Assembly: GCA_025210735.1 (NCBI GenBank)
Contig: JAOARD010000069.1
Location: 62,001-126,000, forward strand
Length of the DNA: 64,000 nt
Origin: Bacteroidales bacterium
GTDB lineage: Bacteria; Bacteroidota; Bacteroidia; Bacteroidales; UBA6680
Direction of reading: 5' to 3'
Position numbers and translations under genes: made by a program. Shown here one piece after another: positions 1-64,000 of this stretch. Within the stretch, counting starts at the first letter, position 1. Each line of letters begins with the position of its first letter. The notes under the pieces are model-generated. The model saw nothing but the letters and a program-made list of their open reading frames with translations. It was not told where the DNA came from and did not search any database.

Positions 1-162
1 ATCGTCCATTTTAAAGAACTTAGCATAACCGGGTTTTATACTTCTGTATATCTCTTTAACAACAGATTTAAGATCATTAGCTTCTGATCTGAACACCTCA
101 CTGTTGTTAACAATAGCTGTCCCGTTTTTTATTTTACAATATGATGATATATAGTTCTTCAT
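1..162 (-). CDS. beta-ketoacyl synthase-like protein (chain-length-factor type), N-terminal part only
   Basis: The first 54 codons are visible from an ATG at 162; the rest lies beyond the left edge. The translation contains the stretch KPGYAKFFKMDD, which resembles the N-terminus of the short ketosynthase-like proteins that partner the main ketosynthase in aryl-polyene and flexirubin clusters. Such partners often lack a full catalytic triad and help set chain length; that role is family knowledge, since no active-site region is visible here. It starts 27 bases after the ketosynthase at 190-1341 in the same operon. A complete, catalytically active synthase is also possible. Confidence 0.65.
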   Translation of the reverse strand, partial: MKNYISSYCKIKNGTAIVNNSEVFRSEANDLKSVVKEIYRSIKPGYAKFFKMDD

Positions 163-189
163 TATATTATTGTTTCTGTTGCGTTAATA

Positions 190-1341
190 CTATTTGTCGA
201 GTTTCTTTAATATTAATGCTGCATTGCATCCTCCAAATCCCGATGCCAATTTCAGAGCATTTTTAACTTCTCTGTTCTCTGTTTCAGTAATAACATTAAT
301 ATTTTTAGATACACCGTGTGTAGAGTATCCAAGTGTTTTAAATAGTATATTGTTACGCATTGTATGTGCCATTGCAATGGTCTCTATTAATCCGGCTGCA
401 CCCAGTGTATGTCCCCAGTATCCTTTCAGACTGTTTACCGGAACATGCTCCATCTCTACCCTGCTAATTGCAATAGATTCCATCTCGTCGTTGTATGGAG
501 TTGCAGTTCCGTGTGCTGATATATAGTCTATCTCGTTTGGTTTCAGACCACTCTCTTTTAGCGCTTTGTTTATTGCAATAAATGATCCCTCTCCTGTTCT
601 TGACGGACCAGATATGTGGTTAGCATCGTTTGCTGTTGCTCCTCCGGCATAAACAATGTTGTTGTTATCAGAAGGTTTGTTGGTAAGAATAAGTGTTCCG
701 CATGCTTCGCCAAGTGTAAGTCCTACTCTGTCTGCATCAAAAGGTTTGCATGGTTCCTGACTAACAGATTTAAACGATTGAAATCCGCTTACCACAAATT
801 TAGATACTATATCAGTACCAATAATAACAACATTATCAAACTGTTTTGTATTTATAAGATCGGCACCAATATTAATAGCCATAACACCCGATATACATGC
901 GTTTGATACAACAACAGGTCTGTTTGGGTTGTTAAAGTGCTTTGCAATTGTTTCAGCAAGCGACCATAATAATACCCTCTCTTTAGGATATTTGTCAGAT
1001 ATATTTTTATCAAGCAGATCGATATTACCCTTTGTTGTAGATAATACAATTGCAGTTTTTTCTGATTTTATATCAGCAACAGAGTTTTTTAGTGCATCGT
1101 TAACTGATAGTATAATAATCTTCTCAAGTAGTGTATACTCATCAGATAGATTAGCCTCCTCGATTTTCTCAAAAAGAGTATCGCGGTTAATCATTGATAC
1201 AGGAAACTTTTCTGCAAAGAACTCTTTGTTATCAAGCAGTGTAACTCCTCCTTCTGCTTTAGAAAGTTTGTTAATATTCTCGCTGGTTGTATATCCTAAC
1301 GACGAAATTATATTATCTGATTCCAGGTAAACGTAACTCAT
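190..1341 (-). CDS. beta-ketoacyl-ACP synthase (KAS I/II type) of the pigment cluster
   Basis: A 383-residue thiolase-fold condensing enzyme. The Cys-His-His triad is complete: Cys149 in SNACISG, His277 in SAHGTATP and His311 in GYWGHTLGAAG, with a conserved Lys306 before the last. It would condense malonyl-ACP with a growing acyl-ACP in the cytoplasm. The family average is about 410 residues, so it is slightly short. With the ketosynthase-like protein just downstream it probably forms the heterodimer typical of aryl-polyene synthases; that is inference from gene order. It follows the thioesterase after about 40 bases. It is clearly different from the KAS II at 9708-10931, so the operon has two elongation-type ketosynthases. 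Confidence 0.9.
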   Translation of the reverse strand: MSYVYLESDNIISSLGYTTSENINKLSKAEGGVTLLDNKEFFAEKFPVSMINRDTLFEKIEEANLSDEYTLLEKIIILSVNDALKNSVADIKSEKTAIVLSTTKGNIDLLDKNISDKYPKERVLLWSLAETIAKHFNNPNRPVVVSNACISGVMAINIGADLINTKQFDNVVIIGTDIVSKFVVSGFQSFKSVSQEPCKPFDADRVGLTLGEACGTLILTNKPSDNNNIVYAGGATANDANHISGPSRTGEGSFIAINKALKESGLKPNEIDYISAHGTATPYNDEMESIAISRVEMEHVPVNSLKGYWGHTLGAAGLIETIAMAHTMRNNILFKTLGYSTHGVSKNINVITETENREVKNALKLASGFGGCNAALILKKLDK

Positions 1342-1380
1342 CTGTCTGTTTTTATTCTTTAATATCTCCTTAGTAAGTTA

Positions 1381-1806
1381 TTAATCAATTAACCCTACGC
1401 TTTTTTTCCAGTCTAGATAGAACTGTGGCGGATAGAGCAGAAGTTCGTGATTAAGGTTTACAAAAACCTGAACACTGCGTCCTGTTGCGGCAATTTTATT
1501 ATCAGATGATCGTCTTATCACATATGATAACTCTATCTTGGCTGTCTCTGTATTGTGAAATGTTGTTTCAACAATAACCTTTTCGCCGTACTCTACCTTG
1601 TTTTTGTAATCAACCTCTATCTTAACAATTGGTGTCATGGTCTCGTTTCTGTACACATCAAGGTAACCTAAACCATGCTTTTGTCCAAAGCTCTCACGGC
1701 CATCTTCCATGAACTTAACATAATTACCATGCCATACAATATGCATAGAGTCAACCTCATTGAATCGTACTGTAACTTCTGTTTTATCGGTTAATTTTTT
1801 GCTCAC
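1381..1806 (-). CDS. acyl-CoA/acyl-ACP thioesterase, 4HBT hotdog family
   Basis: A 141-residue hotdog protein. Near the N-terminus it carries VRFNEVDSMHIVWHGNYVK, the hallmark of 4-hydroxybenzoyl-CoA thioesterase-like enzymes, with Asp in NEVDSMH as the presumed catalytic residue. The frame stays open to 1869, but that would overlap the permease gene by about 60 bases and add an unrelated hydrophobic stretch. A GTG at 1806, four bases after the permease stop, gives a normal family N-terminus and is the start chosen here. It could release the finished polyene acyl chain or edit misprimed carrier protein; the substrate cannot be read from the sequence. Confidence 0.85.
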   Translation of the reverse strand: MSKKLTDKTEVTVRFNEVDSMHIVWHGNYVKFMEDGRESFGQKHGLGYLDVYRNETMTPIVKIEVDYKNKVEYGEKVIVETTFHNTETAKIELSYVIRRSSDNKIAATGRSVQVFVNLNHELLLYPPQFYLDWKKSVGLID

Positions 1807-1810
1807 TATA

Positions 1811-3106
1811 TTATGAAATACTTCTGTTAAACTTATTATAAAAATATGATACACCAATAGATACAACACAGAATATCATAAGCTTAATTACATAAGGCAT
1901 TATCTCTAATGTTCCGCTGTCTCTAAGGAATATATCGTAAAATCCGTTCAGAGCCCAGTTAAGGGGTGACAGAATACTTATTTGTTGCATTATTTCAGGC
2001 ATAATGAAAACCGGAACCCAAATTCCGCCCAATGCAGCCAGAATTACGGTTGATACAGCTCCAAAAATAGATGCCTGATCATGTGATGTTGCAATTGATC
2101 CTATTGCTACACCAAACCCTGTTGCTGCAAGTGCTGCTGCAAGAACAATCATGAACAGTGCAAACAGGTTTGTTCCCAACATAAGTGATGGAAGCCCGAA
2201 TAGAGGAAGTATGTATATACCAATTGCTATCATTAGTGCAGCCTGTATTATACATATTATAAGATATATTGATAGCTTACCTAATAGTACAGCTGTATAT
2301 GATCCTGGCATTGTTTTTAATCTTAATACATTGCCACTCTCTCTCTCTTTAATAATATTTCCGGCAAGAGGAATAACAATAAAGAACATTGCAAAAAGTG
2401 TCCATGCCGGTACATTGTGTTGTACACTGTTTGGTATAATTTTGCTATTCAGATTTGTAGCATACTCCTCTGTGAATGTTATTATGCTGCTGAAAGATTC
2501 AGGTTGTTTAACCTCAATCTCAAACATATCTTTGAATAGTTTACCATAAATATTGAATGCCATTTCGGCTTCTATTTTAGATGTAAACTCTTTTAAAGCA
2601 CTATGTACACTCTGTTTAAATGAGTTTTTTGTAACCGGATCGAAGAATATTTTTACGTTTACTCCTTTTGAAAGATCAATATTACTGTCTTCTTCTACGG
2701 GCTCTTGTAGTCCCGGAAGTTGAGTGTTTATTTTATGCGTTACTACTTGCTGAATATAGTCTGTTGCTCCTTCAGGAATAACTATTGCCATTTGGTATGC
2801 TCCGGCAGCAACCTTCTTATATGCGCTCTCTTCGGTAAGTGCATCGTCTTCCAGCTTGTCTGTTATCTGAAAAAATTCAGCTTCCGTTAATCCTTTATGT
2901 ATAGCTTTACCAAGTGTACCATTATCCTTGTTAACAAGGAGTATCTCTATTTTATTCTCCTCAAGTGCTTTAAATGTGTTATCCTGTAAAAGGGTCATAA
3001 TAAGGATAAGAGCCATAGGCATAACAAACAGAATTGCTAATCCTGCTTTGTCTCTCAGCATTAGTATTGCCTCTTTACGTACCGATGCAAAAAACTTTAA
3101 TATCAT
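1811..3106 (-). CDS. ABC-2 type transporter permease subunit
   Basis: A 431-residue integral membrane protein with one transmembrane helix near residues 22-42, a large external domain (about 45-225) and a cluster of five or six helices from about 230 to the end. This is the layout of ABC-2 permeases of the NatB/YhfA-like group. It pairs with the ATPase encoded three bases upstream. In pigment clusters such pairs are thought to move the product or a precursor across the inner membrane; the cargo is inference. It reads into the GTG-started thioesterase with a four-base gap, so the three genes form one transcription unit. Confidence 0.88.
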   Translation of the reverse strand: MILKFFASVRKEAILMLRDKAGLAILFVMPMALILIMTLLQDNTFKALEENKIEILLVNKDNGTLGKAIHKGLTEAEFFQITDKLEDDALTEESAYKKVAAGAYQMAIVIPEGATDYIQQVVTHKINTQLPGLQEPVEEDSNIDLSKGVNVKIFFDPVTKNSFKQSVHSALKEFTSKIEAEMAFNIYGKLFKDMFEIEVKQPESFSSIITFTEEYATNLNSKIIPNSVQHNVPAWTLFAMFFIVIPLAGNIIKERESGNVLRLKTMPGSYTAVLLGKLSIYLIICIIQAALMIAIGIYILPLFGLPSLMLGTNLFALFMIVLAAALAATGFGVAIGSIATSHDQASIFGAVSTVILAALGGIWVPVFIMPEIMQQISILSPLNWALNGFYDIFLRDSGTLEIMPYVIKLMIFCVVSIGVSYFYNKFNRSIS

Positions 3107-3109
3107 GGC

Positions 3110-3862
3110 TTAATCTCTTAATTGACGTCCGGTAAGATGTAAGAAAACATCCTCCAGATTTTTACAGTTACAATTTTTCTTTAATAGCTGATCAGGGCTA
3201 CCCTCTGCTATAATATCTCCTTTGTCTATAATACCTATCTTTGAACAGAGGTTTTGCGCCTCTTCCATATGGTGCGATGTATATACAATAGTTGTACCTT
3301 TTTTATTAAGTTCGTGCAGGAACTCAATAATTACATTTCGGCTCTGTACATCTATACCAACTGTAGGCTCATCAAGGAATAGTATCTCCGGTTTGTGAAG
3401 TATGCTTGCAATAAGATTTACTCTGCGTTTCATTCCTCCTGAGAAGGTCTCTATTCTCTTGTTTATTTTGTTTATTAATCCAAAGTATTCAAGGTAGTAG
3501 TGTATTTTGTTTTTTAACAGACGTCCTTTAATTCCATACATATTACCAAAGAACATAAGGTTCTCTTTTGCGGTAAGTTTAGGATATAGTGCAATATCTT
3601 GTGGTACAACGCCTATAATCTTTCGTACTTTGTTAATGTTTGAGTACAGATCGGTACCATTAATTGATACGTTACCTGTTGTTTGTGCAAGTAAACTGCA
3701 TAGTATAGATATAGTGGTGGTTTTTCCTGCACCATTTGGTCCCAGAAGGCCATAAATCTCTCCCTTATCTATAGAAAAAGAGAGATCCTTTACAGCAAAG
3801 GTATCTGCACCAGGATATATCTTTGATATATTATTAACCTCTATGTATGGTTTGTTACTCAT
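3110..3862 (-). CDS. ABC transporter ATP-binding protein
   Basis: A 250-residue nucleotide-binding subunit. It shows a Walker A loop GPNGAGKTT, signature FSGGMKRR, Walker B ILFLDEPT followed by VGID, and the switch histidine in YTSHHMEEA. The frame remains open upstream to 3928, but the ATG at 3862 is preferred: it gives the usual start just before the first strand (YIEVNNISKIYPG) and avoids overlapping the BtrH-like gene, whose stop is 13 bases upstream. It energises the permease at 1811-3106, making an export-type ABC system within the pigment operon. Confidence 0.92.
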   Translation of the reverse strand: MSNKPYIEVNNISKIYPGADTFAVKDLSFSIDKGEIYGLLGPNGAGKTTTISILCSLLAQTTGNVSINGTDLYSNINKVRKIIGVVPQDIALYPKLTAKENLMFFGNMYGIKGRLLKNKIHYYLEYFGLINKINKRIETFSGGMKRRVNLIASILHKPEILFLDEPTVGIDVQSRNVIIEFLHELNKKGTTIVYTSHHMEEAQNLCSKIGIIDKGDIIAEGSPDQLLKKNCNCKNLEDVFLHLTGRQLRD

Positions 3863-3875
3863 ATTAAATGTCTGT

Positions 3876-4892
3876 TTACAGCGTAATTTTCTGTAGCTTC
3901 TTGTAAAAAGCTTCTTCAGCGTCGGCAATATTCATTAACAGATCTGATACCTGTTTATAATTCTCGCCCTGATTCTCTCTCATTTTTACAAGTCTTGCTG
4001 TTGTTGCGGCAAAATCTCTCCACATATCACCTATCTTTGTCATCTCTACCGACATCTCTTTAAGCCAGTCTTGTTTCATATATCCTGCAGCCTCCTGAAG
4101 AAATGCAGCATACATGAATCTGAAACCTGCTCCTCCTGTACCAATCTCTTCCTGAGCTCTTACAATTTGTCCGGCAAATAACGATGCTTTTCTTGTGCCC
4201 AGTTTATCAGGGTATTTAGCAATTTTCTTTGCCATAAATCTGATACCTTTAACTCCGAACATGCCAACAGGAATTGTAAGCATATCTTTACAGGTTTTTT
4301 TAATACCTTTTACAATAGCATCGTTAATATCAATATTTTCGGGGATATGTTTTACATAGTACATATGCCCTTTTGGAGCAAAAAGTCCTTTGGCATATCG
4401 TACCCTCTGAAGTTCTTTATATGATAGTTTCTCAAAGCCCTCCATTACAGGATCGCTTATTAAATAATCTCCGTTCTTTTTTCCGTATGCTACAAGGTTG
4501 TGCGCATTAAAATGGAAACGATAAGGTGCCGGAAAGTACGACAGGTGGTATACACCAACCAACATACCTACAGGTCTGTTTTGTGTTATTACCTCATCAA
4601 GAGCTTCCATTGCCTTATGAGGATTTTTATATCTTCTTCTTTCAAATTGAATACCTAATCTTTTAGATACTCTTTTAAATATAATGCCTGGTAGTGGTCT
4701 GAATGATGTAACAGGGATACCATCTACCTTTACAAATGGCATATGAGAAAAGAACATTCCTGAACCAATACCAAATATCATAGGTTCGCTAAGTTCTATT
4801 CCGTAATATCTTAACAGGTTAGATACAACACCGTTTTCGCAGTGTGCAGATTGTTTATGTTTAAAGTCTAAAACTATTTCGTTATTCGGCAT
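3876..4892 (-). CDS. BtrH N-terminal domain / DUF4872 family protein, probable acyl-transfer enzyme
   Basis: A 338-residue protein starting with a BtrH-like segment: Cys18 in SAHCENG, and a His/Asn set in FHFNAHNLVAYG followed by YLISDP, which recalls a cysteine-peptidase-like fold. BtrH of butirosin biosynthesis transfers an acyl chain from a carrier protein to an amino group; the same domain is common in flexirubin-type clusters, where its substrate is unknown. The helical C-terminal half (about 190-338) matches the DUF4872 layout. The start overlaps the upstream HTH-like gene by 11 bases, implying coupled translation. The family call is confident; the reaction is inference. Confidence 0.82.
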   Translation of the reverse strand: MPNNEIVLDFKHKQSAHCENGVVSNLLRYYGIELSEPMIFGIGSGMFFSHMPFVKVDGIPVTSFRPLPGIIFKRVSKRLGIQFERRRYKNPHKAMEALDEVITQNRPVGMLVGVYHLSYFPAPYRFHFNAHNLVAYGKKNGDYLISDPVMEGFEKLSYKELQRVRYAKGLFAPKGHMYYVKHIPENIDINDAIVKGIKKTCKDMLTIPVGMFGVKGIRFMAKKIAKYPDKLGTRKASLFAGQIVRAQEEIGTGGAGFRFMYAAFLQEAAGYMKQDWLKEMSVEMTKIGDMWRDFAATTARLVKMRENQGENYKQVSDLLMNIADAEEAFYKKLQKITL

Positions 4893-5313
4893 TATTTACA
4901 CTCTCCAATTTTAATAAAGACAGATCCTTAAGCTCTTCAACAGTGATATCAAATGTATCAGCATACTTTTTTAGTTTCTCATCAGACAGTTTTATAAACG
5001 ATTTATATTTCATGTGTCGTTTTACTGTTAAAGTGAAGAAACCAGTGTACTGACTAAGTAGCTTAGGACTCATTATGTTTTTCTCCATATAGTAAGCAAT
5101 AGGACTAAGTTTTTTGTCCAGAACCTTAAGTCTTACCTCATCTATTTTTGATGATATATTGCTCCAGGCTTGTTGCATAACAATATTTTTGGCTTCCCAG
5201 CCAACACTTTTTATTGTAGTGTAATTGCCATTTTCATCTACAGCATAGCAAGGCTCTTTTAGCTTGCCATCTAACATATTAGCGTCGTCCTGAGGTACCT
5301 CGTTAACTTTCAT
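4882..5313 (-). CDS. conserved pigment-cluster protein with an HTH-like C-terminus, function unknown
   Basis: A 143-residue soluble protein without signal peptide or membrane helix. The C-terminal part (about 70-135, from LSPIAYYMEKNIM through FFTLTVKRHMKY to LKKYADTFDITVEELKDL) has the spacing and closing motif of an XRE-type helix-turn-helix, where the last helix normally reads like VSVDELL. The N-terminal part, including SVGWEAKN, matches nothing I can name. I recall similar proteins beside BtrH-like genes in flexirubin clusters. Its overlap with the BtrH-like gene suggests a shared role, either as a local regulator or, if the fold is reused, as a partner protein. Confidence 0.65.
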   Translation of the reverse strand: MKVNEVPQDDANMLDGKLKEPCYAVDENGNYTTIKSVGWEAKNIVMQQAWSNISSKIDEVRLKVLDKKLSPIAYYMEKNIMSPKLLSQYTGFFTLTVKRHMKYKSFIKLSDEKLKKYADTFDITVEELKDLSLLKLESVNNAE

Positions 5314-5330
5314 AATTAACTGTTTTGTTG

Positions 5331-5750
5331 TTATTCCTGCAGAAAAATGTTCATCTCACACTCTGCTATAATATCGTTGTTCTGTTCAACTCTTCCTTTA
5401 ATAATTGATACATTACCAACCTTTTGTTGAGTATCTACTGTTGTAACAATATCAGTGCCAACAGCTACTCTCTTATATATCTTTAATCTCTTTACTGATC
5501 CAATAAAGCCTACAGGAGCTTCTTTGTTCTCTCTTTGTGCTATAACACCAACACTTGCAGCGGCAGTTTGGGCAATGTTTTCTATTAGTCCCGACTCATA
5601 AAAGTAGTTGTCGTCGCAAAATATGTTATTGCGTAAAATGCTTAGTCCCGAAACGCATGTGTTTTCATCACAGGAATACAGCTTATCAATCATTACCATT
5701 GGTGGTCTTTGAGGGATAAGCTGTAGTATATTTTCTCCTTCTGCTATCAT
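5331..5750 (-). CDS. ApeP/FabZ-like 3-hydroxyacyl-ACP dehydratase
   Basis: A 139-residue hotdog-fold protein. The opening LIPQRPPMVMIDKL matches the LxPHRPPMxxxD motif of ApeP-type dehydratases, and Glu57 in GLIENIAQTAAA corresponds to the conserved acid on the central helix. It would dehydrate 3-hydroxyacyl-ACP during polyene extension, giving conjugated double bonds. The motif has Gln14 where most relatives have His. Its ATG overlaps the TAA of the upstream secreted protein by one base (TAATG at 5752-5748), so the two are probably translated together. Confidence 0.82.
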   Translation of the reverse strand: MIAEGENILQLIPQRPPMVMIDKLYSCDENTCVSGLSILRNNIFCDDNYFYESGLIENIAQTAAASVGVIAQRENKEAPVGFIGSVKRLKIYKRVAVGTDIVTTVDTQQKVGNVSIIKGRVEQNNDIIAECEMNIFLQE

Positions 5751-6097
5751 TAATCAATTTTCAGTTTTGCGGTTTTAGATCCAAACTTGTTACATTTGGC
5801 CTTTACCTTAATTAAATCACCTGATTTTAAATCTTTCAGGATCATTGTTTCTGTGTGTTTCTCTTTTCCTGTCTGTTCTGATGGTTTTAACTTAGATATC
5901 TCTTCACCATTTTTGTATATTACAATAGCATCAATATAGTGCGATGTTGCTTCTTTTACTGAGTGTATAATCTCAATTGTTAAAACTGCACTCTCTTTAT
6001 TGTATTTTGCAATAACCTTTTTAGGCGGATGAGCCTCGGTAACTGAAGATAGTCCTAAGAATGTTATTAAAACCAATAGAATCTTAAATTTTCTCAT
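5750..6097 (-). CDS. secreted desulfoferrodoxin-like (superoxide-reductase-like) domain protein
   Basis: A 115-residue protein with a Sec signal peptide (residues 1-22, cleavage after TEA, before HPPKK). The mature part looks like the small beta-sandwich of superoxide reductase: His45 in IIHSVKEA, His53 in TSHYIDAIVIYKNG, and Cys102 in KCNKFGSK, laid out like the HPM..EHYIEWI..LY and CNxHG signature of desulfoferrodoxin. The second CN-loop histidine is replaced by Phe, so iron binding may be changed. It is exported, unlike classical cytoplasmic superoxide reductase. Role unknown; an electron carrier or redox sensor for pigment chemistry is possible. It is coupled to the dehydratase gene by a TAATG overlap. 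Confidence 0.6.
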   Translation of the reverse strand: MRKFKILLVLITFLGLSSVTEAHPPKKVIAKYNKESAVLTIEIIHSVKEATSHYIDAIVIYKNGEEISKLKPSEQTGKEKHTETMILKDLKSGDLIKVKAKCNKFGSKTAKLKID

Positions 6098-6207
6098 GAT
6101 GTATAAATTTTAAATTAATATTGTTTTAACATCGTTTTAGCTGCTAATGTTCGTTAAGCAGATCTCTATCTTCTAATTTACAATAAGATATCTTAGTATT
6201 TATATTA

Positions 6208-6387
6208 TTAGTAGAAATATTGCAGATATACAATTACTCCACCATGTAACGAAGCTAATAAGAGTGTAAGCAATCCAAGTTTTTTATGGATACCATGTTT
6301 TACCTTTATTACCCTCATTCCGGTTAGTACAGTAATCAATAATGATATAAATGCACTTATTCCTAATATAAATATCAGATCAGACAT
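6208..6387 (-). CDS. small membrane protein with histidines at a helix edge (59 aa)
   Basis: An ATG at 6387, nine bases after the darB-like stop, opens a 59-codon frame ending at TAA 6210-6208. The protein has two predicted transmembrane helices: about residues 4-24 (starting LIFILGISAFI) and 37-57 (LGLLTLLLASLHGGVIVYL). Between them is VKHGIHKKLG, with His31 and His34 at the helix boundary and His48 inside the second helix, an arrangement like heme-binding b-type membrane proteins. It lies between darB and the desulfoferrodoxin-like gene, so the two may form a small redox pair. The frame and position are seen; heme binding is inference. Confidence 0.62.
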   Translation of the reverse strand: MSDLIFILGISAFISLLITVLTGMRVIKVKHGIHKKLGLLTLLLASLHGGVIVYLQYFY

Positions 6388-6396
6388 ACTATTTAA

Positions 6397-7539
6397 TTAT
6401 ACTACAGTTAACATTATATATGAATATGCAAATCTGGCGCTTTCCGGTACCATAACCAGAATCTTTTCACCTTTCTGCAATTTTCCGCTGTTAAATAACT
6501 CTTCAAGCATAAATAGTGCTGAGCCAGATCCAAGATTTCCAATCTTTGGCAGATTCAGAAACCATTTATCTTCCGGAATATCAACTCCGTTTTTCTTTAG
6601 CTCTTCTTCTATTCTCTCTTTGAAAAACATTGACGACAGGTGTGGCAGGAAATAATCTACCTCACTGCTTATATCTATATTACGTTTTTCAATTATGTCT
6701 GCAAGAAATTTCATTCCTATAGGAACAATGTTTGACCCCAGAGTTTTGACATCTTGTTTTAAAGCAAAAACACTTTTGTCAACTAACTCTTCAGGCGAAT
6801 GTTCTGCCCATCCTATAAGATCGCCGTTATCATCTTTTACTGCTCCTGCATACATACAGGTTTTAAGCTCATTTGCATATGATCTTACATCAAGCCAGTC
6901 TATCTTAAGTGATAACCCGTTGCTGTTTGGTTTATCCTGAAGCAGAGCTGCCGCTGCACCGTCAGACAACATCCATCTTAAGAAATCTTTCTCAAATGCT
7001 ACATAAGGGTTTTCCTCAATTTCAGCAAGTTTATCTACCTCTTTCTGAAAATGACGGGCATTCATACGTGTTGAGAATCTTTCAGATCCGGTTACAACAG
7101 CGTTTGAGCTATTACCCGTTTGTATTGACATAAGTGCGTACTTAAGAGAAACCATACCTGAGTTACACGTTCCTCCTGCAGACATTATCTCTATTGGCTT
7201 ACATCCTAATTCACCATGTACCATTGATGAGTGAGAAGGCTGTAACTGATCCGGAGAGCTGGTACTGCAAGCAAGTAGCTGAATATCGTCAAGCGAAAAT
7301 CCGTTATTGAAAAGTCCTTTAACAGCCTCAGAAGTTAACTGAGCATTTGTGTGTGTTACTTTTCCGTTTTTATCTACTGCATAGTAACGTTGCTTAATCC
7401 TGTTACTGCGTAGAACCAGATTTTTAGACTTTGAAGGCTTGCCATTTATATATCCCAGATAATCCTCTATCTCATCGTTTGATACAGGATTATTTGGTAA
7501 AAATTTTGACAATTTGGTTATATATACCTCTTTAAGCAT
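6397..7539 (-). CDS. darB: FabH-like ketosynthase, DarB family (dialkylresorcinol biosynthesis)
   Basis: A 380-residue condensing enzyme of the KAS III class. The triad is Cys125 in GGTCNSGM, His300 in FLPHLSS and Asn335 in KIGNLGSGS. KAS III enzymes are usually about 320 residues; the longer form and the adjacency to the flavodoxin-like DarA identify it as a DarB type. DarB condenses two acyl units (a beta-ketoacyl and a 2,3-unsaturated acyl thioester) to a cyclohexanedione, which DarA aromatises to the resorcinol that esterifies flexirubin polyenes. It starts four bases after the darA stop. The name rests on context and length; an ordinary KAS III starter enzyme is the alternative. Confidence 0.8.
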   Translation of the reverse strand: MLKEVYITKLSKFLPNNPVSNDEIEDYLGYINGKPSKSKNLVLRSNRIKQRYYAVDKNGKVTHTNAQLTSEAVKGLFNNGFSLDDIQLLACSTSSPDQLQPSHSSMVHGELGCKPIEIMSAGGTCNSGMVSLKYALMSIQTGNSSNAVVTGSERFSTRMNARHFQKEVDKLAEIEENPYVAFEKDFLRWMLSDGAAAALLQDKPNSNGLSLKIDWLDVRSYANELKTCMYAGAVKDDNGDLIGWAEHSPEELVDKSVFALKQDVKTLGSNIVPIGMKFLADIIEKRNIDISSEVDYFLPHLSSMFFKERIEEELKKNGVDIPEDKWFLNLPKIGNLGSGSALFMLEELFNSGKLQKGEKILVMVPESARFAYSYIMLTVV

Positions 7540-7543
7540 GTTA

Positions 7544-8476
7544 TTATTTTTCTTTTAATTCACAACTTGTGTAATATCTCTTCTTCTTTAATATAAGCGG
7601 GAAAAACAATGGATATGTAACATATACCACTAATGAAGCTATAGGAGATAATACAATTATTACAGCAAAAAGATAATATTTGAATATCTTAACCCACTTC
7701 TCTCTGATCTTGTCACCCTTTTTTGCTTTCTTAAGAATGATATTAGACCATATATTAAATATTCTTTTGGCTTTTAACTCCATTGAAGCAATATCCGGCA
7801 GATAATCAATAGCTTTAGCTTTCAGCATATTGTTCTGTAGATTGGTAAAGTCATTACTTTTTAGAGCCTCAAGAATTATAGCACCAAATCTTGAACTATC
7901 TTTTATATCTACGTCAGATACACCAGGTTTTGGGAATATTCCCTTTTTAGTTTTTTGTCCGGTAAACATCCAATGTACAATACTACCAACGCTCATAAGG
8001 TTCTGATGTTTGTCTCGCAGAACAATATTTCCAACAAGATTCCCATCTATATCTTTTATAAGCTTTTTTATATCCTCTTGTGCAGCAGCCCACATATTTC
8101 TGCTGCCAATTACAGTAACAATATTCTGTTTAGAGAGCAATTTTTTTCCGTAATCGCTCTTTAAAAAAGATGTTATTGGTATTGCTGGTGACAGGTACCA
8201 GATTGGATATCCTAATATTACAAGATCCCATTTTTTATCAGCATTATTTGCTGGATAATCTAAAGAACATGGTATCCCCTGAACTGATTCTGGCATTACA
8301 TTGAAAAATGACTTTGCAGTCCACGGAAAAGGATATTTCTCTGTTGGCATAATCTCTTCCCAGGTTATATTGCACTCACCGTGCATGTTAGTAACCAGGT
8401 TTTCAAGAATCTGCTTCATCTGACCAGACTGACTGTAGTATACAATAAGAATATCCTTTTTCATATTATTTAGCAT
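7544..8476 (-). CDS. darA: dialkylresorcinol condensing/aromatising enzyme DarA, flavodoxin-like
   Basis: A 310-residue protein beginning with a flavodoxin-like fold: ILIVYYSQSGQMKQI forms the phosphate-binding loop, DLVILGYPIWYLSPA the flavin-contact strand and VTVIGSRNMWAAAQ the last core strand. The C-terminus has one or two hydrophobic segments (about 265-297) followed by lysines, so it probably sits at the inner membrane. This layout matches the DarA family that acts with DarB. It starts at 8476, or possibly at the internal ATG four codons later (8464). It precedes darB by four bases and follows the acyltransferase after a 64-base gap. Confidence 0.82.
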   Translation of the reverse strand: MLNNMKKDILIVYYSQSGQMKQILENLVTNMHGECNITWEEIMPTEKYPFPWTAKSFFNVMPESVQGIPCSLDYPANNADKKWDLVILGYPIWYLSPAIPITSFLKSDYGKKLLSKQNIVTVIGSRNMWAAAQEDIKKLIKDIDGNLVGNIVLRDKHQNLMSVGSIVHWMFTGQKTKKGIFPKPGVSDVDIKDSSRFGAIILEALKSNDFTNLQNNMLKAKAIDYLPDIASMELKAKRIFNIWSNIILKKAKKGDKIREKWVKIFKYYLFAVIIVLSPIASLVVYVTYPLFFPLILKKKRYYTSCELKEK

Positions 8477-8540
8477 TATTATTGTTTAATGCTGGGGGAC
8501 AATAAACAGTTACACGTTTTATAAGATTAATAAATATATT

Positions 8541-9440
8541 TTAATTATTTACTATTTTCTCCCAAAAAGGATAATAATTAAACCACTGAAGAGGATGTCC
8601 TTTAACTACCCTTTCCAGTTCGATAACATAATCATTAACCATATTCTTTATCTCTGCTTTTCTTGTTTTAAGGTTTCCCGGATACTTATATATCTTTGGT
8701 TCAGTTGCAAAAAAGTGGTAGTGCGATGCACTCTCTTTCATTGCAGATACAAATGTTACCGGAACCTTATATTTTGTTGACAGATAAAGCGGTCCTGATG
8801 GGAACAGAGCCTCTTCTCCAAGAAAATCTGCTGGAACGGCATTTGTTCCCGGCAGATATCTGTCGCCATGTATTGCTACAATCTCTTTGTTACTTAATGC
8901 TTCACCAATAGCCTTAAGATGTGAGAAATCGTTCTTAATTGGTATAATCTTCATAGTCTTTTCAGACATAACACCATCAAGAAGTTTTTTTATCTTTTCG
9001 TGCTCTGCATCAAGCATTACAATATGTATTGGCGAATCTATTCTGTCAAGTAACTGGCCTGCTATCTCCCAGTTTCCAACATGCGCTCCAATAAGTACTC
9101 CACCAGTCTTATTTTTTGCCATATTGTGCAGGTGTTGTTCTCCCTCAAATTCAAATGTAAATTTCTTTGAAAAGCCTGCAAGAAGAGCCACTTTATCAAG
9201 CAGTACCTGCCCGAATATATAGTAGTTCTTATATATGCTTACAAAGGTTTTATACTTTGAGTATCCTAAACGGGTTCTGAAATAGTATCGTATACCCTTT
9301 TTATCAGAGAACAGTAGAAAATAAGCTGCTACAAACCTAAGGATAAAGTAAGCTACTTTAATAGGAAAGTGCTTAAGTATAAATATGAATATTGAATATC
9401 CAAGAACTCCACCTTTGGTTTTTCCTGCCCATCTAGCCAT
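8541..9440 (-). CDS. lysophospholipid acyltransferase family protein (LpxL/HtrB-like)
   Basis: A 299-residue membrane-associated acyltransferase. The catalytic H-x4-E motif is His120-Glu125 in GAHVGNWE, and a second conserved block is AIHGDRYLPG. An N-terminal hydrophobic stretch (about 12-45) anchors it in the inner membrane. Family members move acyl chains from ACP to lipid A or to other hydroxyl acceptors. Within this operon, beside the ACP, it is likely to attach the polyene acyl chain to its acceptor, possibly the dialkylresorcinol; this is inference, and a housekeeping lipid A role cannot be excluded. Confidence 0.85.
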   Translation of the reverse strand: MARWAGKTKGGVLGYSIFIFILKHFPIKVAYFILRFVAAYFLLFSDKKGIRYYFRTRLGYSKYKTFVSIYKNYYIFGQVLLDKVALLAGFSKKFTFEFEGEQHLHNMAKNKTGGVLIGAHVGNWEIAGQLLDRIDSPIHIVMLDAEHEKIKKLLDGVMSEKTMKIIPIKNDFSHLKAIGEALSNKEIVAIHGDRYLPGTNAVPADFLGEEALFPSGPLYLSTKYKVPVTFVSAMKESASHYHFFATEPKIYKYPGNLKTRKAEIKNMVNDYVIELERVVKGHPLQWFNYYPFWEKIVNN

Positions 9441-9449
9441 TTATCTATA

Positions 9450-9692
9450 CTAGTTTAGTTGATTATGAATATAGCTGTAGAACTGATCAAGTGTAAGAAC
9501 CTCTTTCATCTCAGAACCTTTAATCTTAAGTCCGAACTCTTTCTCTATAATTACTACTATATCAACAAAATCAAGGCTTTCTATCTCAAGATCATCTTTT
9601 AGCAAAGCATCTCCAACCAGCTGATCCTCCTCTATCTCAAACTCCTCTATCAGGAAATCGTTTACTTTCTCAATAACTTGTTCTTTGGTCAT
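9450..9692 (-). CDS. acyl carrier protein of the pigment cluster
   Basis: An 80-residue acidic four-helix protein. Ser39 in DLEIESLDFVD is the expected site for 4'-phosphopantetheine; the usual DSL is here ESL, a common variant in cluster-specific carriers. It would hold the growing polyene or the DarB substrates. It sits between the KAS II gene (15 bases upstream) and the acyltransferase (9 bases downstream). No phosphopantetheinyl transferase gene is visible in the window, so activation must come from elsewhere. Confidence 0.92.
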   Translation of the reverse strand: MTKEQVIEKVNDFLIEEFEIEEDQLVGDALLKDDLEIESLDFVDIVVIIEKEFGLKIKGSEMKEVLTLDQFYSYIHNQLN

Positions 9693-9707
9693 TTTGTATT
9701 GTGTTTT

Positions 9708-10931
9708 TTAGTTTTTATATCTCTTTACGATAAGTGTAGAATTTGTTCCTCCAAATCCAAATGAGTTTGAAAGGAATGTATCGATATTATGTTCAATTCG
9801 TTTGTTCGGTATATTCAGGTTTTTTGAATATTCATCCGGGTTCTCGAAGTTAATATTTGGCGATATATATCCGTTCTGCATCATTAATGTAGAGTAGATA
9901 ATCTCACTGGCACCCCCCATCCACATCTCGTGTCCGGTTAAACACTTTGTTGATGTAATTGGAGGTCTGAATTCACCAAATACCTTATCAAGAGCTTGTG
10001 CCTCATTCATATCTCCAACAGGAGTAGATGTTGCATGAGCGTTTACATAGTCAATATCTTTTGCTGTAACGTTAGCATCATTAAGAGCTTTCTCAAGCGA
10101 CGATACCGGACCATCTACATTTGGCACTGATATATGATCGCCATTAGAAGAGAAACCATAACCAACAACCTCTGCAATAATGTTAGCCCCGCGTTCAAGT
10201 GCAGATTCTAGACTCTCAATTATTACAGTTGCAGCTCCTCCACTAGGTACAAGTCCGTCTCTGTCTTTGTCAAAAGGTCTGCTGGCCTTGTGCGGATCAC
10301 TCTCTCTTGTTGAGAATGCACTTAATCCGTCAAAACTTCCGGTTGATTCAGGATTTACCTCTTGTGCACCTCCGCATATTATCATTTTCTGTAAACCTTG
10401 CTTTATTAAGAAGTAACCAAGACCTATAGCATGCGATCCGCTTGCACAGGCACCACTTACAGTAAGGTTGATACCTTTAAGCTTAAGTATTACAGACAGG
10501 TTCATTGTAACAGTTGAGTTCATAGACTGAAAGATAGATCCACTACCCAAAAGGGTTGTATCTTTCTTCTCTCGCATCATGTCCATAGCATCAATTACAG
10601 GTACAGCTGAGCTATCGTTTCCGTATAATATACCTACCTCATTTTTCTCAAGATAGTCGTCGTCTATACCAGCATTGGCAAGGGCTTCTTTTGTTGCAAC
10701 AACAGCATATTCTCCCTGTTCAGGTAATCCAACTCGCATACGTCTAGACAGAACTTTTTTAAGATTAGGACGCTCAATAAGACCTGTTAGTGCCGAACGA
10801 AACCCCATCTCTTTTCTTCTTGGATCTATTCCAATTCCAGACTTACCTTCATATAACGATTTATTTACCTCTTCTATATTCGATCCTAAAACCGAATAAA
10901 TCCCCATTCCTGTAATAACAACTCTATTCAT
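9708..10931 (-). CDS. beta-ketoacyl-ACP synthase II (FabF-like)
   Basis: A 407-residue elongating ketosynthase of full family length. The triad is Cys162 in SGACASGSH, His299 in NAHATSTPVGD and His334 in LTGHEMWMGGASE. The segment GDHISVPNVDGP is typical of FabF-like enzymes. It is the first of two elongation-type ketosynthases in the operon and lies between fabG-like and ACP genes, making a compact reductase-synthase-carrier block. Given the setting it is probably dedicated to the pigment rather than to primary fatty-acid synthesis, but the sequence alone does not exclude the latter. Confidence 0.9.
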   Translation of the reverse strand: MNRVVITGMGIYSVLGSNIEEVNKSLYEGKSGIGIDPRRKEMGFRSALTGLIERPNLKKVLSRRMRVGLPEQGEYAVVATKEALANAGIDDDYLEKNEVGILYGNDSSAVPVIDAMDMMREKKDTTLLGSGSIFQSMNSTVTMNLSVILKLKGINLTVSGACASGSHAIGLGYFLIKQGLQKMIICGGAQEVNPESTGSFDGLSAFSTRESDPHKASRPFDKDRDGLVPSGGAATVIIESLESALERGANIIAEVVGYGFSSNGDHISVPNVDGPVSSLEKALNDANVTAKDIDYVNAHATSTPVGDMNEAQALDKVFGEFRPPITSTKCLTGHEMWMGGASEIIYSTLMMQNGYISPNINFENPDEYSKNLNIPNKRIEHNIDTFLSNSFGFGGTNSTLIVKRYKN

Positions 10932-10960
10932 ATTGTCCAGTTTTATTCAGGTTACTAAAA

Positions 10961-11689
10961 TTATGTATAAAGACCACCATTAACAGAGATAACTTCTCCT
11001 GTGATATATGAGGCTCCTTCAGAAGCTAGAAATCCTACAACAGCAGCAACCTCTTCTGGTTTACCAAATCTGTTAGCTGGAATCATTTTCTTAAGCATCT
11101 TCTCGTCAAGATCTTCTGTCATATCGGTTTTAATAAACCCGGGTGCCACGGCATTAACAGTAACCTTCTTTTTAGCAATCTCCTGAGCTAATGCTTTTGT
11201 AGCACCAATAACTCCGGCTTTTGCAGCAGAGTAGTTTGTTTGTCCTGACATACCTTTTAATCCGGATAGTGAAACAACATTAACTATTCTGCCATATTTG
11301 TTCATCAACATATCTGTTGTAAGCTCTCTTGTTACATTAAAGAAAGAGTGAAGGTTTGTGTTAATAACATCATCCCACTCGTCATCTTCCATCATCGGAA
11401 GAATATTATCTTTACGTATTCCGGCATTATTTACGAGAACCTCAATATACTTATCGCTATTTTTCTCTTTCCAGTCAGAAAGGGCTTTTCTTATATTGGT
11501 TCTGTCTGAAACATCAAAAGGTAAAAGTTCTCCGTCAGAACCCAGTTCTTTAACCTCATTTAATGTGTTCTCTGCCTCTGTGGTGTTTGATCTGTAATTT
11601 ATTATTATATAGTAACCCATGGCAGCAAGCTTAAGGCATACAGCCTTACCTATACCACGAGAACCACCTGTAACAAGTGCTATTTTCAT
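10961..11689 (-). CDS. 3-oxoacyl-ACP reductase, FabG-like SDR
   Basis: A 242-residue short-chain dehydrogenase/reductase. It has the NADP(H)-binding TGGSRGIG at residues 7-14, NNAG at 87-90, and the catalytic Ser140, Tyr153 and Lys157 (YSAAK). It reduces 3-oxoacyl-ACP to the 3-hydroxy form, which the dehydratase at 5331-5750 then converts to the enoyl form. The gene starts 143 bases after the lyase stop and is 29 bases from the KAS II gene. No promoter box is obvious in the 143-base gap, but the gap holds an inverted repeat (GAACAGA at 11708-11714 with TCTGTTC at 11730-11736). Confidence 0.92.
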   Translation of the reverse strand: MKIALVTGGSRGIGKAVCLKLAAMGYYIIINYRSNTTEAENTLNEVKELGSDGELLPFDVSDRTNIRKALSDWKEKNSDKYIEVLVNNAGIRKDNILPMMEDDEWDDVINTNLHSFFNVTRELTTDMLMNKYGRIVNVVSLSGLKGMSGQTNYSAAKAGVIGATKALAQEIAKKKVTVNAVAPGFIKTDMTEDLDEKMLKKMIPANRFGKPEEVAAVVGFLASEGASYITGEVISVNGGLYT

Positions 11690-11832
11690 TTTTGTACTTT
11701 CATTATAGAACAGACTGTTATTTTATTTATCTGTTCTTATGTGTTTTATAATAATACAATATTACCTCAATTCTTATCTTTATCTATATAGTGATACTTT
11801 TTACTTTTTTTTGAAATAAAAATATCAATTAA

Positions 11833-13374
11833 TTATAATTCAAAAGCATCATTTGAGTGAAGATATGATATAACACCTTCAATCTCTTTATATTTTATAT
11901 GATCATTCTTGAATACCGGAACAATCTCTCTCAGGTCGTCATAAGTCTTTTTAGACACAGAGCTAAGTTTATCAGATAGATTCAGATAATCAATAGCCTG
12001 AATTATTGTCATAAAGTGTATTGCTACAACCTGAAAAGCATTATCAACAACTTTTCGGGCTAACAGGGCACTATTGGTTCCCATGCTAACTATATCCTGG
12101 TTATCTCCGTTGTTAGGAATACTGTGTACGTACATAGAATTTGATAATGTCTGGCTCTCAGCAGTAGTTGAAGTTGCTGTAAACTGAGCTCCCTGCATTC
12201 CCAGATTCAGACCTAGTGTACCAAGGTTAACAAACGGAGGTAATTTACCATTAAGTTTGTGGTTAAGAAGATAGTTTAACTGACGCTCAGCTAACATAGT
12301 CATTTTAGTAGTAACAATTTTCAGCTTATCCATCTCAAGTGAGATATAATCGCCGTGGAAGTTTCCACCGTGAAATACGTAGTTATCCTCCTTATGAACA
12401 ATAGGGTTATCGCTAACAGAGTTGATCTCATTAAACAGCACACCTTCACAATACTTTAAGGTATCATATACCGGACCAAGTACTTGAGGAACACATCTTA
12501 GCGAATAATACTCCTGTACTTTGTCTTCAAAGACAGATACATCTATCTTGTCTTTATTAAACATTATGTCGGCTCTGTTTCTGATAAGCTTACTGTCTTT
12601 TAACAGATCACGCATCATAGAGGCAACCTTCTGTTGTCCTTTATGGTGCTTCACTCCATTTAATTGTTCAGAAAAATGATCATCAAATGTCTCAACAATC
12701 TCGTTTATCATAGATGATGCCAAAGTTATCCAACCAAATATTCTGTAAGCATAAATCAGATTTACAATACCAATTCCTGACATCACTGAAGTTCCGTTAA
12801 TCAACGAAAGCCCTTCTCTTAAATGCATTTTAAGAGGTTTGATATCAAGTTTTTCAAGCAGACTTTTTGTGTCAACTTTCTCGCCCTTGTAAAAAACTTC
12901 TCCTTCGCCGATTAGATTTAAAGCAAGGTGCGATAATTGAACTAAATCTCCACTTGCACCAACACCACCATGTTCTGGAATATTTGGATAAATATCGTTA
13001 TTTATAAACTCTGCAAGTACGCGTGTAACATCCGGGTGTATCCCTGAAAATCCCTGACTAATTGTATTTAGTCTGGCTACCATTGCTGCTTTTGCTTCAA
13101 TAGGGGGAATAGATGGCCCTGCACCTGATGAGTGACTTCTAATAAGGTTATATTGCAAAGATGCCTGATCCTTTTCGCTTATTTTATATTGCGCCATTGG
13201 ACCAAACCCTGTGTTTATACCATATAGAACTTTATCCTTAGAAAAGTCGTTCAGAAAATTGTAGCTATCGTTAACTTTTTCTGATGTCTCAGTACTAACT
13301 TCAATCTTATCTCCGTTTAGTAATAAACTTTTGAGATCAGCTAAAACTAGCGGGGTTTTACCAATTTTAATCAT
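11833..13374 (-). CDS. aromatic amino acid ammonia-lyase, probable tyrosine ammonia-lyase
   Basis: A 513-residue HAL/PAL/TAL-family enzyme. The MIO prosthetic group forms from Ala140-Ser141-Gly142 in GGVGASGDLVQLSH, and the catalytic Tyr51 is in YGINTGFGPM. His81 in LIRSHSSG occupies the selectivity position that favours tyrosine in characterised flavobacterial TALs, which it closely resembles from memory. TAL converts tyrosine to 4-coumarate, the usual flexirubin starter. The ATG at 13374 is chosen over the longer frame to 13410 because a -7 box lies at 13408-13415, inside that extension. A histidine ammonia-lyase role is less likely, since no hut genes are nearby. Confidence 0.85.
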   Translation of the reverse strand: MIKIGKTPLVLADLKSLLLNGDKIEVSTETSEKVNDSYNFLNDFSKDKVLYGINTGFGPMAQYKISEKDQASLQYNLIRSHSSGAGPSIPPIEAKAAMVARLNTISQGFSGIHPDVTRVLAEFINNDIYPNIPEHGGVGASGDLVQLSHLALNLIGEGEVFYKGEKVDTKSLLEKLDIKPLKMHLREGLSLINGTSVMSGIGIVNLIYAYRIFGWITLASSMINEIVETFDDHFSEQLNGVKHHKGQQKVASMMRDLLKDSKLIRNRADIMFNKDKIDVSVFEDKVQEYYSLRCVPQVLGPVYDTLKYCEGVLFNEINSVSDNPIVHKEDNYVFHGGNFHGDYISLEMDKLKIVTTKMTMLAERQLNYLLNHKLNGKLPPFVNLGTLGLNLGMQGAQFTATSTTAESQTLSNSMYVHSIPNNGDNQDIVSMGTNSALLARKVVDNAFQVVAIHFMTIIQAIDYLNLSDKLSSVSKKTYDDLREIVPVFKNDHIKYKEIEGVISYLHSNDAFEL

Positions 13375-13407
13375 ACTAATATTTTTCAAATGTCTTGTCG
13401 AAAGATG

Positions 13408-13415
13408 CAAACTTA
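13408..13415 (-). promoter_or_regulatory. -7 promoter box for the lyase gene
   Basis: Read on the minus strand this is TAAGTTTG, a perfect match to the Bacteroidota consensus TAnnTTTG. It would give a transcript starting near 13403 with a leader of about 30 bases before the ATG at 13374. A convincing -33 TTTG element was not found at the usual spacing. Confidence 0.55.
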
Positions 13416-13696
13416 ACTAAATATATTCAATATTATTATGTATAGTTCATCAAAAATTATTCAGGTAGTTTCCTGTATCTTTTTTTTAGGATGATTAAAT
13501 TATTTGATACATAAAATCTTACACCAAACAATAATTAAGTAGATATAGAGTTGTTTGTATGAAAGTTTTCTGTAAGGTGTTGTAAATTAGAATTAATCTA
13601 AGTAGAATGATCCTCAAAACATTACCATATATTAACAAATATGTTAGTTTTATCAATAAATGTTTCGGAATAATACTATTCAAATGTTTTTATGGT
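13416..13696. other. intergenic divergent promoter region between lyase and biotin operon
   Basis: No coding frame of credible composition is seen here. It separates two divergent operons and ends at their promoter boxes. It holds a short inverted repeat (TTAGA at 13587-13591 and TCTAA at 13597-13601) too weak to call an operator. No riboswitch-like structure was recognised. Confidence 0.5.
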
Positions 13697-13704
13697 TATG
13701 TTTG
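13697..13704 (+). promoter_or_regulatory. -7 promoter box of the biotin operon
   Basis: TATGTTTG matches TAnnTTTG exactly. It lies 11 bases before the ATG at 13716, so the transcript leader would be very short and the 129-residue frame, not bioB, would be the first gene read. No clear -33 element is present at 19-21 bases upstream. Confidence 0.5.
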
Positions 13705-13715
13705 CCAATTGAGTT

Positions 13716-14105
13716 ATGACAAGAGATATTATACATAATAACGTAACTATATTCAGCAGATGGAGCAGAAAAAGCTATTCACTATTTGCTGCAATAGGTA
13801 AGGTTGTGCATATCGGGCATCTGAAATCTGATATGCTTATTAGTATTGCTGATATTATCTCGGGGCTGATAACATTTACGGAACCACAACAGAAGTCAGA
13901 AGATGATGATTATGACGAAGATGTTGTATCTGAAAATGAACAAATTTCTTTATTAATACAAACCTCTGTTTGTAATGATAGCTCTTGTTCCAGTAGTAGC
14001 TTAAATATCATTTCAGGAAACTCTTTTACCAGACAACAAAAGGTATTAGGGGGTAGTTTTATTCAATTTTTATCACACATTTATTATGACTGTTTCAGAA
14101 CTTAA
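13716..14105 (+). CDS. protein of unknown function leading the biotin operon (129 aa)
   Basis: The N-terminal 50 residues are basic and ordered (IFSRWSRKSYSLFAAIGKVV, then HIGHLKSDM), while the middle is very acidic (DDDYDEDV) and the end is Ser/Cys-rich. No signal peptide or membrane helix is evident, and I do not recognise a family. Its end overlaps the bioB start by 20 bases, and a -7 box sits just before its ATG, so it seems a real first gene of the operon. It could be a small regulator, a partner protein or a translated leader that controls bioB; none of these is shown by the sequence. Confidence 0.5.
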   Translation: MTRDIIHNNVTIFSRWSRKSYSLFAAIGKVVHIGHLKSDMLISIADIISGLITFTEPQQKSEDDDYDEDVVSENEQISLLIQTSVCNDSSCSSSSLNIISGNSFTRQQKVLGGSFIQFLSHIYYDCFRT

Positions 14106-15057
14106 AGGGATGGTTATGCAGGGATATAGCATAACGTTTGAAGAGGCTATGTATTTATGTAATACAAGCAATAAAGAGGAGTTGTTTAAGGCTGCTGGTG
14201 AGATCAGGGATAGATTTAGCGGAGATAAATTTGATACCTGTTCTATAATGAATGCCAGATCGGGTAAGTGTTCTGAGAACTGTAAATGGTGTTCACAGTC
14301 GGCACATCATAACACAGGTGTAACAGAGTACGATATAGTTGATAAAAAAGAGGTGCTTGCTCAGGCTAAACAGAACGATAAATATGGTGTAAACAGGTTC
14401 TCACTTGTAACCAGTGGTAAAGCACTTGATAATGCCAGATTAGAAAAACTTCTTCCGGTTTATGATGAGATAAAACGTGAAACTAATCTGCATATGTGTG
14501 CATCAATGGGATTGTTAAAAAGAGAGCAATTGCAAAAGCTAAAAGACAGAGGTGTAGGACACTATCACTGTAATATTGAGACATCGCCATCGTATTTTGA
14601 TAAACTGTGTACAACCCATACATTTGAACAGAAGGTACAGACAATAAAGTGGGCTCAGGAGGTTGGTCTTAAGGTATGTTCAGGAGGTATTATTGGTATG
14701 GGAGAAACTATGCAACAAAGAGTTGAGATGGCTTTTGAGCTTAAAAAACTTGGTATAAAGTCGATACCTATTAATATACTTAACCCTATTGAGGGAACAC
14801 CACTTGCCGGATCAGATAAGGTAACAGATGAAGAGATACTTACAATAATTGCTGTTTTCAGATTCATTAATCCTGATGCTTACCTTAGATTTGCAGGTGG
14901 ACGTGATCAGATTAAACATATTGAAGATAAGGCTTTAAAAGCAGGAATTAATGCTGCTCTGGTTGGCGATCTTCTTACAACAATAGGGTCTGATGTTAAT
15001 ACAGATTTTAGTAATTTTAAAGAAGCAGGCTTTAATACAAGCAGAGAAAACTTATAA
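14086..15057 (+). CDS. bioB: biotin synthase
   Basis: A 323-residue radical SAM enzyme that inserts sulfur into dethiobiotin. The radical SAM cluster cysteines are Cys62, Cys66 and Cys69 in KCSENCKWCSQS. Further conserved segments are CSIMNARSG, HYHCNIETSP and CSGGIIGMGE, which hold ligands of the second iron-sulfur cluster, and YLRFAGGRDQI near the end. Length is normal for the family. It is followed by bioA after 15 bases. The ATG at 14086 overlaps the preceding small gene; no better start lies downstream before the conserved core. Confidence 0.97.
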   Translation: MTVSELKGMVMQGYSITFEEAMYLCNTSNKEELFKAAGEIRDRFSGDKFDTCSIMNARSGKCSENCKWCSQSAHHNTGVTEYDIVDKKEVLAQAKQNDKYGVNRFSLVTSGKALDNARLEKLLPVYDEIKRETNLHMCASMGLLKREQLQKLKDRGVGHYHCNIETSPSYFDKLCTTHTFEQKVQTIKWAQEVGLKVCSGGIIGMGETMQQRVEMAFELKKLGIKSIPINILNPIEGTPLAGSDKVTDEEILTIIAVFRFINPDAYLRFAGGRDQIKHIEDKALKAGINAALVGDLLTTIGSDVNTDFSNFKEAGFNTSRENL

Positions 15058-15072
15058 CTCTATTTTGCAGTA

Positions 15073-16353
15073 ATGACAACAAAAGAACTATTAGATTTTG
15101 ACCGTAATCATATATGGCATCCGTACACTTCTGCGACTAACCCTTTAGATGTATATCCTGTAGATAGCGCTAAGGGTTGTACAATAAAACTGACTGATGG
15201 CAGAGAGCTGATAGATGGTATGTCGTCATGGTGGTCGGCAATACACGGGTATAATAATCCTGAGATAAATCAGGCTATAAAGGATCAGGTTGATAAGATG
15301 TCGCATATTATGTTTGGTGGTTTAACCCATAGTCCGGCAGTTGAGCTGGCTCAAAAGCTGGTTAAAATAACCCCTGATGGATTGGATAATGTGTTTTTCT
15401 GCGATTCAGGATCGGTATCGGTTGAGGTGGCTATGAAGATGGCATTACAGTATTGCCATGCTTCAGGCAACAAGAGTAAAACTGAATTTCTGACTATTCG
15501 TAACGGATATCACGGCGATACATGGCATGCAATGTCGGTTTGTGATCCTGTTACAGGAATGCACTCACTGTTTAATAACAGGCTTAATATACAGAACTTT
15601 GTTTCGCAACCAAAGGTAAGATATGGTTATGAGTGGGATGATAGTGATTTTGAAGAGATGTTTAAGGCTTTAGAGAATAGGGCGGACAAACTTGCGGCTG
15701 TAATTTTGGAACCTGTTGTTCAGGGAGCCGGAGGAATGTGGTTTTATCACCCTGAATATCTTAGAAAACTATCAAAAGCTTGTAAGGAGTTTAATGTTCT
15801 GCTGATATTTGATGAGATAGCAACAGGGTTTGGACGAACCGGAGAGATGTTTGCAATGAATCATGCCGGAGTTGTACCAGATATTCTGTGTCTTGGAAAA
15901 GCAATTACAGGCGGATATATGAGTTTTGCAGCTACCATGTGTTCAAAGAAAGTTGCTCATGTGATATCATCAGAAGAGCCATATGTATTTATGCATGGAC
16001 CAACATTTATGGGAAACCCACTGGCATGTAGTGCAGCTTGCAAGAGTATTGATATACTAATTGACAGCAACTGGAAAGAGAAGGTAGATAATATAGAAAA
16101 GAATCTTAACCGGATGCTGGATAAAGCACGCAGTTTAGAAGGTGTTAATGATGTGCGGGTTTTGGGGGCTATAGGTGTTATAGAGATGAAAAATCCTGTT
16201 GATATGAAGACTATACAGCCAAAATTTGTTGAAGAGGGTATATGGATTCGTCCGTTTGGAAAGAATGTATATACAATGCCTCCGTATATAATATCAGATA
16301 GTGAACTGGAATTTCTTACAGAGAAAATGATAAAGGTTATTTCTGAGATATGA
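15073..16353 (+). CDS. bioA: adenosylmethionine-8-amino-7-oxononanoate aminotransferase
   Basis: A 426-residue class III PLP aminotransferase. It opens with HIWHPYTS, a substrate-binding signature of BioA, and shows [21 protein letters not shown], the PLP-phosphate contact [13 protein letters not shown] and Lys276 in [10 protein letters not shown] as the Schiff-base lysine. It makes 7,8-diaminononanoate from KAPA with S-adenosylmethionine as amino donor. Its stop overlaps the bioF start by four bases (ATGA at 16350-16353), indicating coupled translation. Confidence 0.97.
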
Positions 16354-17483
16354 TAGATACAGATTATTATAAAAGTGAACTGGAACAACTAAAACAGAGT
16401 AGTGCATACAGAGAGCTTATATATAAAAAAACCGGATATATTGATATGTCTGGTAATGATTACCTTGGTATAGCAGCAAACCCGAACTTGTATAATGAGT
16501 TTTGCAATAATTTTCTTTCTGATCAGGAGTACAAGATGGGAGCTTGCTCATCCAGATTACTGAGTGGGAACCATATGGCAGCAGAGAAGCTTGAGCAGTG
16601 GTTTGAGCAGTGGTACGGAAGACCTTCATTATTGTTTAATAGCGGATACCATGCAAATACAGGCATGCTTCCTGCGTTAACATCTGCAAATCATTTTATT
16701 GTAGCCGATAAAATGGTACATGCAAGTATGATTGATGGAATAAGGTTAAGTAAAGCAAAGTTTGAGCGATTTAAACATAACGACATAAATCATCTTATCA
16801 GAATACTTGAAAAAAACAGATTGTATAGCGGAAAGATAGTTATAGCTGTTGAGTCAGTGTATAGTATGGATGGAGATGTAGCCCCATTAGAGGAACTTGT
16901 TGATATAAAAAACAGGTATAATGCTATGCTTATTGTTGATGAAGCACACGGGTTTGGTGTATTTGGAGATACTGGTAAAGGGCTATGTGAGCAATTAGGG
17001 GTAACAGATCAGGTTGATATTATTGTAGGAACGTTGGGAAAAGCAGCATCGTCAGTAGGTGCATTTGCTGTGTGTTCAGAACTAATTAAGAACTATCTGA
17101 TAAATAAGATGCGTTCATTAATTTTCTCAACAGCACTGCCTCCTATAAATAATATGTGGTCGTTATATACTACTAAGCTTATAACAGATATGCAAAAAGA
17201 GCGGAAACAACTTAAATGTGTTTCTGATATGTTGCGTAAGGAGATAACAGAAGCAGGCTTTTCAAGCTGTGGTGCCTCACAGATTGTACCGCTTATTGCA
17301 GGATCAAATGAGAAAGCTCTGGAGTTGTATAGTATGTTTGATAATGACAGTATTGATGCCCGTCCTGTACGATATCCTACAGTTCCAAAGGGTTCTGAAC
17401 GAATACGTTTTTCACTTTCGGCAGCACATACTGCAGAGGATATAAATGCTATTAAGAAGGTATTAAAACGAATAAAGCATTAA
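16350..17483 (+). CDS. bioF: 8-amino-7-oxononanoate synthase
   Basis: A 377-residue alpha-oxoamine synthase that joins pimeloyl-ACP and alanine to form KAPA. It has the NDYLG motif near residue 36, [22 protein letters not shown] and the PLP lysine Lys231 in [13 protein letters not shown]. It overlaps bioA by four bases and is followed by bioG after four. Other alpha-oxoamine synthases (Kbl, serine palmitoyltransferase) are closely related, but the operon settles the role. Confidence 0.95.
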
Positions 17484-17487
17484 TTGT

Positions 17488-18144
17488 ATGCGGATAGACT
17501 GGTGTAATAAAAAAGGAAATGACAAACTTATTCTGTTTTTCAACGGATGGGGGTTTGATACCAAAATGTTTAAAGAGTTCAATCATCAGAGTTATGATGT
17601 TTTGATGTTTTATCAGTATAACTCATCAGAGTTAAATGATATGCCGGATATCTCATCATATAAAGAGGTATATGTTGTAGCATGGTCGTTGGGTGTGTTT
17701 ATGGCACAATATATTATTAAAAATATTGAGATTAAAAAGGCTATTGCTATAAACGGAACACTTAACCCGATAGATGATAACAGAGGAATACCAGAGAGTA
17801 TTTTCAGAGGTACAATAGATAATCTTACTGAGCGAAATCTATATAAATTTAATGCACGATTGTTTGGTGGAGTAAGGAGTTATGATGAAAATCTGTTACC
17901 AAACGGAGATTACAAAGAGCGAAAGGTTGAGTTGGAGTGGTTATACAACACTATAAAAAGTAGCGATTGTAGTGAAAAAAATATATTCTCAAGAGCTGTT
18001 ATATCTGAAAAAGACATGATCTTTACATTGCAGAATCAAAGTACTGCGTGGAGTAACAGTGTTAATGATATAGTTTATGTAAACGGGGCACATTTTATAT
18101 TCCGAAGTATGGATAATTGGGACTCTGTAATTGGAGGCCTTTAA
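17488..18144 (+). CDS. bioG: pimeloyl-ACP methyl ester esterase BioG (DUF452)
   Basis: A 218-residue alpha/beta hydrolase. FFNGWGFD near residue 17 forms the oxyanion region, Ser67 in VVAWSLGVF is the nucleophile and His in NGAHFIFRS near the C-terminus completes the triad. BioG replaces BioH in several bacteria: it removes the methyl group from pimeloyl-ACP methyl ester, ending the BioC-initiated route to pimelate. The order bioA-bioF-bioG-bioC-bioD is that known from Bacteroides-type operons. Confidence 0.93.
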   Translation: MRIDWCNKKGNDKLILFFNGWGFDTKMFKEFNHQSYDVLMFYQYNSSELNDMPDISSYKEVYVVAWSLGVFMAQYIIKNIEIKKAIAINGTLNPIDDNRGIPESIFRGTIDNLTERNLYKFNARLFGGVRSYDENLLPNGDYKERKVELEWLYNTIKSSDCSEKNIFSRAVISEKDMIFTLQNQSTAWSNSVNDIVYVNGAHFIFRSMDNWDSVIGGL

Positions 18145-18165
18145 ATTATTTATGAATAGATACAG

Positions 18166-18948
18166 ATGAACAGAGAGTATAAATCAGAAAATTGTTGTAT
18201 AAATAAGAGCCTGATAAAGGAGCGGTTTCAGAATAGTTTTGAGACCTACAATTATGAAGCTTATGCCCAAAAGGAGATAAACAAAATCCTTATTGATATG
18301 GCAAGTGGCAATTGTATTAGTCCTGAAGCTATTTTTGAGATAGGTTGCGGAACAGGGATTCTTACAGACTTAATATGTAATACGTATAATCCTGATAAAT
18401 TATATATTAATGATCTCGTAGATGACGCTGAGATATACCTAAACAAGGTTATTGATAACAGATGCAGTTTTGATTTTATTCCCGGAGATATTGAGCATGT
18501 GCAATTTCCTTCTGAAACAGACTTAATAATGTCTGGATCGGCACTACAGTGGGTTACTGATTTTGATAGCTTTATTAATAAAGCATCAGATAGTCTTAAC
18601 AGAAATGGTTACCTGATATTTAATACGTTTGATAGTGGTAATTTTAAAGAGATAAAACATATTACAAAATCGGGAATTAATTACCTGCCTGTTGATGACC
18701 TTAAAATATCATTGGCAAAAGAGTTTGATATTTTAAGTATTAAAAGCGAAGAGATAAAGCTATATTTTAATTCGCCGCGCGATGTACTAAGACATATAAA
18801 GCGTACCGGAACAAATGCTATATCAAGAAAACGATGGACTCCTGCCGACTTTAACCATTTTGAGCATGAGTACAGACGATTGTTTTATTCAGAGAAAGGG
18901 TTTGTATTAACATATAACCCTCTGTACGTAGTAGCAAAGAAGCGATAA
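18166..18948 (+). CDS. bioC: malonyl-ACP O-methyltransferase
   Basis: A 260-residue SAM-dependent class I methyltransferase. Residues from about 60 carry IFEIGCGTGILT (motif I), followed by LYINDLVDDAE and MSGSALQWVTDF. BioC methylates malonyl-ACP so that it can be elongated as a pimelate precursor by the fatty-acid machinery; BioG then removes the methyl group. It starts 21 bases after bioG, and the 90-base gap to bioD holds nothing recognised. Confidence 0.95.
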   Translation: MNREYKSENCCINKSLIKERFQNSFETYNYEAYAQKEINKILIDMASGNCISPEAIFEIGCGTGILTDLICNTYNPDKLYINDLVDDAEIYLNKVIDNRCSFDFIPGDIEHVQFPSETDLIMSGSALQWVTDFDSFINKASDSLNRNGYLIFNTFDSGNFKEIKHITKSGINYLPVDDLKISLAKEFDILSIKSEEIKLYFNSPRDVLRHIKRTGTNAISRKRWTPADFNHFEHEYRRLFYSEKGFVLTYNPLYVVAKKR

Positions 18949-19038
18949 ACAGGTATGGATGCTGATAATTATAAGTCTATTTGAGGATGACTATAAGATT
19001 GAGTTCCATTTGACCATTGAGAAGAAAAAATAAACAAG

Positions 19039-19731
19039 ATGAAGAGAGCCAACTATATGTTTGTAACAGGAATAGATACCGATGCAGGAAAGAGTATTGT
19101 AACAGGATTGTATTATAAATATCTACTTAGCAAGAGTGAGAAAGTTATAACATTTAAAGCAATACAGACGGGTTGTAAAGATATTGCAGAGGATATTGTT
19201 ACTCATAGAGAGATAGCTGGCGTTAAACTTACCAAAGAGGATATTAATGGCGAAACCTGTCCGTATCTGTTTAATCATCCGTGTTCACCACATCTTGCAG
19301 CACAAATAGAGAACCGGATAATTGATCCGCACAATATTATAAAAGCTGCCAATAGACTTTCAGACAGGTATGATAAAATTGTGATTGAGGGAGCAGGAGG
19401 ATTAATGGTTCCAATTACCGGACAATACACCTCTGCCGATTTTGTTAAAGATTACAGAATCCCTGTTCTTCTGGTAACATCATCAAAGCTTGGTAGTATA
19501 AATCATACACTGCTTACACTTGAGTATATTAAAAGCAGAGGGATTGAGCTTTCTGGTATTATCTATAATGATTTTCCGAATAACGACACTATTATTACTG
19601 ACGATTCATACAGAGTAATATCAGATTTTGCAGAGAAGATGTTTTGTGATGTTCCTGTGTTAAGAGTACCTGTTGTTGATGATAGTAATAGCTGTAATAC
19701 AGATTGGGGTCTTATTAAAAAATGGCTGTAG
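19039..19731 (+). CDS. bioD: ATP-dependent dethiobiotin synthetase
   Basis: A 230-residue P-loop enzyme. The modified Walker A is GIDTDAGKS at residues 11-19, and VIEGAGGLMVPI is the second conserved block. ATQTGCK-like substrate contacts appear as AIQTGCKD. It closes the ureido ring of dethiobiotin from diaminopelargonate, CO2 and ATP. It is the last gene of the biotin operon; no hairpin terminator with a T-run was found in the 180 bases after it. Confidence 0.95.
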   Translation: MKRANYMFVTGIDTDAGKSIVTGLYYKYLLSKSEKVITFKAIQTGCKDIAEDIVTHREIAGVKLTKEDINGETCPYLFNHPCSPHLAAQIENRIIDPHNIIKAANRLSDRYDKIVIEGAGGLMVPITGQYTSADFVKDYRIPVLLVTSSKLGSINHTLLTLEYIKSRGIELSGIIYNDFPNNDTIITDDSYRVISDFAEKMFCDVPVLRVPVVDDSNSCNTDWGLIKKWL

Positions 19732-19851
19732 GTCCGGTTCGTAAATAAAAAAAGTTGAACTATATATACTTGTCTATTGGTATTTAAGGGGTGTTGTATT
19801 GTAATATTTGTTGTTGTTAAATAGCAGTATTGTTTCAATAAGTATCTTCTT

Positions 19852-19882
19852 TTTGCACTAATAAAAAAAAGCAATACCTTTA
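19852..19882 (+). promoter_or_regulatory. promoter candidate for the PaaK-like ligase
   Basis: A -33 TTTG (19852-19855) is followed after 19 bases by TACCTTTA (19875-19882), which differs from TAnnTTTG only in the last base. The ligase ATG is at 19911, giving a leader of roughly 25 bases. This suggests the ligase is transcribed separately from the biotin genes. Confidence 0.45.
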
Positions 19883-19910
19883 ATGCACAATAAATAAACC
19901 CGAAAAACAG

Positions 19911-21209
19911 ATGTTTATACCAGAGATTGAAAAATGCTCTAAATCAGATATTAGAGCATATCAAGAGGATCGATTAGCAGAGTTGTTGGTATACCTGAAA
20001 AATCACTCTAAATTCTATCAGAATCTATTTAAAGATAATAATATTGATATAAGAGATATTAAAACATTGGATGACCTTGTAAAGGTTCCTGTAACTACAA
20101 AAGATCATCTGCAGAATCAGAATTCAGATTTTTTATGTGTCCCTAAAAATAAGATTGTTGACTACACAACAACATCAGGTACGCTTGGCGATCCGGTTAC
20201 ATTTGCTCTTACAGATAAAGATATTGATCGTTTAGCATATAACGAGTACATATCGTTTGCCTGTGCCGATGGCTCTGATGAGGATATATTTCAGCTGATG
20301 GTAACAATGGACAGACGATTTATGGCTGGCCTGGCTTACTACTCAGGTATCAGAAAGCTTGGAGCAGGTATAGTACGTGTTGGACCTGGTAACCCGGGAT
20401 TGCAGTTTGATACAATAAACAGAATAAAACCAAATGCTTTTATTACTGTTCCATCGTTCTTGTTAAAGCTTATTGAGTATGCAGAGAAGAATGGAATTGA
20501 TTATCGTAATACATCGATTAAAAAGGCTGTATGTATTGGTGAATCAATAAGAACTCCTGATTTTGAGCTAAACCCGTTAAGCAGACAGATTAAGGATAAG
20601 TGGGATATTAAACTATACTCTACCTATGCCTCAACCGAGATGGGTACAGCGTTTACTGAGTGTGGTCAGGGTAAAGGAGGTCATCATCATCCGGAGATGA
20701 TAATTGTTGAATTTCTGGATGAGAACGATATGCCTGTTAAAGATGGCGAAGCCGGAGAGGTTACAATTACTACCCTTGGTGTTGAGGCAATGCCGCTGTT
20801 ACGTTTTAAAACAGGAGATATATGTTACCACTATACAGATAAGTGTGAGTGTGGAAGAAACACGGTACGTCTTGGGCCAGTTATTGGGCGTAAAAAACAG
20901 ATGATAAAATATAAAGGAACAACACTTTACCCTCCTGCACTATATGATCTTCTGAACGATTTTCAGGATATAGAGAACTATATTGTAGAGGTATCAACAA
21001 ATAGTATAGGAACAGATGATATATTAATTAATGTTGGAAGTAAAAATATATCAGAATCGTTTGAGAAGAGGATTAAAGATCATTTTAGGGCTAAGTTAAG
21101 AGTTGCCCCAACTGTTAAGTTTGAGAAGATAAGTGATATTTATAAAAAGCAGTTCCCTGAAATGAGCAGAAAACCTATAACATTTATAGATAATAGAGAC
21201 AAGAATTAA
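19911..21209 (+). CDS. phenylacetate-CoA ligase-like adenylate-forming enzyme
   Basis: A 432-residue PaaK-type member of the ANL superfamily. The AMP-binding loop is TTTSGTLGDPV, followed by YSTYASTEMG and LRFKTGDI; the C-terminal subdomain includes GRKKQMIKYKGTTLYP. Cysteines in CYHYTDKCECGRN resemble the metal site of PaaK enzymes. Members activate aryl or acyl carboxylates as adenylates and then thioesters. Flexirubin-type clusters use such an enzyme to load 4-coumarate, and the lyase lies only 6.5 kb away across the biotin operon, so a loading role is plausible. A catabolic phenylacetate role is less likely, because no paa genes are near. Confidence 0.85.
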   Translation: MFIPEIEKCSKSDIRAYQEDRLAELLVYLKNHSKFYQNLFKDNNIDIRDIKTLDDLVKVPVTTKDHLQNQNSDFLCVPKNKIVDYTTTSGTLGDPVTFALTDKDIDRLAYNEYISFACADGSDEDIFQLMVTMDRRFMAGLAYYSGIRKLGAGIVRVGPGNPGLQFDTINRIKPNAFITVPSFLLKLIEYAEKNGIDYRNTSIKKAVCIGESIRTPDFELNPLSRQIKDKWDIKLYSTYASTEMGTAFTECGQGKGGHHHPEMIIVEFLDENDMPVKDGEAGEVTITTLGVEAMPLLRFKTGDICYHYTDKCECGRNTVRLGPVIGRKKQMIKYKGTTLYPPALYDLLNDFQDIENYIVEVSTNSIGTDDILINVGSKNISESFEKRIKDHFRAKLRVAPTVKFEKISDIYKKQFPEMSRKPITFIDNRDKN

Positions 21210-21238
21210 CGCTTATATTTTTTACTAAATCAAATTTT

Positions 21239-21844
21239 ATGAAAAAGCTAGTACTAACACTATTTGTTATTTGCACCTTCGGTTTGTTGTCGTCAAACGC
21301 TCAGAAGATAAGAGTAACAGATGGAGATTTATCTCTGCTAAAAGGTCAAAAACTTATAAACCTGGAGTTTACGTACAACGACCTTAAAGTAGGTAAGATG
21401 TCAGAGCAGGATTATCTTGACAGAAAGGTAAAGGATTACAATAAAAAAGAGGCCGGACGTGGCGAGAGATTTCTTGAGTCGTGGAAAGGTGACAGAGAGA
21501 CAAGGTATGAGGTTAAGTTTATGGAGTTGCTAAGCAAATATCTTGTTCGTAAAGGAACAGAGGTTGATACTGATGTTAAAAATTCGGAGTATAAGATGGT
21601 GATAAATACATTCTTTATTGAGCCGGGATTTAATATTGGTATTACAAGACGTAATGCTGCTGTAAGTATGACTATTGATGTATATAAGACCTCAACAAAC
21701 GAGAAGGTTGCTACAGTAACAATAAAGAACTCTCCGGGAACATCAATGGGTAACGATTATGATACAGGTGAGCGAATTAGTGAGGCTTACGCTAAAGCAG
21801 GTAAGTCGTTTGCAAAGTTCCTGTTAAAGAAAAAATATATTTAA
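21239..21844 (+). CDS. secreted protein of unknown function
   Basis: A 201-residue protein with a signal peptide (about residues 1-21, cleaved before QKIRV). The mature part has alternating hydrophobic residues suggesting a mixed alpha/beta fold, with MVINTFFIEPGFNIG and AAVSMTIDVYKT as likely strands. I do not recognise a named domain; the look is that of Bacteroidota periplasmic proteins with a C-terminal DUF4410-like strand pattern. It starts 29 bases after the ligase and ends at a terminator, so it may be cotranscribed with it. Confidence 0.7.
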   Translation: MKKLVLTLFVICTFGLLSSNAQKIRVTDGDLSLLKGQKLINLEFTYNDLKVGKMSEQDYLDRKVKDYNKKEAGRGERFLESWKGDRETRYEVKFMELLSKYLVRKGTEVDTDVKNSEYKMVINTFFIEPGFNIGITRRNAAVSMTIDVYKTSTNEKVATVTIKNSPGTSMGNDYDTGERISEAYAKAGKSFAKFLLKKKYI

Positions 21845-21854
21845 TATGATATGC

Positions 21855-21882
21855 GGGTCGCTGAAAAGCGGCCTGTTTTTTT
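21855..21882 (+). terminator. rho-independent terminator
   Basis: Stem GGTCGCT (21856-21862) pairs with AGCGGCC (21867-21873) with one G-U pair, around a GAAA tetraloop, followed by a run of seven T. It ends transcription of the upstream secreted-protein gene and touches the stop of the convergent comF gene. Confidence 0.85.
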
Positions 21883-22570
21883 ATAGTACTGTTGCTATTG
21901 ATGCAACAGACACTTTTGCTCCTTTAATTGATAACAGTTCAGTTATACAAGATTCCAGTGTTGCTCCGGTTGTAATTACATCGTCAATAATAATAAAGTG
22001 TTTATTCTCCCATCTATTATTGTTGTTTACAGCAAATGCCTTTTTTACATTATCGCATCGTTCTGTTCTGCTCTTTTTTGTTTGAGACTCTGTGTTTTTT
22101 ACTCTTAAAAGAAGATTTGTCTCTACGGGTATTCCGGTTGATATATTTATACCTTTTGAAATCAGATAACTTTGATTAAATCCACGCTTTAATAGTTTCT
22201 TTTTGTGGAGTGGTACCGGAATTATTGCATCAATACCTCTAAACCTGTATGCCTCTTTTATCTGACTGCCAAGAAGCTCACCTAATCTTATTGCAAGATC
22301 TTTGTTAGTATGATATTTTATGCTGTGTAGTAGCCGTTGAACAATATCATGTTTCTCATAGAATAGCAGAGCTGTTGCACACTCAATATTTACTCTGCCC
22401 CAGAATGCCTGCTCAACTGTATTGTCTTTCATGTCCTGATAATAGGTAAACGGAAGGTCTCTTTCACACAAAGAACAGAGGATTTTGTTGTGTGTATAAA
22501 TAGGTCTTTCGCATCCCGGACAAACGGCAGGAAATAAAATTCGCGAAAGTTCTTTGAAGTATTTTCTCAT
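21881..22570 (-). CDS. comF: ComF family phosphoribosyltransferase-like protein
   Basis: A 229-residue protein with an N-terminal zinc-finger-like segment (CPGCERPIYTH..CSLCERDLP, about residues 18-40) and a C-terminal phosphoribosyltransferase fold with the PRPP loop FIIIDDVITTGATLESC near 190-206. The IPVPLHKKK and GFNQSY motifs are typical of ComF/GntX. ComF homologues act in natural transformation or DNA uptake in many bacteria; the activity in this phylum is not shown by sequence. The stop lies inside the terminator of the convergent gene. Confidence 0.93.
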   Translation of the reverse strand: MRKYFKELSRILFPAVCPGCERPIYTHNKILCSLCERDLPFTYYQDMKDNTVEQAFWGRVNIECATALLFYEKHDIVQRLLHSIKYHTNKDLAIRLGELLGSQIKEAYRFRGIDAIIPVPLHKKKLLKRGFNQSYLISKGINISTGIPVETNLLLRVKNTESQTKKSRTERCDNVKKAFAVNNNNRWENKHFIIIDDVITTGATLESCITELLSIKGAKVSVASIATVL

Positions 22571-22672
22571 AAATATTCTGTTGTGTATGTACAGTGAAAT
22601 TAGTTAAAAAATGGAGGGTAATTAATATTTGAGAGGTGATATATATTAATGTTTTTCTATTGATATAATATC

Positions 22673-22680
22673 TATTTTTG
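22673..22680 (+). promoter_or_regulatory. -7 promoter box of recQ
   Basis: TATTTTTG fits TAnnTTTG. It ends six bases before the ATG at 22687, so the message would be leaderless or nearly so. A weak T-rich -33 region lies at 22652-22657. Confidence 0.45.
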
Positions 22681-22686
22681 TTACTT

Positions 22687-24822
22687 ATGAAAAGAGCAAA
22701 AGAGATACTAAAAAAATATTATGGGTACGACTCATTCAGACCATTACAAGAGAAAGCTATAGAATCTCTGATCAATGGTAATAGTTCAGTTGTGCTAATG
22801 CCAACAGGAGGAGGAAAATCTGTAATATTTCAGGTTGCAGCAATGGTCAGAGAAGGAGTTGGTGTTGTAATATCGCCTCTTATTGCTCTTATGAAAGATC
22901 AGGTTGAAGGTTTGAAATCAAATGGAATAGAAGCAGAGTTTATTAATAGCTCGCAAACAACATCAGATCAGAACCGGGTTATGCAGGATGTGCTTTCTGG
23001 CAAGGTAAAACTTCTGTATATATCTCCTGAGAAGTTGCTTACACGTGATATGTATTATCTGCTTAAGGATATTCAGGTTGCTCTTTTTGCAATTGATGAG
23101 GCGCACTGTATATCGGCATGGGGACACGATTTCAGACCGGAGTATACCAAGCTTGCCGGACTAATAGACTCATTTAATAATGTTCCTACTGTTGCCCTTA
23201 CCGCTACAGCAGACAGAATTACACGCGACGATATTGTAAAGCAGCTTAATCTGAAAAGTCCGGAGATGTTTATTGATTCGTTTGACAGACCGAATCTGAG
23301 CCTGAATGTTATGCCGGCAAAAAACAGGTTGAATGCAATACTTGACTTTATAAATCTGAGACCAGGTAAATCGGGTATAATATATTGTCTTAGTCGTAAA
23401 CAGACAGAGAAACTTGCAGAGAGTCTTAATAATAACGGAATAATTGCGAACTTTTATCATGCAGGACTATCTGCATCAGAACGATCAAAGGTTCAGACAG
23501 ATTTTATTACAGATCGTGTACCAATAATATGTGCTACAATTGCATTTGGTATGGGTATAGATAAATCTAATGTGCGCTGGGTTATTCATTATAACCTGCC
23601 AAAGAATATAGAGAACTATTATCAGGAGATAGGACGTGCCGGGCGTGATGGTATGCCGGCAGATACGCTTCTTTTCTATAATTTTCAGGATGTAATTCTG
23701 CTAAGAAGTTTTATTAGTGAGGGTGCTCAGCAGGAGATAATGAATAATAAGCTTAACAGGATGCAGCAGTATGCCGATTCATTGGTATGCAGACGACGTA
23801 TTTTGCTTAACTATTTTAATGAACCTTATGATGAGAATTGTGGAAACTGTGATGTATGCAAGAGTCCGCCAAAACAGTTTGATGGGACAGTAATAGCCCA
23901 GAAAGCTCTGTCTGCTATAACTCGTTTAAAGGAGCAGGAAGCAACAGGAATGGTAATTGATGTGTTGAGAGGATCGCATCGTTCTGATGTACTTAATAAA
24001 GGCTATAATAATATAAAAACATTTGGAGCAGGCAGAGATATATCTGCATTTGACTGGAAGCACTATATTATGCAGTTGGTTAATACCGGATTGGTTGATA
24101 TAGCATATGACAGAGATAATGCATTGCAATTAACAGAGCTGTCTACAGATGTTCTTTATAGCAGAAAGAAGGTTATGATGGTGCATCCGGCAGAGTTTAA
24201 TGATATTATTGCAGAACGCAAAGAGAGTGTTAAACCTAAAAGTAAGAGTAAACAGCTTACAGAAGAGTTATTTGAAGAGCTTAGAGTTTTGCGACGAGAA
24301 CTTGCTGTTGCAAAAGGTATTGCGCCATATATGTTGTTCTCTGATGCAACACTTACCGATATGGCAACAAAAAGACCTGTTACACCTGCTGAGATGAAGA
24401 ATATTGAAGGTGTTAGTGAAGCAAAGTATAATACATACGGATCATACTTCCTTGATGGTATTTGCAAGTTTGTGAACCAAAAAATGAAAGATGGCAGGAG
24501 TATAAAAGGTGGTACCTATATTGAAACCTGGAATTTATATCAGCTCGGACTTACCCCGGATGAGATCTCTAAAAAGAGAAAGCTGAATCTGATAACTGTA
24601 TACTCACATATTGCACATCTGTTTGAGAAAGGATACAATATTGACATATACAGATATGTAAGAAGTGACGAGGTTGAGAGAGTAAAGAGTGCCGTAAAGG
24701 TGTGTGGAGATAGTAAATTAAAAGATATATATATTCATCTGAACGAGGAGATATCATATGAGAAGATCAGGTTATCTCTGTCGTTTCTGAAAAAAACAGA
24801 TAATGGGAATAATCAGAATTAA
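22687..24822 (+). CDS. recQ: ATP-dependent DNA helicase RecQ
   Basis: A 711-residue superfamily 2 helicase. Helicase motifs: LMPTGGGKS (I), AIDEAHCISAWGHDFRPEY (II with the aromatic-rich loop), ALTATAD (III), FGMGIDK and QEIGRAGRDG (V-VI). The RecQ zinc-binding cysteines appear in LVCRRRILLNYF and CGNCDVC. A winged-helix domain, an HRDC domain (about residues 530-605) and a C-terminal helix-turn-helix (about 615-670, TPDEISKKRKL) follow. The ATG at 22687 is preferred over the TTG nine bases upstream because that TTG forms part of the -7 box. The 3' end overlaps folB by 20 bases. Confidence 0.96.
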   Translation: MKRAKEILKKYYGYDSFRPLQEKAIESLINGNSSVVLMPTGGGKSVIFQVAAMVREGVGVVISPLIALMKDQVEGLKSNGIEAEFINSSQTTSDQNRVMQDVLSGKVKLLYISPEKLLTRDMYYLLKDIQVALFAIDEAHCISAWGHDFRPEYTKLAGLIDSFNNVPTVALTATADRITRDDIVKQLNLKSPEMFIDSFDRPNLSLNVMPAKNRLNAILDFINLRPGKSGIIYCLSRKQTEKLAESLNNNGIIANFYHAGLSASERSKVQTDFITDRVPIICATIAFGMGIDKSNVRWVIHYNLPKNIENYYQEIGRAGRDGMPADTLLFYNFQDVILLRSFISEGAQQEIMNNKLNRMQQYADSLVCRRRILLNYFNEPYDENCGNCDVCKSPPKQFDGTVIAQKALSAITRLKEQEATGMVIDVLRGSHRSDVLNKGYNNIKTFGAGRDISAFDWKHYIMQLVNTGLVDIAYDRDNALQLTELSTDVLYSRKKVMMVHPAEFNDIIAERKESVKPKSKSKQLTEELFEELRVLRRELAVAKGIAPYMLFSDATLTDMATKRPVTPAEMKNIEGVSEAKYNTYGSYFLDGICKFVNQKMKDGRSIKGGTYIETWNLYQLGLTPDEISKKRKLNLITVYSHIAHLFEKGYNIDIYRYVRSDEVERVKSAVKVCGDSKLKDIYIHLNEEISYEKIRLSLSFLKKTDNGNNQN

Positions 24823-25156
24823 AGATATGGCATTCTATGCCTATCATGGTCATTTTGCAGAGGAGCAGATAGTTGGGAATAACTTTATAGTTAACCTGGA
24901 GATACATACAGATACAGATGCAGCAGCAAAATCAGATAATCTTGAAGATGCTTTAAATTATGTTGAGGCATATGAGATAATTAAAGAGCAGATGGAGATT
25001 AAATCGGCACTTCTGGAGCATCTGGTTAGCAGAATACTTGATGGTTTGTATGCTAAGTTTGGCGATGTAATATCAAAAGCAACTGTTGAGGTTAATAAGA
25101 TGAATCCGCCAGTTGGAGGAAAGATGCAGTGTGTAAGTGTTGAGATGACGAGATAA
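24803..25156 (+). CDS. folB: dihydroneopterin aldolase
   Basis: A 117-residue protein of normal family length. The motif FYAYHGHFAEEQIVGN near residues 11-26 is the FolB signature, with Glu in HFAEEQ contacting the pterin; LEHLVSRI provides the second conserved block and NKMNPPVGG the C-terminal one. It cleaves 7,8-dihydroneopterin in folate synthesis and acts as an octamer. The start overlaps the recQ end by 20 bases. Confidence 0.95.
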   Translation: MGIIRIKDMAFYAYHGHFAEEQIVGNNFIVNLEIHTDTDAAAKSDNLEDALNYVEAYEIIKEQMEIKSALLEHLVSRILDGLYAKFGDVISKATVEVNKMNPPVGGKMQCVSVEMTR

Positions 25157-25168
25157 AGTGTAGATGTA

Positions 25169-25366
25169 ATGACAGACAGACCTAAAAAGAAGGAATGCCC
25201 TAAATGTGGAGCAGAGTTCTCATGTTTTGCAGAAACCAAGCAACGGTGTTGGTGTATGGATGTAGAGTTATCTGAAGATACACTTAAGGTGTTAAACAGT
25301 GATTTTAACGGGTGTTTATGTCCTGATTGTTTAAATGAACTAGAGAACTCAGCAAAGAGAGGGTGA
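25169..25366 (+). CDS. cysteine-rich CWC family protein
   Basis: A 65-residue protein with the spacing CPKCGAEFSC, CWC and CLCPDC, which defines the Cys-rich CWC family. The cysteines probably bind one or two zinc ions. Function is unknown in the family. It follows folB after 12 bases and ends within a strong hairpin, so it is likely the last gene of the recQ-folB unit. Confidence 0.88.
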   Translation: MTDRPKKKECPKCGAEFSCFAETKQRCWCMDVELSEDTLKVLNSDFNGCLCPDCLNELENSAKRG

Positions 25367-25385
25367 TTTATCCTTCTCTTTGCTG
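25350..25385. terminator. long inverted repeat between convergent genes, probable bidirectional terminator
   Basis: CAGCAAAGAGA (25350-25360) pairs perfectly with TCTCTTTGCTG (25375-25385), and three further pairs (one G-U) extend the stem to 14 around an 8-base loop. The 5' arm lies inside the CWC coding end. There is no T-run on either side, so termination may need a factor. Confidence 0.5.
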
Positions 25386-25395
25386 AACACCTATA

Positions 25396-25809
25396 TTAAG
25401 AGTATACAGCCAAACCTTTTTTAGCCAAGGCTTCTTCAAATATATCAGGAAGTATAGGTCGTCTGTTTTTTGTAAGAACAGATGTAACCTTACCTTTTAT
25501 CATAAGTTTTCTGGTATCTTTGTGGTATATATCCTGATTAAAGATAAATCTTACTCCTTTTTTAGTAACCCCTAGTTTAACAGTGAATTTGTCATTAGGT
25601 ACAAGAGATGCTTTATACTCTATTTCAGCTTTAACAACAACAGCATCAATACCCTGGTTATGTAGTTCGGCAAAATCAAGTTCAACAAATTTTAGGAATT
25701 CATGACGGCAATGTTCCAGATAGTTCTGATAAACAGAATTGTTAACAATGCCTTGCAGATCACATTCGTAGTCACGTACCTGCATCTCTATTTCAAATAT
25801 ATATTCCAT
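25396..25809 (-). CDS. acyl-CoA thioesterase, YbgC/4HBT family
   Basis: A 137-residue hotdog protein. The segment VRDYECDLQGIVNNSVYQNYL matches the YbgC-type motif with Asp in ECDLQGIV as the presumed catalytic acid. It hydrolyses acyl-CoA or acyl-ACP thioesters in the cytoplasm; the true substrate is unknown. It stands alone, convergent with the CWC gene, and has its own -7 box. It is not similar enough to the cluster thioesterase at 1381-1806 to suggest recent duplication. Confidence 0.88.
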   Translation of the reverse strand: MEYIFEIEMQVRDYECDLQGIVNNSVYQNYLEHCRHEFLKFVELDFAELHNQGIDAVVVKAEIEYKASLVPNDKFTVKLGVTKKGVRFIFNQDIYHKDTRKLMIKGKVTSVLTKNRRPILPDIFEEALAKKGLAVYS

Positions 25810-25836
25810 ATCAGTTTATTAAATGATAACTGTTAG

Positions 25837-25844
25837 CAAAGGTA
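25837..25844 (-). promoter_or_regulatory. -7 promoter box for the thioesterase
   Basis: On the minus strand this reads TACCTTTG, a perfect TAnnTTTG match. It lies 28 bases upstream of the ATG at 25809. No clear -33 element was found. Between here and 25965 nothing else is seen. Confidence 0.45.
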
Positions 25845-25965
25845 GTAATTAATGGTAATGGTTATTTTCTAAATTATTGTTCAGAAGTTTTTGTGTATAG
25901 ATTATAGATAATGATATGATTACGGTTGTTCTGGTATTTTTCTTTCTAAGAAAAGCGAAAAAAAG

Positions 25966-25997
25966 TTGTATAATAATGTAATTAATACTTATATTTG
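25966..25997 (+). promoter_or_regulatory. promoter of tRNA-Cys
   Basis: TTG (25966-25968) is followed after 21 bases by TATATTTG (25990-25997), fitting the Bacteroidota -33/-7 pattern. The tRNA begins at 26015, so the primary transcript has a short 5' leader for RNase P removal. Confidence 0.65.
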
Positions 25998-26014
25998 CAA
26001 CCGCAAAACGCAAT

Positions 26015-26085
26015 GGTCTCGTGGCCGAGTGGCTAGGCAGTGGTCTGCAAAACCTCGTACAGCGGTTCGAATCCGCTCGAGACCT
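26015..26085 (+). tRNA. tRNA-Cys (anticodon GCA)
   Basis: The acceptor arms GGTCTCG and CGAGACC pair over seven bases. D stem GCC/GGC and T stem AGCGG/CCGCT with the loop TTCGAAT are intact, and the anticodon loop reads CTGCAAA. The discriminator base is T73, the identity base for cysteine. CCA is not encoded. The anticodon stem GTGGT/ACCTC has a T-T mismatch at its second pair. It is followed at once by its own terminator; cysS lies 4 kb downstream. Confidence 0.95.
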
Positions 26086-26086
26086 C

Positions 26087-26116
26087 AAAAAGCTCTGATT
26101 ATTCAGAGCTTTTTTT
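26087..26116 (+). terminator. rho-independent terminator of tRNA-Cys
   Basis: AGCTCTGA (26091-26098) pairs with TCAGAGCT (26103-26110) around a four-base loop, preceded by four A and followed by six T. A standard strong terminator directly after the tRNA. Confidence 0.9.
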
Positions 26117-26203
26117 GTAACTATTCTTTAGTATATACTCTATTTATCTTTGTATCATATTTTAATTTAATTAGTCTGGGACTGGTATTTATCATATATG
26201 ATA

Positions 26204-26362
26204 CTATTTAAAAGTTTTAATACTTTCTAGATATTCATAGTTTTTCTTTCGTTTTTCATACTCTTCCTTATTTACCTTTTGAGGCTTTTCTACAGACTCC
26301 AGAAGTCTTTCGATATCTCTGTTGTCAGTTATTACCGGAGTATCTTTTATTACTCTTGCCAT
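26204..26362 (-). CDS. small conserved-looking protein (52 aa), function unknown
   Basis: An ATG at 26362 starts a 52-codon frame ending with TAG at 26206-26204. The N-terminus ARVIKDTPVITDNRDIERLLE resembles short Bacteroidota proteins beginning VIKDTPxLxGxDAxRF; that family is recalled, not checked. The rest is a charged helix rich in Lys and Glu (KEEYEKRKKNYEYLE). There is no membrane segment. A possible -7 box on the same strand (TAATTTTG at 26429-26422) lies 60 bases upstream. Codon choice looks like that of its neighbours. Confidence 0.55.
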   Translation of the reverse strand: MARVIKDTPVITDNRDIERLLESVEKPQKVNKEEYEKRKKNYEYLESIKTFK

Positions 26363-26535
26363 AATAAAGTACTATCTTTTTTAGTGTTGTTTATTTTAAC
26401 GTACTTATTCTTGTTTGGGTACAAAATTAGTAAAGAAACTTTAATGTATGGTATTTGTTTGTATTTTAATGTTTTGTAAAGCACCGTTTTAGGAGATTAA
26501 TTGACGTAAATATGGATTCTGTTTTGTGTAGATAA

Positions 26536-26561
26536 CAAAAAAGCCATCTTTTCAGATGGCC
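26536..26561 (-). terminator. rho-independent terminator of the secreted-protein gene at 26588-27577
   Basis: On the minus strand GCCATCT (26560-26554) pairs with AGATGGC (26549-26543) around GAAA, followed by a run of T (26542-26536). It lies 27 bases after the stop codon at 26588. The 26363-26535 stretch beyond it holds no gene. Confidence 0.88.
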
Positions 26562-26587
26562 TTTCATATATAATATCTCTATACTTT

Positions 26588-27577
26588 CTACTTATAATAA
26601 TTACTTAATCGTTCCTTAAACAGCTTTTTGTTAACCTGATTTATCTGGATAACATAATTCTTTATCATGTTATTTCTCTCTTCAATATCTCCTTCAGAAA
26701 GTCTTTCCAGGTCGCTATATACAATCTCTTCAACAGTATAACCAAATTCATCTAACGACATTGCCACAGCAGCATTCATATCGTCAAGTATTACAATTGA
26801 TGGTATTTGCAGTGCAGAGTAGTTAAGAGCTGCTCTTAATACAGAGTTACCAATATAGTCTATCTGATCTTTACCAAGATATTTAGATGCCAGAAGAATT
26901 TTAACAAGGTCTATTCTGGCTTTCTTTTTATAGTTTGTAACATGAAGATCATTGTATTCTTCGTCGTCGGTATTCAGGAACTCCTCAATAAACGATGTTG
27001 GTAATCGGTTTAAATCGCCTATTTTTTTCTCTCTTCTCTGTCTTTTATACTCTTTCTTAGCCAGTTTTTGAGTCTCCGGAATATAGTAGCTCCACTTCAT
27101 GGTTCTTTTGTAACTCTCTGTCATTGGCTTTGGTCTCCAGTTAGATTTAGGACGTTCCAGTTTTGTCATCTTCATGTTTACATAGTTTTTTTCAAGAGCA
27201 AACAGAAGACAATTCACAAAATGTCCCCAACCACCACCAATTCTGGTATGTATAGCGTTCCAAAGAGTTCTGTTATCAACAACACGTTCGTCATAACTGT
27301 GTTGTAATGTATCTAATAAAAACTCTTTACCTTTTATCTTCTCTATTAAACTTGACTTAAGGCTTGCCGGATAATACGTTGCTTTACCATCTTTTTTATC
27401 TTTTATGTTAGAGTGATAAAGTTCGTCAACCTTAAAAACCATCTTTGAGTTATCCTGAAGAGTTACCCTTACACAGTAATCTTCATCCCAATTCATTCTT
27501 TTAACCAGATCAGTTGCTTGTGAAAATGCAGATCCGTAAAAAAGCAATACACTTACTACAGTAAATAAGATTCTCAT
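26588..27577 (-). CDS. secreted protein of unknown function
   Basis: A 329-residue protein with a signal peptide (RILFTVVSVLLFYGSAFSQA, cleaved after about residue 20). The frame is open to 27640, but the ATG at 27577 places the signal peptide at the N-terminus and is preferred. The mature part is basic and largely helical with many Lys/Arg (KKEYKRQRREKK near the middle). It contains WNAIHTRIGGGWGHF, which may be a functional site, though no family is recognised. A -7 box lies at 27630-27637. Monocistronic, with its own promoter and terminator. Confidence 0.7.
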   Translation of the reverse strand: MRILFTVVSVLLFYGSAFSQATDLVKRMNWDEDYCVRVTLQDNSKMVFKVDELYHSNIKDKKDGKATYYPASLKSSLIEKIKGKEFLLDTLQHSYDERVVDNRTLWNAIHTRIGGGWGHFVNCLLFALEKNYVNMKMTKLERPKSNWRPKPMTESYKRTMKWSYYIPETQKLAKKEYKRQRREKKIGDLNRLPTSFIEEFLNTDDEEYNDLHVTNYKKKARIDLVKILLASKYLGKDQIDYIGNSVLRAALNYSALQIPSIVILDDMNAAVAMSLDEFGYTVEEIVYSDLERLSEGDIEERNNMIKNYVIQINQVNKKLFKERLSNYYK

Positions 27578-27629
27578 AATAATACTTTTACCTATAAAAC
27601 TATACCTATAATTATGCACATTGTTGCGA

Positions 27630-27637
27630 CAAATGTA
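27630..27637 (-). promoter_or_regulatory. -7 promoter box of the secreted-protein gene
   Basis: Reads TACATTTG on the minus strand, matching TAnnTTTG. It lies 53 bases upstream of the chosen ATG at 27577, supporting that start over the one at 27640. Confidence 0.5.
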
Positions 27638-27786
27638 CATAGCAAAATAATAAAAAAGCAGTATTAATTATTAACAATTATACTGCCATATAAAAGATAT
27701 ACTATAGTTAACATAGTATAAAAAGGTGATTGCTATATTAGTATGCAGATATATAATTTGTGAAAAAATATTTACCTGCACATTGT

Positions 27787-29928
27787 TTATTCAGCAAGTT
27801 CAAAATCTAACTGCTTTTTGGCAAGGTTGGCTGCCATTACTCTTACATTAAGAGTATCTCCTAACTGAAACTTGCGGTTTGAATGTCTGCCAAGTATCAT
27901 ATAGTTCTCTTCGTCAAATATATAGTAATCGTCCTTTAGTTCGTGTATAGATATCATTCCCTCTATCAGCGTATCGGTAAGTTCTACATATATTCCCCAC
28001 TCTGTAACACCTGATATAACACCTGTAAAGTCCTCGCCTATTTTATCCATCATAAACTCAACAGCCTTATACTTTATAGATGTTCTCTCGGCTTCAGCAG
28101 CTCTCTTCTCCATATCAACAGAGTGCTGGCACATCTTTTCATATGTTGCTGCATCCTGACTTTTTGCTTTGTTCAGGTACATATTCAGCAGCCTGTGTAC
28201 CATCATATCGGGGTATCGGCGTATTGGAGAAGTAAAGTGAGTATAGAATTCAAAATTAAGACCGTAGTGCCCGATATTCTTTGTAGAGTATTCTGCTTTT
28301 GCCATTGTACGCACAGCAAGTGTCTCAATAAGATTCTGTTCTTTTTTACCTTTAACCTCATCAAGCAACGAATTAATAGATGATGATACACCAGATGCTG
28401 ATGATGAGATATTGTAACCGAATCGTTTTATAAAGCTTGTAAAGTTCTCAAACTTTTCCTGATTAGGTTTGTCATGTATCCTGTATACAAATGTTTTTGG
28501 TTTAGCACCCTCTTTACGCTTTTTGCCAATAAATGCTGCAACATGTCTGTTTGCAAGTAACATGAACTCCTCAATCAATCTGTTTGTATCGCCATGCTCT
28601 TTAAAGTAAACCCTAAGTGGCTTTCCATCTTTGTCAATGTCAAATTTAGTTTCAACCCTGTCAAAACTAATAGCCCCGTTTCTGAACCTACTTTTCCTGA
28701 TAGATTTAGCCATTGTATCAAGCAGGTTTAGTTCCTGATACAACAGACCTTCTTTATTGTCCAGGATATCCTGGGCCTCTTCATATGTGAATCGTTTATC
28801 CGATTTAATAACTGTTCTTCCGAACCATTCAGATTTTACGTTACCATCAACATCCAGATTAAATATTGCAGAGAAGCATAGTTTCTCCTCATCAGGACGT
28901 AATGAACATATGCCATTTGACAACCTTTCTGGAAGCATAGGCACAACTCTGTCTACAAGATATACTGATGTAGCTCTGTTGTATGCCTCCTCTTCAAGAA
29001 TTGTGTCTGGTTTTACATAGTGAGTAACATCTGCAATATGTACACCTATCTCCCACTCATCTTCGTTAAGTTGCTTTACCGATATCGCATCATCAAAATC
29101 TTTGGCATCATGCGGATCAATGGTAAATGTTGTAATATCCCTTAAATCTCTGCGCTCAGATATCTCTTCCTCGGTTATTACATCGCTTATTTTTTCAGCC
29201 TCTTTGTCTACCTCTTGCGGGAATGTATACGGAAGATCAAACTCTGCTAATATTGCGTGCATCTCGGTATCATTCTCGCCCGGAACACCAAGTACATCGG
29301 TTATCTCCCCAAACGGGTTACGTGCTCTTTCTGGCCAATCAGTAATACGACCAATTGCCTTTTCGCCATTCTTTGCACCGTTAAGTTTCTCTTTAGGTAT
29401 ATATAGGTCATAAGGCATCTGTTTTCCCTCAATAACAAGAAACGATATGTTTCCTCTTATCTCAACAATACCTACAAACGAATCTCGCTTACGTTCTATA
29501 ATTTCAATTACTTTTCCTTCCGGACGCCCCTTTTTCTTTTTTGCGTATAGTTCAACCTTAACAGTATCTCCATGTAGAGCCCTTTTAAGGTTTACATGGT
29601 TTACAAAAGTATCTTCTTTAATATCATCAGATATTATATATGCATTTCCGCTTAAAGCCAGATCAACTTTTCCTGTAATAAATCTGGTTGTAGGAACCAT
29701 TTTAAATTTACCAAGGTATACCTCTTCCAGAAAACCTTCGTCTTTAAGAGTATATAATGATTGGGTAACAAGTTTTTTACCGGAGATCTCTTTTACACCA
29801 AGTTCTTTGGATATTTGTTTGTAGTTGTATGTTTTAGATGGATTGTTCTCAAATATATAAACTATCCCTTTTATTAAGCTCTTTTTTGTTTTTCGCTCTC
29901 TTTTTCTCTTTAATTTCTTTTTAGACAT
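27787..29928 (-). CDS. rnr: ribonuclease R
   Basis: A 713-residue 3'-5' exoribonuclease of the RNB family. It starts with a basic stretch (KKKLKRKRERKTKK) and a winged-helix-like domain, then cold-shock domains (about 70-230), the RNB catalytic core with FTIDPHDAKDFDDAISV (metal-binding aspartates near residue 270-280) and a C-terminal S1 domain (about 635-710). The TSPIRRYPDMMVHR segment is typical of the RNB core end. It degrades structured RNA and helps in rRNA quality control. A -7 box lies just upstream. Confidence 0.96.
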   Translation of the reverse strand: MSKKKLKRKRERKTKKSLIKGIVYIFENNPSKTYNYKQISKELGVKEISGKKLVTQSLYTLKDEGFLEEVYLGKFKMVPTTRFITGKVDLALSGNAYIISDDIKEDTFVNHVNLKRALHGDTVKVELYAKKKKGRPEGKVIEIIERKRDSFVGIVEIRGNISFLVIEGKQMPYDLYIPKEKLNGAKNGEKAIGRITDWPERARNPFGEITDVLGVPGENDTEMHAILAEFDLPYTFPQEVDKEAEKISDVITEEEISERRDLRDITTFTIDPHDAKDFDDAISVKQLNEDEWEIGVHIADVTHYVKPDTILEEEAYNRATSVYLVDRVVPMLPERLSNGICSLRPDEEKLCFSAIFNLDVDGNVKSEWFGRTVIKSDKRFTYEEAQDILDNKEGLLYQELNLLDTMAKSIRKSRFRNGAISFDRVETKFDIDKDGKPLRVYFKEHGDTNRLIEEFMLLANRHVAAFIGKKRKEGAKPKTFVYRIHDKPNQEKFENFTSFIKRFGYNISSSASGVSSSINSLLDEVKGKKEQNLIETLAVRTMAKAEYSTKNIGHYGLNFEFYTHFTSPIRRYPDMMVHRLLNMYLNKAKSQDAATYEKMCQHSVDMEKRAAEAERTSIKYKAVEFMMDKIGEDFTGVISGVTEWGIYVELTDTLIEGMISIHELKDDYYIFDEENYMILGRHSNRKFQLGDTLNVRVMAANLAKKQLDFELAE

Positions 29929-29948
29929 ATATGTATTTTGTATATGTG

Positions 29949-29956
29949 CAAAGATA
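29949..29956 (-). promoter_or_regulatory. -7 promoter box of rnr
   Basis: Reads TATCTTTG on the minus strand, a TAnnTTTG match 20 bases before the rnr ATG at 29928, so the leader is about 15 bases. Confidence 0.5.
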
Positions 29957-30063
29957 AGCTAATTAATTCAACATATACTAAATAAGGTATCTACATAACA
30001 ATAATTTAACAATTATAAACATGCTGATAACCAATAAATGAATACATAACAAAAAATAATTGC

Positions 30064-30071
30064 TAATTTTG
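30064..30071 (+). promoter_or_regulatory. -7 promoter box of cysS
   Basis: TAATTTTG matches TAnnTTTG and lies 29 bases before the cysS ATG at 30101. The -33 region is not distinct. Confidence 0.5.
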
Positions 30072-30100
30072 CAGGCTTAATACTTTAAAATAAAGAGGAA

Positions 30101-31567
30101 ATGCAACAGGTACTTAACATTTACAATTCGCTATCTAGGAAGAAAGAGGAGTTTAAACCGCTCAATGCACCTAACGTAGGTCTGTATGTTTGTGGGCCTA
30201 CTGTATATGGCGATCCTCATTTAGGACATGCACGTCCGTCAATAACCTTTGATGTACTTTTCAGATATCTTACGCATATTGGATATAAGGTAAGATATGT
30301 AAGAAATATTACCGATGTAGGGCATTTGGAAAATGATGCAGATGCCGGAGAAGATAAGATTGCAAAGAAAGCAAGATTAGAGCAATTAGAGCCAATGGAG
30401 GTAGTGCAGTATTATACAAATCGTTATCACGATTATATGAATATGCTGAATGTATTACCACCAAGTATTGAACCTACTGCTTCTGGTCATATTATTGAGC
30501 AGCAGGAGATGATAAGAGAGATTCTGAAAAATGGGTATGCTTATGAGAGTAATGGTTCTATATACTTTGATGTAAAGAAGTATAACGAAAAATTTGGGTA
30601 CGGAACACTTTCAGGCAGAAACATAGAGGAGATGATGTCAAATACAAGAGAGCTTGACGGACAGTCTGAGAAGAGAAGCTCTGTTGATTTTGCATTATGG
30701 AAGAAAGCTGCGCCAGAACATATAATGCGTTGGCCATCGGAATGGAGTCTTGGTTTCCCGGGGTGGCACCTTGAATGTTCTGTGATGAGTAGAAAATATC
30801 TTGGCGATAAATTTGATATTCACGGTGGTGGAATGGATCTTAAATTCCCGCACCATGAGTGTGAAATAGCACAAAATACTGCTGCTGATGGTGGTGCTTC
30901 TGTTCAGTATTGGATGCATAATAATATGATTACCATTAATGGTCAGAAGATGGGTAAATCGTTAGGTAATTTTATTACCCTTGAGCAGATGTTCTCAGGC
31001 GAACATGAACTGCTTGAGCAAGCTTACTCTCCAATGACAATCAGATTTTTTATATTACAAGCACAGTATCGTGGTACGCTTGATTTCTCAAATGAAGCTC
31101 TTCAGGCAGCGCAAAAAGGTTTACAAAAACTGTTTAAGGCAATAACTGTTCTTGATAAGATTAAGGCTTCTGATAAATCATCGGTTAATATAGATGATCT
31201 TAATCAGAAATGTTTTAATGCAATAAACGATGATATAAACACACCTGTATTAATTGCTAATCTTTTTGATGGGGTTAAAATGATTAATTCTATAAATGAG
31301 AATAAAGAGACAGTTACACAGGATGATCTGGATAAACTTAAGTTTATATTCAAGACTTTTGTAAAAGATGTAATGGGTCTTGTAGAGGAGAGTGAAGCAA
31401 CTAACGATTCGCTTACAGATTCTCTGATAGAGATGCTTGTAAATATAAGACACGATGCAAAGATATCTAAGGATTGGTCTACGGCGGACAGAGTACGCGA
31501 TGAACTAAAGAAACTGGGTGTCACTATAAAAGATGAAAAAGAGGGGTACTCCTGGGATATTGAATAA
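30101..31567 (+). CDS. cysS: cysteinyl-tRNA synthetase
   Basis: A 488-residue class Ia synthetase. The HIGH motif is HLGH (40-43) in [10 protein letters not shown], and the KMSKS loop is KMGKS (283-287). Zinc ligands are Cys31 in [10 protein letters not shown], the Cys in WHLECSVMS and the His and Cys in [10 protein letters not shown]. It charges tRNA-Cys, whose gene is 4 kb upstream on the same strand. The C-terminal helical domain includes [16 protein letters not shown]. It is monocistronic, with a -7 box before and a terminator after. Confidence 0.97.
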
Positions 31568-31586
31568 AACTTGAATTCACTTATAT

Positions 31587-31616
31587 AAAAAAGATGCTTA
31601 TTGGCATCTTTTTTTT
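31587..31616 (+). terminator. rho-independent terminator of cysS
   Basis: GATGC (31593-31597) pairs with GCATC (31604-31608), extended by flanking A and T runs, and followed by eight T. It lies about 20 bases after the cysS stop. Confidence 0.85.
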
Positions 31617-31688
31617 GGTTTTATATCAAATCTAAATAAGCCTTTACGTATATTTCTAGTCAAATAACTGAACCAAAACATACAATCG

Positions 31689-32924
31689 ATGACTGGAAGA
31701 TTTACTGCTATTCTGCTAATAACTCTATTATCCTTTGCAAATCAGTGTTATGCAAATAAATTTATTTCTCTTAAAAAGAAAAAGAGTGAAAAAATTGTTT
31801 TACCGTTTGAGCTAATAAATAATCTTATTGTTGTTAAAATGAAGGTAAATAATTCATCAGAATTAAATTTCATTTTAGATACAGGACTTAAGAATACAAT
31901 TGTTACGGAACTAAGTTATTATGATACTTTAGAGATAAAACATGCACGTATAACCACTTTAAGTGGATTAGGGGGAGATAGCCCTTTGAAAGTATATGAG
32001 TCAAAGGGTAATACATTTGATTTTGGAAAGATAAGAGTAGAAAATCAGAATCTGTATGTTATGGCAGAAAAGGTATTTCATATATCAGAATTGTTAGGTA
32101 TGCCCATACATGGTATAATTGGACACTCTGTATTAAAGGAATATATATCTGACATAAATTACGTACAGAGACGTATTGTTTTATATAAGAGTTCAGATTA
32201 TAAGTTTAAACCCAAAGGTAAATGGGATAGTCATGATATTGAATTAATAGGAGATAAACCTTATATGTACTGTACAGTTATAACCCACAAAAGTGATACA
32301 ATAAGTGTAAAAATGCTTCTTGATACCGGAGCAAGTCAGGCAATGTGGCTTGATAAGAACTCTCATAATAAGATTAGTTTACCGGAAAGATCAGTGGAGA
32401 CACATTTAGGAATGGGGCTTAACGGATCTATTACGGGTAGTGTTGGGGTTATAAATAATATTATTTTGGGACGGTATAATCTAAAGAATCCGTTTTGTGC
32501 ATTTCCTGATTCATCCTCTTTGCATGGTTATACAAGCATAGATAATAGAAATGGTAGTATTGGGTCAAATATACTTCGTAAATTCAGAATGGTAATTGAC
32601 TATAAAAAAGGAAAACTATACTTAAAGAGGAGCGCATATTACAACAATAAATTCTTTTTTAATGTGAGTGGTTTAGAGATTGGAACACCTATTCCTGGTA
32701 TTCCTGTTTATGAGGTTTACAATATTAACCAAGCATCAAATGCATATAAATCAGGTTTAAGAAAGAGAGATCAGATAGTATCAATAAATAATAAGGATTT
32801 AATTGATATGACACTATCGGAAATAAACGGTTTTATTGAAGAAAGGCAAGGACGTAAGTTATATCTTAAGGTGTTAAGAAATAATAAAGAAGAAAGTATA
32901 ACGTTCAGGCTCGAAACTTTATAA
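31689..32924 (+). CDS. secreted retropepsin-like aspartic protease with C-terminal PDZ domain
   Basis: A 411-residue protein with a signal peptide (about residues 1-22, ending SFANQCYA). It contains two retropepsin-type motifs in one chain: Asp64 in FILDTGLKNTIV and Asp212 in LLDTGASQAMWL, so both halves of an aspartic-protease active site are in one polypeptide. A PDZ domain follows (about 325-405, with YKSGLRKRDQIVSINNKDL). It probably acts in the periplasm or on an envelope substrate. It stands alone between the cysS terminator and a conserved gene. Confidence 0.85.
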   Translation: MTGRFTAILLITLLSFANQCYANKFISLKKKKSEKIVLPFELINNLIVVKMKVNNSSELNFILDTGLKNTIVTELSYYDTLEIKHARITTLSGLGGDSPLKVYESKGNTFDFGKIRVENQNLYVMAEKVFHISELLGMPIHGIIGHSVLKEYISDINYVQRRIVLYKSSDYKFKPKGKWDSHDIELIGDKPYMYCTVITHKSDTISVKMLLDTGASQAMWLDKNSHNKISLPERSVETHLGMGLNGSITGSVGVINNIILGRYNLKNPFCAFPDSSSLHGYTSIDNRNGSIGSNILRKFRMVIDYKKGKLYLKRSAYYNNKFFFNVSGLEIGTPIPGIPVYEVYNINQASNAYKSGLRKRDQIVSINNKDLIDMTLSEINGFIEERQGRKLYLKVLRNNKEESITFRLETL

Positions 32925-32975
32925 TGTTAATATGTAACCTTTGACGAAAGTCTGCGTATATATTGGTCGAACAGC

Positions 32976-33005
32976 TTGATTTATCATTATAAATTGATAT
33001 CTTCG
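32976..33005 (+). promoter_or_regulatory. promoter of the gene at 33041
   Basis: TTG (32976-32978), 19-base spacer, then TATCTTCG (32998-33005), one base off TAnnTTTG. The ATG at 33041 lies 35 bases downstream. Confidence 0.5.
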
Positions 33006-33040
33006 CACTTGATAGATCAAGTAAAAAAATATAATAGATA

Positions 33041-33775
33041 ATGCCATACCGCAGACTCCCAAACACTGACAGAGCAAGACTCCGTGCAATAAAAGCAGCA
33101 TATCAAAAGGGGAAGCAAATACCACCTTTTAAGCTGGCTTTTTCTCAGAATGCGTTTCAAAGGTTGCAGTCATTCTATACAAGCTTTGAACAATCTATCA
33201 ATAATTACAATAATACCTTTAAGGTTCAGACAGAACGGAACAAGGAGTACATATTGCTGCATAAAAAAGCAAAACTGTATGTATCTCACTTTATTCAGGT
33301 AATGAATCTGGCTGTTGCTCGTGAAGAGCTTAAACCCGAAGTAAGAGAGTTCTATGGCATAGATAAAGATGAGAAGCGGGTGCCATCGCTTAATACAGAA
33401 AAAGAACTTGTATACTGGGGAGAGAAGATTATTGAAGGAGAAACAACCAGAACTTTCAAAGGGCAAACGCCAATTACAAACCCAACTATTGCAGTTGTGA
33501 GAGTAAGGTTTGAGAATTTTAAAGAGGCTTTAAATAATCAGAAAGTTCTTCAGCAAAATAGTCATAGAGCACTTAAAAAACTATCTGATATGCGTACAGA
33601 GGCAGATCAGATAATTCTTCAGGTCTGGAATGAAGTTGAGGCCTCTTTTAAGGATATGGAAGAGAAAGAACGCCTTGAGAGTGCCTCAGAATATGGTGTT
33701 GTATATGTTTATCGTAAAAGTGAGAAGGCAAAACGAATCACAGAATCATCAGCCGGTGATCTTGAAACTGTCTGA
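33041..33775 (+). CDS. conserved protein of unknown function, mostly helical
   Basis: A 244-residue protein without signal peptide. The N-terminus PYRRLPNTDRARLRAIKAA looks like a strongly conserved signature of a Bacteroidota family that I recall but cannot name. The body is long amphipathic helices (FTSFEQ..NNYNNTFK..TERNKEY, later HRALKKLSDMRTEADQ), with a helical-bundle look. The C-terminal 27 bases overlap the convergent CPBP gene. Function unknown. Confidence 0.75.
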   Translation: MPYRRLPNTDRARLRAIKAAYQKGKQIPPFKLAFSQNAFQRLQSFYTSFEQSINNYNNTFKVQTERNKEYILLHKKAKLYVSHFIQVMNLAVAREELKPEVREFYGIDKDEKRVPSLNTEKELVYWGEKIIEGETTRTFKGQTPITNPTIAVVRVRFENFKEALNNQKVLQQNSHRALKKLSDMRTEADQIILQVWNEVEASFKDMEEKERLESASEYGVVYVYRKSEKAKRITESSAGDLETV

Positions 33776-34750
33776 CTCAGCTTTTCTTTGTTTACTTATT
33801 CTAAAAAACATAATTAGTAATATGTAAACTATTACTGCGCTTATTATTCCGGCAATGAATAGTGTTGTTTCAGAGTATAGTTCTGTGCTTCCTGAAGAGG
33901 ATAATTCAGGGTTATAGTATATAGTAATTACTGCAATAGCATTATTAATAAAGTGTGCTATAATAGGGTACCATATATTCTTACTCCAAACAAACATATA
34001 ACCAAGAATAATACCCATTAACATTCTGGGAATAAAACCAAGAAACTGAAAATGGACAGCACTGAATATTGCAGCAGTAATAATTACTCCTATGTGTACA
34101 TTGCTTGTTTTGTTAACTATTGCTTTTTGTATTAAACCACGAAAGAAAAGCTCCTCTCCCACTGCCGGTAATAGTGCTATTACAAACAGATTAGCAAGTA
34201 GTATTGTAAAGTTATCTGCTCTTAAAAGACTATCTGTAATTTCAGCCGATCTTAACTCTGAGCTATAAACCCATTCAGGAAAAGGTAAATAATGATTTAT
34301 CTTGGCAAGCATCATTATTAAAAATATTGCTATTGGCATTAATATTATTGCAATAATGAGTTTTCTGCCAGAAGGAATTTTATTTAAACCAAAATACCTA
34401 CCAATGCTACCGCCTGAAATGAACAGTATAAATAGAGCAGGAATAATAAAGAAACCTATAGTAGTTATTCCCTGAAAGTATCTTATTACATCAGAATCTG
34501 ATGATAGAGACTCAAAAATGTTCTCAGAGGTATAATTGAAAAACATTGTACCTAATGATGCGCCAAATACAAAAATAACCATGTATGAAGCAAACGACAC
34601 AAAAAAGAAATAAAACAACTTTTTAATTACTGACCACTCTTCAAACTTTATATATCTCATCTGTACTACTATTTTATTGAATAAGTTGATGCGCAAAACT
34701 AACAACAAAACTGTAAGTATAAAAACTAAGGATATCAAATATATTTTCAC
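33749..34750 (-). CDS. CPBP family intramembrane glutamic endopeptidase
   Basis: A polytopic membrane protein with the CAAX-protease/bacteriocin-processing signature: GEELFFRGL (EExxxR), then a His in FSAVHFQFLGF and a further His-Asn in IIAHFINNAIAV. About eight helices are predicted. The start is uncertain: the frame begins at 34750, but a -7 box at 34694-34701 would place transcription inside it, and the ATG at 34660 (MRYIKFEEW) gives the more usual N-terminus. The 3' end overlaps the convergent gene by 27 bases. Substrate unknown. Confidence 0.88.
   Translation of the reverse strand: MKIYLISLVFILTVLLLVLRINLFNKIVVQMRYIKFEEWSVIKKLFYFFFVSFASYMVIFVFGASLGTMFFNYTSENIFESLSSDSDVIRYFQGITTIGFFIIPALFILFISGGSIGRYFGLNKIPSGRKLIIAIILMPIAIFLIMMLAKINHYLPFPEWVYSSELRSAEITDSLLRADNFTILLANLFVIALLPAVGEELFFRGLIQKAIVNKTSNVHIGVIITAAIFSAVHFQFLGFIPRMLMGIILGYMFVWSKNIWYPIIAHFINNAIAVITIYYNPELSSSGSTELYSETTLFIAGIISAVIVYILLIMFFRISKQRKAESDSFKITG
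34694..34701 (-). promoter_or_regulatory. -7 box candidate for the CPBP gene
   Basis: Reads TAGTTTTG on the minus strand, matching TAnnTTTG. If used, it rules out the long start at 34750 and supports the ATG at 34660. Confidence 0.4.
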
Positions 34751-34761
34751 AAACTCCTGAA

Positions 34762-34795
34762 TTGTAAAACCATTAACTAAAAAACATTATTTTTG
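34762..34795 (+). promoter_or_regulatory. promoter of dusB
   Basis: TTG (34762-34764) and TATTTTTG (34788-34795) are spaced by 23 bases. The GTG start of dusB is 17 bases further on, so the leader is about a dozen bases. Confidence 0.5.
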
Positions 34796-34812
34796 CACAA
34801 AATTTTTTTGCC

Positions 34813-35835
34813 GTGAAGATTGATAAGTTAGATTTAGGGAAGAATCCGGTGCTTCTTGCACCAATGGAAGATATTACAGATCCATCGTTCAGATATATCT
34901 GCAAGCAGTTTGGTGCTGATATGATGTATACTGAGTTTATATCGTCAGATGGACTGATCAGAGATGGGAAAAAGAGCATAGCCAAGCTTGATATATTTGA
35001 TTATGAACGCCCTGTTGGTATTCAGATATATGGTAATGATGTAGACAGTATGGTAGAGGCAGCTAAAATGGTTGAGCAGGCTAATCCCGAAGTAATTGAT
35101 ATCAACTTTGGATGTCCGGTAAAAAAAATAGCAGGACGAGGTGCTGGTTCAGGAATATTTAAAAATATTCCGTTAATGATTGAGATAACCAAAAAGATAG
35201 TTGATGCTGTTGATCTTCCGGTTACTGTTAAAACCAGACTTGGATATGACGAAACCAATAAACCAATTGTAGAGGTTGCAGAACAACTTCAGGATTGCGG
35301 TATAAAGGCTCTTACAATACACGGGCGTACAAGGTCGCAAATGTATAAAGGCGAAGCAGACTGGACACTTATTGGTGATGTGAAGAATAACCAAAGAATG
35401 TTTATACCTATTATTGGTAATGGCGATATTACTACCCCTGAACAGGCAAAAGAGAAATTTGACAGATATGGAGTAGATGCTATTATGATTGGTCGCGGAG
35501 CAGTTGGAAGACCATGGATATTCAGGGATGTAAAAACATATTTAGATACAGGAGAGATACCTCCACCACTTTCGGTTCAGGAGAAAGTTGAACTTGCAAA
35601 GTTACATCTTACAAAATCTATAGAGCGTAAAGGTGACAGAACAGGGATATTTGAGATGCGCAGACACTTTTCGACCTACTTTAAAGGTTTGCCTAATTTT
35701 AAAGAGACAAGGCTAAAGCTTGTTACAGAAAAAGATCCGGATATTCTTGTTGAAATTTTAAACGGAGTTACAGAACGATATAAAGATTTTCCGCAAAATC
35801 ATGAAGAGGGGAAGTCTGCATATTTCAAATATTAA
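34813..35835 (+). CDS. dusB: tRNA-dihydrouridine synthase
   Basis: A 340-residue FMN-dependent TIM-barrel reductase of U to dihydrouridine in tRNA. It shows LLAPMEDITDPSFR, INFGCPVKKIAGRGAGSG with the conserved Cys101, TVKTRLGYDE, LTIHGRTRSQMYKG and the phosphate-binding IGNGDI and MIGRGAVGRPWIF. The start codon is GTG at 34813, chosen because the first residues MKIDKLDLG align with family N-termini and the promoter is just upstream. It ends before a strong terminator. Confidence 0.95.
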   Translation: MKIDKLDLGKNPVLLAPMEDITDPSFRYICKQFGADMMYTEFISSDGLIRDGKKSIAKLDIFDYERPVGIQIYGNDVDSMVEAAKMVEQANPEVIDINFGCPVKKIAGRGAGSGIFKNIPLMIEITKKIVDAVDLPVTVKTRLGYDETNKPIVEVAEQLQDCGIKALTIHGRTRSQMYKGEADWTLIGDVKNNQRMFIPIIGNGDITTPEQAKEKFDRYGVDAIMIGRGAVGRPWIFRDVKTYLDTGEIPPPLSVQEKVELAKLHLTKSIERKGDRTGIFEMRRHFSTYFKGLPNFKETRLKLVTEKDPDILVEILNGVTERYKDFPQNHEEGKSAYFKY

Positions 35836-35883
35836 TATCAATAAATAAATAGGGATACTAAAACAGGATTCTGTCATATTTTT

Positions 35884-35938
35884 ACTATTTTCATGTGTTT
35901 ATACATAGTATCTGTTTTACACATGAAAATAGTTTTTT
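35884..35938 (+). terminator. long-stem terminator after dusB
   Basis: ACTATTTTCATGTGT (35884-35898) pairs perfectly over 15 bases with ACACATGAAAATAGT (35919-35933) around a 20-base loop, followed by a T run. It lies about 50 bases after the dusB stop. The rest of the gap up to 36031 shows nothing. Confidence 0.8.
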
Positions 35939-36031
35939 ACTGTTTTATGGGTGAAAATAAAAATTCTCTCATAATACATCTCATGTATAAAATAGCAAAC
36001 AAATAGCTTTAAGTTATACATACTTCAGTTT

Positions 36032-37327
36032 ATGATAGAACATATTCACATACCCAAAATCCAGAATGCTGATTTAAAAGATAAGGTTGTACTTGTACGT
36101 GTAGACCATAATGTTGTTAAGAAAGGGGTAATTTATGATCCTTACAGAATTGATGCAACAATTGGTACACTATACCATATTAATGCTAAGGGAGGTAAAA
36201 TAATTCTTATGTCGCATGTTGGCAGACCAAAGGATAAAAAAAGTGGTAAAATAGCTATTAATGAACATACCTCAGTAGAACCAATAGTTGAGTACCTTGA
36301 GAATAAACTGCATATAAATATTAAAATCCCTGATTTTTACAGAGATCCTGAGAAAGGATATCTGGGAATAGAGACCTCAGTAAATCATCTTATAAAGGAA
36401 CTTAAGTCAGATAAAATTGATTGTATATACCTGCCAAATACGCGTTGGTTTTTTGGTGAAGAATCGTCAGATGAAGATTCAGACAGATTTGCCAGACAGT
36501 TAGCGGGGTTGGCAGATGTGTTTGTTAACGATGCATTTGGGTCGTGGCAACCACATACCTCAACAACAGGAGTTAATAAATATCTTCCGTCGTACGCAGG
36601 ATTTCTTATGCAGCGAGAGATTGACAACCTTGACAGAATATACAATCCAAAGAGACCATTTGTAGCTGTTGTTGCGGGCTCAAAATTTGATACAAAGATA
36701 GAGCCTCTCTATTCACTGCTTGAGAAAGCAGATAATCTTGTATTAGGAGGTGTAATATATAATGCATATCTGTGTGCAAAGTATGGTATATCAATAAAGG
36801 GAGTATCTGAAGAGGATACCAGACTTGCTGCTGAGTTTGTTGAGAAGTGTAAGAACTTTCCGGGAAAACTGATAGAGCTGCCATATATAATAGAATCTGA
36901 TACAATAGAGGGCAAAGTTGAAAACCAGTTCAGGGTCAGAGATATCAGGTATCTGGAAAAAGGACAGGAACTGAACTATGTACTTGATATCTCGTCACGA
37001 TCGTTTGAAGAGGAATCAGTTAAAAAGATATTTTCTGAGGCACATATGATATTTGTAAATGCGGTTATGGGGCTAACACCACATTTTAATGAAGGCACCT
37101 TATCGCTTGATCAGCTTATTGATACCAATAGTAATGCTGTAAAACTATATGGCGGAGGTGATACCATGCAAGAACTTAAGCGCTTGTTGCCGGGTCTTTA
37201 CATAGTAGCACTTGATAGTCCATCGTATTATATTTTTACCGGAGGTGGTGCTGTTCTTAAGGCCATACAAGAAGATAGTGTTAAAGGGTTAGCTCCTGTA
37301 AAGGCGCTGCTTGGGAATAATAATTAA
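36032..37327 (+). CDS. pgk: phosphoglycerate kinase, divergent form
   Basis: A 431-residue enzyme of the phosphoglycerate kinase fold. Landmarks are VLVRVDHNV, LMSHVGRPK, FVNDAFGSW, ASYAGFL-like SYAGFLMQREI, VAVVAGSKFDTKIE, LYGGGDTMQEL and FTGGGAVLKAI. Several differ from the usual consensus: RVDFN reads RVDHN, AFGxAHRxHAS reads AFGSWQPHTS, and GGGDSV reads GGGDTM. It is about 30 residues longer than typical. It may be a second, specialised paralogue rather than the glycolytic enzyme; no other glycolysis gene is nearby. Confidence 0.82.
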   Translation: MIEHIHIPKIQNADLKDKVVLVRVDHNVVKKGVIYDPYRIDATIGTLYHINAKGGKIILMSHVGRPKDKKSGKIAINEHTSVEPIVEYLENKLHINIKIPDFYRDPEKGYLGIETSVNHLIKELKSDKIDCIYLPNTRWFFGEESSDEDSDRFARQLAGLADVFVNDAFGSWQPHTSTTGVNKYLPSYAGFLMQREIDNLDRIYNPKRPFVAVVAGSKFDTKIEPLYSLLEKADNLVLGGVIYNAYLCAKYGISIKGVSEEDTRLAAEFVEKCKNFPGKLIELPYIIESDTIEGKVENQFRVRDIRYLEKGQELNYVLDISSRSFEEESVKKIFSEAHMIFVNAVMGLTPHFNEGTLSLDQLIDTNSNAVKLYGGGDTMQELKRLLPGLYIVALDSPSYYIFTGGGAVLKAIQEDSVKGLAPVKALLGNNN

Positions 37328-37390
37328 TGTTTTTAATTAATTCTTTTTTTCAACTAAGCTAAAGTTGTATTTTAGAAAAAAAATAGACAA

Positions 37391-40300
37391 ATGGGTGAAT
37401 CAGTACTAAATGCGTTAATGCAACTTTTTGCTATAATTGCTAATGTGAATCCGGAAGGAGTCTCAGCAAAAGGTCGTAGTATTGTTGAAACCTATCTGCG
37501 CAACCATGTAAATGCCAAGTTAATAAAAGATTATCTTCTGTTGTTTGATAATTATCGCGATTTCTACAAACGAAACCTAAAATCGTTTTGGCGTATTGAG
37601 GATGATCAGGCAAGTTACCAGCAGGCATATAAAATATGTAAGCAGATTAATAAATCGCTTCATAAAAATGAGAGGATAATTGTATTTCTGCGTCTTCTGG
37701 AGTTTGTAAACGAAGATGAGATTGTAACACCACAGGAGTACAAATTTATAGATACTGTATCACAGGCATTTAATATCAACGAGAAAGAATTTGATCTTGT
37801 AAGACGATTTGTTTTTAGTCCGGATGAGCTGGATAAGGAGAAAAAGAGTGTTCTGATATATCATGGTCAGTTAGATGATGAAATTGAAGAGCTTGAGGGT
37901 GCTTGGATTGAGAGGAACAAACCTGATCATCTTAAAGATAACACAAGAATAAAGCTCGATGGATTTGATGGCAAATTGCTTATTATACATATTGCCAGTA
38001 TAAATAATTTCTTCCTCAGATTTTATGGAGATGATAATTTACAGATTGATGGAAACCCTATAGTTAACGATGTTACTTATGTTCTGAATAGTGGGTCGAT
38101 AATTAAGGGTGATAATATAGAATCAATATACTATAATAATATAGCATCTATACTTCTGAGAGACAGTAAGTCAAACAGAATTATATTTACCGGAAAAGAG
38201 ATATCGTTCAGGTTTAAAGGAACAAACAATGGTGTTAAACCTTTTAGCTTTAGCGAGGAGTCCGGACAGCTTATTGGTGTAATGGGAGGTAGTGGTGTTG
38301 GTAAATCTACACTGCTTAATGTGCTGAATGGTAATCTGTTTCCGGAGAAGGGACAGATACTTATAAATAATTACGATCTGCATAAAGATCACTTACACTT
38401 GCAGGGTATTATTGGTTTTGTACCGCAAGACGACCTGTTGTTTGAGGAGCTTACTGTATACCAAAATCTCTATTATAATGCAAAACTATGTTTTAGTAAT
38501 TATACCGAACAACAGATTGATGAGACAGTAGATAAGATTCTTAATGATCTGGATCTTGCCGATACCAGAGATTTACAGGTTGGTAACCCTCTTAATAAAA
38601 AGATAAGTGGAGGACAACGTAAGCGACTAAATATTGGTCTGGAGCTGATGCGTGAACCGTCAATACTGTTTATTGATGAGCCAACATCCGGTCTTTCATC
38701 ATCAGATTCAGAGAAAATTATAGATCTGCTTAAGAAGCAGACAGAGAAAGGCAAACTTGTTATTGCCAATATTCATCAACCATCGTCAAAGATATTTAAA
38801 CAGTTTGATAAACTGTGGATAATTGATAAGGGTGGTTATCCTATATATCAGGGGAATCCTATTGATGCCATTATATATTTTAAGAAGATGTGCACGCATG
38901 TTAATGCAGCAGAGAGTGAGTGCCCGTATTGCGGTACTGTTAACACCGAGCAGATTCTTGATATTATTGAGGCAAAAGAGGTTGATGAAGAGGGAACCTT
39001 TACAAAAGACAGAAAGATTATGCCACAGGAGTGGTATAATAAATATAAAGACAATATTGAGAGTAAACTTCATCCAAAATCTACAAAGAAGATTCTACCC
39101 CGAAACCCTTTTAATATTCCGGGAATACAGAAGCAGTTTGTAATATTTATGAAAAGAAATGTTTTGTCAAAGATAGCAAACAGGCAGTATATGCTTATAA
39201 ACTTTCTTGAGGCACCACTTCTTGGATTTATTTTGGCTTTCTTCTCAAAATATATAAAAGATACATATCTGTTTAGCGAGAACGATAACCTGCCTGCTTA
39301 TCTTCTTATGAGTGTTATTGTAGCACTATTTATGGGGCTAACAGTTAGTGCAGAGGAGATAATTAAAGACAGGAAGATACTTCAACGGGAATCGTTCCTG
39401 AACCTGAGTTGGTTCTCATATCTTAACTCTAAGATTTTTATACTCTTTCTTATATCGGCAATACAGACATTTACTTTTGTAGTAATAGGTAACCTTATAT
39501 TGGAGATTGATGGTATGCTGTTGTATTACTGGATTATACTGTTTACAACATCGGCTTTTGCCAATATGATAGGGCTTATTATATCATCAGGAATGACCTC
39601 TGTGGTAGCAATATATATACTTATACCATTCATTCTTGTTCCTCAGATACTATTGAGTGGAACTATTGTGCCGTTTGATAAGTTGAATAAATCTATATCT
39701 AATCCTAAGTACGTACCTATTGTTGGCGATATAATGGCATCAAGATGGGCATATGAGGCATTGGCTGTAGTTCAGTATAAAGAGAACAGATATGAGAAGT
39801 TGGTATTTAATTATGATCTGGAGATTAGTAAAACCTCATATAATAACTCATATCTTATTCCAAAAATTCAGCAAAAGCTTGAAAACTGTAACAGATACAT
39901 TAGCAATGTAGAGTATCAGGAATATATAACAGATCAACTAACATTGGTTAGAAATGAGATTATTAAACTTGCAGAAAAGACAGAACAGCCTCCATTTGAG
40001 TATATAGATCTGCTTACATATACAAACTATAATGCAGTTGTAATGCAAGAGGCTATTGACTATCTGAATTTTATAAAGCTTCAGTTTACAGAGCAGTCTC
40101 GAATGTTTAGCAGAAAGAGAGATTCTGTTTTTAACAACCTTACAGACTCTTTAGGACGATCAGGTATACTTGCATTTAAACAGAAGTATCATAACAATGC
40201 TCTTACTAACTGGGTTCTTGACCGTACATCGGTTGATAAAATTATAGAAACAGATAGCGAGTTAATACAGAAAAAGGATCCTATATATAAGATGCCGGAG

Positions 40301-40492
40301 AGCAATTTTGGTAGAGCTCATTTTTATGCACCATATAAACAGTTTAATGGTGAATTAATTGATACTGTATGGTTTAATGTGTTTGTTATATGGTTAGGTT
40401 CGTTTATTGCATATATAGTTCTGCTACTTGATTTGTTCAAAGGAATTATTAATTATTTTACGCGTCTTAAACTTAGAAAAAACAGAGGTTAA
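37391..40492 (+). CDS. ABC transporter fusion: TerB-like N-terminus, ATPase and ABC-2 permease
   Basis: A 1033-residue protein. The first 150 residues are acidic-helical and resemble a TerB tellurite-resistance domain; about 170-270 looks like an FHA-like beta domain. The ATPase follows with Walker A GGSGVGKST near residue 300, signature KKISGGQRKR near 405 and Walker B ILFIDEPTSGL near 430, in ABCG-like style. Transmembrane helices occupy about 585-800, and a last one lies near 995. The insert 800-990 is charged. Substrate unknown. It is followed by the transglycosylase gene after two bases, suggesting an envelope role. Confidence 0.82.
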   Translation: MGESVLNALMQLFAIIANVNPEGVSAKGRSIVETYLRNHVNAKLIKDYLLLFDNYRDFYKRNLKSFWRIEDDQASYQQAYKICKQINKSLHKNERIIVFLRLLEFVNEDEIVTPQEYKFIDTVSQAFNINEKEFDLVRRFVFSPDELDKEKKSVLIYHGQLDDEIEELEGAWIERNKPDHLKDNTRIKLDGFDGKLLIIHIASINNFFLRFYGDDNLQIDGNPIVNDVTYVLNSGSIIKGDNIESIYYNNIASILLRDSKSNRIIFTGKEISFRFKGTNNGVKPFSFSEESGQLIGVMGGSGVGKSTLLNVLNGNLFPEKGQILINNYDLHKDHLHLQGIIGFVPQDDLLFEELTVYQNLYYNAKLCFSNYTEQQIDETVDKILNDLDLADTRDLQVGNPLNKKISGGQRKRLNIGLELMREPSILFIDEPTSGLSSSDSEKIIDLLKKQTEKGKLVIANIHQPSSKIFKQFDKLWIIDKGGYPIYQGNPIDAIIYFKKMCTHVNAAESECPYCGTVNTEQILDIIEAKEVDEEGTFTKDRKIMPQEWYNKYKDNIESKLHPKSTKKILPRNPFNIPGIQKQFVIFMKRNVLSKIANRQYMLINFLEAPLLGFILAFFSKYIKDTYLFSENDNLPAYLLMSVIVALFMGLTVSAEEIIKDRKILQRESFLNLSWFSYLNSKIFILFLISAIQTFTFVVIGNLILEIDGMLLYYWIILFTTSAFANMIGLIISSGMTSVVAIYILIPFILVPQILLSGTIVPFDKLNKSISNPKYVPIVGDIMASRWAYEALAVVQYKENRYEKLVFNYDLEISKTSYNNSYLIPKIQQKLENCNRYISNVEYQEYITDQLTLVRNEIIKLAEKTEQPPFEYIDLLTYTNYNAVVMQEAIDYLNFIKLQFTEQSRMFSRKRDSVFNNLTDSLGRSGILAFKQKYHNNALTNWVLDRTSVDKIIETDSELIQKKDPIYKMPESNFGRAHFYAPYKQFNGELIDTVWFNVFVIWLGSFIAYIVLLLDLFKGIINYFTRLKLRKNRG

Positions 40493-40494
40493 TC

Positions 40495-41748
40495 TTGAAT
40501 AAACTATGTAATATATACAACTACCTGAGACTTATTCTCTGTGTATTGATATTTAATATATACAGTATTGCTATATATGCTCAGGCACCAGTATTCGCTG
40601 ATGCAAGTGATGTTAAAGCAATAGATAGTATGATCACCAGTTTTTATTCTGGTCAGTATACAAATAACCTCTATGCACCATGGTTAATGAAAAGCCATAG
40701 TGCTGTAATTAATGGCAACGAGAACCTTAGAAATGAGATTGATCTTGTACAGTTAGATGCTCAAACGCAACTTAATCTGGTTTATAATGAAGATGTAGAG
40801 CGATATATTCAGTTATTCAGAGATCATAGAGAGAAGCATTTTGAGGTAATTAAAAACCGAACCTTCTACTATTTTCCTCTGTTTGAGCAGATGCTTGATA
40901 AATATAATATACCTCTTGAGCTTAAATATCTTAGTGTAATTGAATCGGCACTTAATCCGGTTGCCAGATCAAAATCGGGCGCTGTTGGTTTATGGCAATT
41001 TAAGATTAATACAGCCCGTATTGTCGGGCTTAATATAGATTCGAATATTGATGAACGCAGAGACGTGTATAAATCAACTGAGGCAGCCTGTAAATATCTG
41101 AGCTTTTTACACAGAACGTTTAATGATTGGGAGTTGGCTGTTGCTGCTTATAACTGTGGTCCTGGAGAGATGAAAAAGGCAATATTACGTGCCGGAGGGA
41201 GTAGAGATTACTGGTATGTAAGACAGTATTTGCCTGAACAGACACAGAACTATTTGCCATCGCTTATTGCTACAATATATGTGTTAAATAAAACCACCAG
41301 CTATAAGATTGATCCTAAGGAGTATGGTTTTCCTCTTTTTGCAACAGATACATTTCTGTTGCACCAACCGGTAACATTTAGCCATATTGAGCAATCGTCA
41401 GGAACGCCGGTTGATATTATAAAAAAGCTTAATCCAAGCTATCTGAATAATTTTATTCCCGCCTCAAAATCAGGAAATGTTCTTATACTTCCAAGTGAGA
41501 ACACAGAGCAGTATATTATTAATGAGAATATTTATAGTCAGGAGAACAAAACAAGAAATATTAGAATAACTCATACGGTCAGATCCGGCGAGTCATTTAA
41601 TAAATTAGCAATAATTTATGATTGCACCCTTGATGATATACTGAATTGGAACAATCTTTGTAGTACACAACTCCGATTAAATGATAAACTGGAAATATGG
41701 ATTACGCCTGATAAATTTCAGGAGTTAAGATCAAACTCTTATCATTAA
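40495..41748 (+). CDS. membrane-associated lytic murein transglycosylase (MltD-like) with LysM
   Basis: A 417-residue protein. Start is TTG at 40495, two bases after the ABC gene; it is chosen because the next residues form a signal peptide (LRLILCVLIFNIYSIAIYA) and no ATG precedes the mature domain. The SLT domain has Glu150 in SVIESALNPVARS followed by SGAVGLWQF, and AAYNCGPGEM, typical of family 1 transglycosylases. A LysM motif is at about 363-405 (VRSGESFNKLAIIYDCTLDDIL). It cleaves peptidoglycan in the periplasm. Confidence 0.9.
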   Translation: MNKLCNIYNYLRLILCVLIFNIYSIAIYAQAPVFADASDVKAIDSMITSFYSGQYTNNLYAPWLMKSHSAVINGNENLRNEIDLVQLDAQTQLNLVYNEDVERYIQLFRDHREKHFEVIKNRTFYYFPLFEQMLDKYNIPLELKYLSVIESALNPVARSKSGAVGLWQFKINTARIVGLNIDSNIDERRDVYKSTEAACKYLSFLHRTFNDWELAVAAYNCGPGEMKKAILRAGGSRDYWYVRQYLPEQTQNYLPSLIATIYVLNKTTSYKIDPKEYGFPLFATDTFLLHQPVTFSHIEQSSGTPVDIIKKLNPSYLNNFIPASKSGNVLILPSENTEQYIINENIYSQENKTRNIRITHTVRSGESFNKLAIIYDCTLDDILNWNNLCSTQLRLNDKLEIWITPDKFQELRSNSYH

Positions 41749-41795
41749 TTATATTGTTGATTAACACGTAAATAAAACAAAATATACACGAACTT

Positions 41796-42803
41796 ATGAA
41801 AAAATACATAGTATTTATTGTGCTTTCCGTTGTGATCTTCTCATGTAAACCAGGAGACAGACGCAAATCTCTTTTACCAAATCCAACTGGTAAAGCAGGA
41901 GAGATTACTGTAATAATGAATCAAGAAAAATATAAAGGCGAAACAGGTATTGCTCTGCAGAAAGTTATGATGAGTGAATATCCGGCTCTTCCACAATCTG
42001 AGCCTATGTTTAACCTTATAAACCTTCCTCACGAGTCGTTTAGCAGTCTGTCTAAGCGTTTCAGAAATATAATTGTTGTTAAAAAAGGAAACAGTAATAA
42101 AAACGAGATACTTGTTCGTAAAGATGTTTGGGCATCGCCGCAAACCGTAGTATATATCTCAGGTAAAACATACCCTGAGATCAGAGATGTTATAAAGAAG
42201 AATAAAACAAAGCTGACTTCTGTTTTTGAAAGTGCTGAGTATGATATAATGCTTAACTATAATGAAAAGCATGCAAAAAGGAGTATTAAGAGCCGACTTA
42301 AGAAAAAGTTTAATATTAACCTGAATGTTCCTCCGGGATATGATATAGATGTTGATTCAACAAACTTTGTTTGGATTGCAAACGAGACTCCTCGCACAAG
42401 TCAGGGAATATTTATTTATACATACCCATATACAAGTCAGGATATGTTCTCTGTAAACAAGATAGTTGAGAAGAGAAATAAGATGCTTAAGAAGTATGTA
42501 GAGGGTCCTTCGGCAGGTAGTTATATGACAACGGAGACTCTTTTTCCACCACTAGAGAGCTCATACTATAAAGACAGTACCTATGTTTATGAGCTTAGAG
42601 GCCTTTGGAAAGTGGAGAATGACTTTATGGGCGGACCATTTATCAGTTACTCTATATACGATGCTGAAAGATCAAGAATTATTGCTCTTGAAGGATACGT
42701 TTATGCAGGTAAACTAAATAAAAGAAACTATCTTCGTCAGGTTGATGCTGTATTAAGATCAGTTAAAATAGTTAATGATGAGCCTGAGGGAGATAAACAA
42801 TAA
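41796..42803 (+). CDS. DUF4837 family lipoprotein
   Basis: A 335-residue lipoprotein; Cys17 in VVIFSCKPG is the lipobox cysteine. The N-terminal mature part (GEITVIMNQEKYKGETG) and FNLINLPHESFSSL match the DUF4837 family, which is common in Bacteroidales and of unknown function. It overlaps the next gene by 29 bases (42775-42803). It sits 47 bases after the transglycosylase, so a cell-envelope role is likely. Confidence 0.85.
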   Translation: MKKYIVFIVLSVVIFSCKPGDRRKSLLPNPTGKAGEITVIMNQEKYKGETGIALQKVMMSEYPALPQSEPMFNLINLPHESFSSLSKRFRNIIVVKKGNSNKNEILVRKDVWASPQTVVYISGKTYPEIRDVIKKNKTKLTSVFESAEYDIMLNYNEKHAKRSIKSRLKKKFNINLNVPPGYDIDVDSTNFVWIANETPRTSQGIFIYTYPYTSQDMFSVNKIVEKRNKMLKKYVEGPSAGSYMTTETLFPPLESSYYKDSTYVYELRGLWKVENDFMGGPFISYSIYDAERSRIIALEGYVYAGKLNKRNYLRQVDAVLRSVKIVNDEPEGDKQ

Positions 42804-43146
42804 CCTAGAAAAATATAAGAATAACGAAGAGATAATTCACCAGACAGCCCGTCAGATAATAAAAGATTTCGGGCTGTTTGGTCTTGAAGTAACATTCTCA
42901 GGAGATATTCCTACTGCATATGATGAGTTGCACTCTCAGTTGTGTGCACATTTGGAATATCTTACAACAAACAACAGCGAGAAACTATTTGCATTACTGT
43001 ATCATATTGATGTAAGTGAAAGTTTCTTTAAAAAAACAGACCTTCCGCAAGAGGCCACTTCGGCAAATGAGTATCTGGGACATCTGATAATAAAACGCGA
43101 GCTAACAAAGGTTGTGATACGTAACTATTTTAAGTACAATACTTAG
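42775..43146 (+). CDS. small conserved protein of unknown function
   Basis: A 123-residue acidic protein that starts inside the end of the DUF4837 gene (ATG ATG at 42775). It is soluble, predominantly helical and has the segment RQIIKDFGLFGLEVTFSGD and HLEYLTTNN. I do not recognise it. Tight overlap suggests that it is cotranslated with the lipoprotein. The next 164 bases to 43310 show no gene. Confidence 0.65.
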   Translation: MMSLREINNNLEKYKNNEEIIHQTARQIIKDFGLFGLEVTFSGDIPTAYDELHSQLCAHLEYLTTNNSEKLFALLYHIDVSESFFKKTDLPQEATSANEYLGHLIIKRELTKVVIRNYFKYNT

Positions 43147-43310
43147 TTATTATCATAAGTTAAAGTATCGTTTTAAAATACCATTAAAATTTGTATTTCT
43201 CGTCTATCAGGATTATTTTACATAACAGTATAATCTGCAAACTATTGTTAAATCATAAACATGTTAATTTAGATTAAACAATGTGTTAGCTTTTGTAAAG
43301 TATTGATATA

Positions 43311-43904
43311 ATGAGTAATCAGAGTTCTAAAGATTTAAATAAAGAACACTTAATTGATGTTGCACGCGATGTTTTTGCGCGTTTTGGATATAAAAAAACA
43401 ACAGTAGATGATATAGCACAAAAGGCAGGTAAGGCAAAAAGTTCACTCTACTACTACTTTAAAAGCAAAGAAGATATATTTATTGCAGTTCTGGAAAAGG
43501 AGGCAACAATATTACGGTCAAAGATTGTAAATGCACTGGTTAATATATCAAATCCGGCAGACCAATTACGTACATATATTATTACCCGTATGGTTGAACT
43601 CAAGAACCTGCCAAATGTACATGTTGCGCTTACAGAGGGATTTCTTCAGAGTGGGAATGTTGGGGTTGAGTTCAGAGAGGAGTATGACAGAAAAGAGGAA
43701 GAGTTTTTGAAGAATATATTACAGAAAGGAGCCTCTCAGAATATATTTGGTATTAACGATTCAGAATTTGGTGCAGTAGCATTAGCCTCGTCGCTTAAAG
43801 GAATGGAATATCTTTTATCAGTAAACGATAATCAGAGTATTAAAGAGAGGATATCTGCAATAACAGATATATTGTTGTACGGATTGGTAAAAAGAGGTAT
43901 GTAA
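43311..43904 (+). CDS. TetR/AcrR family transcriptional regulator
   Basis: A 197-residue regulator. The N-terminal helix-turn-helix spans about residues 15-60, with VFARFGYKKTTVDDIAQKAGKAKSSLYYYFKSKEDIF, the classic TetR pattern (quoted in parts: DDIAQKAG then SSLYYYFKSKED). The ligand domain is not recognisable. It is unrelated in detail to the efflux regulator at 53418-54038. Target unknown; it precedes a DUF2147 gene, which it may control. Confidence 0.93.
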   Translation: MSNQSSKDLNKEHLIDVARDVFARFGYKKTTVDDIAQKAGKAKSSLYYYFKSKEDIFIAVLEKEATILRSKIVNALVNISNPADQLRTYIITRMVELKNLPNVHVALTEGFLQSGNVGVEFREEYDRKEEEFLKNILQKGASQNIFGINDSEFGAVALASSLKGMEYLLSVNDNQSIKERISAITDILLYGLVKRGM

Positions 43905-43924
43905 ATTAATTTTATAAAACAGCT

Positions 43925-44380
43925 ATGAGAAGATATGTTATACTAATTGCACTGTTTTTTGTAACCTATTTTATAAGTAGTGCCGTATCGCCCGATAAAG
44001 TTATTGGCATATGGTATACAGCTACAAAAGATAGCAAAATTGAGATATACAAAAAAGGAGATAAATACTTTGGAAAGATAATCTGGGTAAGAGATTCTGT
44101 AATTAACGGTAAACCTACAACAGATATAAATAATCCGAATACAAACCTTAAGAACAGACCTGTAAAAGGACTGAATATATTAAAGGAGTTTGTGTTTGAT
44201 AATGACGATGATGAATGGGTTGATGGAAAGATATATGACCCACGAAGCGGATCTACTTATAGTTGTATGGTGTGGTTTGATTCAGACAACCACAATACAT
44301 TAATTATAAAAGGATACGTGGGAATATCGTTAATGGGAAAGAAGGTTAAGTGGACCAGAATAAAAAAAGATATTACATAG
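43925..44380 (+). CDS. DUF2147 domain-containing secreted protein
   Basis: A 151-residue protein with a signal peptide (about residues 1-20). The mature part starts SPDKVIGIWYTATKDSKIEIYK and includes GKIYDPRSGSTYS and GYVGISLMGKKVKWTR, the pattern of DUF2147, a small beta-barrel-like family with unknown role. It follows the TetR gene after 20 bases and ends in the hairpin shared with rpiB. Confidence 0.88.
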   Translation: MRRYVILIALFFVTYFISSAVSPDKVIGIWYTATKDSKIEIYKKGDKYFGKIIWVRDSVINGKPTTDINNPNTNLKNRPVKGLNILKEFVFDNDDDEWVDGKIYDPRSGSTYSCMVWFDSDNHNTLIIKGYVGISLMGKKVKWTRIKKDIT

Positions 44381-44406
44381 GCATTATTCAAATACCTATG
44401 TAATAT
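44361..44406 (-). terminator. terminator of rpiB, hairpin shared by convergent genes
   Basis: ATATTACATAGG (44370-44381) pairs with CCTATGTAATAT (44395-44406). On the minus strand it is followed by a T-run (44369-44362), so it works best for rpiB. It overlaps the DUF2147 stop on the plus strand. Confidence 0.7.
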
Positions 44407-44413
44407 TATAGAT

Positions 44414-44854
44414 TTATCTTACCGGAATCTTATCAATTCTGTTTTGATGTCTTCCGCCTTCAAATTCTGTTTTCAGGAATATTTTTACAATCTCAAGTGC
44501 TAAATCTTCTGATACAAATCTGGCAGGAACCGAACATATATTTGCATTATTATGTAAACGTGCAAGTTCACTAATCTCAGTATTCCAGCATAGTGCCGAT
44601 CTGATTGCCTGATGTTTATTAGCTGTCATATTAATACCATTTCCGCTACCGCACAGAGCAATACCAAAATCATATCTCTTTTCAGCAACACTTGCAGCCA
44701 TTGGATGAGCAAAATCAGGATAATCAACACTCTCTTCAGAGAAACATCCAAAATCCTTAATCTCATATCCTTCGCTAATCAGATATTTAATTATTATCTC
44801 TTTAGTCTTGAATCCGGCATGGTCACACGCCAAGGCAATCTTTAATGTATCCAT
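44414..44854 (-). CDS. rpiB: ribose-5-phosphate isomerase B
   Basis: A 146-residue RpiB/LacAB family enzyme of normal length. It has IALACDHAGFKTKE near the N-terminus, VDYPDFAH, and the active-site loop ALCGSGNGINMTANK with the catalytic Cys. It interconverts ribose-5-phosphate and ribulose-5-phosphate in the pentose phosphate pathway. Other sugar-phosphate isomerases of the family (allose, galactose-6-P) are possible. It has its own promoter at 44877-44908 and the terminator at 44361-44406. Confidence 0.95.
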   Translation of the reverse strand: MDTLKIALACDHAGFKTKEIIIKYLISEGYEIKDFGCFSEESVDYPDFAHPMAASVAEKRYDFGIALCGSGNGINMTANKHQAIRSALCWNTEISELARLHNNANICSVPARFVSEDLALEIVKIFLKTEFEGGRHQNRIDKIPVR

Positions 44855-44876
44855 TATATATGTCGTTAAGTTTTGG

Positions 44877-44908
44877 CAAAGTTAAATTGCAAAAGTATTA
44901 ATAACAAA
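44877..44908 (-). promoter_or_regulatory. promoter of rpiB
   Basis: On the minus strand TTTG (44908-44905), a 20-base spacer and TAACTTTG (44884-44877) fit the Bacteroidota -33/-7 consensus very well. A second -7-like box (TACTTTTG, 44897-44890) lies in the spacer. The ATG at 44854 is about 15 bases from the predicted start. Confidence 0.65.
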
Positions 44909-44940
44909 CCTTTGTATAGTTAATAACACATTAATAGTAA

Positions 44941-45879
44941 TTATAGTTCTTTCAGGCTATTAATTGAGGTATTGTACTCGTTAATCATATTATGAACAAC
45001 ATCTTCAGCTTTCTCAATACTATTTATCATAGCAGATACCTGCCCAATCTCAACCTCTCCTTCAGACAGATCTCCTTCAAAGATACCACGTTTTGCTCTG
45101 CCTCGTCCAAGCTCTTCTCTAAGTTCCTCAACAGAATTACCTTCTTGTATCATCTTCTCAACACGGTTGCAAAAATCGTTTTTAACAAGACGAACCGGAA
45201 CAACGCTTTTAAGTGTAAGTATTGTATCGCCATCTTTACAGTTAACAATACACTGTTTATAATCTGAATGTGCTGAAGACTCCTCTGTAATAGCAAATTT
45301 ACTACCAACCTGTACTCCATCTGCTCCCAGTGCCATAGCAGCAGCCATCTGGTTTCCGTTAGCAATACCACCGGCAGCAATTACAGGAACCTTAACAATA
45401 TCTTTTATCATTGGTATCAGAGCAATAGTTGTTGTCTCCTCTCTGCCATTATGCCCTCCTGCTTCAAATCCTTCAGCTACAATAGCATCTACTCCTGCCT
45501 GTTCAGCTTTAAGAGCAAATTTGCTATTAGCAATAACATGTACTACAGTAATACCCTTCTCTTTAAAAAAGCTGGTATATTTAGCAGGATTTCCGGCAGA
45601 GGTAATTACAATCTTCACCTCCTCTTCAATAATAATATTAATCATCTCCTCCATTTGCGGATAAAGCAGAGGCAGATTTACGCCAAAAGGTTTATTGGTT
45701 GCTTTTTTACATTTTATAATATGTTCTCTGAATACTTCAGGATGCATACTTCCGGCGCCAATTACCCCTAATCCTCCTGCATTACTCACAGCTGATGCAA
45801 GTCTCCAGCCGCTACACCAAACCATACCTCCCTGCACAATAGGGTACTTTATATTAAAAATATTACAAACTCTGTTCAT
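44941..45879 (-). CDS. nitronate monooxygenase / FabK-like FMN enzyme
   Basis: A 312-residue TIM-barrel flavoenzyme. It has YPIVQGGMVWCSG at the N-terminus, IVAEGFEAGGHNG with the conserved His, VPVIAAGGI and GADGVQVGSKFA for FMN phosphate binding. The frame is open to 45903, but the ATG at 45879 (MNRVCNIF) gives the usual start. The family contains nitronate monooxygenases and the enoyl-ACP reductase FabK; the sequence alone does not separate them, and the AEGFEAGGHNG block is shared. Confidence 0.88.
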   Translation of the reverse strand: MNRVCNIFNIKYPIVQGGMVWCSGWRLASAVSNAGGLGVIGAGSMHPEVFREHIIKCKKATNKPFGVNLPLLYPQMEEMINIIIEEEVKIVITSAGNPAKYTSFFKEKGITVVHVIANSKFALKAEQAGVDAIVAEGFEAGGHNGREETTTIALIPMIKDIVKVPVIAAGGIANGNQMAAAMALGADGVQVGSKFAITEESSAHSDYKQCIVNCKDGDTILTLKSVVPVRLVKNDFCNRVEKMIQEGNSVEELREELGRGRAKRGIFEGDLSEGEVEIGQVSAMINSIEKAEDVVHNMINEYNTSINSLKEL

Positions 45880-46020
45880 TCTTAAATTGTATTTAAAATT
45901 CAAATTGGTACAATTATTGACGCAATTATAGCGTTAAACTAACAACCGAAGATAGTTACAAATTTTTGCCAATGTGTATTACGTGTAAAAAGTTTAATAC
46001 GCTTAATCAAAAATTGTTAC

Positions 46021-46028
46021 TATTTTTG
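46021..46028 (+). promoter_or_regulatory. -7 promoter box of the gene at 46051
   Basis: TATTTTTG matches TAnnTTTG and lies 22 bases before the ATG at 46051. A similar AATTTTTGCCAA lies at 45961 but lacks the TA pair. Confidence 0.5.
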
Positions 46029-46050
46029 CCAAACACAAATATTTAAACCG

Positions 46051-46911
46051 ATGAATAAGACGTATAGAGCATTACTTATTGTATTAAGTATAGTGATAGT
46101 AGGACTTGGTGTTGTATTGTATATGCAACATACAGAAAGTCAGGAGGTACAACAACTGCTTGAAACAGAAAAACAAGGTCTTACAGATAACTTGATGAAG
46201 CTTAGAGAAGAATATCAGAGTCTTGAAACGGATAATGATTCAATTAATCGTCACCTGTTAGAAGAGCAGATTAAGGTAGAGACTCTTCTTAAGGAGATTA
46301 AGAAGGTAAAGCGTAACAGCTATGCTGAGATAAAAAAGTATAAGAAAGAGCTTGGTACTTTACGTGCAATTATGAGAAGTTATATAAGACAGATAGACTC
46401 TCTGAATACACGTAACCAGATGCTGATGGCAGAGAACGAGGAGATTAAAACTCAGTATAACGAAGAGGTTAAACTAAGAACAGAGTTGTCTGAGAAGGCT
46501 ACAGAGCTTGAGAGTCAGGTTGCATTAGGATCCAGAATAGTTATTGAAGGACTTGAGGCTGTTGCTCTTACAAAACGTAGTAAAGATACTCGTCGTGCAC
46601 GAAAAACTGTTAAGATAAGAACGTGTGTTACACTTAAGAAAAATGCTATAGCTAAGCCTGGTGTAAAAATGGTATATGTACGCATTATTGGACCGGATGG
46701 TTTTGTAATGGCTAATGCACCAACCGATATTATTAAAGTAGAGGATAAGAATGTTGTTTTCTCTGCAAGTCGTGAGGTAAACTATGAGAATGCAGATGTT
46801 GAGCTTTGTATTTTCTGGGATAGTAAATCAGAGATGGCTAAAGGAACATACAAAATAAACGTTTACACTGAGGGATATGAGCTTGGTGAGACTGAACTAT
46901 ATCTGAAGTAA
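46051..46911 (+). CDS. membrane-anchored coiled-coil protein with C-terminal beta domain
   Basis: A 286-residue protein. One transmembrane helix (about 7-25), a long coiled coil (about 30-165, rich in Leu, Glu and Lys heptads) and a C-terminal beta domain (about 170-286, with VKMVYVRIIGPDGFVM and YKINVYTEGYELGETEL) are seen. This layout is common in Bacteroidota and may bind envelope partners; the function is unknown to me. It ends before a bidirectional terminator. Confidence 0.75.
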   Translation: MNKTYRALLIVLSIVIVGLGVVLYMQHTESQEVQQLLETEKQGLTDNLMKLREEYQSLETDNDSINRHLLEEQIKVETLLKEIKKVKRNSYAEIKKYKKELGTLRAIMRSYIRQIDSLNTRNQMLMAENEEIKTQYNEEVKLRTELSEKATELESQVALGSRIVIEGLEAVALTKRSKDTRRARKTVKIRTCVTLKKNAIAKPGVKMVYVRIIGPDGFVMANAPTDIIKVEDKNVVFSASREVNYENADVELCIFWDSKSEMAKGTYKINVYTEGYELGETELYLK

Positions 46912-46931
46912 GATATTATTATAAAATATAT

Positions 46932-46968
46932 AAAAGAGGCTTATATCTGTTTGGTATAAGCCTCTTTT
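46932..46968. terminator. bidirectional terminator
   Basis: AAAAGAGGCTTATA (46932-46945) pairs perfectly over 14 bases with TATAAGCCTCTTTT (46955-46968). The arms carry A and T runs on both sides, so it can stop transcription from 46911 and from the convergent gene at 46975. Confidence 0.85.
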
Positions 46969-46974
46969 GGTATA

Positions 46975-47403
46975 TTACTTCTTGTTAATAGTGCAGCTAA
47001 ACATCCAGTGCATACCAAAATCGTCCTTAATCATTCCAAACCTGTCGCCCCAGAATGTATCTTGCAGAGGCATTGTTACTTTTCCTCTTTTAGACAGATT
47101 GTTAAAATCTTTCTCCATTAAATCTAAATCTTCATAGCTTAAACTAAGATGAACATTTGTACCCTCCTGAGCTGTTGTAAAATCAGCACTCATAATATCA
47201 TCCGATGCCATTAGAGTATTGTTGTTAAAACTAAAATGAGCGTGCATTATCTTATTCTTATGCTCATCCGGAACATCCATCTCTCCTTTTGAATCAGAAT
47301 ACCGCATCATGGATAGTACCTCTCCTCCAAAACACCCGATATAGAAATTCACGGCCTCCTCGCAGTTACCGTTAAACATTAAGTATGGTGATAAACATTT
47401 CAT
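46975..47403 (-). CDS. VOC family protein (PhnB-like glyoxalase fold)
   Basis: A 142-residue protein with two repeats of the vicinal-oxygen-chelate fold. It opens with PYLMFNGNCEEAVNFYIGCFGGE and ends with WGDRFGMIKDDFGMHWMFS, the PhnB/3-demethylubiquinone-methyltransferase-like pattern. Its role is unknown, though members are often metal-dependent or stress-linked. It is monocistronic, convergent with the gene before it. Confidence 0.92.
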   Translation of the reverse strand: MKCLSPYLMFNGNCEEAVNFYIGCFGGEVLSMMRYSDSKGEMDVPDEHKNKIMHAHFSFNNNTLMASDDIMSADFTTAQEGTNVHLSLSYEDLDLMEKDFNNLSKRGKVTMPLQDTFWGDRFGMIKDDFGMHWMFSCTINKK

Positions 47404-47493
47404 AATATAAAGTTTTGATTGCTATATATAAACGCACATCTGTAATATATGGTTTTATACATCTGCATTAATTACACTAATTGCAGTTAACAG

Positions 47494-47533
47494 ATACAAA
47501 AAAACCAGAGAATCCTCCCGGATACTCTGGTTT
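47494..47533 (-). terminator. terminator of the RND efflux operon
   Basis: On the minus strand, AAACCAGAG pairs with CTCTGGTTT (47533-47525 with 47510-47502), extended by ATCC/GGAT beyond an A-A mismatch, and followed by a T-run. It lies about 25 bases after the pump gene stop. Confidence 0.88.
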
Positions 47534-47558
47534 AAATTACTCTATTTGATCTGATGTA

Positions 47559-50500
47559 TTATAATCTAGAACGTTTTCTTTTAGGTCTCCCTTTAAATAG
47601 TTGTCCTATGTTTATAATCGATTTTTGTGCTTGTGTTGTTAAACGGTACATTACCGGAACAATCACAAGTGTAAGGAATGTGGCAAATGTTAATCCGAAG
47701 ATTACAGTCCATGATAGTGGACCCCACATTACAGCCATATCTCCTCCTATTGAGAACTGCGGACTGAATTCTGCCAGCATTGTTCTGAAGTTTATGTTCA
47801 TACCCAAGGCCATTGGGAAAAGCCCCAGAATAGTGGTTATTGCCGTAAGAAGTACCGGGCGTAATCTTGTTTTTCCACCGCTTACAATACATTCTGTAGC
47901 TACTTCAACAGGTAAAAAAGCATCCTCTTCAAGCCCCATCTCTTCACGCTTACGTGCTTTAAGCTGATCTATATAATCAATGAGGACAATTGCATTGTTT
48001 ACAACTACACCTGCAAGCGATACAATACCAATACCTGTCATTACAACAATAATATTCATACCAAACATAGCTATACCGCCAAATACACCAATGGTACTAA
48101 ATAGTACACTCATAAGTATAATTGCAGGTTTCATTACAGAGTTAAACTGAGTAACAAGTATTATAAGAATAAGTGCTATGGCAATCATTAGAGCTTTCAT
48201 CATAAACTCAGCTGATTCCTGTTGCTCTTGTTGCTCTCCTGTAAACTTATATTTATAGCCCTCTGGCATATTTACTTCTGCAAGTACCTTATCAATTTGT
48301 GAATTAATCTCTGTTGCATTATACCCTTCAATTACATTTGAAGATAGTGTAATTACCCTGTTAAGATCAATTCGTTTTACTGATCCGTATGTGGTACTAT
48401 ATTTAAAGTCAGCAACAGCCGATATAGGTATCTTAACCAATTTTCCCTGATTATTACGGAATATAATAAGCTGGTTCATCAATGCAGGAATACTGTACCT
48501 GTATCTCTCTCCTAATCGTAGCTGTATCGGGTACTCATCCTCTCCTTGTTTAAAGTCAGAAACATCTTTTCCGAACAGTGCAGTTCTAAGAGTTCCGGCA
48601 ATCTGACCTGTAGATAATCCGTATTTACGAGCCTTATCTCTGTCAACCTTAACAATCATCTCTGGCTTACCAAGCTTAAGACTCCACATAAGCCCTTCAA
48701 TACCCTTGATGTCTGAATTCTCTATTTTTTGCTGTACCTTTTCAGTAAGCGATATAAGCTGATCATACTCGTCACCTGATATCTCAAGGTTTATTGGTTT
48801 TCCTGTTGGAGGTCCGTTTTGGTTCTGTACAACGTTAAGCTGAACTCCCGGATACCTGTTTGTCAGATTATCACTTAATAGTTTAATTGCAACAGCCGTA
48901 CTTAGCTCTCCCCGTTCTTCGTAATCAAGGAATGTTATTGTAATAAGTCCTTTATTAACACCACCTGTTGCTCCAAACTCATTCTCTGCTCTTGCACCGT
49001 CACCAACGTTTGTAAGAACCGATTCAATTATTGGTTTATAATCTGTAAGAATACCTGATATTGTACCCTCAAGGTTTTTCATGAAGGTATCAGTCTCTTC
49101 AATATCAGTTCCAATAGGTAACTCTGCTAATACATTTATATAATTAGGATCGCCTGAAGGAAAGAACTCAACCTTTGGTTGTCTTGCCCCCAGAAACATT
49201 ACAGTAAGTACCAGTAATACAATAGTTCCTCCAAAATATAACAAAGGTAATTTAAGTGATTTCTTTAATATTTTTAGGTAATAGTTCTCAAGCCATACAA
49301 GGAACCTCTCCTGAAACCATTTAGCAATTTTACTGAATATATAGATATTAAAGAATGTAATCATTGCAGCTAATGCCAGAAGATTAGCAAGTATGTATAC
49401 CTTACCAAGGTACATTGGTATAGATAGAGCAACAAGTGCAAACCCGATTATATTACCTCTGCGTATATTAATCTTATCTGACTGATCGATACCCTTTTTT
49501 GCAAGCGATGCAGAGAACACCGGAACAATTACAAGTGCTACGAACAGCGATGATGAGAGTACAATAATCAAAGTAATTGGCAGGTACTTCATAAACTCAC
49601 CCATCATTGAATCCCAGAATGCAAGCGGGATAAATGCTGCAAGTGTTGTCATTGTTGATGCAATAATTGGTATTGCTACCTCACCAACAGCAAGTTTAGC
49701 CGCTTCAAATCGTTTGTATCCGAGTGACAGGAATCTGTATATATTCTCTACAACCACAATGGCATTATCTACAAGCATACCCAGTGCCAGAATAAGACCG
49801 AACAGTACCATCATGTTTATTCTGTAATCTATAATAGACAATATACCGAACGACAAGAACATTGACAGAGGTATTGCAAGACCAACCATAAGGGCATTAC
49901 GTGTACCAAGGAAGAAGAACAGTACTGTAATTACAAATATCACACTCAGAATCATACTGTTTTCAAGGTTGTTCAACTGTTTCTCAATCATCTCTGACTG
50001 ATCGTTGGTAACTGTTATTCTCAGATTATCCGGGATAAGTTTTTTAGAACGAGCTGAATCAAGAATATCTTCTATCTGTGCTGTTGCACTTAAAAGGTTT
50101 TCACCACTCTTTTTTACAACCTGTAAAGAGACAACAGTTTGTCCGTCCAGTCTGGTAATACTTGTAGGTTCCTCGTATCCAAACTCAACCTCTGCAACAT
50201 CGCGCATGTAAACAACCTTGCTATCTTCACTCTTTACAATAATGTTCTCAATCTCTTTTGTATCTGTGAATTCGCCAATGGTACGTACAGAGCGTCTGGT
50301 GTTTCCTATTTTAATTTCACCTCCCGATACCGACATGTTCTCGAATGCTATTGCATTCTCAATATCAGTAAAGCTAAGCTCATATGCCTGCATCTTATGT
50401 ACATCAACATTTATCTTAACCTCTTTCTCGTTAATACCCTGTATCAGTACTTTTGAAACCTCATAAATTCCATCAATTTCGTCCTCAAGATCCTCAGCAT

Positions 50501-51014
50501 AATTCTTTAACTCATCAAGACTGTAATCTCCTGACAGGTTTATGTTGATAAACGGGAACTCAGAGAAATCGATATCCTCAACTGACGGATCTTTAGGAAG
50601 ATCATCAGGTAGTTCACTCTTTGCCTTATCTACAGCATCGCGCACCTCTTGTAAGGCATCGTTTATCTCAATACCTGAAGTAAACTCAACAAATATCATA
50701 GAGAAATCCTGATACGATGTTGATGATATCTTTTTAAGACCTTTAATTGTCTCAAGCTCTTTCTCAAGCGGACGTGTTACCAGATTCTCCATATCAACAG
50801 GAGGGTTACCCGGATACGCTGTCTGAACCATTACAATAGGCATATAAACATCCGGAAATAACTCCTTAGGAAGAGAGTTATATGAGGTAAGTCCGAATAC
50901 AATAAGCGCTATTGTAAGAAGCATTACCGATGTACGGTTCTTTAGTGCTATTGTTGTTGCCCTGAACTCCTTAAAGAGATTCTTTTTGGGCTTGTTATCT
51001 TGTTGATTCTCCAT
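47559..51014 (-). CDS. RND efflux pump, inner-membrane transporter
   Basis: A 1151-residue HAE1-type permease with twelve predicted helices in two halves and two large periplasmic loops. Near the N-terminus are FPDVYMPIVMVQTAYPGNPP and LVTRPLEKELETIKG; the proton-relay region reads LILALGMLVDNAIVVVENIYR in pieces (GMLVDNAIV). It is about 100 residues longer than AcrB. The last gene of the tetR-tolC-adaptor-pump operon; substrates are not predictable, but organic compounds and antibiotics are usual. Confidence 0.93.
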   Translation of the reverse strand: MENQQDNKPKKNLFKEFRATTIALKNRTSVMLLTIALIVFGLTSYNSLPKELFPDVYMPIVMVQTAYPGNPPVDMENLVTRPLEKELETIKGLKKISSTSYQDFSMIFVEFTSGIEINDALQEVRDAVDKAKSELPDDLPKDPSVEDIDFSEFPFININLSGDYSLDELKNYAEDLEDEIDGIYEVSKVLIQGINEKEVKINVDVHKMQAYELSFTDIENAIAFENMSVSGGEIKIGNTRRSVRTIGEFTDTKEIENIIVKSEDSKVVYMRDVAEVEFGYEEPTSITRLDGQTVVSLQVVKKSGENLLSATAQIEDILDSARSKKLIPDNLRITVTNDQSEMIEKQLNNLENSMILSVIFVITVLFFFLGTRNALMVGLAIPLSMFLSFGILSIIDYRINMMVLFGLILALGMLVDNAIVVVENIYRFLSLGYKRFEAAKLAVGEVAIPIIASTMTTLAAFIPLAFWDSMMGEFMKYLPITLIIVLSSSLFVALVIVPVFSASLAKKGIDQSDKINIRRGNIIGFALVALSIPMYLGKVYILANLLALAAMITFFNIYIFSKIAKWFQERFLVWLENYYLKILKKSLKLPLLYFGGTIVLLVLTVMFLGARQPKVEFFPSGDPNYINVLAELPIGTDIEETDTFMKNLEGTISGILTDYKPIIESVLTNVGDGARAENEFGATGGVNKGLITITFLDYEERGELSTAVAIKLLSDNLTNRYPGVQLNVVQNQNGPPTGKPINLEISGDEYDQLISLTEKVQQKIENSDIKGIEGLMWSLKLGKPEMIVKVDRDKARKYGLSTGQIAGTLRTALFGKDVSDFKQGEDEYPIQLRLGERYRYSIPALMNQLIIFRNNQGKLVKIPISAVADFKYSTTYGSVKRIDLNRVITLSSNVIEGYNATEINSQIDKVLAEVNMPEGYKYKFTGEQQEQQESAEFMMKALMIAIALILIILVTQFNSVMKPAIILMSVLFSTIGVFGGIAMFGMNIIVVMTGIGIVSLAGVVVNNAIVLIDYIDQLKARKREEMGLEEDAFLPVEVATECIVSGGKTRLRPVLLTAITTILGLFPMALGMNINFRTMLAEFSPQFSIGGDMAVMWGPLSWTVIFGLTFATFLTLVIVPVMYRLTTQAQKSIINIGQLFKGRPKRKRSRL

Positions 51015-51030
51015 TATCTTCTAATCTCTT

Positions 51031-52071
51031 TTACTGAATAATACCAACTGTATCACCATTTGCAATAAGGTTATACCCTTCTGTTACAACCTTATCACCT
51101 TCATTAAGACCTTCAACAATCTCTGTCTGATCTTTATAAGAGATACCTGTTTTTACATAAATTTTTTCGGCAACATTATTACCGTTTACTTTAAACAGAA
51201 ACTTACCTGTGTTATCCTCTTTAATAATAATTGATGGAACAAGTAGTGCATCATTAATTGTTTTGTCATTTATAAACAGCACAGCAAGCATGTTTGGCTT
51301 TAGCTTATTCTTTATATTATTCATTCTAATCTCAACCTCAAATGTGCGGTTCACAGGGTTTATAATATTTCCTGTTCTGTATACCGGAAGCTCAAGACTC
51401 ATATCAGGGTATGTAGGCACGGTAAATTCAACCTTCTTACCACGTTTTACACTTGGCAGGTGTTTTTCAGATACATCTGCAACAACCTTCATTCTGTTAA
51501 GGTTAACAAAATCTATAACAGGGCGTGTTGGTCCCCCCATCTCACCTATCTTAGCGTTTATCTTATCTACAATTCCGTTAAACGGAGCATAAACGTGCGA
51601 CATATCAAGCTGTGCCTGAAGAGACTCTTTATTAGCCTGTAATCCCTCCATTTTATTCTTAGCCTGAAGGTACTGAACCTCTGAACCAATCTTCTGATCC
51701 CACAAATCTTTCTGCTTCTGATAAAGCACAGTTGCAAGCTCAAGACCTGACTCAACCTCTTTTAATGAACTCTCAATAGCTCTTGTGTTTAATTTCATTA
51801 ACAGCGTTCCTTTCTCAACCCACTGCCCCTCTTTTACAGGAATTTCACGTATCTGTCCATTCATTTCAGGACTTATATTAGCTATTTCAATAGCATTTAT
51901 AGTTCCGTTAACCTCAATAAAGTGGCTAAAGTCTTCTTTTGCAAGTTCTTTAACCCTTATTTTTTTGTGTTCTGTAACCTCAACTTTATCTGTAGACTTC
52001 TCTGCTGGTTCTTTAGAGCCGCTACAAGCCATTAATAATAATCCTGACAGAGCAATTAAATACCTCTTCAT
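51031..52071 (-). CDS. RND efflux periplasmic adaptor (membrane fusion protein)
   Basis: A 346-residue lipoprotein; Cys16 in LLMACSGSKE is the lipobox. It has a hairpin of coiled coil (about 100-170), a lipoyl-like half motif (PEMNGQIREIPVKEGQWVEKG) and beta-barrel and membrane-proximal domains (VVADVSEKHLPSVKRG, NPVNRTFEVEIRM). It links the pump at 47559 to TolC at 52084. Gene spacing (16 and 12 bases) shows one operon. Confidence 0.93.
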   Translation of the reverse strand: MKRYLIALSGLLLMACSGSKEPAEKSTDKVEVTEHKKIRVKELAKEDFSHFIEVNGTINAIEIANISPEMNGQIREIPVKEGQWVEKGTLLMKLNTRAIESSLKEVESGLELATVLYQKQKDLWDQKIGSEVQYLQAKNKMEGLQANKESLQAQLDMSHVYAPFNGIVDKINAKIGEMGGPTRPVIDFVNLNRMKVVADVSEKHLPSVKRGKKVEFTVPTYPDMSLELPVYRTGNIINPVNRTFEVEIRMNNIKNKLKPNMLAVLFINDKTINDALLVPSIIIKEDNTGKFLFKVNGNNVAEKIYVKTGISYKDQTEIVEGLNEGDKVVTEGYNLIANGDTVGIIQ

Positions 52072-52083
52072 ATCTTATGTTTT

Positions 52084-53418
52084 TTACTGTTTTTCGTAAT
52101 TGTTTAATAATCTGTTTAGTTTGTTTTTAGCCGTTAATAGATTAAAAACAGACTGATAGTATTGATTTAAAGACTGAAAATATTGATTCTGATTCTGAGT
52201 TAATTCAGTACTTGAGATAACACCTTCCTGAAATTTTACAGTACTCTGATCATATATCTTCTTTGTTAATTTTCTGTTTAATTTATCTTTTATAAGAGTT
52301 TCATTAGCGGTAAGCAGATCTTTTTGAGCTTGAATAACCGCCATTCTTAGACTCTGAGATACTTTTTCTCTTGTATTTTGAGCTTTTTTGTAATCTACTC
52401 TTGCCTGCGATAATTTGGCAAGTCTGCTTCCGCTGGTAAACAGAGGAAGTTTTATTGATACTCCAACCATACTTGAAGGTAGCCATTTAGAAGAGGAATT
52501 GAATACCTCAAATTTATCTTCAACCAAGTTACTTTGATTATTATAAAAAGCAGATATAGTTGGAAGGAATGCTACCTTGTGCAAGTTTACATTTTGTCTT
52601 TGTAAATCTTCCTGTACTTTAGCAAGCATATAATCTGGTTGATTTTCAGGAGTAAATTTGTACGATATTTCTTGATTTACATCTAAATCGTTTGTGAAAT
52701 AATTCAAAGAGTCTGTTAATATAATTTTATTATCAATATCAAGACCCATTTGAATTTTTAACAGATATTTGGCAATGCTCTCTTGTCTTTTAAGCGATGA
52801 AAGACTATTCTCTAAAGTCATAACTGTTACCTGAAGCTGATCATAAGATATATCATCTGCTACACCTGCCTTAACCATCAATTCTGTTTCAGACAGTAGC
52901 TTTTTTGTGTTATCAATGCTATTATTCAGAATACCTATATTCTCTTTTGCTACCAGAACAGAATAGTAAGCATCATTAATATTCTGTATTATATCACTCT
53001 TTGTTTTATTCTTTTGTGTTTCAGACAGGCTTTTGTATATCTTCGATGTTCTCAATCCAACAATATAATCGCCACTGAAAATTAATTGAGAAACAGTCAA
53101 ATCAATTTTAGTTGAGTTAGTTTTACCAAACTTAAATGTTGATGTTTGTCCATTAGCTTCAATTACTTGTGAGCCTATTTTTATTGAATAGTTATGAGAA
53201 AACTCTGTATTCACCTGAGGTAAACCAATAGCAGTTGTTTCCCATACTCTCTTTTTTGCCTTATATATGTCAAGCTTTGCATTTATAAGATCGTAGTTAT
53301 GCTCAAACGCATACTCTCTTGCCTGCTTTAGCGACAGATTCATTGTACTGTCTTTCTGCCCAAATGCTGAGACAACAATGTTTAATATTAGTAATAGTGA
53401 TAATAATAATTTGCGCAT
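52084..53418 (-). CDS. TolC family outer-membrane efflux protein
   Basis: A 444-residue outer-membrane channel with a signal peptide (about residues 1-22, cleaved before QKDST). Two repeats of long helices (AREYAFEHNYDLINAKLDIYKAKKRVWE in pieces; SQARVDYKKAQNTREKVSQSL) form the trimeric tunnel. The ATG at 53418 shares a base with the TetR stop (TAATG), so the repressor and channel are translationally coupled. Confidence 0.93.
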   Translation of the reverse strand: MRKLLLSLLLILNIVVSAFGQKDSTMNLSLKQAREYAFEHNYDLINAKLDIYKAKKRVWETTAIGLPQVNTEFSHNYSIKIGSQVIEANGQTSTFKFGKTNSTKIDLTVSQLIFSGDYIVGLRTSKIYKSLSETQKNKTKSDIIQNINDAYYSVLVAKENIGILNNSIDNTKKLLSETELMVKAGVADDISYDQLQVTVMTLENSLSSLKRQESIAKYLLKIQMGLDIDNKIILTDSLNYFTNDLDVNQEISYKFTPENQPDYMLAKVQEDLQRQNVNLHKVAFLPTISAFYNNQSNLVEDKFEVFNSSSKWLPSSMVGVSIKLPLFTSGSRLAKLSQARVDYKKAQNTREKVSQSLRMAVIQAQKDLLTANETLIKDKLNRKLTKKIYDQSTVKFQEGVISSTELTQNQNQYFQSLNQYYQSVFNLLTAKNKLNRLLNNYEKQ

Positions 53419-54038
53419 TACTTTGAAGCTTTTAATAGATTTAAATTTGTGTTCAGATATTCTATTCCTTTTATTGATGCAATTCCGTGAAGATGATACA
53501 GGAATACCTGAGTTACAACATTCTCAGAGTATAAATCATCAACAGAGAAGTAATCTGTTGTATAAAAAGAGTCCATGCTGGCAATAAACATGCGTGCAAT
53601 AATCTCTTCGTCTACATTCTCTCTATACAAACCCTCCTCTTTACCTTTTGTTATATTCTGTTTAAAGAGATTCTTAAACAGCATTATTTTTTCGGCTCTT
53701 ATTCTGTTATATATATCAATATGATATTTTCGCAGATCGAACTCGAACGATGGATTTATCTTTTTTAATGACTCCAGATTACTCTTATGCAACTCAAGCA
53801 TAATCTGAATAGAGTTCATTTTACTGTTATACAGTTCAAATGCAATCTTAGAGTATTTATCATACAGATGTTGTATGGTCTGTTCAACAAGCCCTTCTCT
53901 ATTATCAAACATGCAGTAGAGAGTCTTCTTAGACATTCCAAGCGATCTCGATATCTCATCCATTGTAACGCTCTTTATACCATACTGTATAAAGAGTTCC
54001 GATATCTTTTCAAGTATCTCCTTCTTACACTTATTCAT
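53418..54038 (-). CDS. TetR/AcrR repressor of the efflux operon
   Basis: A 206-residue regulator. The helix-turn-helix is at about residues 15-60 (SVTMDEISRSLGMSKKTLYCMF). The first gene of the operon, it overlaps tolC by one base, and an inverted repeat over the promoter (54059-54086) is the likely operator, so it probably represses itself and the pump. Confidence 0.94.
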   Translation of the reverse strand: MNKCKKEILEKISELFIQYGIKSVTMDEISRSLGMSKKTLYCMFDNREGLVEQTIQHLYDKYSKIAFELYNSKMNSIQIMLELHKSNLESLKKINPSFEFDLRKYHIDIYNRIRAEKIMLFKNLFKQNITKGKEEGLYRENVDEEIIARMFIASMDSFYTTDYFSVDDLYSENVVTQVFLYHLHGIASIKGIEYLNTNLNLLKASK

Positions 54039-54058
54039 TCTTAGATTATAAAAACTTT

Positions 54059-54086
54059 GGAAACTTTTAATACAAAAATAGTTTCC
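54059..54086 (-). promoter_or_regulatory. TetR operator: inverted repeat overlapping the efflux promoter
   Basis: GGAAACT (54059-54065) and AGTTTCC (54080-54086) are perfect inverted repeats with a 14-base spacer. The -7 box TATTTTTG (minus strand, 54080-54073) lies between or on the arms, so a bound dimer would block RNA polymerase. It is about 20 bases upstream of the tetR ATG at 54038. Confidence 0.7.
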
Positions 54087-54280
54087 TTTTTGTACAAGAA
54101 TAAGATCAGTTTGACTAAATATGGTTTAAATGGTATATAAAAAAGATATTGAGCTACAAACGATCTTATACAGTTTACACTGAATACAAAAGTATTTTGT
54201 TACAAGGTTATCTATAGTGAATAATCGGTAAACGGGGTAAATTTCTCGGTGAATAATCAAAATATTACCAGAGAATACTT

Positions 54281-54832
54281 CTACTTCATAATTTTTCCCT
54301 GAAAGTGTCCGGTAACTGCTGATCCATCTTTACATATAAGATCAAAATCAATCAGATAATAGTCTTCAGGTTGATTAACAAGTTGCCTGGCGCTGTTTAA
54401 ATATACTTTTATTTCGCCATCGTTTATCTTGTGTGTTGTTCCGTTACTATTTGCAAAGGAGTAATTAACATACAGTGCACCCGTGTTAAAAGAGTACCCC
54501 TTTAATTCACTATTAAACTTGTATGTTCCGGGTGTAATAATCTCTTTATTGTCAGATATAAATGTTAGTCGCAAAACCTCACCGGTACCATGATATCTGT
54601 TATTTTCCGGTTCGTATTTTGTTCTTTTAGACCAGATATCAATTTTTATTGTATTTAAATCTTCTGTACTATTACTGTTTACAACTCTTGCATACTGAAC
54701 AGGATATAACTCCTTATTCAGGTATATATAACTTGATGCATCAGGATCAAGATCCTGTCTTTCACATGAAACACTTATTGTAAATATTACAATAGTTAAA
54801 ATCAGCAGATGTTTTAGCGCTCTTGGGGTCAT
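54281..54832 (-). CDS. lipoprotein of unknown function
   Basis: A 183-residue lipoprotein with the lipobox Cys23 in FTISVSCERQ. The mature part is rich in beta strands (VLRLTFISDNKEI, GTYKFNSELKGYS), ending GHFQGKIMK, a pattern seen in many Bacteroidota surface or periplasmic lipoproteins without named domain. It stands alone. The gap 54087-54280 holds a 10-base direct repeat but no gene. Confidence 0.75.
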   Translation of the reverse strand: MTPRALKHLLILTIVIFTISVSCERQDLDPDASSYIYLNKELYPVQYARVVNSNSTEDLNTIKIDIWSKRTKYEPENNRYHGTGEVLRLTFISDNKEIITPGTYKFNSELKGYSFNTGALYVNYSFANSNGTTHKINDGEIKVYLNSARQLVNQPEDYYLIDFDLICKDGSAVTGHFQGKIMK

Positions 54833-54911
54833 AGCTTTATAAAATTTACAGTTTATTTAAATTAATAAAACTGATGCCCAAAAACAAGGAAAGGTAATAT
54901 ATATCACCTTT

Positions 54912-55298
54912 TTACAAACGCAGGATAGCCAGATTTCTGAAAGGAATAAATATTAAACAGCCGGAGATTGCGCCAATAACATTTACTACAAAATCATATA
55001 TATCGGCACTGCGTGTTTCAAATATAGTTCCTTGTAATATCTCAATGGTTCCGCCATATGTAGCAGCAAACACAAATACCATTATATATTTTACTATTGT
55101 AGGGTTGTTCTTCTTATAATAATCAGATAGTACCATTAAAGAGAGAGACAAGTACATAATAAAGTGAACAATCTTATCTGAATGTTCAAAGCTATACCAG
55201 CTATCCTCCTTTACTGTATCAGAAGGCATTGTACTAAGAATAAAGATTAGTACCGAACATAATATACTCTTCCAATATTGTAGTGCCTTTTTTAACAT
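54912..55298 (-). CDS. VanZ family membrane protein
   Basis: A 128-residue protein with four predicted helices. The stretch STMPSDTVKEDSWYSFEHSDKIVHFIMY matches VanZ-like proteins (in pieces: FEHSDKIVHF), and YGGTIEILQGTIFETRSADIYD is the second conserved block. Members are implicated in antibiotic tolerance in some species, otherwise unknown. The gap 55299-55504 shows no gene. Confidence 0.88.
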   Translation of the reverse strand: MLKKALQYWKSILCSVLIFILSTMPSDTVKEDSWYSFEHSDKIVHFIMYLSLSLMVLSDYYKKNNPTIVKYIMVFVFAATYGGTIEILQGTIFETRSADIYDFVVNVIGAISGCLIFIPFRNLAILRL

Positions 55299-55504
55299 AG
55301 ATTATAATTTTATGTAAAAATATAAGTTAAAAAATATAGACATACTAAATAGTGTAATTTTAACAGTTTTTGTTACTTTGTATTTGCAGATAGGTTAAAT
55401 AGTTATCTGTAGTAGTAATTATTTGATAAAAAAGAGAGAAAAATAATTAATCTTCTATATTTTAGCGTGTTGAATTTCGGAATAATGTTTTGCAGATAAT
55501 CTAG

Positions 55505-56632
55505 ATGGCAGGAATATATATACATATACCTTTTTGTAAACAGAAGTGTTACTATTGCGACTTTTACTCGTTGCCTGGTTATAAGCACAAGTCAAAATTT
55601 GTTGATGCATTGTGCAAAGAGATAGTAATGCGCAAAGGTTTTTTTGATAAAGAGTCTGTTGATACCATATACTTTGGTGGAGGAACTCCGTCTATGTTAT
55701 ATATTGAGGATATAAACAGAATCCTTAACACAGTAAAGAGTGTATTTAATGTATCTGATAATGCCGAGATAACATTTGAGGCAAACCCTGAGGATATGGG
55801 TTATGATTTTATTCCGGAGTTGCTGAATATTGGAGTAAACAGATTAAGTATTGGTATACAGTCGTTTTTTGACGACGACCTGTTGTTTATGAACAGAAAA
55901 CACTCATCAGCCGATGCTGTAAGATGCGTTGAGAATGCCGCCTCTGCGGGTTTTAACAACATAAGCATTGATCTTATTTATGGTATACCAGGGCTTGATA
56001 TTAATAAGTGGAAACAGAATATAGACAGAGCTTTGTCATTACCAGTTCAGCATATATCTGCATATCATCTTACTATAGAACCGCGTACAGTATTCTCTCA
56101 CTATCTTAAAAAAGGTATTATAAATGTTACAGAGGAGGAGGATAGTTTAGAGCAGTTTAGTCTTCTTATTGAGAAAACAGAAGAGGCTGGATTCAGACAG
56201 TACGAAACATCAAACTTTGCCAAAGAGGGTTTTATATCAAGACACAACTCGTCATACTGGAAACAGATACCATACATTGGTTTTGGTCCATCTGCTCATT
56301 CATATTCGGGCTCAGAGCGTATGTGGAATGTGCGCAGTGTAGATGAGTATATAGAGGCTGTTAACAATAACGAGATACCATACACAGCAGAGGATATCAC
56401 ACCAGATATGGCGTACAATGAGTATGTGATAACATCGTTACGCACTGTATGGGGTATTGATATGGATTATATAAAGCAGAATTTTGGAGATAACAGATAT
56501 ACATTTCTGATGAATGAATCGTCAAAATTTATTGATAGCCGACAGCTTGCTATAGAGAATAATAAAATTACCCTAACAAAAAAGGGACAGTTTGTTGCAG
56601 ATAATATAATGTCTGATCTTATGATAATATAG
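55505..56632 (+). CDS. hemW: HemW, radical SAM heme chaperone (formerly HemN-like)
   Basis: A 375-residue radical SAM protein. The cluster cysteines are Cys11, Cys15 and Cys18 in IPFCKQKCYYCDFYS. YFGGGTPSML, TFEANPED and RLSIGIQSF are the following signature motifs. The N-terminal Cys of true HemN is absent and the HemW-type HNSSYWKQIPYIGFGPSAHS is present, so it is a heme chaperone rather than coproporphyrinogen oxidase. Monocistronic. Confidence 0.92.
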   Translation: MAGIYIHIPFCKQKCYYCDFYSLPGYKHKSKFVDALCKEIVMRKGFFDKESVDTIYFGGGTPSMLYIEDINRILNTVKSVFNVSDNAEITFEANPEDMGYDFIPELLNIGVNRLSIGIQSFFDDDLLFMNRKHSSADAVRCVENAASAGFNNISIDLIYGIPGLDINKWKQNIDRALSLPVQHISAYHLTIEPRTVFSHYLKKGIINVTEEEDSLEQFSLLIEKTEEAGFRQYETSNFAKEGFISRHNSSYWKQIPYIGFGPSAHSYSGSERMWNVRSVDEYIEAVNNNEIPYTAEDITPDMAYNEYVITSLRTVWGIDMDYIKQNFGDNRYTFLMNESSKFIDSRQLAIENNKITLTKKGQFVADNIMSDLMII

Positions 56633-56802
56633 TCTGTAACTATATACTTATTACAAGCATTACATTTTATAAATTGAGATATACACAGTCTGAATACAAC
56701 GTTTTATAATACATGTTGTAGAATTGCTACTGTATTGTTAACTTTTTTTTATCATTATCATATTAGAGCATTATATAAAAAAGCACCATACTCTTTTTTT
56801 AT

Positions 56803-56810
56803 TACTTTTG
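56803..56810 (+). promoter_or_regulatory. -7 promoter box of the second pigment-type operon
   Basis: TACTTTTG matches TAnnTTTG and ends seven bases before the ATG at 56818, so the transcript would be leaderless or nearly so. The 56633-56802 gap shows no gene. Confidence 0.5.
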
Positions 56811-56817
56811 CCTAACT

Positions 56818-57993
56818 ATGAAGAACAAGGATATTATTAGGGAAAAGATGATACAACTAAACTGTTGTATTGTAGTTCCCACGTATAACAATGCTACTGT
56901 AATAGGTCCGGTATTAGAGAAGCTGCTTGAGTATACGAATAATGTTATGGTAGTTAACGATGGCTCAACAGATAGTACACTGTCGGTGCTTAGTAATTAC
57001 AACATATCTATTGTTTCGTATACCGAAAACAGAGGTAAAGGTTTTGCAATACGCACAGCCCTTAAAGAAGCTGATAATATTGGCTACGACTACATCATTA
57101 CCATTGATAGTGATGGTCAGCATAATCCTGATGATCTTCCGCTATTTCTTGAAGATATTGAGAGAAATGGAGAAGCAATTGTTCTGGGAGCCAGAAATAT
57201 GAGCCAGGAGGGAGTGCCTGCAAAGAGTAGTTTCGGGAATAAGTTTTCCAGTTTCTGGTTCAGGCTTGAGACAGGAATAAAAGCACCCGATACGCAAACT
57301 GGCTTCAGGTGTTACCCTGTAAAACCATTGGCTAACAGAAAGTACTATACACGAAAGTACGAGTTTGAAATTGAGATTATTGTAAGAGCTGCATGGAGTA
57401 GTATTGACGTAAGATCGGTGCCTATTAGTGTGTACTATGCACCCGAAGAGGAACGTATATCACACTTCAGACCATTTAAAGATTTTACCCGCATCAGTAT
57501 ACTAAACACATTTCTGGTGCTTATACTGCTGTTCTATATTAAACCCAGAGATCTTTACAGAACTATTAAAAAAAAAAGTTTTAAAAGATTCTTTAAAGAG
57601 AATGTAATTCACTCATCAGATAGTAATGGGAGAATGGCCTTCTCTGTATCTCTTGGAGTATTTATGGGGATAGCACCTATATGGGGATGGCAAATGATTG
57701 TTGCTGTGTCAGTGGCTCATTTCTTTAAACTCAATAAAGCAATAACACTAATAGCATCAAACATCAGCCTGCCACCTATGATTCCGGTATTACTCTATAT
57801 GAGTTACAGAGCCGGTGGTATTATTATGGGTAACAGCAGCAACTTTGTAAGCTTAAGTAATATATCGTTTACTACGGTAAAGAACGATTTATTACAATAT
57901 GTACTTGGTGCACTTTCTTTTGGCATAGTTATGGCTATAGCATCGGGCATACTTACATTTATACTGTTACTTATTTTTAGAAAAAAGAAGTAA
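56818..57993 (+). CDS. glycosyltransferase family 2 fused to DUF2062 membrane domain
   Basis: A 391-residue protein. The GT2 domain occupies about residues 14-215 (CIVVPTYNNATVIG, VVNDGSTDST, ITIDSDGQHNPDDL for the DxD-like metal site, TQTGFRCYP). The C-terminal part (about 250-390) is the DUF2062 membrane domain (VSLGVFMGIAPIWGWQM and INISLPPMIPVLLY-like NISLPPMIPVLLYM). It may transfer a sugar or, as in flexirubin clusters, act on a lipid carrier. It is followed by the MMPL gene after 14 bases. Confidence 0.88.
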   Translation: MKNKDIIREKMIQLNCCIVVPTYNNATVIGPVLEKLLEYTNNVMVVNDGSTDSTLSVLSNYNISIVSYTENRGKGFAIRTALKEADNIGYDYIITIDSDGQHNPDDLPLFLEDIERNGEAIVLGARNMSQEGVPAKSSFGNKFSSFWFRLETGIKAPDTQTGFRCYPVKPLANRKYYTRKYEFEIEIIVRAAWSSIDVRSVPISVYYAPEEERISHFRPFKDFTRISILNTFLVLILLFYIKPRDLYRTIKKKSFKRFFKENVIHSSDSNGRMAFSVSLGVFMGIAPIWGWQMIVAVSVAHFFKLNKAITLIASNISLPPMIPVLLYMSYRAGGIIMGNSSNFVSLSNISFTTVKNDLLQYVLGALSFGIVMAIASGILTFILLLIFRKKK

Positions 57994-58007
57994 TTATTTT
58001 AAACACA

Positions 58008-61000
58008 ATGGGAAACATCATATATTACATCTATAACTTTTTTAAGAAAAAGCCAATATACTATTGGTTAACAATATTAATACTAGTATCAGGTTCGGGG
58101 TGGTTTGCAACCAAACTGCAATTTGTTGAAGATATAACGCAGATAATACCAAAGAGCGAGAGTGCCGATAAGATAAAAATGGTATTTAACAGCTCTGGTA
58201 TTACAGACAGAATGATAATACACCTGTCGGCAAAAGATACTACAGTAGATAATTCAGATAGACTTATTGCACTTTCAGACTCTATTGTAAAAAAGGTAAA
58301 ACAGGATATTCCTGAAGAGTATGTTAAAGAGCTTATATATCAGATAAAAGACGATCTTATAGCGGATATGTACAGAAAGGTGTACAATAATATTCCTCTG
58401 TTTATTAATGAGAGCGACTACAGCAGAATAGATAGTATGATTAACCGCGAATCGGTTAATGGAATTATTGAAGGAAGCTATAAAAACCTTATGTCGCCGG
58501 CATCGTTTGCTCTTAAACAATACATTGTTGAAGATCCGCTTATAATAACAACAACAGCACTCAGACAATTTAAGAAACTATCTGTTGACGATAACTTTAC
58601 TATTAAGAGAGGATATATTTTAACAAAAGACTATAACCACCTGCTGATATTTATTCAGCCACGATACCCTGCTTCTGAGACATCAAAGAACGGGGTTATG
58701 GTAAAAGAGCTTGAGAAGATATGTGCCGAAGCAAATATTACAGATAACACTATAAACACAACATTCTACGGTGCTGCAGCTGTAGCAACATGTAATGCCG
58801 ACAGAATAAAGAGCGATATTATATTAACAGTATCAATAGCAATGCTGTTTCTGTTGCTGTTTATATCAATGTTCTTTAAACGCAAAGCAGCATTCTTTAT
58901 AATATTTATGCCTGTTGTTCTTGGTGGCGGACTATCTGTTGCGTTACTGTTTCTTATAAAAACAAAGGTATCGGCAGTGGCACTTGGTATAGGATCGGTA
59001 CTGTTAGGTATCAGCGTAGATTACTCGCTGCATATATTTTCACACTTCAGGCAAGGAGGTTCTGTAAAAGGACTGTATAAAGATCTTACACTACCTGTTC
59101 TGTTGAGTAGTATTACAACAGCATCTGCATTCCTGTGTCTTTACGTGGTTCAGTCAGAAGCACTGCGCGATCTTGGACTGTTTGCATCAATTAGTGTTGT
59201 AAGTGCTGCGCTTTTTGCTCTTATATTTATACCTCCCCTACTTAAGGTAAAAAAGAAGAAGGTAGCAAAAACAGATAACGGAAAAGAGAAACACCGCTTC
59301 GCATTTATAGATAAAATAACCGCTTATCCGCTGCATACCAAACGATGGTTTGTGTACATAATAATAGCTCTTACAGTACTGTTCGGATATATGGCTGGCG
59401 ATATCGGCTTTGATGATAATATGGATAAGATGAATTATCAGACCGATTATCTTACAAATGCAGAGAACAGCCTGAATGAGATAAGCAGCGTATCGCACAA
59501 AGCTATATTTGCAATTACAACCGGAAATACCCGTAATCAGCTACTCAATAATACCGAGAAGATATTAGGAAACTTTGAGGAGCTGAAGAGAGACGGAGTA
59601 GTAAGTGCATACAACTCAGTGAGCTTTGTATTACAATCTGAAAAGGAGCAGCAGCGCAGAATAGCGTTGTGGAAAAATTTCTGGACTCCTGAGAAGGTAG
59701 ATAAGCTAAAAACACTGATGATATCAGAGGGTAGAAAGATAGGTTTTAAAGAGAAGACATTCCGTAAATTCTACAACCAGATCTCACGCGATTATACTGT
59801 TTTTTCAGAAGAGGATTCACGTTTCTTTGAGGATACCTTTTACAGAGGATTTATACTTGAGGGCAAAGGCTCATACTCGGCAATGAATATACTTAAGGTA
59901 AGACTTGAGGATAAACCAGAGGTATATAAGAAACTTGAAGGTATTGAGAATGTAACCATTCTGGATAAACAGTATGTTACCAATAAGTTGGTATCTATGC
60001 TTAAAGAGGACTTTGATAAACTGGTTACCATATCGCTTATTATAATATTTATCATCCTTTTATTTGCTTACGGACGAATAGAGCTGGCTATAATAACAAT
60101 TATACCAATGATACTATCTTGGGTATGGGCACTGGGTATAATGGGAATACTCAATATTCAGTTTAATATATTCAACATTATTATATCAACATTTATATTC
60201 GGATTAGGGATAGACTACAGCATATTTATTATGCGGGGTATGCTTATACAGTATAAATATGGTACAAAAGATGATCTGCCTGCATATAAACTATCAATAC
60301 TGCTATCAGGAATAACAACAATAGCAGGTGTTGGGGTACTTATATTTGCAAAGCATCCGGCTCTGCAATCTATAGCACTAATGAGCATAATTGGTATTGG
60401 TTCGGTTATAATAATAACATACACAATACAACCACTACTGTTTAATTGGCTTATTAAAAAAGGAGCAAACGAGGTTGAGAATCCAAGAACACTTAAGAAC
60501 TTCCTGTTTACAACACACACAGCACTATTCTTTCTTTCAGGCAGTATAGCAATGATCGGGATAATACCGGTTCTCTATATCCTTCCTATAAAGAAGAAAT
60601 ACAAGAAGTATATGTTTCACTGTGTTGTATCTGTAATGAGTCGTAGTATTGTATACTCATACTTCTACATACCAAAAAAGGTAAATAAGAACAAAGAGAG
60701 GTTTAATAAACCTGCAATAATAACATGTAACCATCAATCGCATATTGATCTTGTACTTATACTGCTTCTGCACCCAAAAATTATTGTACTAACAAAAGAT
60801 TGGGTATGGAACAATGTGTTCCTCGGTCCTATTGTACGTTATGCCGATTTTTACTCAGTTGATGAGGGATACGAGCAAGGATTTGATCGTATTAAAGCAA
60901 AGGTAGAGCAGGGTTACTCAGTATTGGTATTCCCTGAAGGTACACGAAGCAAATCAGGACAGATAAGACGTTTTCATAACGGCGCATTTTTATTAGCTGA

Positions 61001-61874
61001 TAAATTGGGTATTGATATATTACCAATAATGCTGCACGGTGCCGATGAAATTATGAGAAAACGCCAGAAAAATCTTCAGATTGTAAAGCGTGTAACAACA
61101 AAGATATATGAGCGTATTGATCCTAAAACATTAGGCGATACATACAGGGAGCAGGCAAAGAAACTGGTTAAATTCTACAGAGATGAGTACAGAGAAATGT
61201 GTATGTCTGATGATATGACCAGATTCTACAGAGGCTCATTAATAAATAAGTACATCTATAAAGGGCCAATACTTGAGTGGTATATGAAGATAAAGATGAG
61301 TCTGGAAAAGAACTACAAGTTCTTTAATGCAGTAATTCCATACGATGCAAAAATAACCGATATCGGGTGCGGATATGGCTTCCTTTCGCATATGCTTGCG
61401 CGTGTATCGCCTGATAGAACAGTGTTGGGTCTGGATTACGATAAAGATAAGATTGCAGTAGCATCTAATATATATCCGGGTAGTAAAAATGTATCGTTTG
61501 GTTATGCCGATGTTAATGAATATGAATTACCGGAGAGCGATGTATTTACACTACTTGATATGTTACACTATATGCCTGAGGAGATGCAGGTGAAAGTAAT
61601 AGAGAAGTGTATGAATAAGATTACAGATAAAGGAGTGATAATTATTCGTGATGCAAACAAGGATCTTGGTAAGAAACATGTAGGAACAAAACTTACAGAG
61701 ATTTACTCAACAACTTCAGGATTCAATAAAGCTAACTATAAAGACCTTACATTTGTATCGTCAGATGTGATTAAGAACACAGCAAAGAAAAATAACTTTG
61801 ATATTGAGATTGTAGATAATACAAAATTCACATCGAATGTGATATATATGTTACGCAAAAATGGAAACGGATAA
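58008..61874 (+). CDS. trifunctional MMPL transporter / acyltransferase / SAM methyltransferase
   Basis: A 1288-residue fusion. Residues 1-820 form an MMPL/RND-like exporter with helices near 20-40, 270-410, 450-465 and 670-815. Residues 870-1075 form a PlsC-type acyltransferase with H-x4-D as His909-Asp914 in CNHQSHID and FPEGTRS at 975-981. Residues 1105-1288 are a class I methyltransferase with DIGCGYGFLS at 1118. This three-domain order is known from flexirubin-type clusters, where it should export and esterify the pigment. Its end overlaps the oxidoreductase start by 14 bases. Confidence 0.92.
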   Translation: MGNIIYYIYNFFKKKPIYYWLTILILVSGSGWFATKLQFVEDITQIIPKSESADKIKMVFNSSGITDRMIIHLSAKDTTVDNSDRLIALSDSIVKKVKQDIPEEYVKELIYQIKDDLIADMYRKVYNNIPLFINESDYSRIDSMINRESVNGIIEGSYKNLMSPASFALKQYIVEDPLIITTTALRQFKKLSVDDNFTIKRGYILTKDYNHLLIFIQPRYPASETSKNGVMVKELEKICAEANITDNTINTTFYGAAAVATCNADRIKSDIILTVSIAMLFLLLFISMFFKRKAAFFIIFMPVVLGGGLSVALLFLIKTKVSAVALGIGSVLLGISVDYSLHIFSHFRQGGSVKGLYKDLTLPVLLSSITTASAFLCLYVVQSEALRDLGLFASISVVSAALFALIFIPPLLKVKKKKVAKTDNGKEKHRFAFIDKITAYPLHTKRWFVYIIIALTVLFGYMAGDIGFDDNMDKMNYQTDYLTNAENSLNEISSVSHKAIFAITTGNTRNQLLNNTEKILGNFEELKRDGVVSAYNSVSFVLQSEKEQQRRIALWKNFWTPEKVDKLKTLMISEGRKIGFKEKTFRKFYNQISRDYTVFSEEDSRFFEDTFYRGFILEGKGSYSAMNILKVRLEDKPEVYKKLEGIENVTILDKQYVTNKLVSMLKEDFDKLVTISLIIIFIILLFAYGRIELAIITIIPMILSWVWALGIMGILNIQFNIFNIIISTFIFGLGIDYSIFIMRGMLIQYKYGTKDDLPAYKLSILLSGITTIAGVGVLIFAKHPALQSIALMSIIGIGSVIIITYTIQPLLFNWLIKKGANEVENPRTLKNFLFTTHTALFFLSGSIAMIGIIPVLYILPIKKKYKKYMFHCVVSVMSRSIVYSYFYIPKKVNKNKERFNKPAIITCNHQSHIDLVLILLLHPKIIVLTKDWVWNNVFLGPIVRYADFYSVDEGYEQGFDRIKAKVEQGYSVLVFPEGTRSKSGQIRRFHNGAFLLADKLGIDILPIMLHGADEIMRKRQKNLQIVKRVTTKIYERIDPKTLGDTYREQAKKLVKFYRDEYREMCMSDDMTRFYRGSLINKYIYKGPILEWYMKIKMSLEKNYKFFNAVIPYDAKITDIGCGYGFLSHMLARVSPDRTVLGLDYDKDKIAVASNIYPGSKNVSFGYADVNEYELPESDVFTLLDMLHYMPEEMQVKVIEKCMNKITDKGVIIIRDANKDLGKKHVGTKLTEIYSTTSGFNKANYKDLTFVSSDVIKNTAKKNNFDIEIVDNTKFTSNVIYMLRKNGNG

Positions 61875-63366
61875 CAAATACGATATTGCCGTAATAGGTA
61901 GTGGACTTGGCGGACTTACAACAGCAGCCCTGCTTGCAAAAGAGGGCAAAAAGGTTGTGGTACTGGAGAAAAACAGAGTACCCGGAGGCTGCCTGCAATC
62001 GTTTAAACGATTCGGCAAAGAGTTTGATACAGGTCTGCACTATGTAGGTAGTATGAATAGTGGTCAGTTTGTTCATCAGGTATTCAAATATCTTGATCTG
62101 TTACAGCGTACCACATTTGTACCTCTTAATAACGATGCCTTTGATACAATACACATTGATGGCAAAGAGTACAGATATGCATCAGGGATAGATAACTTTA
62201 CAAATACACTGATATCGTACTTTCCTGATCAGGAGAAGGCTATACGTAAATATGTTTCAGATATAGAGACAATAGCGGACTCCCTGAATATATTTAAACT
62301 CCGGGAACTACCTGATGATTATAAGTTCGAGAACAGGTGGGTGGCAATATCGGCATATGAATATATAAAATCGTTAACCGATAATGAGACACTACGTAAG
62401 GTATTGGCTGGTACAAATCCGCTATATGCCGGAACTAAGGAGTACTCATCGTTCTATACACATGCTATAATAAACTACTCAAACATTACAGGAGCACACA
62501 GACACTCCGATGGTGGAAACAGGCTTGTTGAGGCACTTATAGCAACCATTAAAGAGAATGGCGGCACTGTTATCTGCTCGCAACAGATAACAGGTTTTGA
62601 GTTTACAGACGATAACAGAATAGAGTCGGCAGTAACATCAGATGGTAGTACCATTGTGGCAGATGATTATATATCTACAATACACCCGCAGTTATTGGTT
62701 GATATTATAGGAAAAGGACCGTTACGTAAACCATATATCAGCAGGGTTAAATCGCAGAGGAACACAATATCGGTATTTAATATATATGCAAAACTGAAAC
62801 AGGATAGAGTTAAATACCACAATACAAATCATTTTTGCTACACATCAGATAATGTATGGGTGGCATCTGAATATGATAAAACAGAGTGGCCGGGATACTT
62901 CTACCTTATAACACCACTGTCTGAAAGTACAGATAAGTATGCCGATAAGGTTGAGGTGATGACCTATATGGACTACTCAGAGATTGAACCATTTGTAACC
63001 AATGGTGAGGTTACAGATGAGGCAGGATACAAAGCATTTAAGCAGCAGAAAGCAGAGAGGCTTATAGAGGTTATTGGAGAAAAATTTCCGGAGATAGAAG
63101 ATGCTATTGAGGAGTATAATATATCTACACCACATACATTCTGCAGGTATACCGGCACAGTTAAGGGTGCTGCATACGGATTGATAAAGGACTATAACGA
63201 TCCGTTAAAGTCGTTCTTTCACTCGCGTACGCGCATACCAAACCTGTTGCTGGCAGGGCAGAGTATAAATTCGCATGGAATAATTGGCACAACTATTACT
63301 TCTGTTGTAACTTGTGCTGAACTAATAGGTACTAATAAATTAATTAAGAAGATCAGAAATGTCTGA
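61861..63366 (+). CDS. NAD(P)/FAD-dependent oxidoreductase, CrtI/phytoene-desaturase-like
   Basis: A 501-residue flavoprotein. The dinucleotide motif GSGLGGLTTAALLAKEG (residues 13-29), EKNRVPGGCLQSF and the C-terminal NLLLAGQSINSHGIIG are typical of the carotenoid desaturase / all-trans-retinol saturase superfamily. It may oxidise or isomerise the polyene or the resorcinol ring; the reaction is unknown. It begins within the MMPL gene and overlaps the next gene by eight bases, so all three are coupled. Confidence 0.9.
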   Translation: METDNKYDIAVIGSGLGGLTTAALLAKEGKKVVVLEKNRVPGGCLQSFKRFGKEFDTGLHYVGSMNSGQFVHQVFKYLDLLQRTTFVPLNNDAFDTIHIDGKEYRYASGIDNFTNTLISYFPDQEKAIRKYVSDIETIADSLNIFKLRELPDDYKFENRWVAISAYEYIKSLTDNETLRKVLAGTNPLYAGTKEYSSFYTHAIINYSNITGAHRHSDGGNRLVEALIATIKENGGTVICSQQITGFEFTDDNRIESAVTSDGSTIVADDYISTIHPQLLVDIIGKGPLRKPYISRVKSQRNTISVFNIYAKLKQDRVKYHNTNHFCYTSDNVWVASEYDKTEWPGYFYLITPLSESTDKYADKVEVMTYMDYSEIEPFVTNGEVTDEAGYKAFKQQKAERLIEVIGEKFPEIEDAIEEYNISTPHTFCRYTGTVKGAAYGLIKDYNDPLKSFFHSRTRIPNLLLAGQSINSHGIIGTTITSVVTCAELIGTNKLIKKIRNV

Positions 63367-64000
63367 AAAGAGAAGATTTGTAAAAACACGAAGAACACTA
63401 ATTGTATTAACAATACTTATTGTGGGTTTTGTACTATACTATCGTGAAGCGGTTAAGATGACTCCCCCCGATTTTAACGATACAAAACTATTTCTTATAG
63501 AGACAAAGCAGTTAGACGATAACCTGTATGTGTACAAGGATAACTGGCTGAATAAAAATAAATACGGACTGTGGGAACTTATGGTTGGCGGAACACCTGA
63601 AGAGTTGGGTGCTGTTAACGGTGCGCTTACAGAGGAGCTGGCAGAGTATCAGGAGTATGCGTTTGTTGAGAGAATAAAAGAGATGATACCATCAGAAGGG
63701 TATCTGAATTTTCTTAAGTACTTTACCTCGTGGTTTAACAGAAACATGGATGAGTATATACCTGAGGAGTACCTTAAGGAGATATACGGGGTATCGCAAT
63801 TTGCATCTGATAAGTACGACTTTATAGGTGATAACTACGATAGAATACTTAACTACCATGCAGCACACGATATAGGACATGCACTACAGAATCTGAGTCT
63901 TGTAGGGTGTACATCTTTTGGGGTAAAAGGAGAGTATACCAAAGACGGAAAGATGCTTATTGGTCGTAATTTCGATTTTTACTCAGGCGACAGGTTTGCA
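63359..64000 (+). CDS. C45-family autoproteolytic acyltransferase/hydrolase, N-terminal part
   Basis: An ATG at 63359 starts a frame of 214 codons that runs off the window. After a membrane anchor (about residues 10-27, TLIVLTILIVGFVLYY) comes a leader domain and then GCTSFGVKGEYTKDGKMLIGRN, quoted in parts: Cys184 in VGCTSFGVKG is the expected N-terminal nucleophile after autocleavage, followed by MLIGRNFDFY. This is the acyl-CoA:6-APA acyltransferase-like Ntn fold. It is a usual companion of the MMPL and CrtI-like genes in flexirubin clusters and may form or cleave an ester or amide. The C-terminal part is not seen. Confidence 0.82.
   Translation, partial: MSEKRRFVKTRRTLIVLTILIVGFVLYYREAVKMTPPDFNDTKLFLIETKQLDDNLYVYKDNWLNKNKYGLWELMVGGTPEELGAVNGALTEELAEYQEYAFVERIKEMIPSEGYLNFLKYFTSWFNRNMDEYIPEEYLKEIYGVSQFASDKYDFIGDNYDRILNYHAAHDIGHALQNLSLVGCTSFGVKGEYTKDGKMLIGRNFDFYSGDRFA

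Follow-up and report, generated by a model that had tools for sequence, protein, structure and literature searches.

An exported desulfoferrodoxin-fold protein and a small membrane protein encoded as a conserved pair within a flexirubin operon of Bacteroidales

Described flexirubin clusters and the operon in the window

Flexirubins serve as a chemotaxonomic marker for Bacteroidota, and we know of no account of the late, envelope-side steps of their pathway. We analyzed a 64,000-nucleotide stretch of a Bacteroidales genome (the window) whose operon proved to be a flexirubin biosynthetic cluster, as DarB, DarG, DarH, TAL-like and FlxY-like genes are all there. With the flexirubin/DAR clusters of Chitinophaga pinensis and Flavobacterium johnsoniae, as given in the main text of PMC3992019, it has in common TAL, FlxY, darA/darB, ketosynthases, a reductase and a dehydratase. 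In contrast, the two genes studied here, which encode an exported protein of 115 residues (P1) and a membrane protein of 59 residues (P2), have no counterpart named as a pair in that main text, to which the comparison is confined. An earlier note on this DNA knew of no such pair in described flexirubin clusters; likewise, we saw none in the main-text descriptions of PMC3992019, PMC3949708 and PMC9248904, and a literature search found no paper naming flexirubin together with desulfoferrodoxin. A comparable arrangement is known from MsrPQ-type pairs, in which a membrane haem-type protein is encoded beside an exported redox protein, as P2 would be beside P1 if it carries the haem proposed below. 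However, the periplasmic partner P1 is unrelated to that of MsrPQ, and the membrane part P2 is much smaller.

The genes of the operon follow one another on the minus strand in the order DarA, DarB, P2, P1, FabZ-like dehydratase, DarG, DarH, ABC transporter genes, thioesterase and ketosynthase. DarA (7544..8476), named from its position and the described cluster layout, has a flavodoxin-like N-terminal part (Flavodoxin_4, E=1.8e-4, below cut-off) and a hydrophobic C-terminal stretch. DarB, the dialkylresorcinol ketosynthase (6397..7539), scores 582.7 bits with NF053539 against a cut-off of 550. The 3-hydroxyacyl-ACP dehydratase (5331..5750) matches FabZ models at E=4e-11, below cut-off. DarG (4882..5313) passes the DarG_fam model NF053536 and reaches 169.7 of the 170 bits set for NF053545, and DarH, a BtrH-related acyltransferase (3876..4892), scores 481 bits with NF053550, above its cut-off of 300. 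The FlxY-like acyl-CoA ligase of the pigment set, recognized by the AMP-binding Pfam family, lies on the plus strand (19911..21209). Between it and that end of the pigment operon which carries TAL stands a biotin operon (14086-19731, plus strand) with bioB, bioA, bioF, a BioG-type esterase, a methyltransferase and bioD, named by eye except that BioG was confirmed by Pfam.

Both members of the pair are in the list of open reading frames, P1 at 5750..6097 and P2 at 6208..6387 on the minus strand, and thus lie between darB and the dehydratase gene, where the earlier note had placed them. Its claim that P1 is coupled to the dehydratase also holds, since the stop codon of P1 and the ATG of the dehydratase share TAATG (minus strand GAT TAA TG ATA). 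P2 begins 9 bp after darB, and 110 bp separate P2 from P1. This intergenic stretch (6098-6207) is well conserved in the congener G002, where it measures 109 bp, and may contain a promoter or regulatory element. Comparison with G002 gave dN/dS values of 0.048 for P2 and 0.12-0.19 for P1, next to 0.04-0.06 for DarB, the dehydratase and DarG; both genes are under purifying selection. Because dN/dS is low and homologues exist in several other families, P1 and P2 are real genes and not chance reading frames. That the pair is part of the operon, as first proposed, is supported, and the two genes are conserved as a pair across families.

An exported sandwich protein with an incomplete iron site

The iron site of superoxide reductase (SOR) consists of four equatorial histidines and one cysteine (PMC3116461). 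The N-terminus of P1 resembles a signal peptide, with a likely cleavage, read by eye, before H23. The AlphaFold2 model of P1, built from 20 aligned sequences (pLDDT 85), predicts a sandwich of seven strands, as in the centre II domain of desulfoferrodoxin, neelaredoxin and SOR (PF01880). When the model was used as a Foldseek query, SoxYZ/SoxZ proteins and superoxide reductases came out on top at E of 1.5e-3 and above; Giardia 1Fe-SOR aligned with TM scores of 0.59/0.69, and neelaredoxins were among the top matches at E of about 5e-3. Since the E values were only 1.5e-3 and above, the likeness is one of fold and not of close relationship. By sequence, P1 stays below all family cut-offs in Pfam and NCBIfam: PF01880 gave no match to the window protein up to E=1, and its matches to two homologues (L059, E=0.055; L064, E=0.063) are below cut-off. 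A single-sequence search against solved structures found no relative, and an 11-row alignment returned chance-level matches only (ribosomal L25, designed proteins and others). The link to SOR was obtained through sister proteins and the fold search, not through a sequence search with P1. SoxZ of SoxYZ is the best structural match to P1, yet P1 does not qualify as a SoxZ: the NCBIfam model scored 15.6 bits (E=0.011) against a cut-off of 76, and the neighbouring genes examined include neither SoxY nor sulfur-oxidation genes.

Across 37 homologues (P1 group and sister group combined), residues H45, H53 and C102 do not vary. In the SOR pattern H...HYI ... CNxHG they align with histidines two and three and with the axial cysteine of the iron site, the asparagine after C102 included. 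Unlike SOR, P1 is exported and keeps two of the four histidines besides the cysteine, because the segment with the first histidine is missing and the last is replaced by F, M, I, V or W in all P1 proteins. Superoxide reduction by P1 is therefore doubtful. Histidine is the predicted mature N-terminus in 7 of 10 members (residue 23 in the window; L059, L061, L062, L064, L067, L069), and it is possible that H23, which stands right at the presumed cleavage site, is an extra metal ligand that partly substitutes for those lost. We dropped the idea that H23 is the first SOR histidine itself, as the alignment puts the missing residue about seven positions earlier, in a segment absent from P1. The genome of the window encodes a separate SOR with the full HTP ... 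SHP ... HYI ... CTNHG pattern and no evident signal peptide; therefore P1 is not the standard superoxide reductase of the cell. An Fe-type SOD is encoded as well. Two further candidates for P1 were rejected: a class-level match in G903 is an ExbD-like protein, and a weak match in G644 is a separate desulfoferrodoxin of lipoprotein type.

P1 is a remote protein of the desulfoferrodoxin/SOR-SoxZ fold with an incomplete iron site. The earlier description of it as desulfoferrodoxin-like was right as to the fold, but with two of the four iron-ligand histidines missing P1 is no plain desulfoferrodoxin.

A membrane protein with two invariant histidines

In the ferric reductase domain superfamily with NOX, FRE, STEAP and MsrQ/YedZ (PF01794), a transmembrane helix carries two histidines about 14 residues apart; in NOX2, where the spacing is 14, these are His101 and His115 of TM3, at the cytoplasm-proximal and the surface-proximal haem, respectively (PMC3591440). 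P2 is modelled as a helical hairpin with helices 2-23 and 31-58 (pLDDT of the best model 94.5), and its residues H34 and H48 are spaced as in NOX2, 14 residues apart, within the second predicted helix. Together with G23, they are invariant in all 24 homologues. P2 had been described as a two-helix protein with three histidines; the two helices are supported by the model, but the third histidine, H31, is a trait of the genus and is not conserved.

P2 matches Ferric_reduct (PF01794) over the helix with H34 and H48 at E=0.0023 and 18.4 bits, below the cut-off of 28, and no family model in Pfam or NCBIfam exceeds its cut-off. Sequence searches against solved structures found no convincing homologue (only Sec61 and, weakly, STEAP1), and neither did the fold search; P2 was linked to no solved haem protein by either. 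Furthermore, a single chain in the superfamily comprises about six helices, of which TM3 and TM5 bear the histidines, whereas P2 has two helices and two histidines per chain. By analogy, the H34/H48 pattern suggests a candidate minimal haem-b hairpin, and because a single chain supplies half the ligands, P2 would have to dimerize for haem binding. The basic loop R25-K36 would face the cytoplasm by the positive-inside rule. The sandwich of P1 and the hairpin of P2 are modelled structures, and the haem and metal are putative.

Distribution of the pair and its possible roles

We found strong P1 matches in 11 of the 393 genomes of the order and DarG in 58; nine genomes have both. Thus 9/11 P1 genomes are DarG-positive, compared with 58/393 overall (Fisher test, 8e-7), and by genus DarG occurs in 6/8 P1 genera compared with 37/206 (5e-4), in both tests with shared ancestry not fully removed. 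P2 and P1 are adjacent in the window, G002, L059, L062, L064, L065, L066 and L070, and in the six loci from other families 11-73 bp lie between the two genes. The pair co-occurs across families, as the earlier note had suggested checking, and recurs beside flexirubin genes. The order darB-P2-P1-dehydratase recurs in another family (L065, L066), and darA-darB-P2-P1 is common to these two loci and the window. In a third family (f153), darB, P1 and the dehydratase follow one another without P2 (L061, L069), and whole-genome searches of G494, G736 and G740 did not find P2 despite the presence of P1. G001, from the genus of the window, has a pigment operon in which DarB adjoins the dehydratase and the pair is absent; P2 was not found anywhere in that genome. 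A gap of 525 bp separates the dehydratase from DarG in its locus L078 (7045-7570).

Genomic settings vary. In G029 polyene KS/ACP/AT genes stand about 1.5 kb away from the pair, in G535 the pair lies elsewhere, and in G733 and G635 it is present while DarG was not detected. Unrelated neighbours include peptidases and GSCFA (L064), a polysaccharide deacetylase/glycosyltransferase (L070) and an M20 peptidase (L062). L003 was discarded as a pigment-free context, since the larger stretch L059 shows polyene KS/ACP/AT/dehydratase genes about 1.5 kb off, with an M20 peptidase between. This conserved module is accessory and no fixed part of the pigment pathway.

The same P2 is linked to a sister group of exported Dfx-like proteins, three of which (L071, L073, L111) pass the PF01880 cut-off. 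The sister group aligns with solved superoxide reductases and, unlike P1, keeps the last histidine (CNxHG); the first is absent in both groups. A profile scan of genome contigs with the sister group gave 21 named loci, almost all of them in MAGs of Bacteroidales or Bacteroidetes. P2 adjoins the Dfx-like gene in 15 of them; clear pigment genes lie within the fetched stretch in 14, and 5 more are short contigs with a partial set. A frequent order is B12 radical SAM, Dfx-like and P2, followed by the gene of a secreted protein of 204 aa and, after it, by DarH/DarG and TAL; a homologue of the FlxY-like ligase stands just upstream of the pair in L110/L132 and L128. L131 has the module with no clear pigment genes nearby, and in L133, an Aminicenantes MAG, the pair lies beside an SLC13-type permease (named by eye). 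Within the order, 7/8 sister-group genomes are DarG-positive, an enrichment that describes this subfamily and not all desulfoferrodoxins, the query having been taken from pigment loci.

Several neighbouring genes deserve mention. After the FlxY-like ligase the window encodes a secreted-looking 201-aa protein of no Pfam family (21239-21844, plus strand), a homologue of which lies just downstream of Dfx-like and P2 in about ten Bacteroidales loci (e.g. L114, L117, L124, L126), and which may be a further member of this module. A B12-binding radical SAM gene, a candidate ring methylase, is found in the flexirubin operon near the acyltransferase in L059 (4521-5873), L065 (from 12732), L066 (from 2444) and L073 (from 3522), and is missing at that position in the window. 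L073 also has a second, divergent DarG/DarH pair (9910-11483; about 29% and 37% identical to those of the window) near ACP, radical SAM and Dfx-like genes.

Our main reading, to which we give a probability of about 45%, is that P2 and P1 form an envelope electron-delivery module recruited by flexirubin clusters, which brings reducing power to P1 and protects the pigment or its precursor in transit. P2 would enter the membrane as a hairpin whose basic loop faces the cytoplasm, and two copies would associate in such a way that one b-haem is held by the two H34 residues and another by the two H48 residues, like TM3 and TM5 in ferric reductases. Menaquinol or a cytoplasmic flavin would supply electrons, which would pass through P2 to P1. 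P1 would carry a mononuclear metal at H45/H53/C102 and spend them on periplasmic superoxide or other oxidized species, so shielding the polyene or resorcinol during its passage to the outer membrane. The place in the operon, the conservation, the recurrence next to pigment genes and the invariant residues are observed, whereas we infer the haem, the metal, the dimer, the transfer from P2 to P1, its direction and its substrate. The finding of cytochrome bd but no COX1-type oxidase in the organism also fits this reading. The main weakness is that P1 occurs without P2, which weakens any obligate relay. The pigment operon of G001 without the pair, the two SOR histidines lost from P1, the complete SOR and the Fe-type SOD encoded in the same genome, and the Pfam match of P2 below cut-off likewise count against it. 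A more specific proposal, possible but on the doubtful side, is that P2, as a minimal two-helix homodimeric di-haem b protein, feeds the exported P1, whose desulfoferrodoxin fold would hold a metal at a reduced His2Cys site. The two would make up a very small transmembrane conduit of ferric-reductase type, which aryl-polyene pathways would have taken up on several occasions for a redox step in the periplasm that is not known from accounts of flexirubin biosynthesis.

The gene order darA-darB-P2-P1 in the window, L065 and L066 could instead reflect an electron sink, in which DarA, a flavodoxin-like aromatase, passes electrons from resorcinol aromatization to the cytoplasmic haem of P2 and on through P1 to a periplasmic acceptor, permitting O2-free aromatization at low oxygen. 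The annotation of DarA as DAR aromatase in the main text of PMC3949708, the weak flavodoxin match of the window DarA, and the presence of cytochrome bd in an organism where a COX1-type oxidase was not found fit this scheme. We nevertheless consider it unlikely: sister modules adjoin FlxY, B12 radical SAM or thioesterase/KS genes and not darA-darB, the module is absent from G001 and many other DarA-DarB clusters, and P1 can occur without P2. An equally improbable view is that the pair serves redox or stress functions of the envelope in general, has no role specific to the pigment, and came to lie within or close to pigment clusters through chance or co-regulation. Wide occurrence without pigment genes had been named as an argument against a pigment role, and it applies in part, as the pairs in L062, L064, L070 and L133 lie beside unrelated genes; yet the strong enrichment in DarG-positive genomes and the repeated, variously arranged placement within flexirubin gene sets speak against this view. 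We think it quite improbable that P1, instead of accepting electrons, binds a metal or ligand and acts as a SoxZ-like scaffold, a chaperone in the export or assembly of the pigment, with P2 as a membrane anchor or docking peptide. SoxYZ as best Foldseek match and the operons with P1 alone agree with it, whereas invariance at H45, H53 and C102 of P1 and at H34, H48 and G23 of P2 is the pattern of cofactor ligands, and the SoxY partner was not seen among the neighbouring genes examined.

If the main reading is right, a conserved exported redox protein and its tiny partner in the membrane would indicate that the flexirubin pathway includes a redox step, or a means of protection, in the periplasm, and P2 is a candidate of unusually small size for electron transfer by haem across the membrane.
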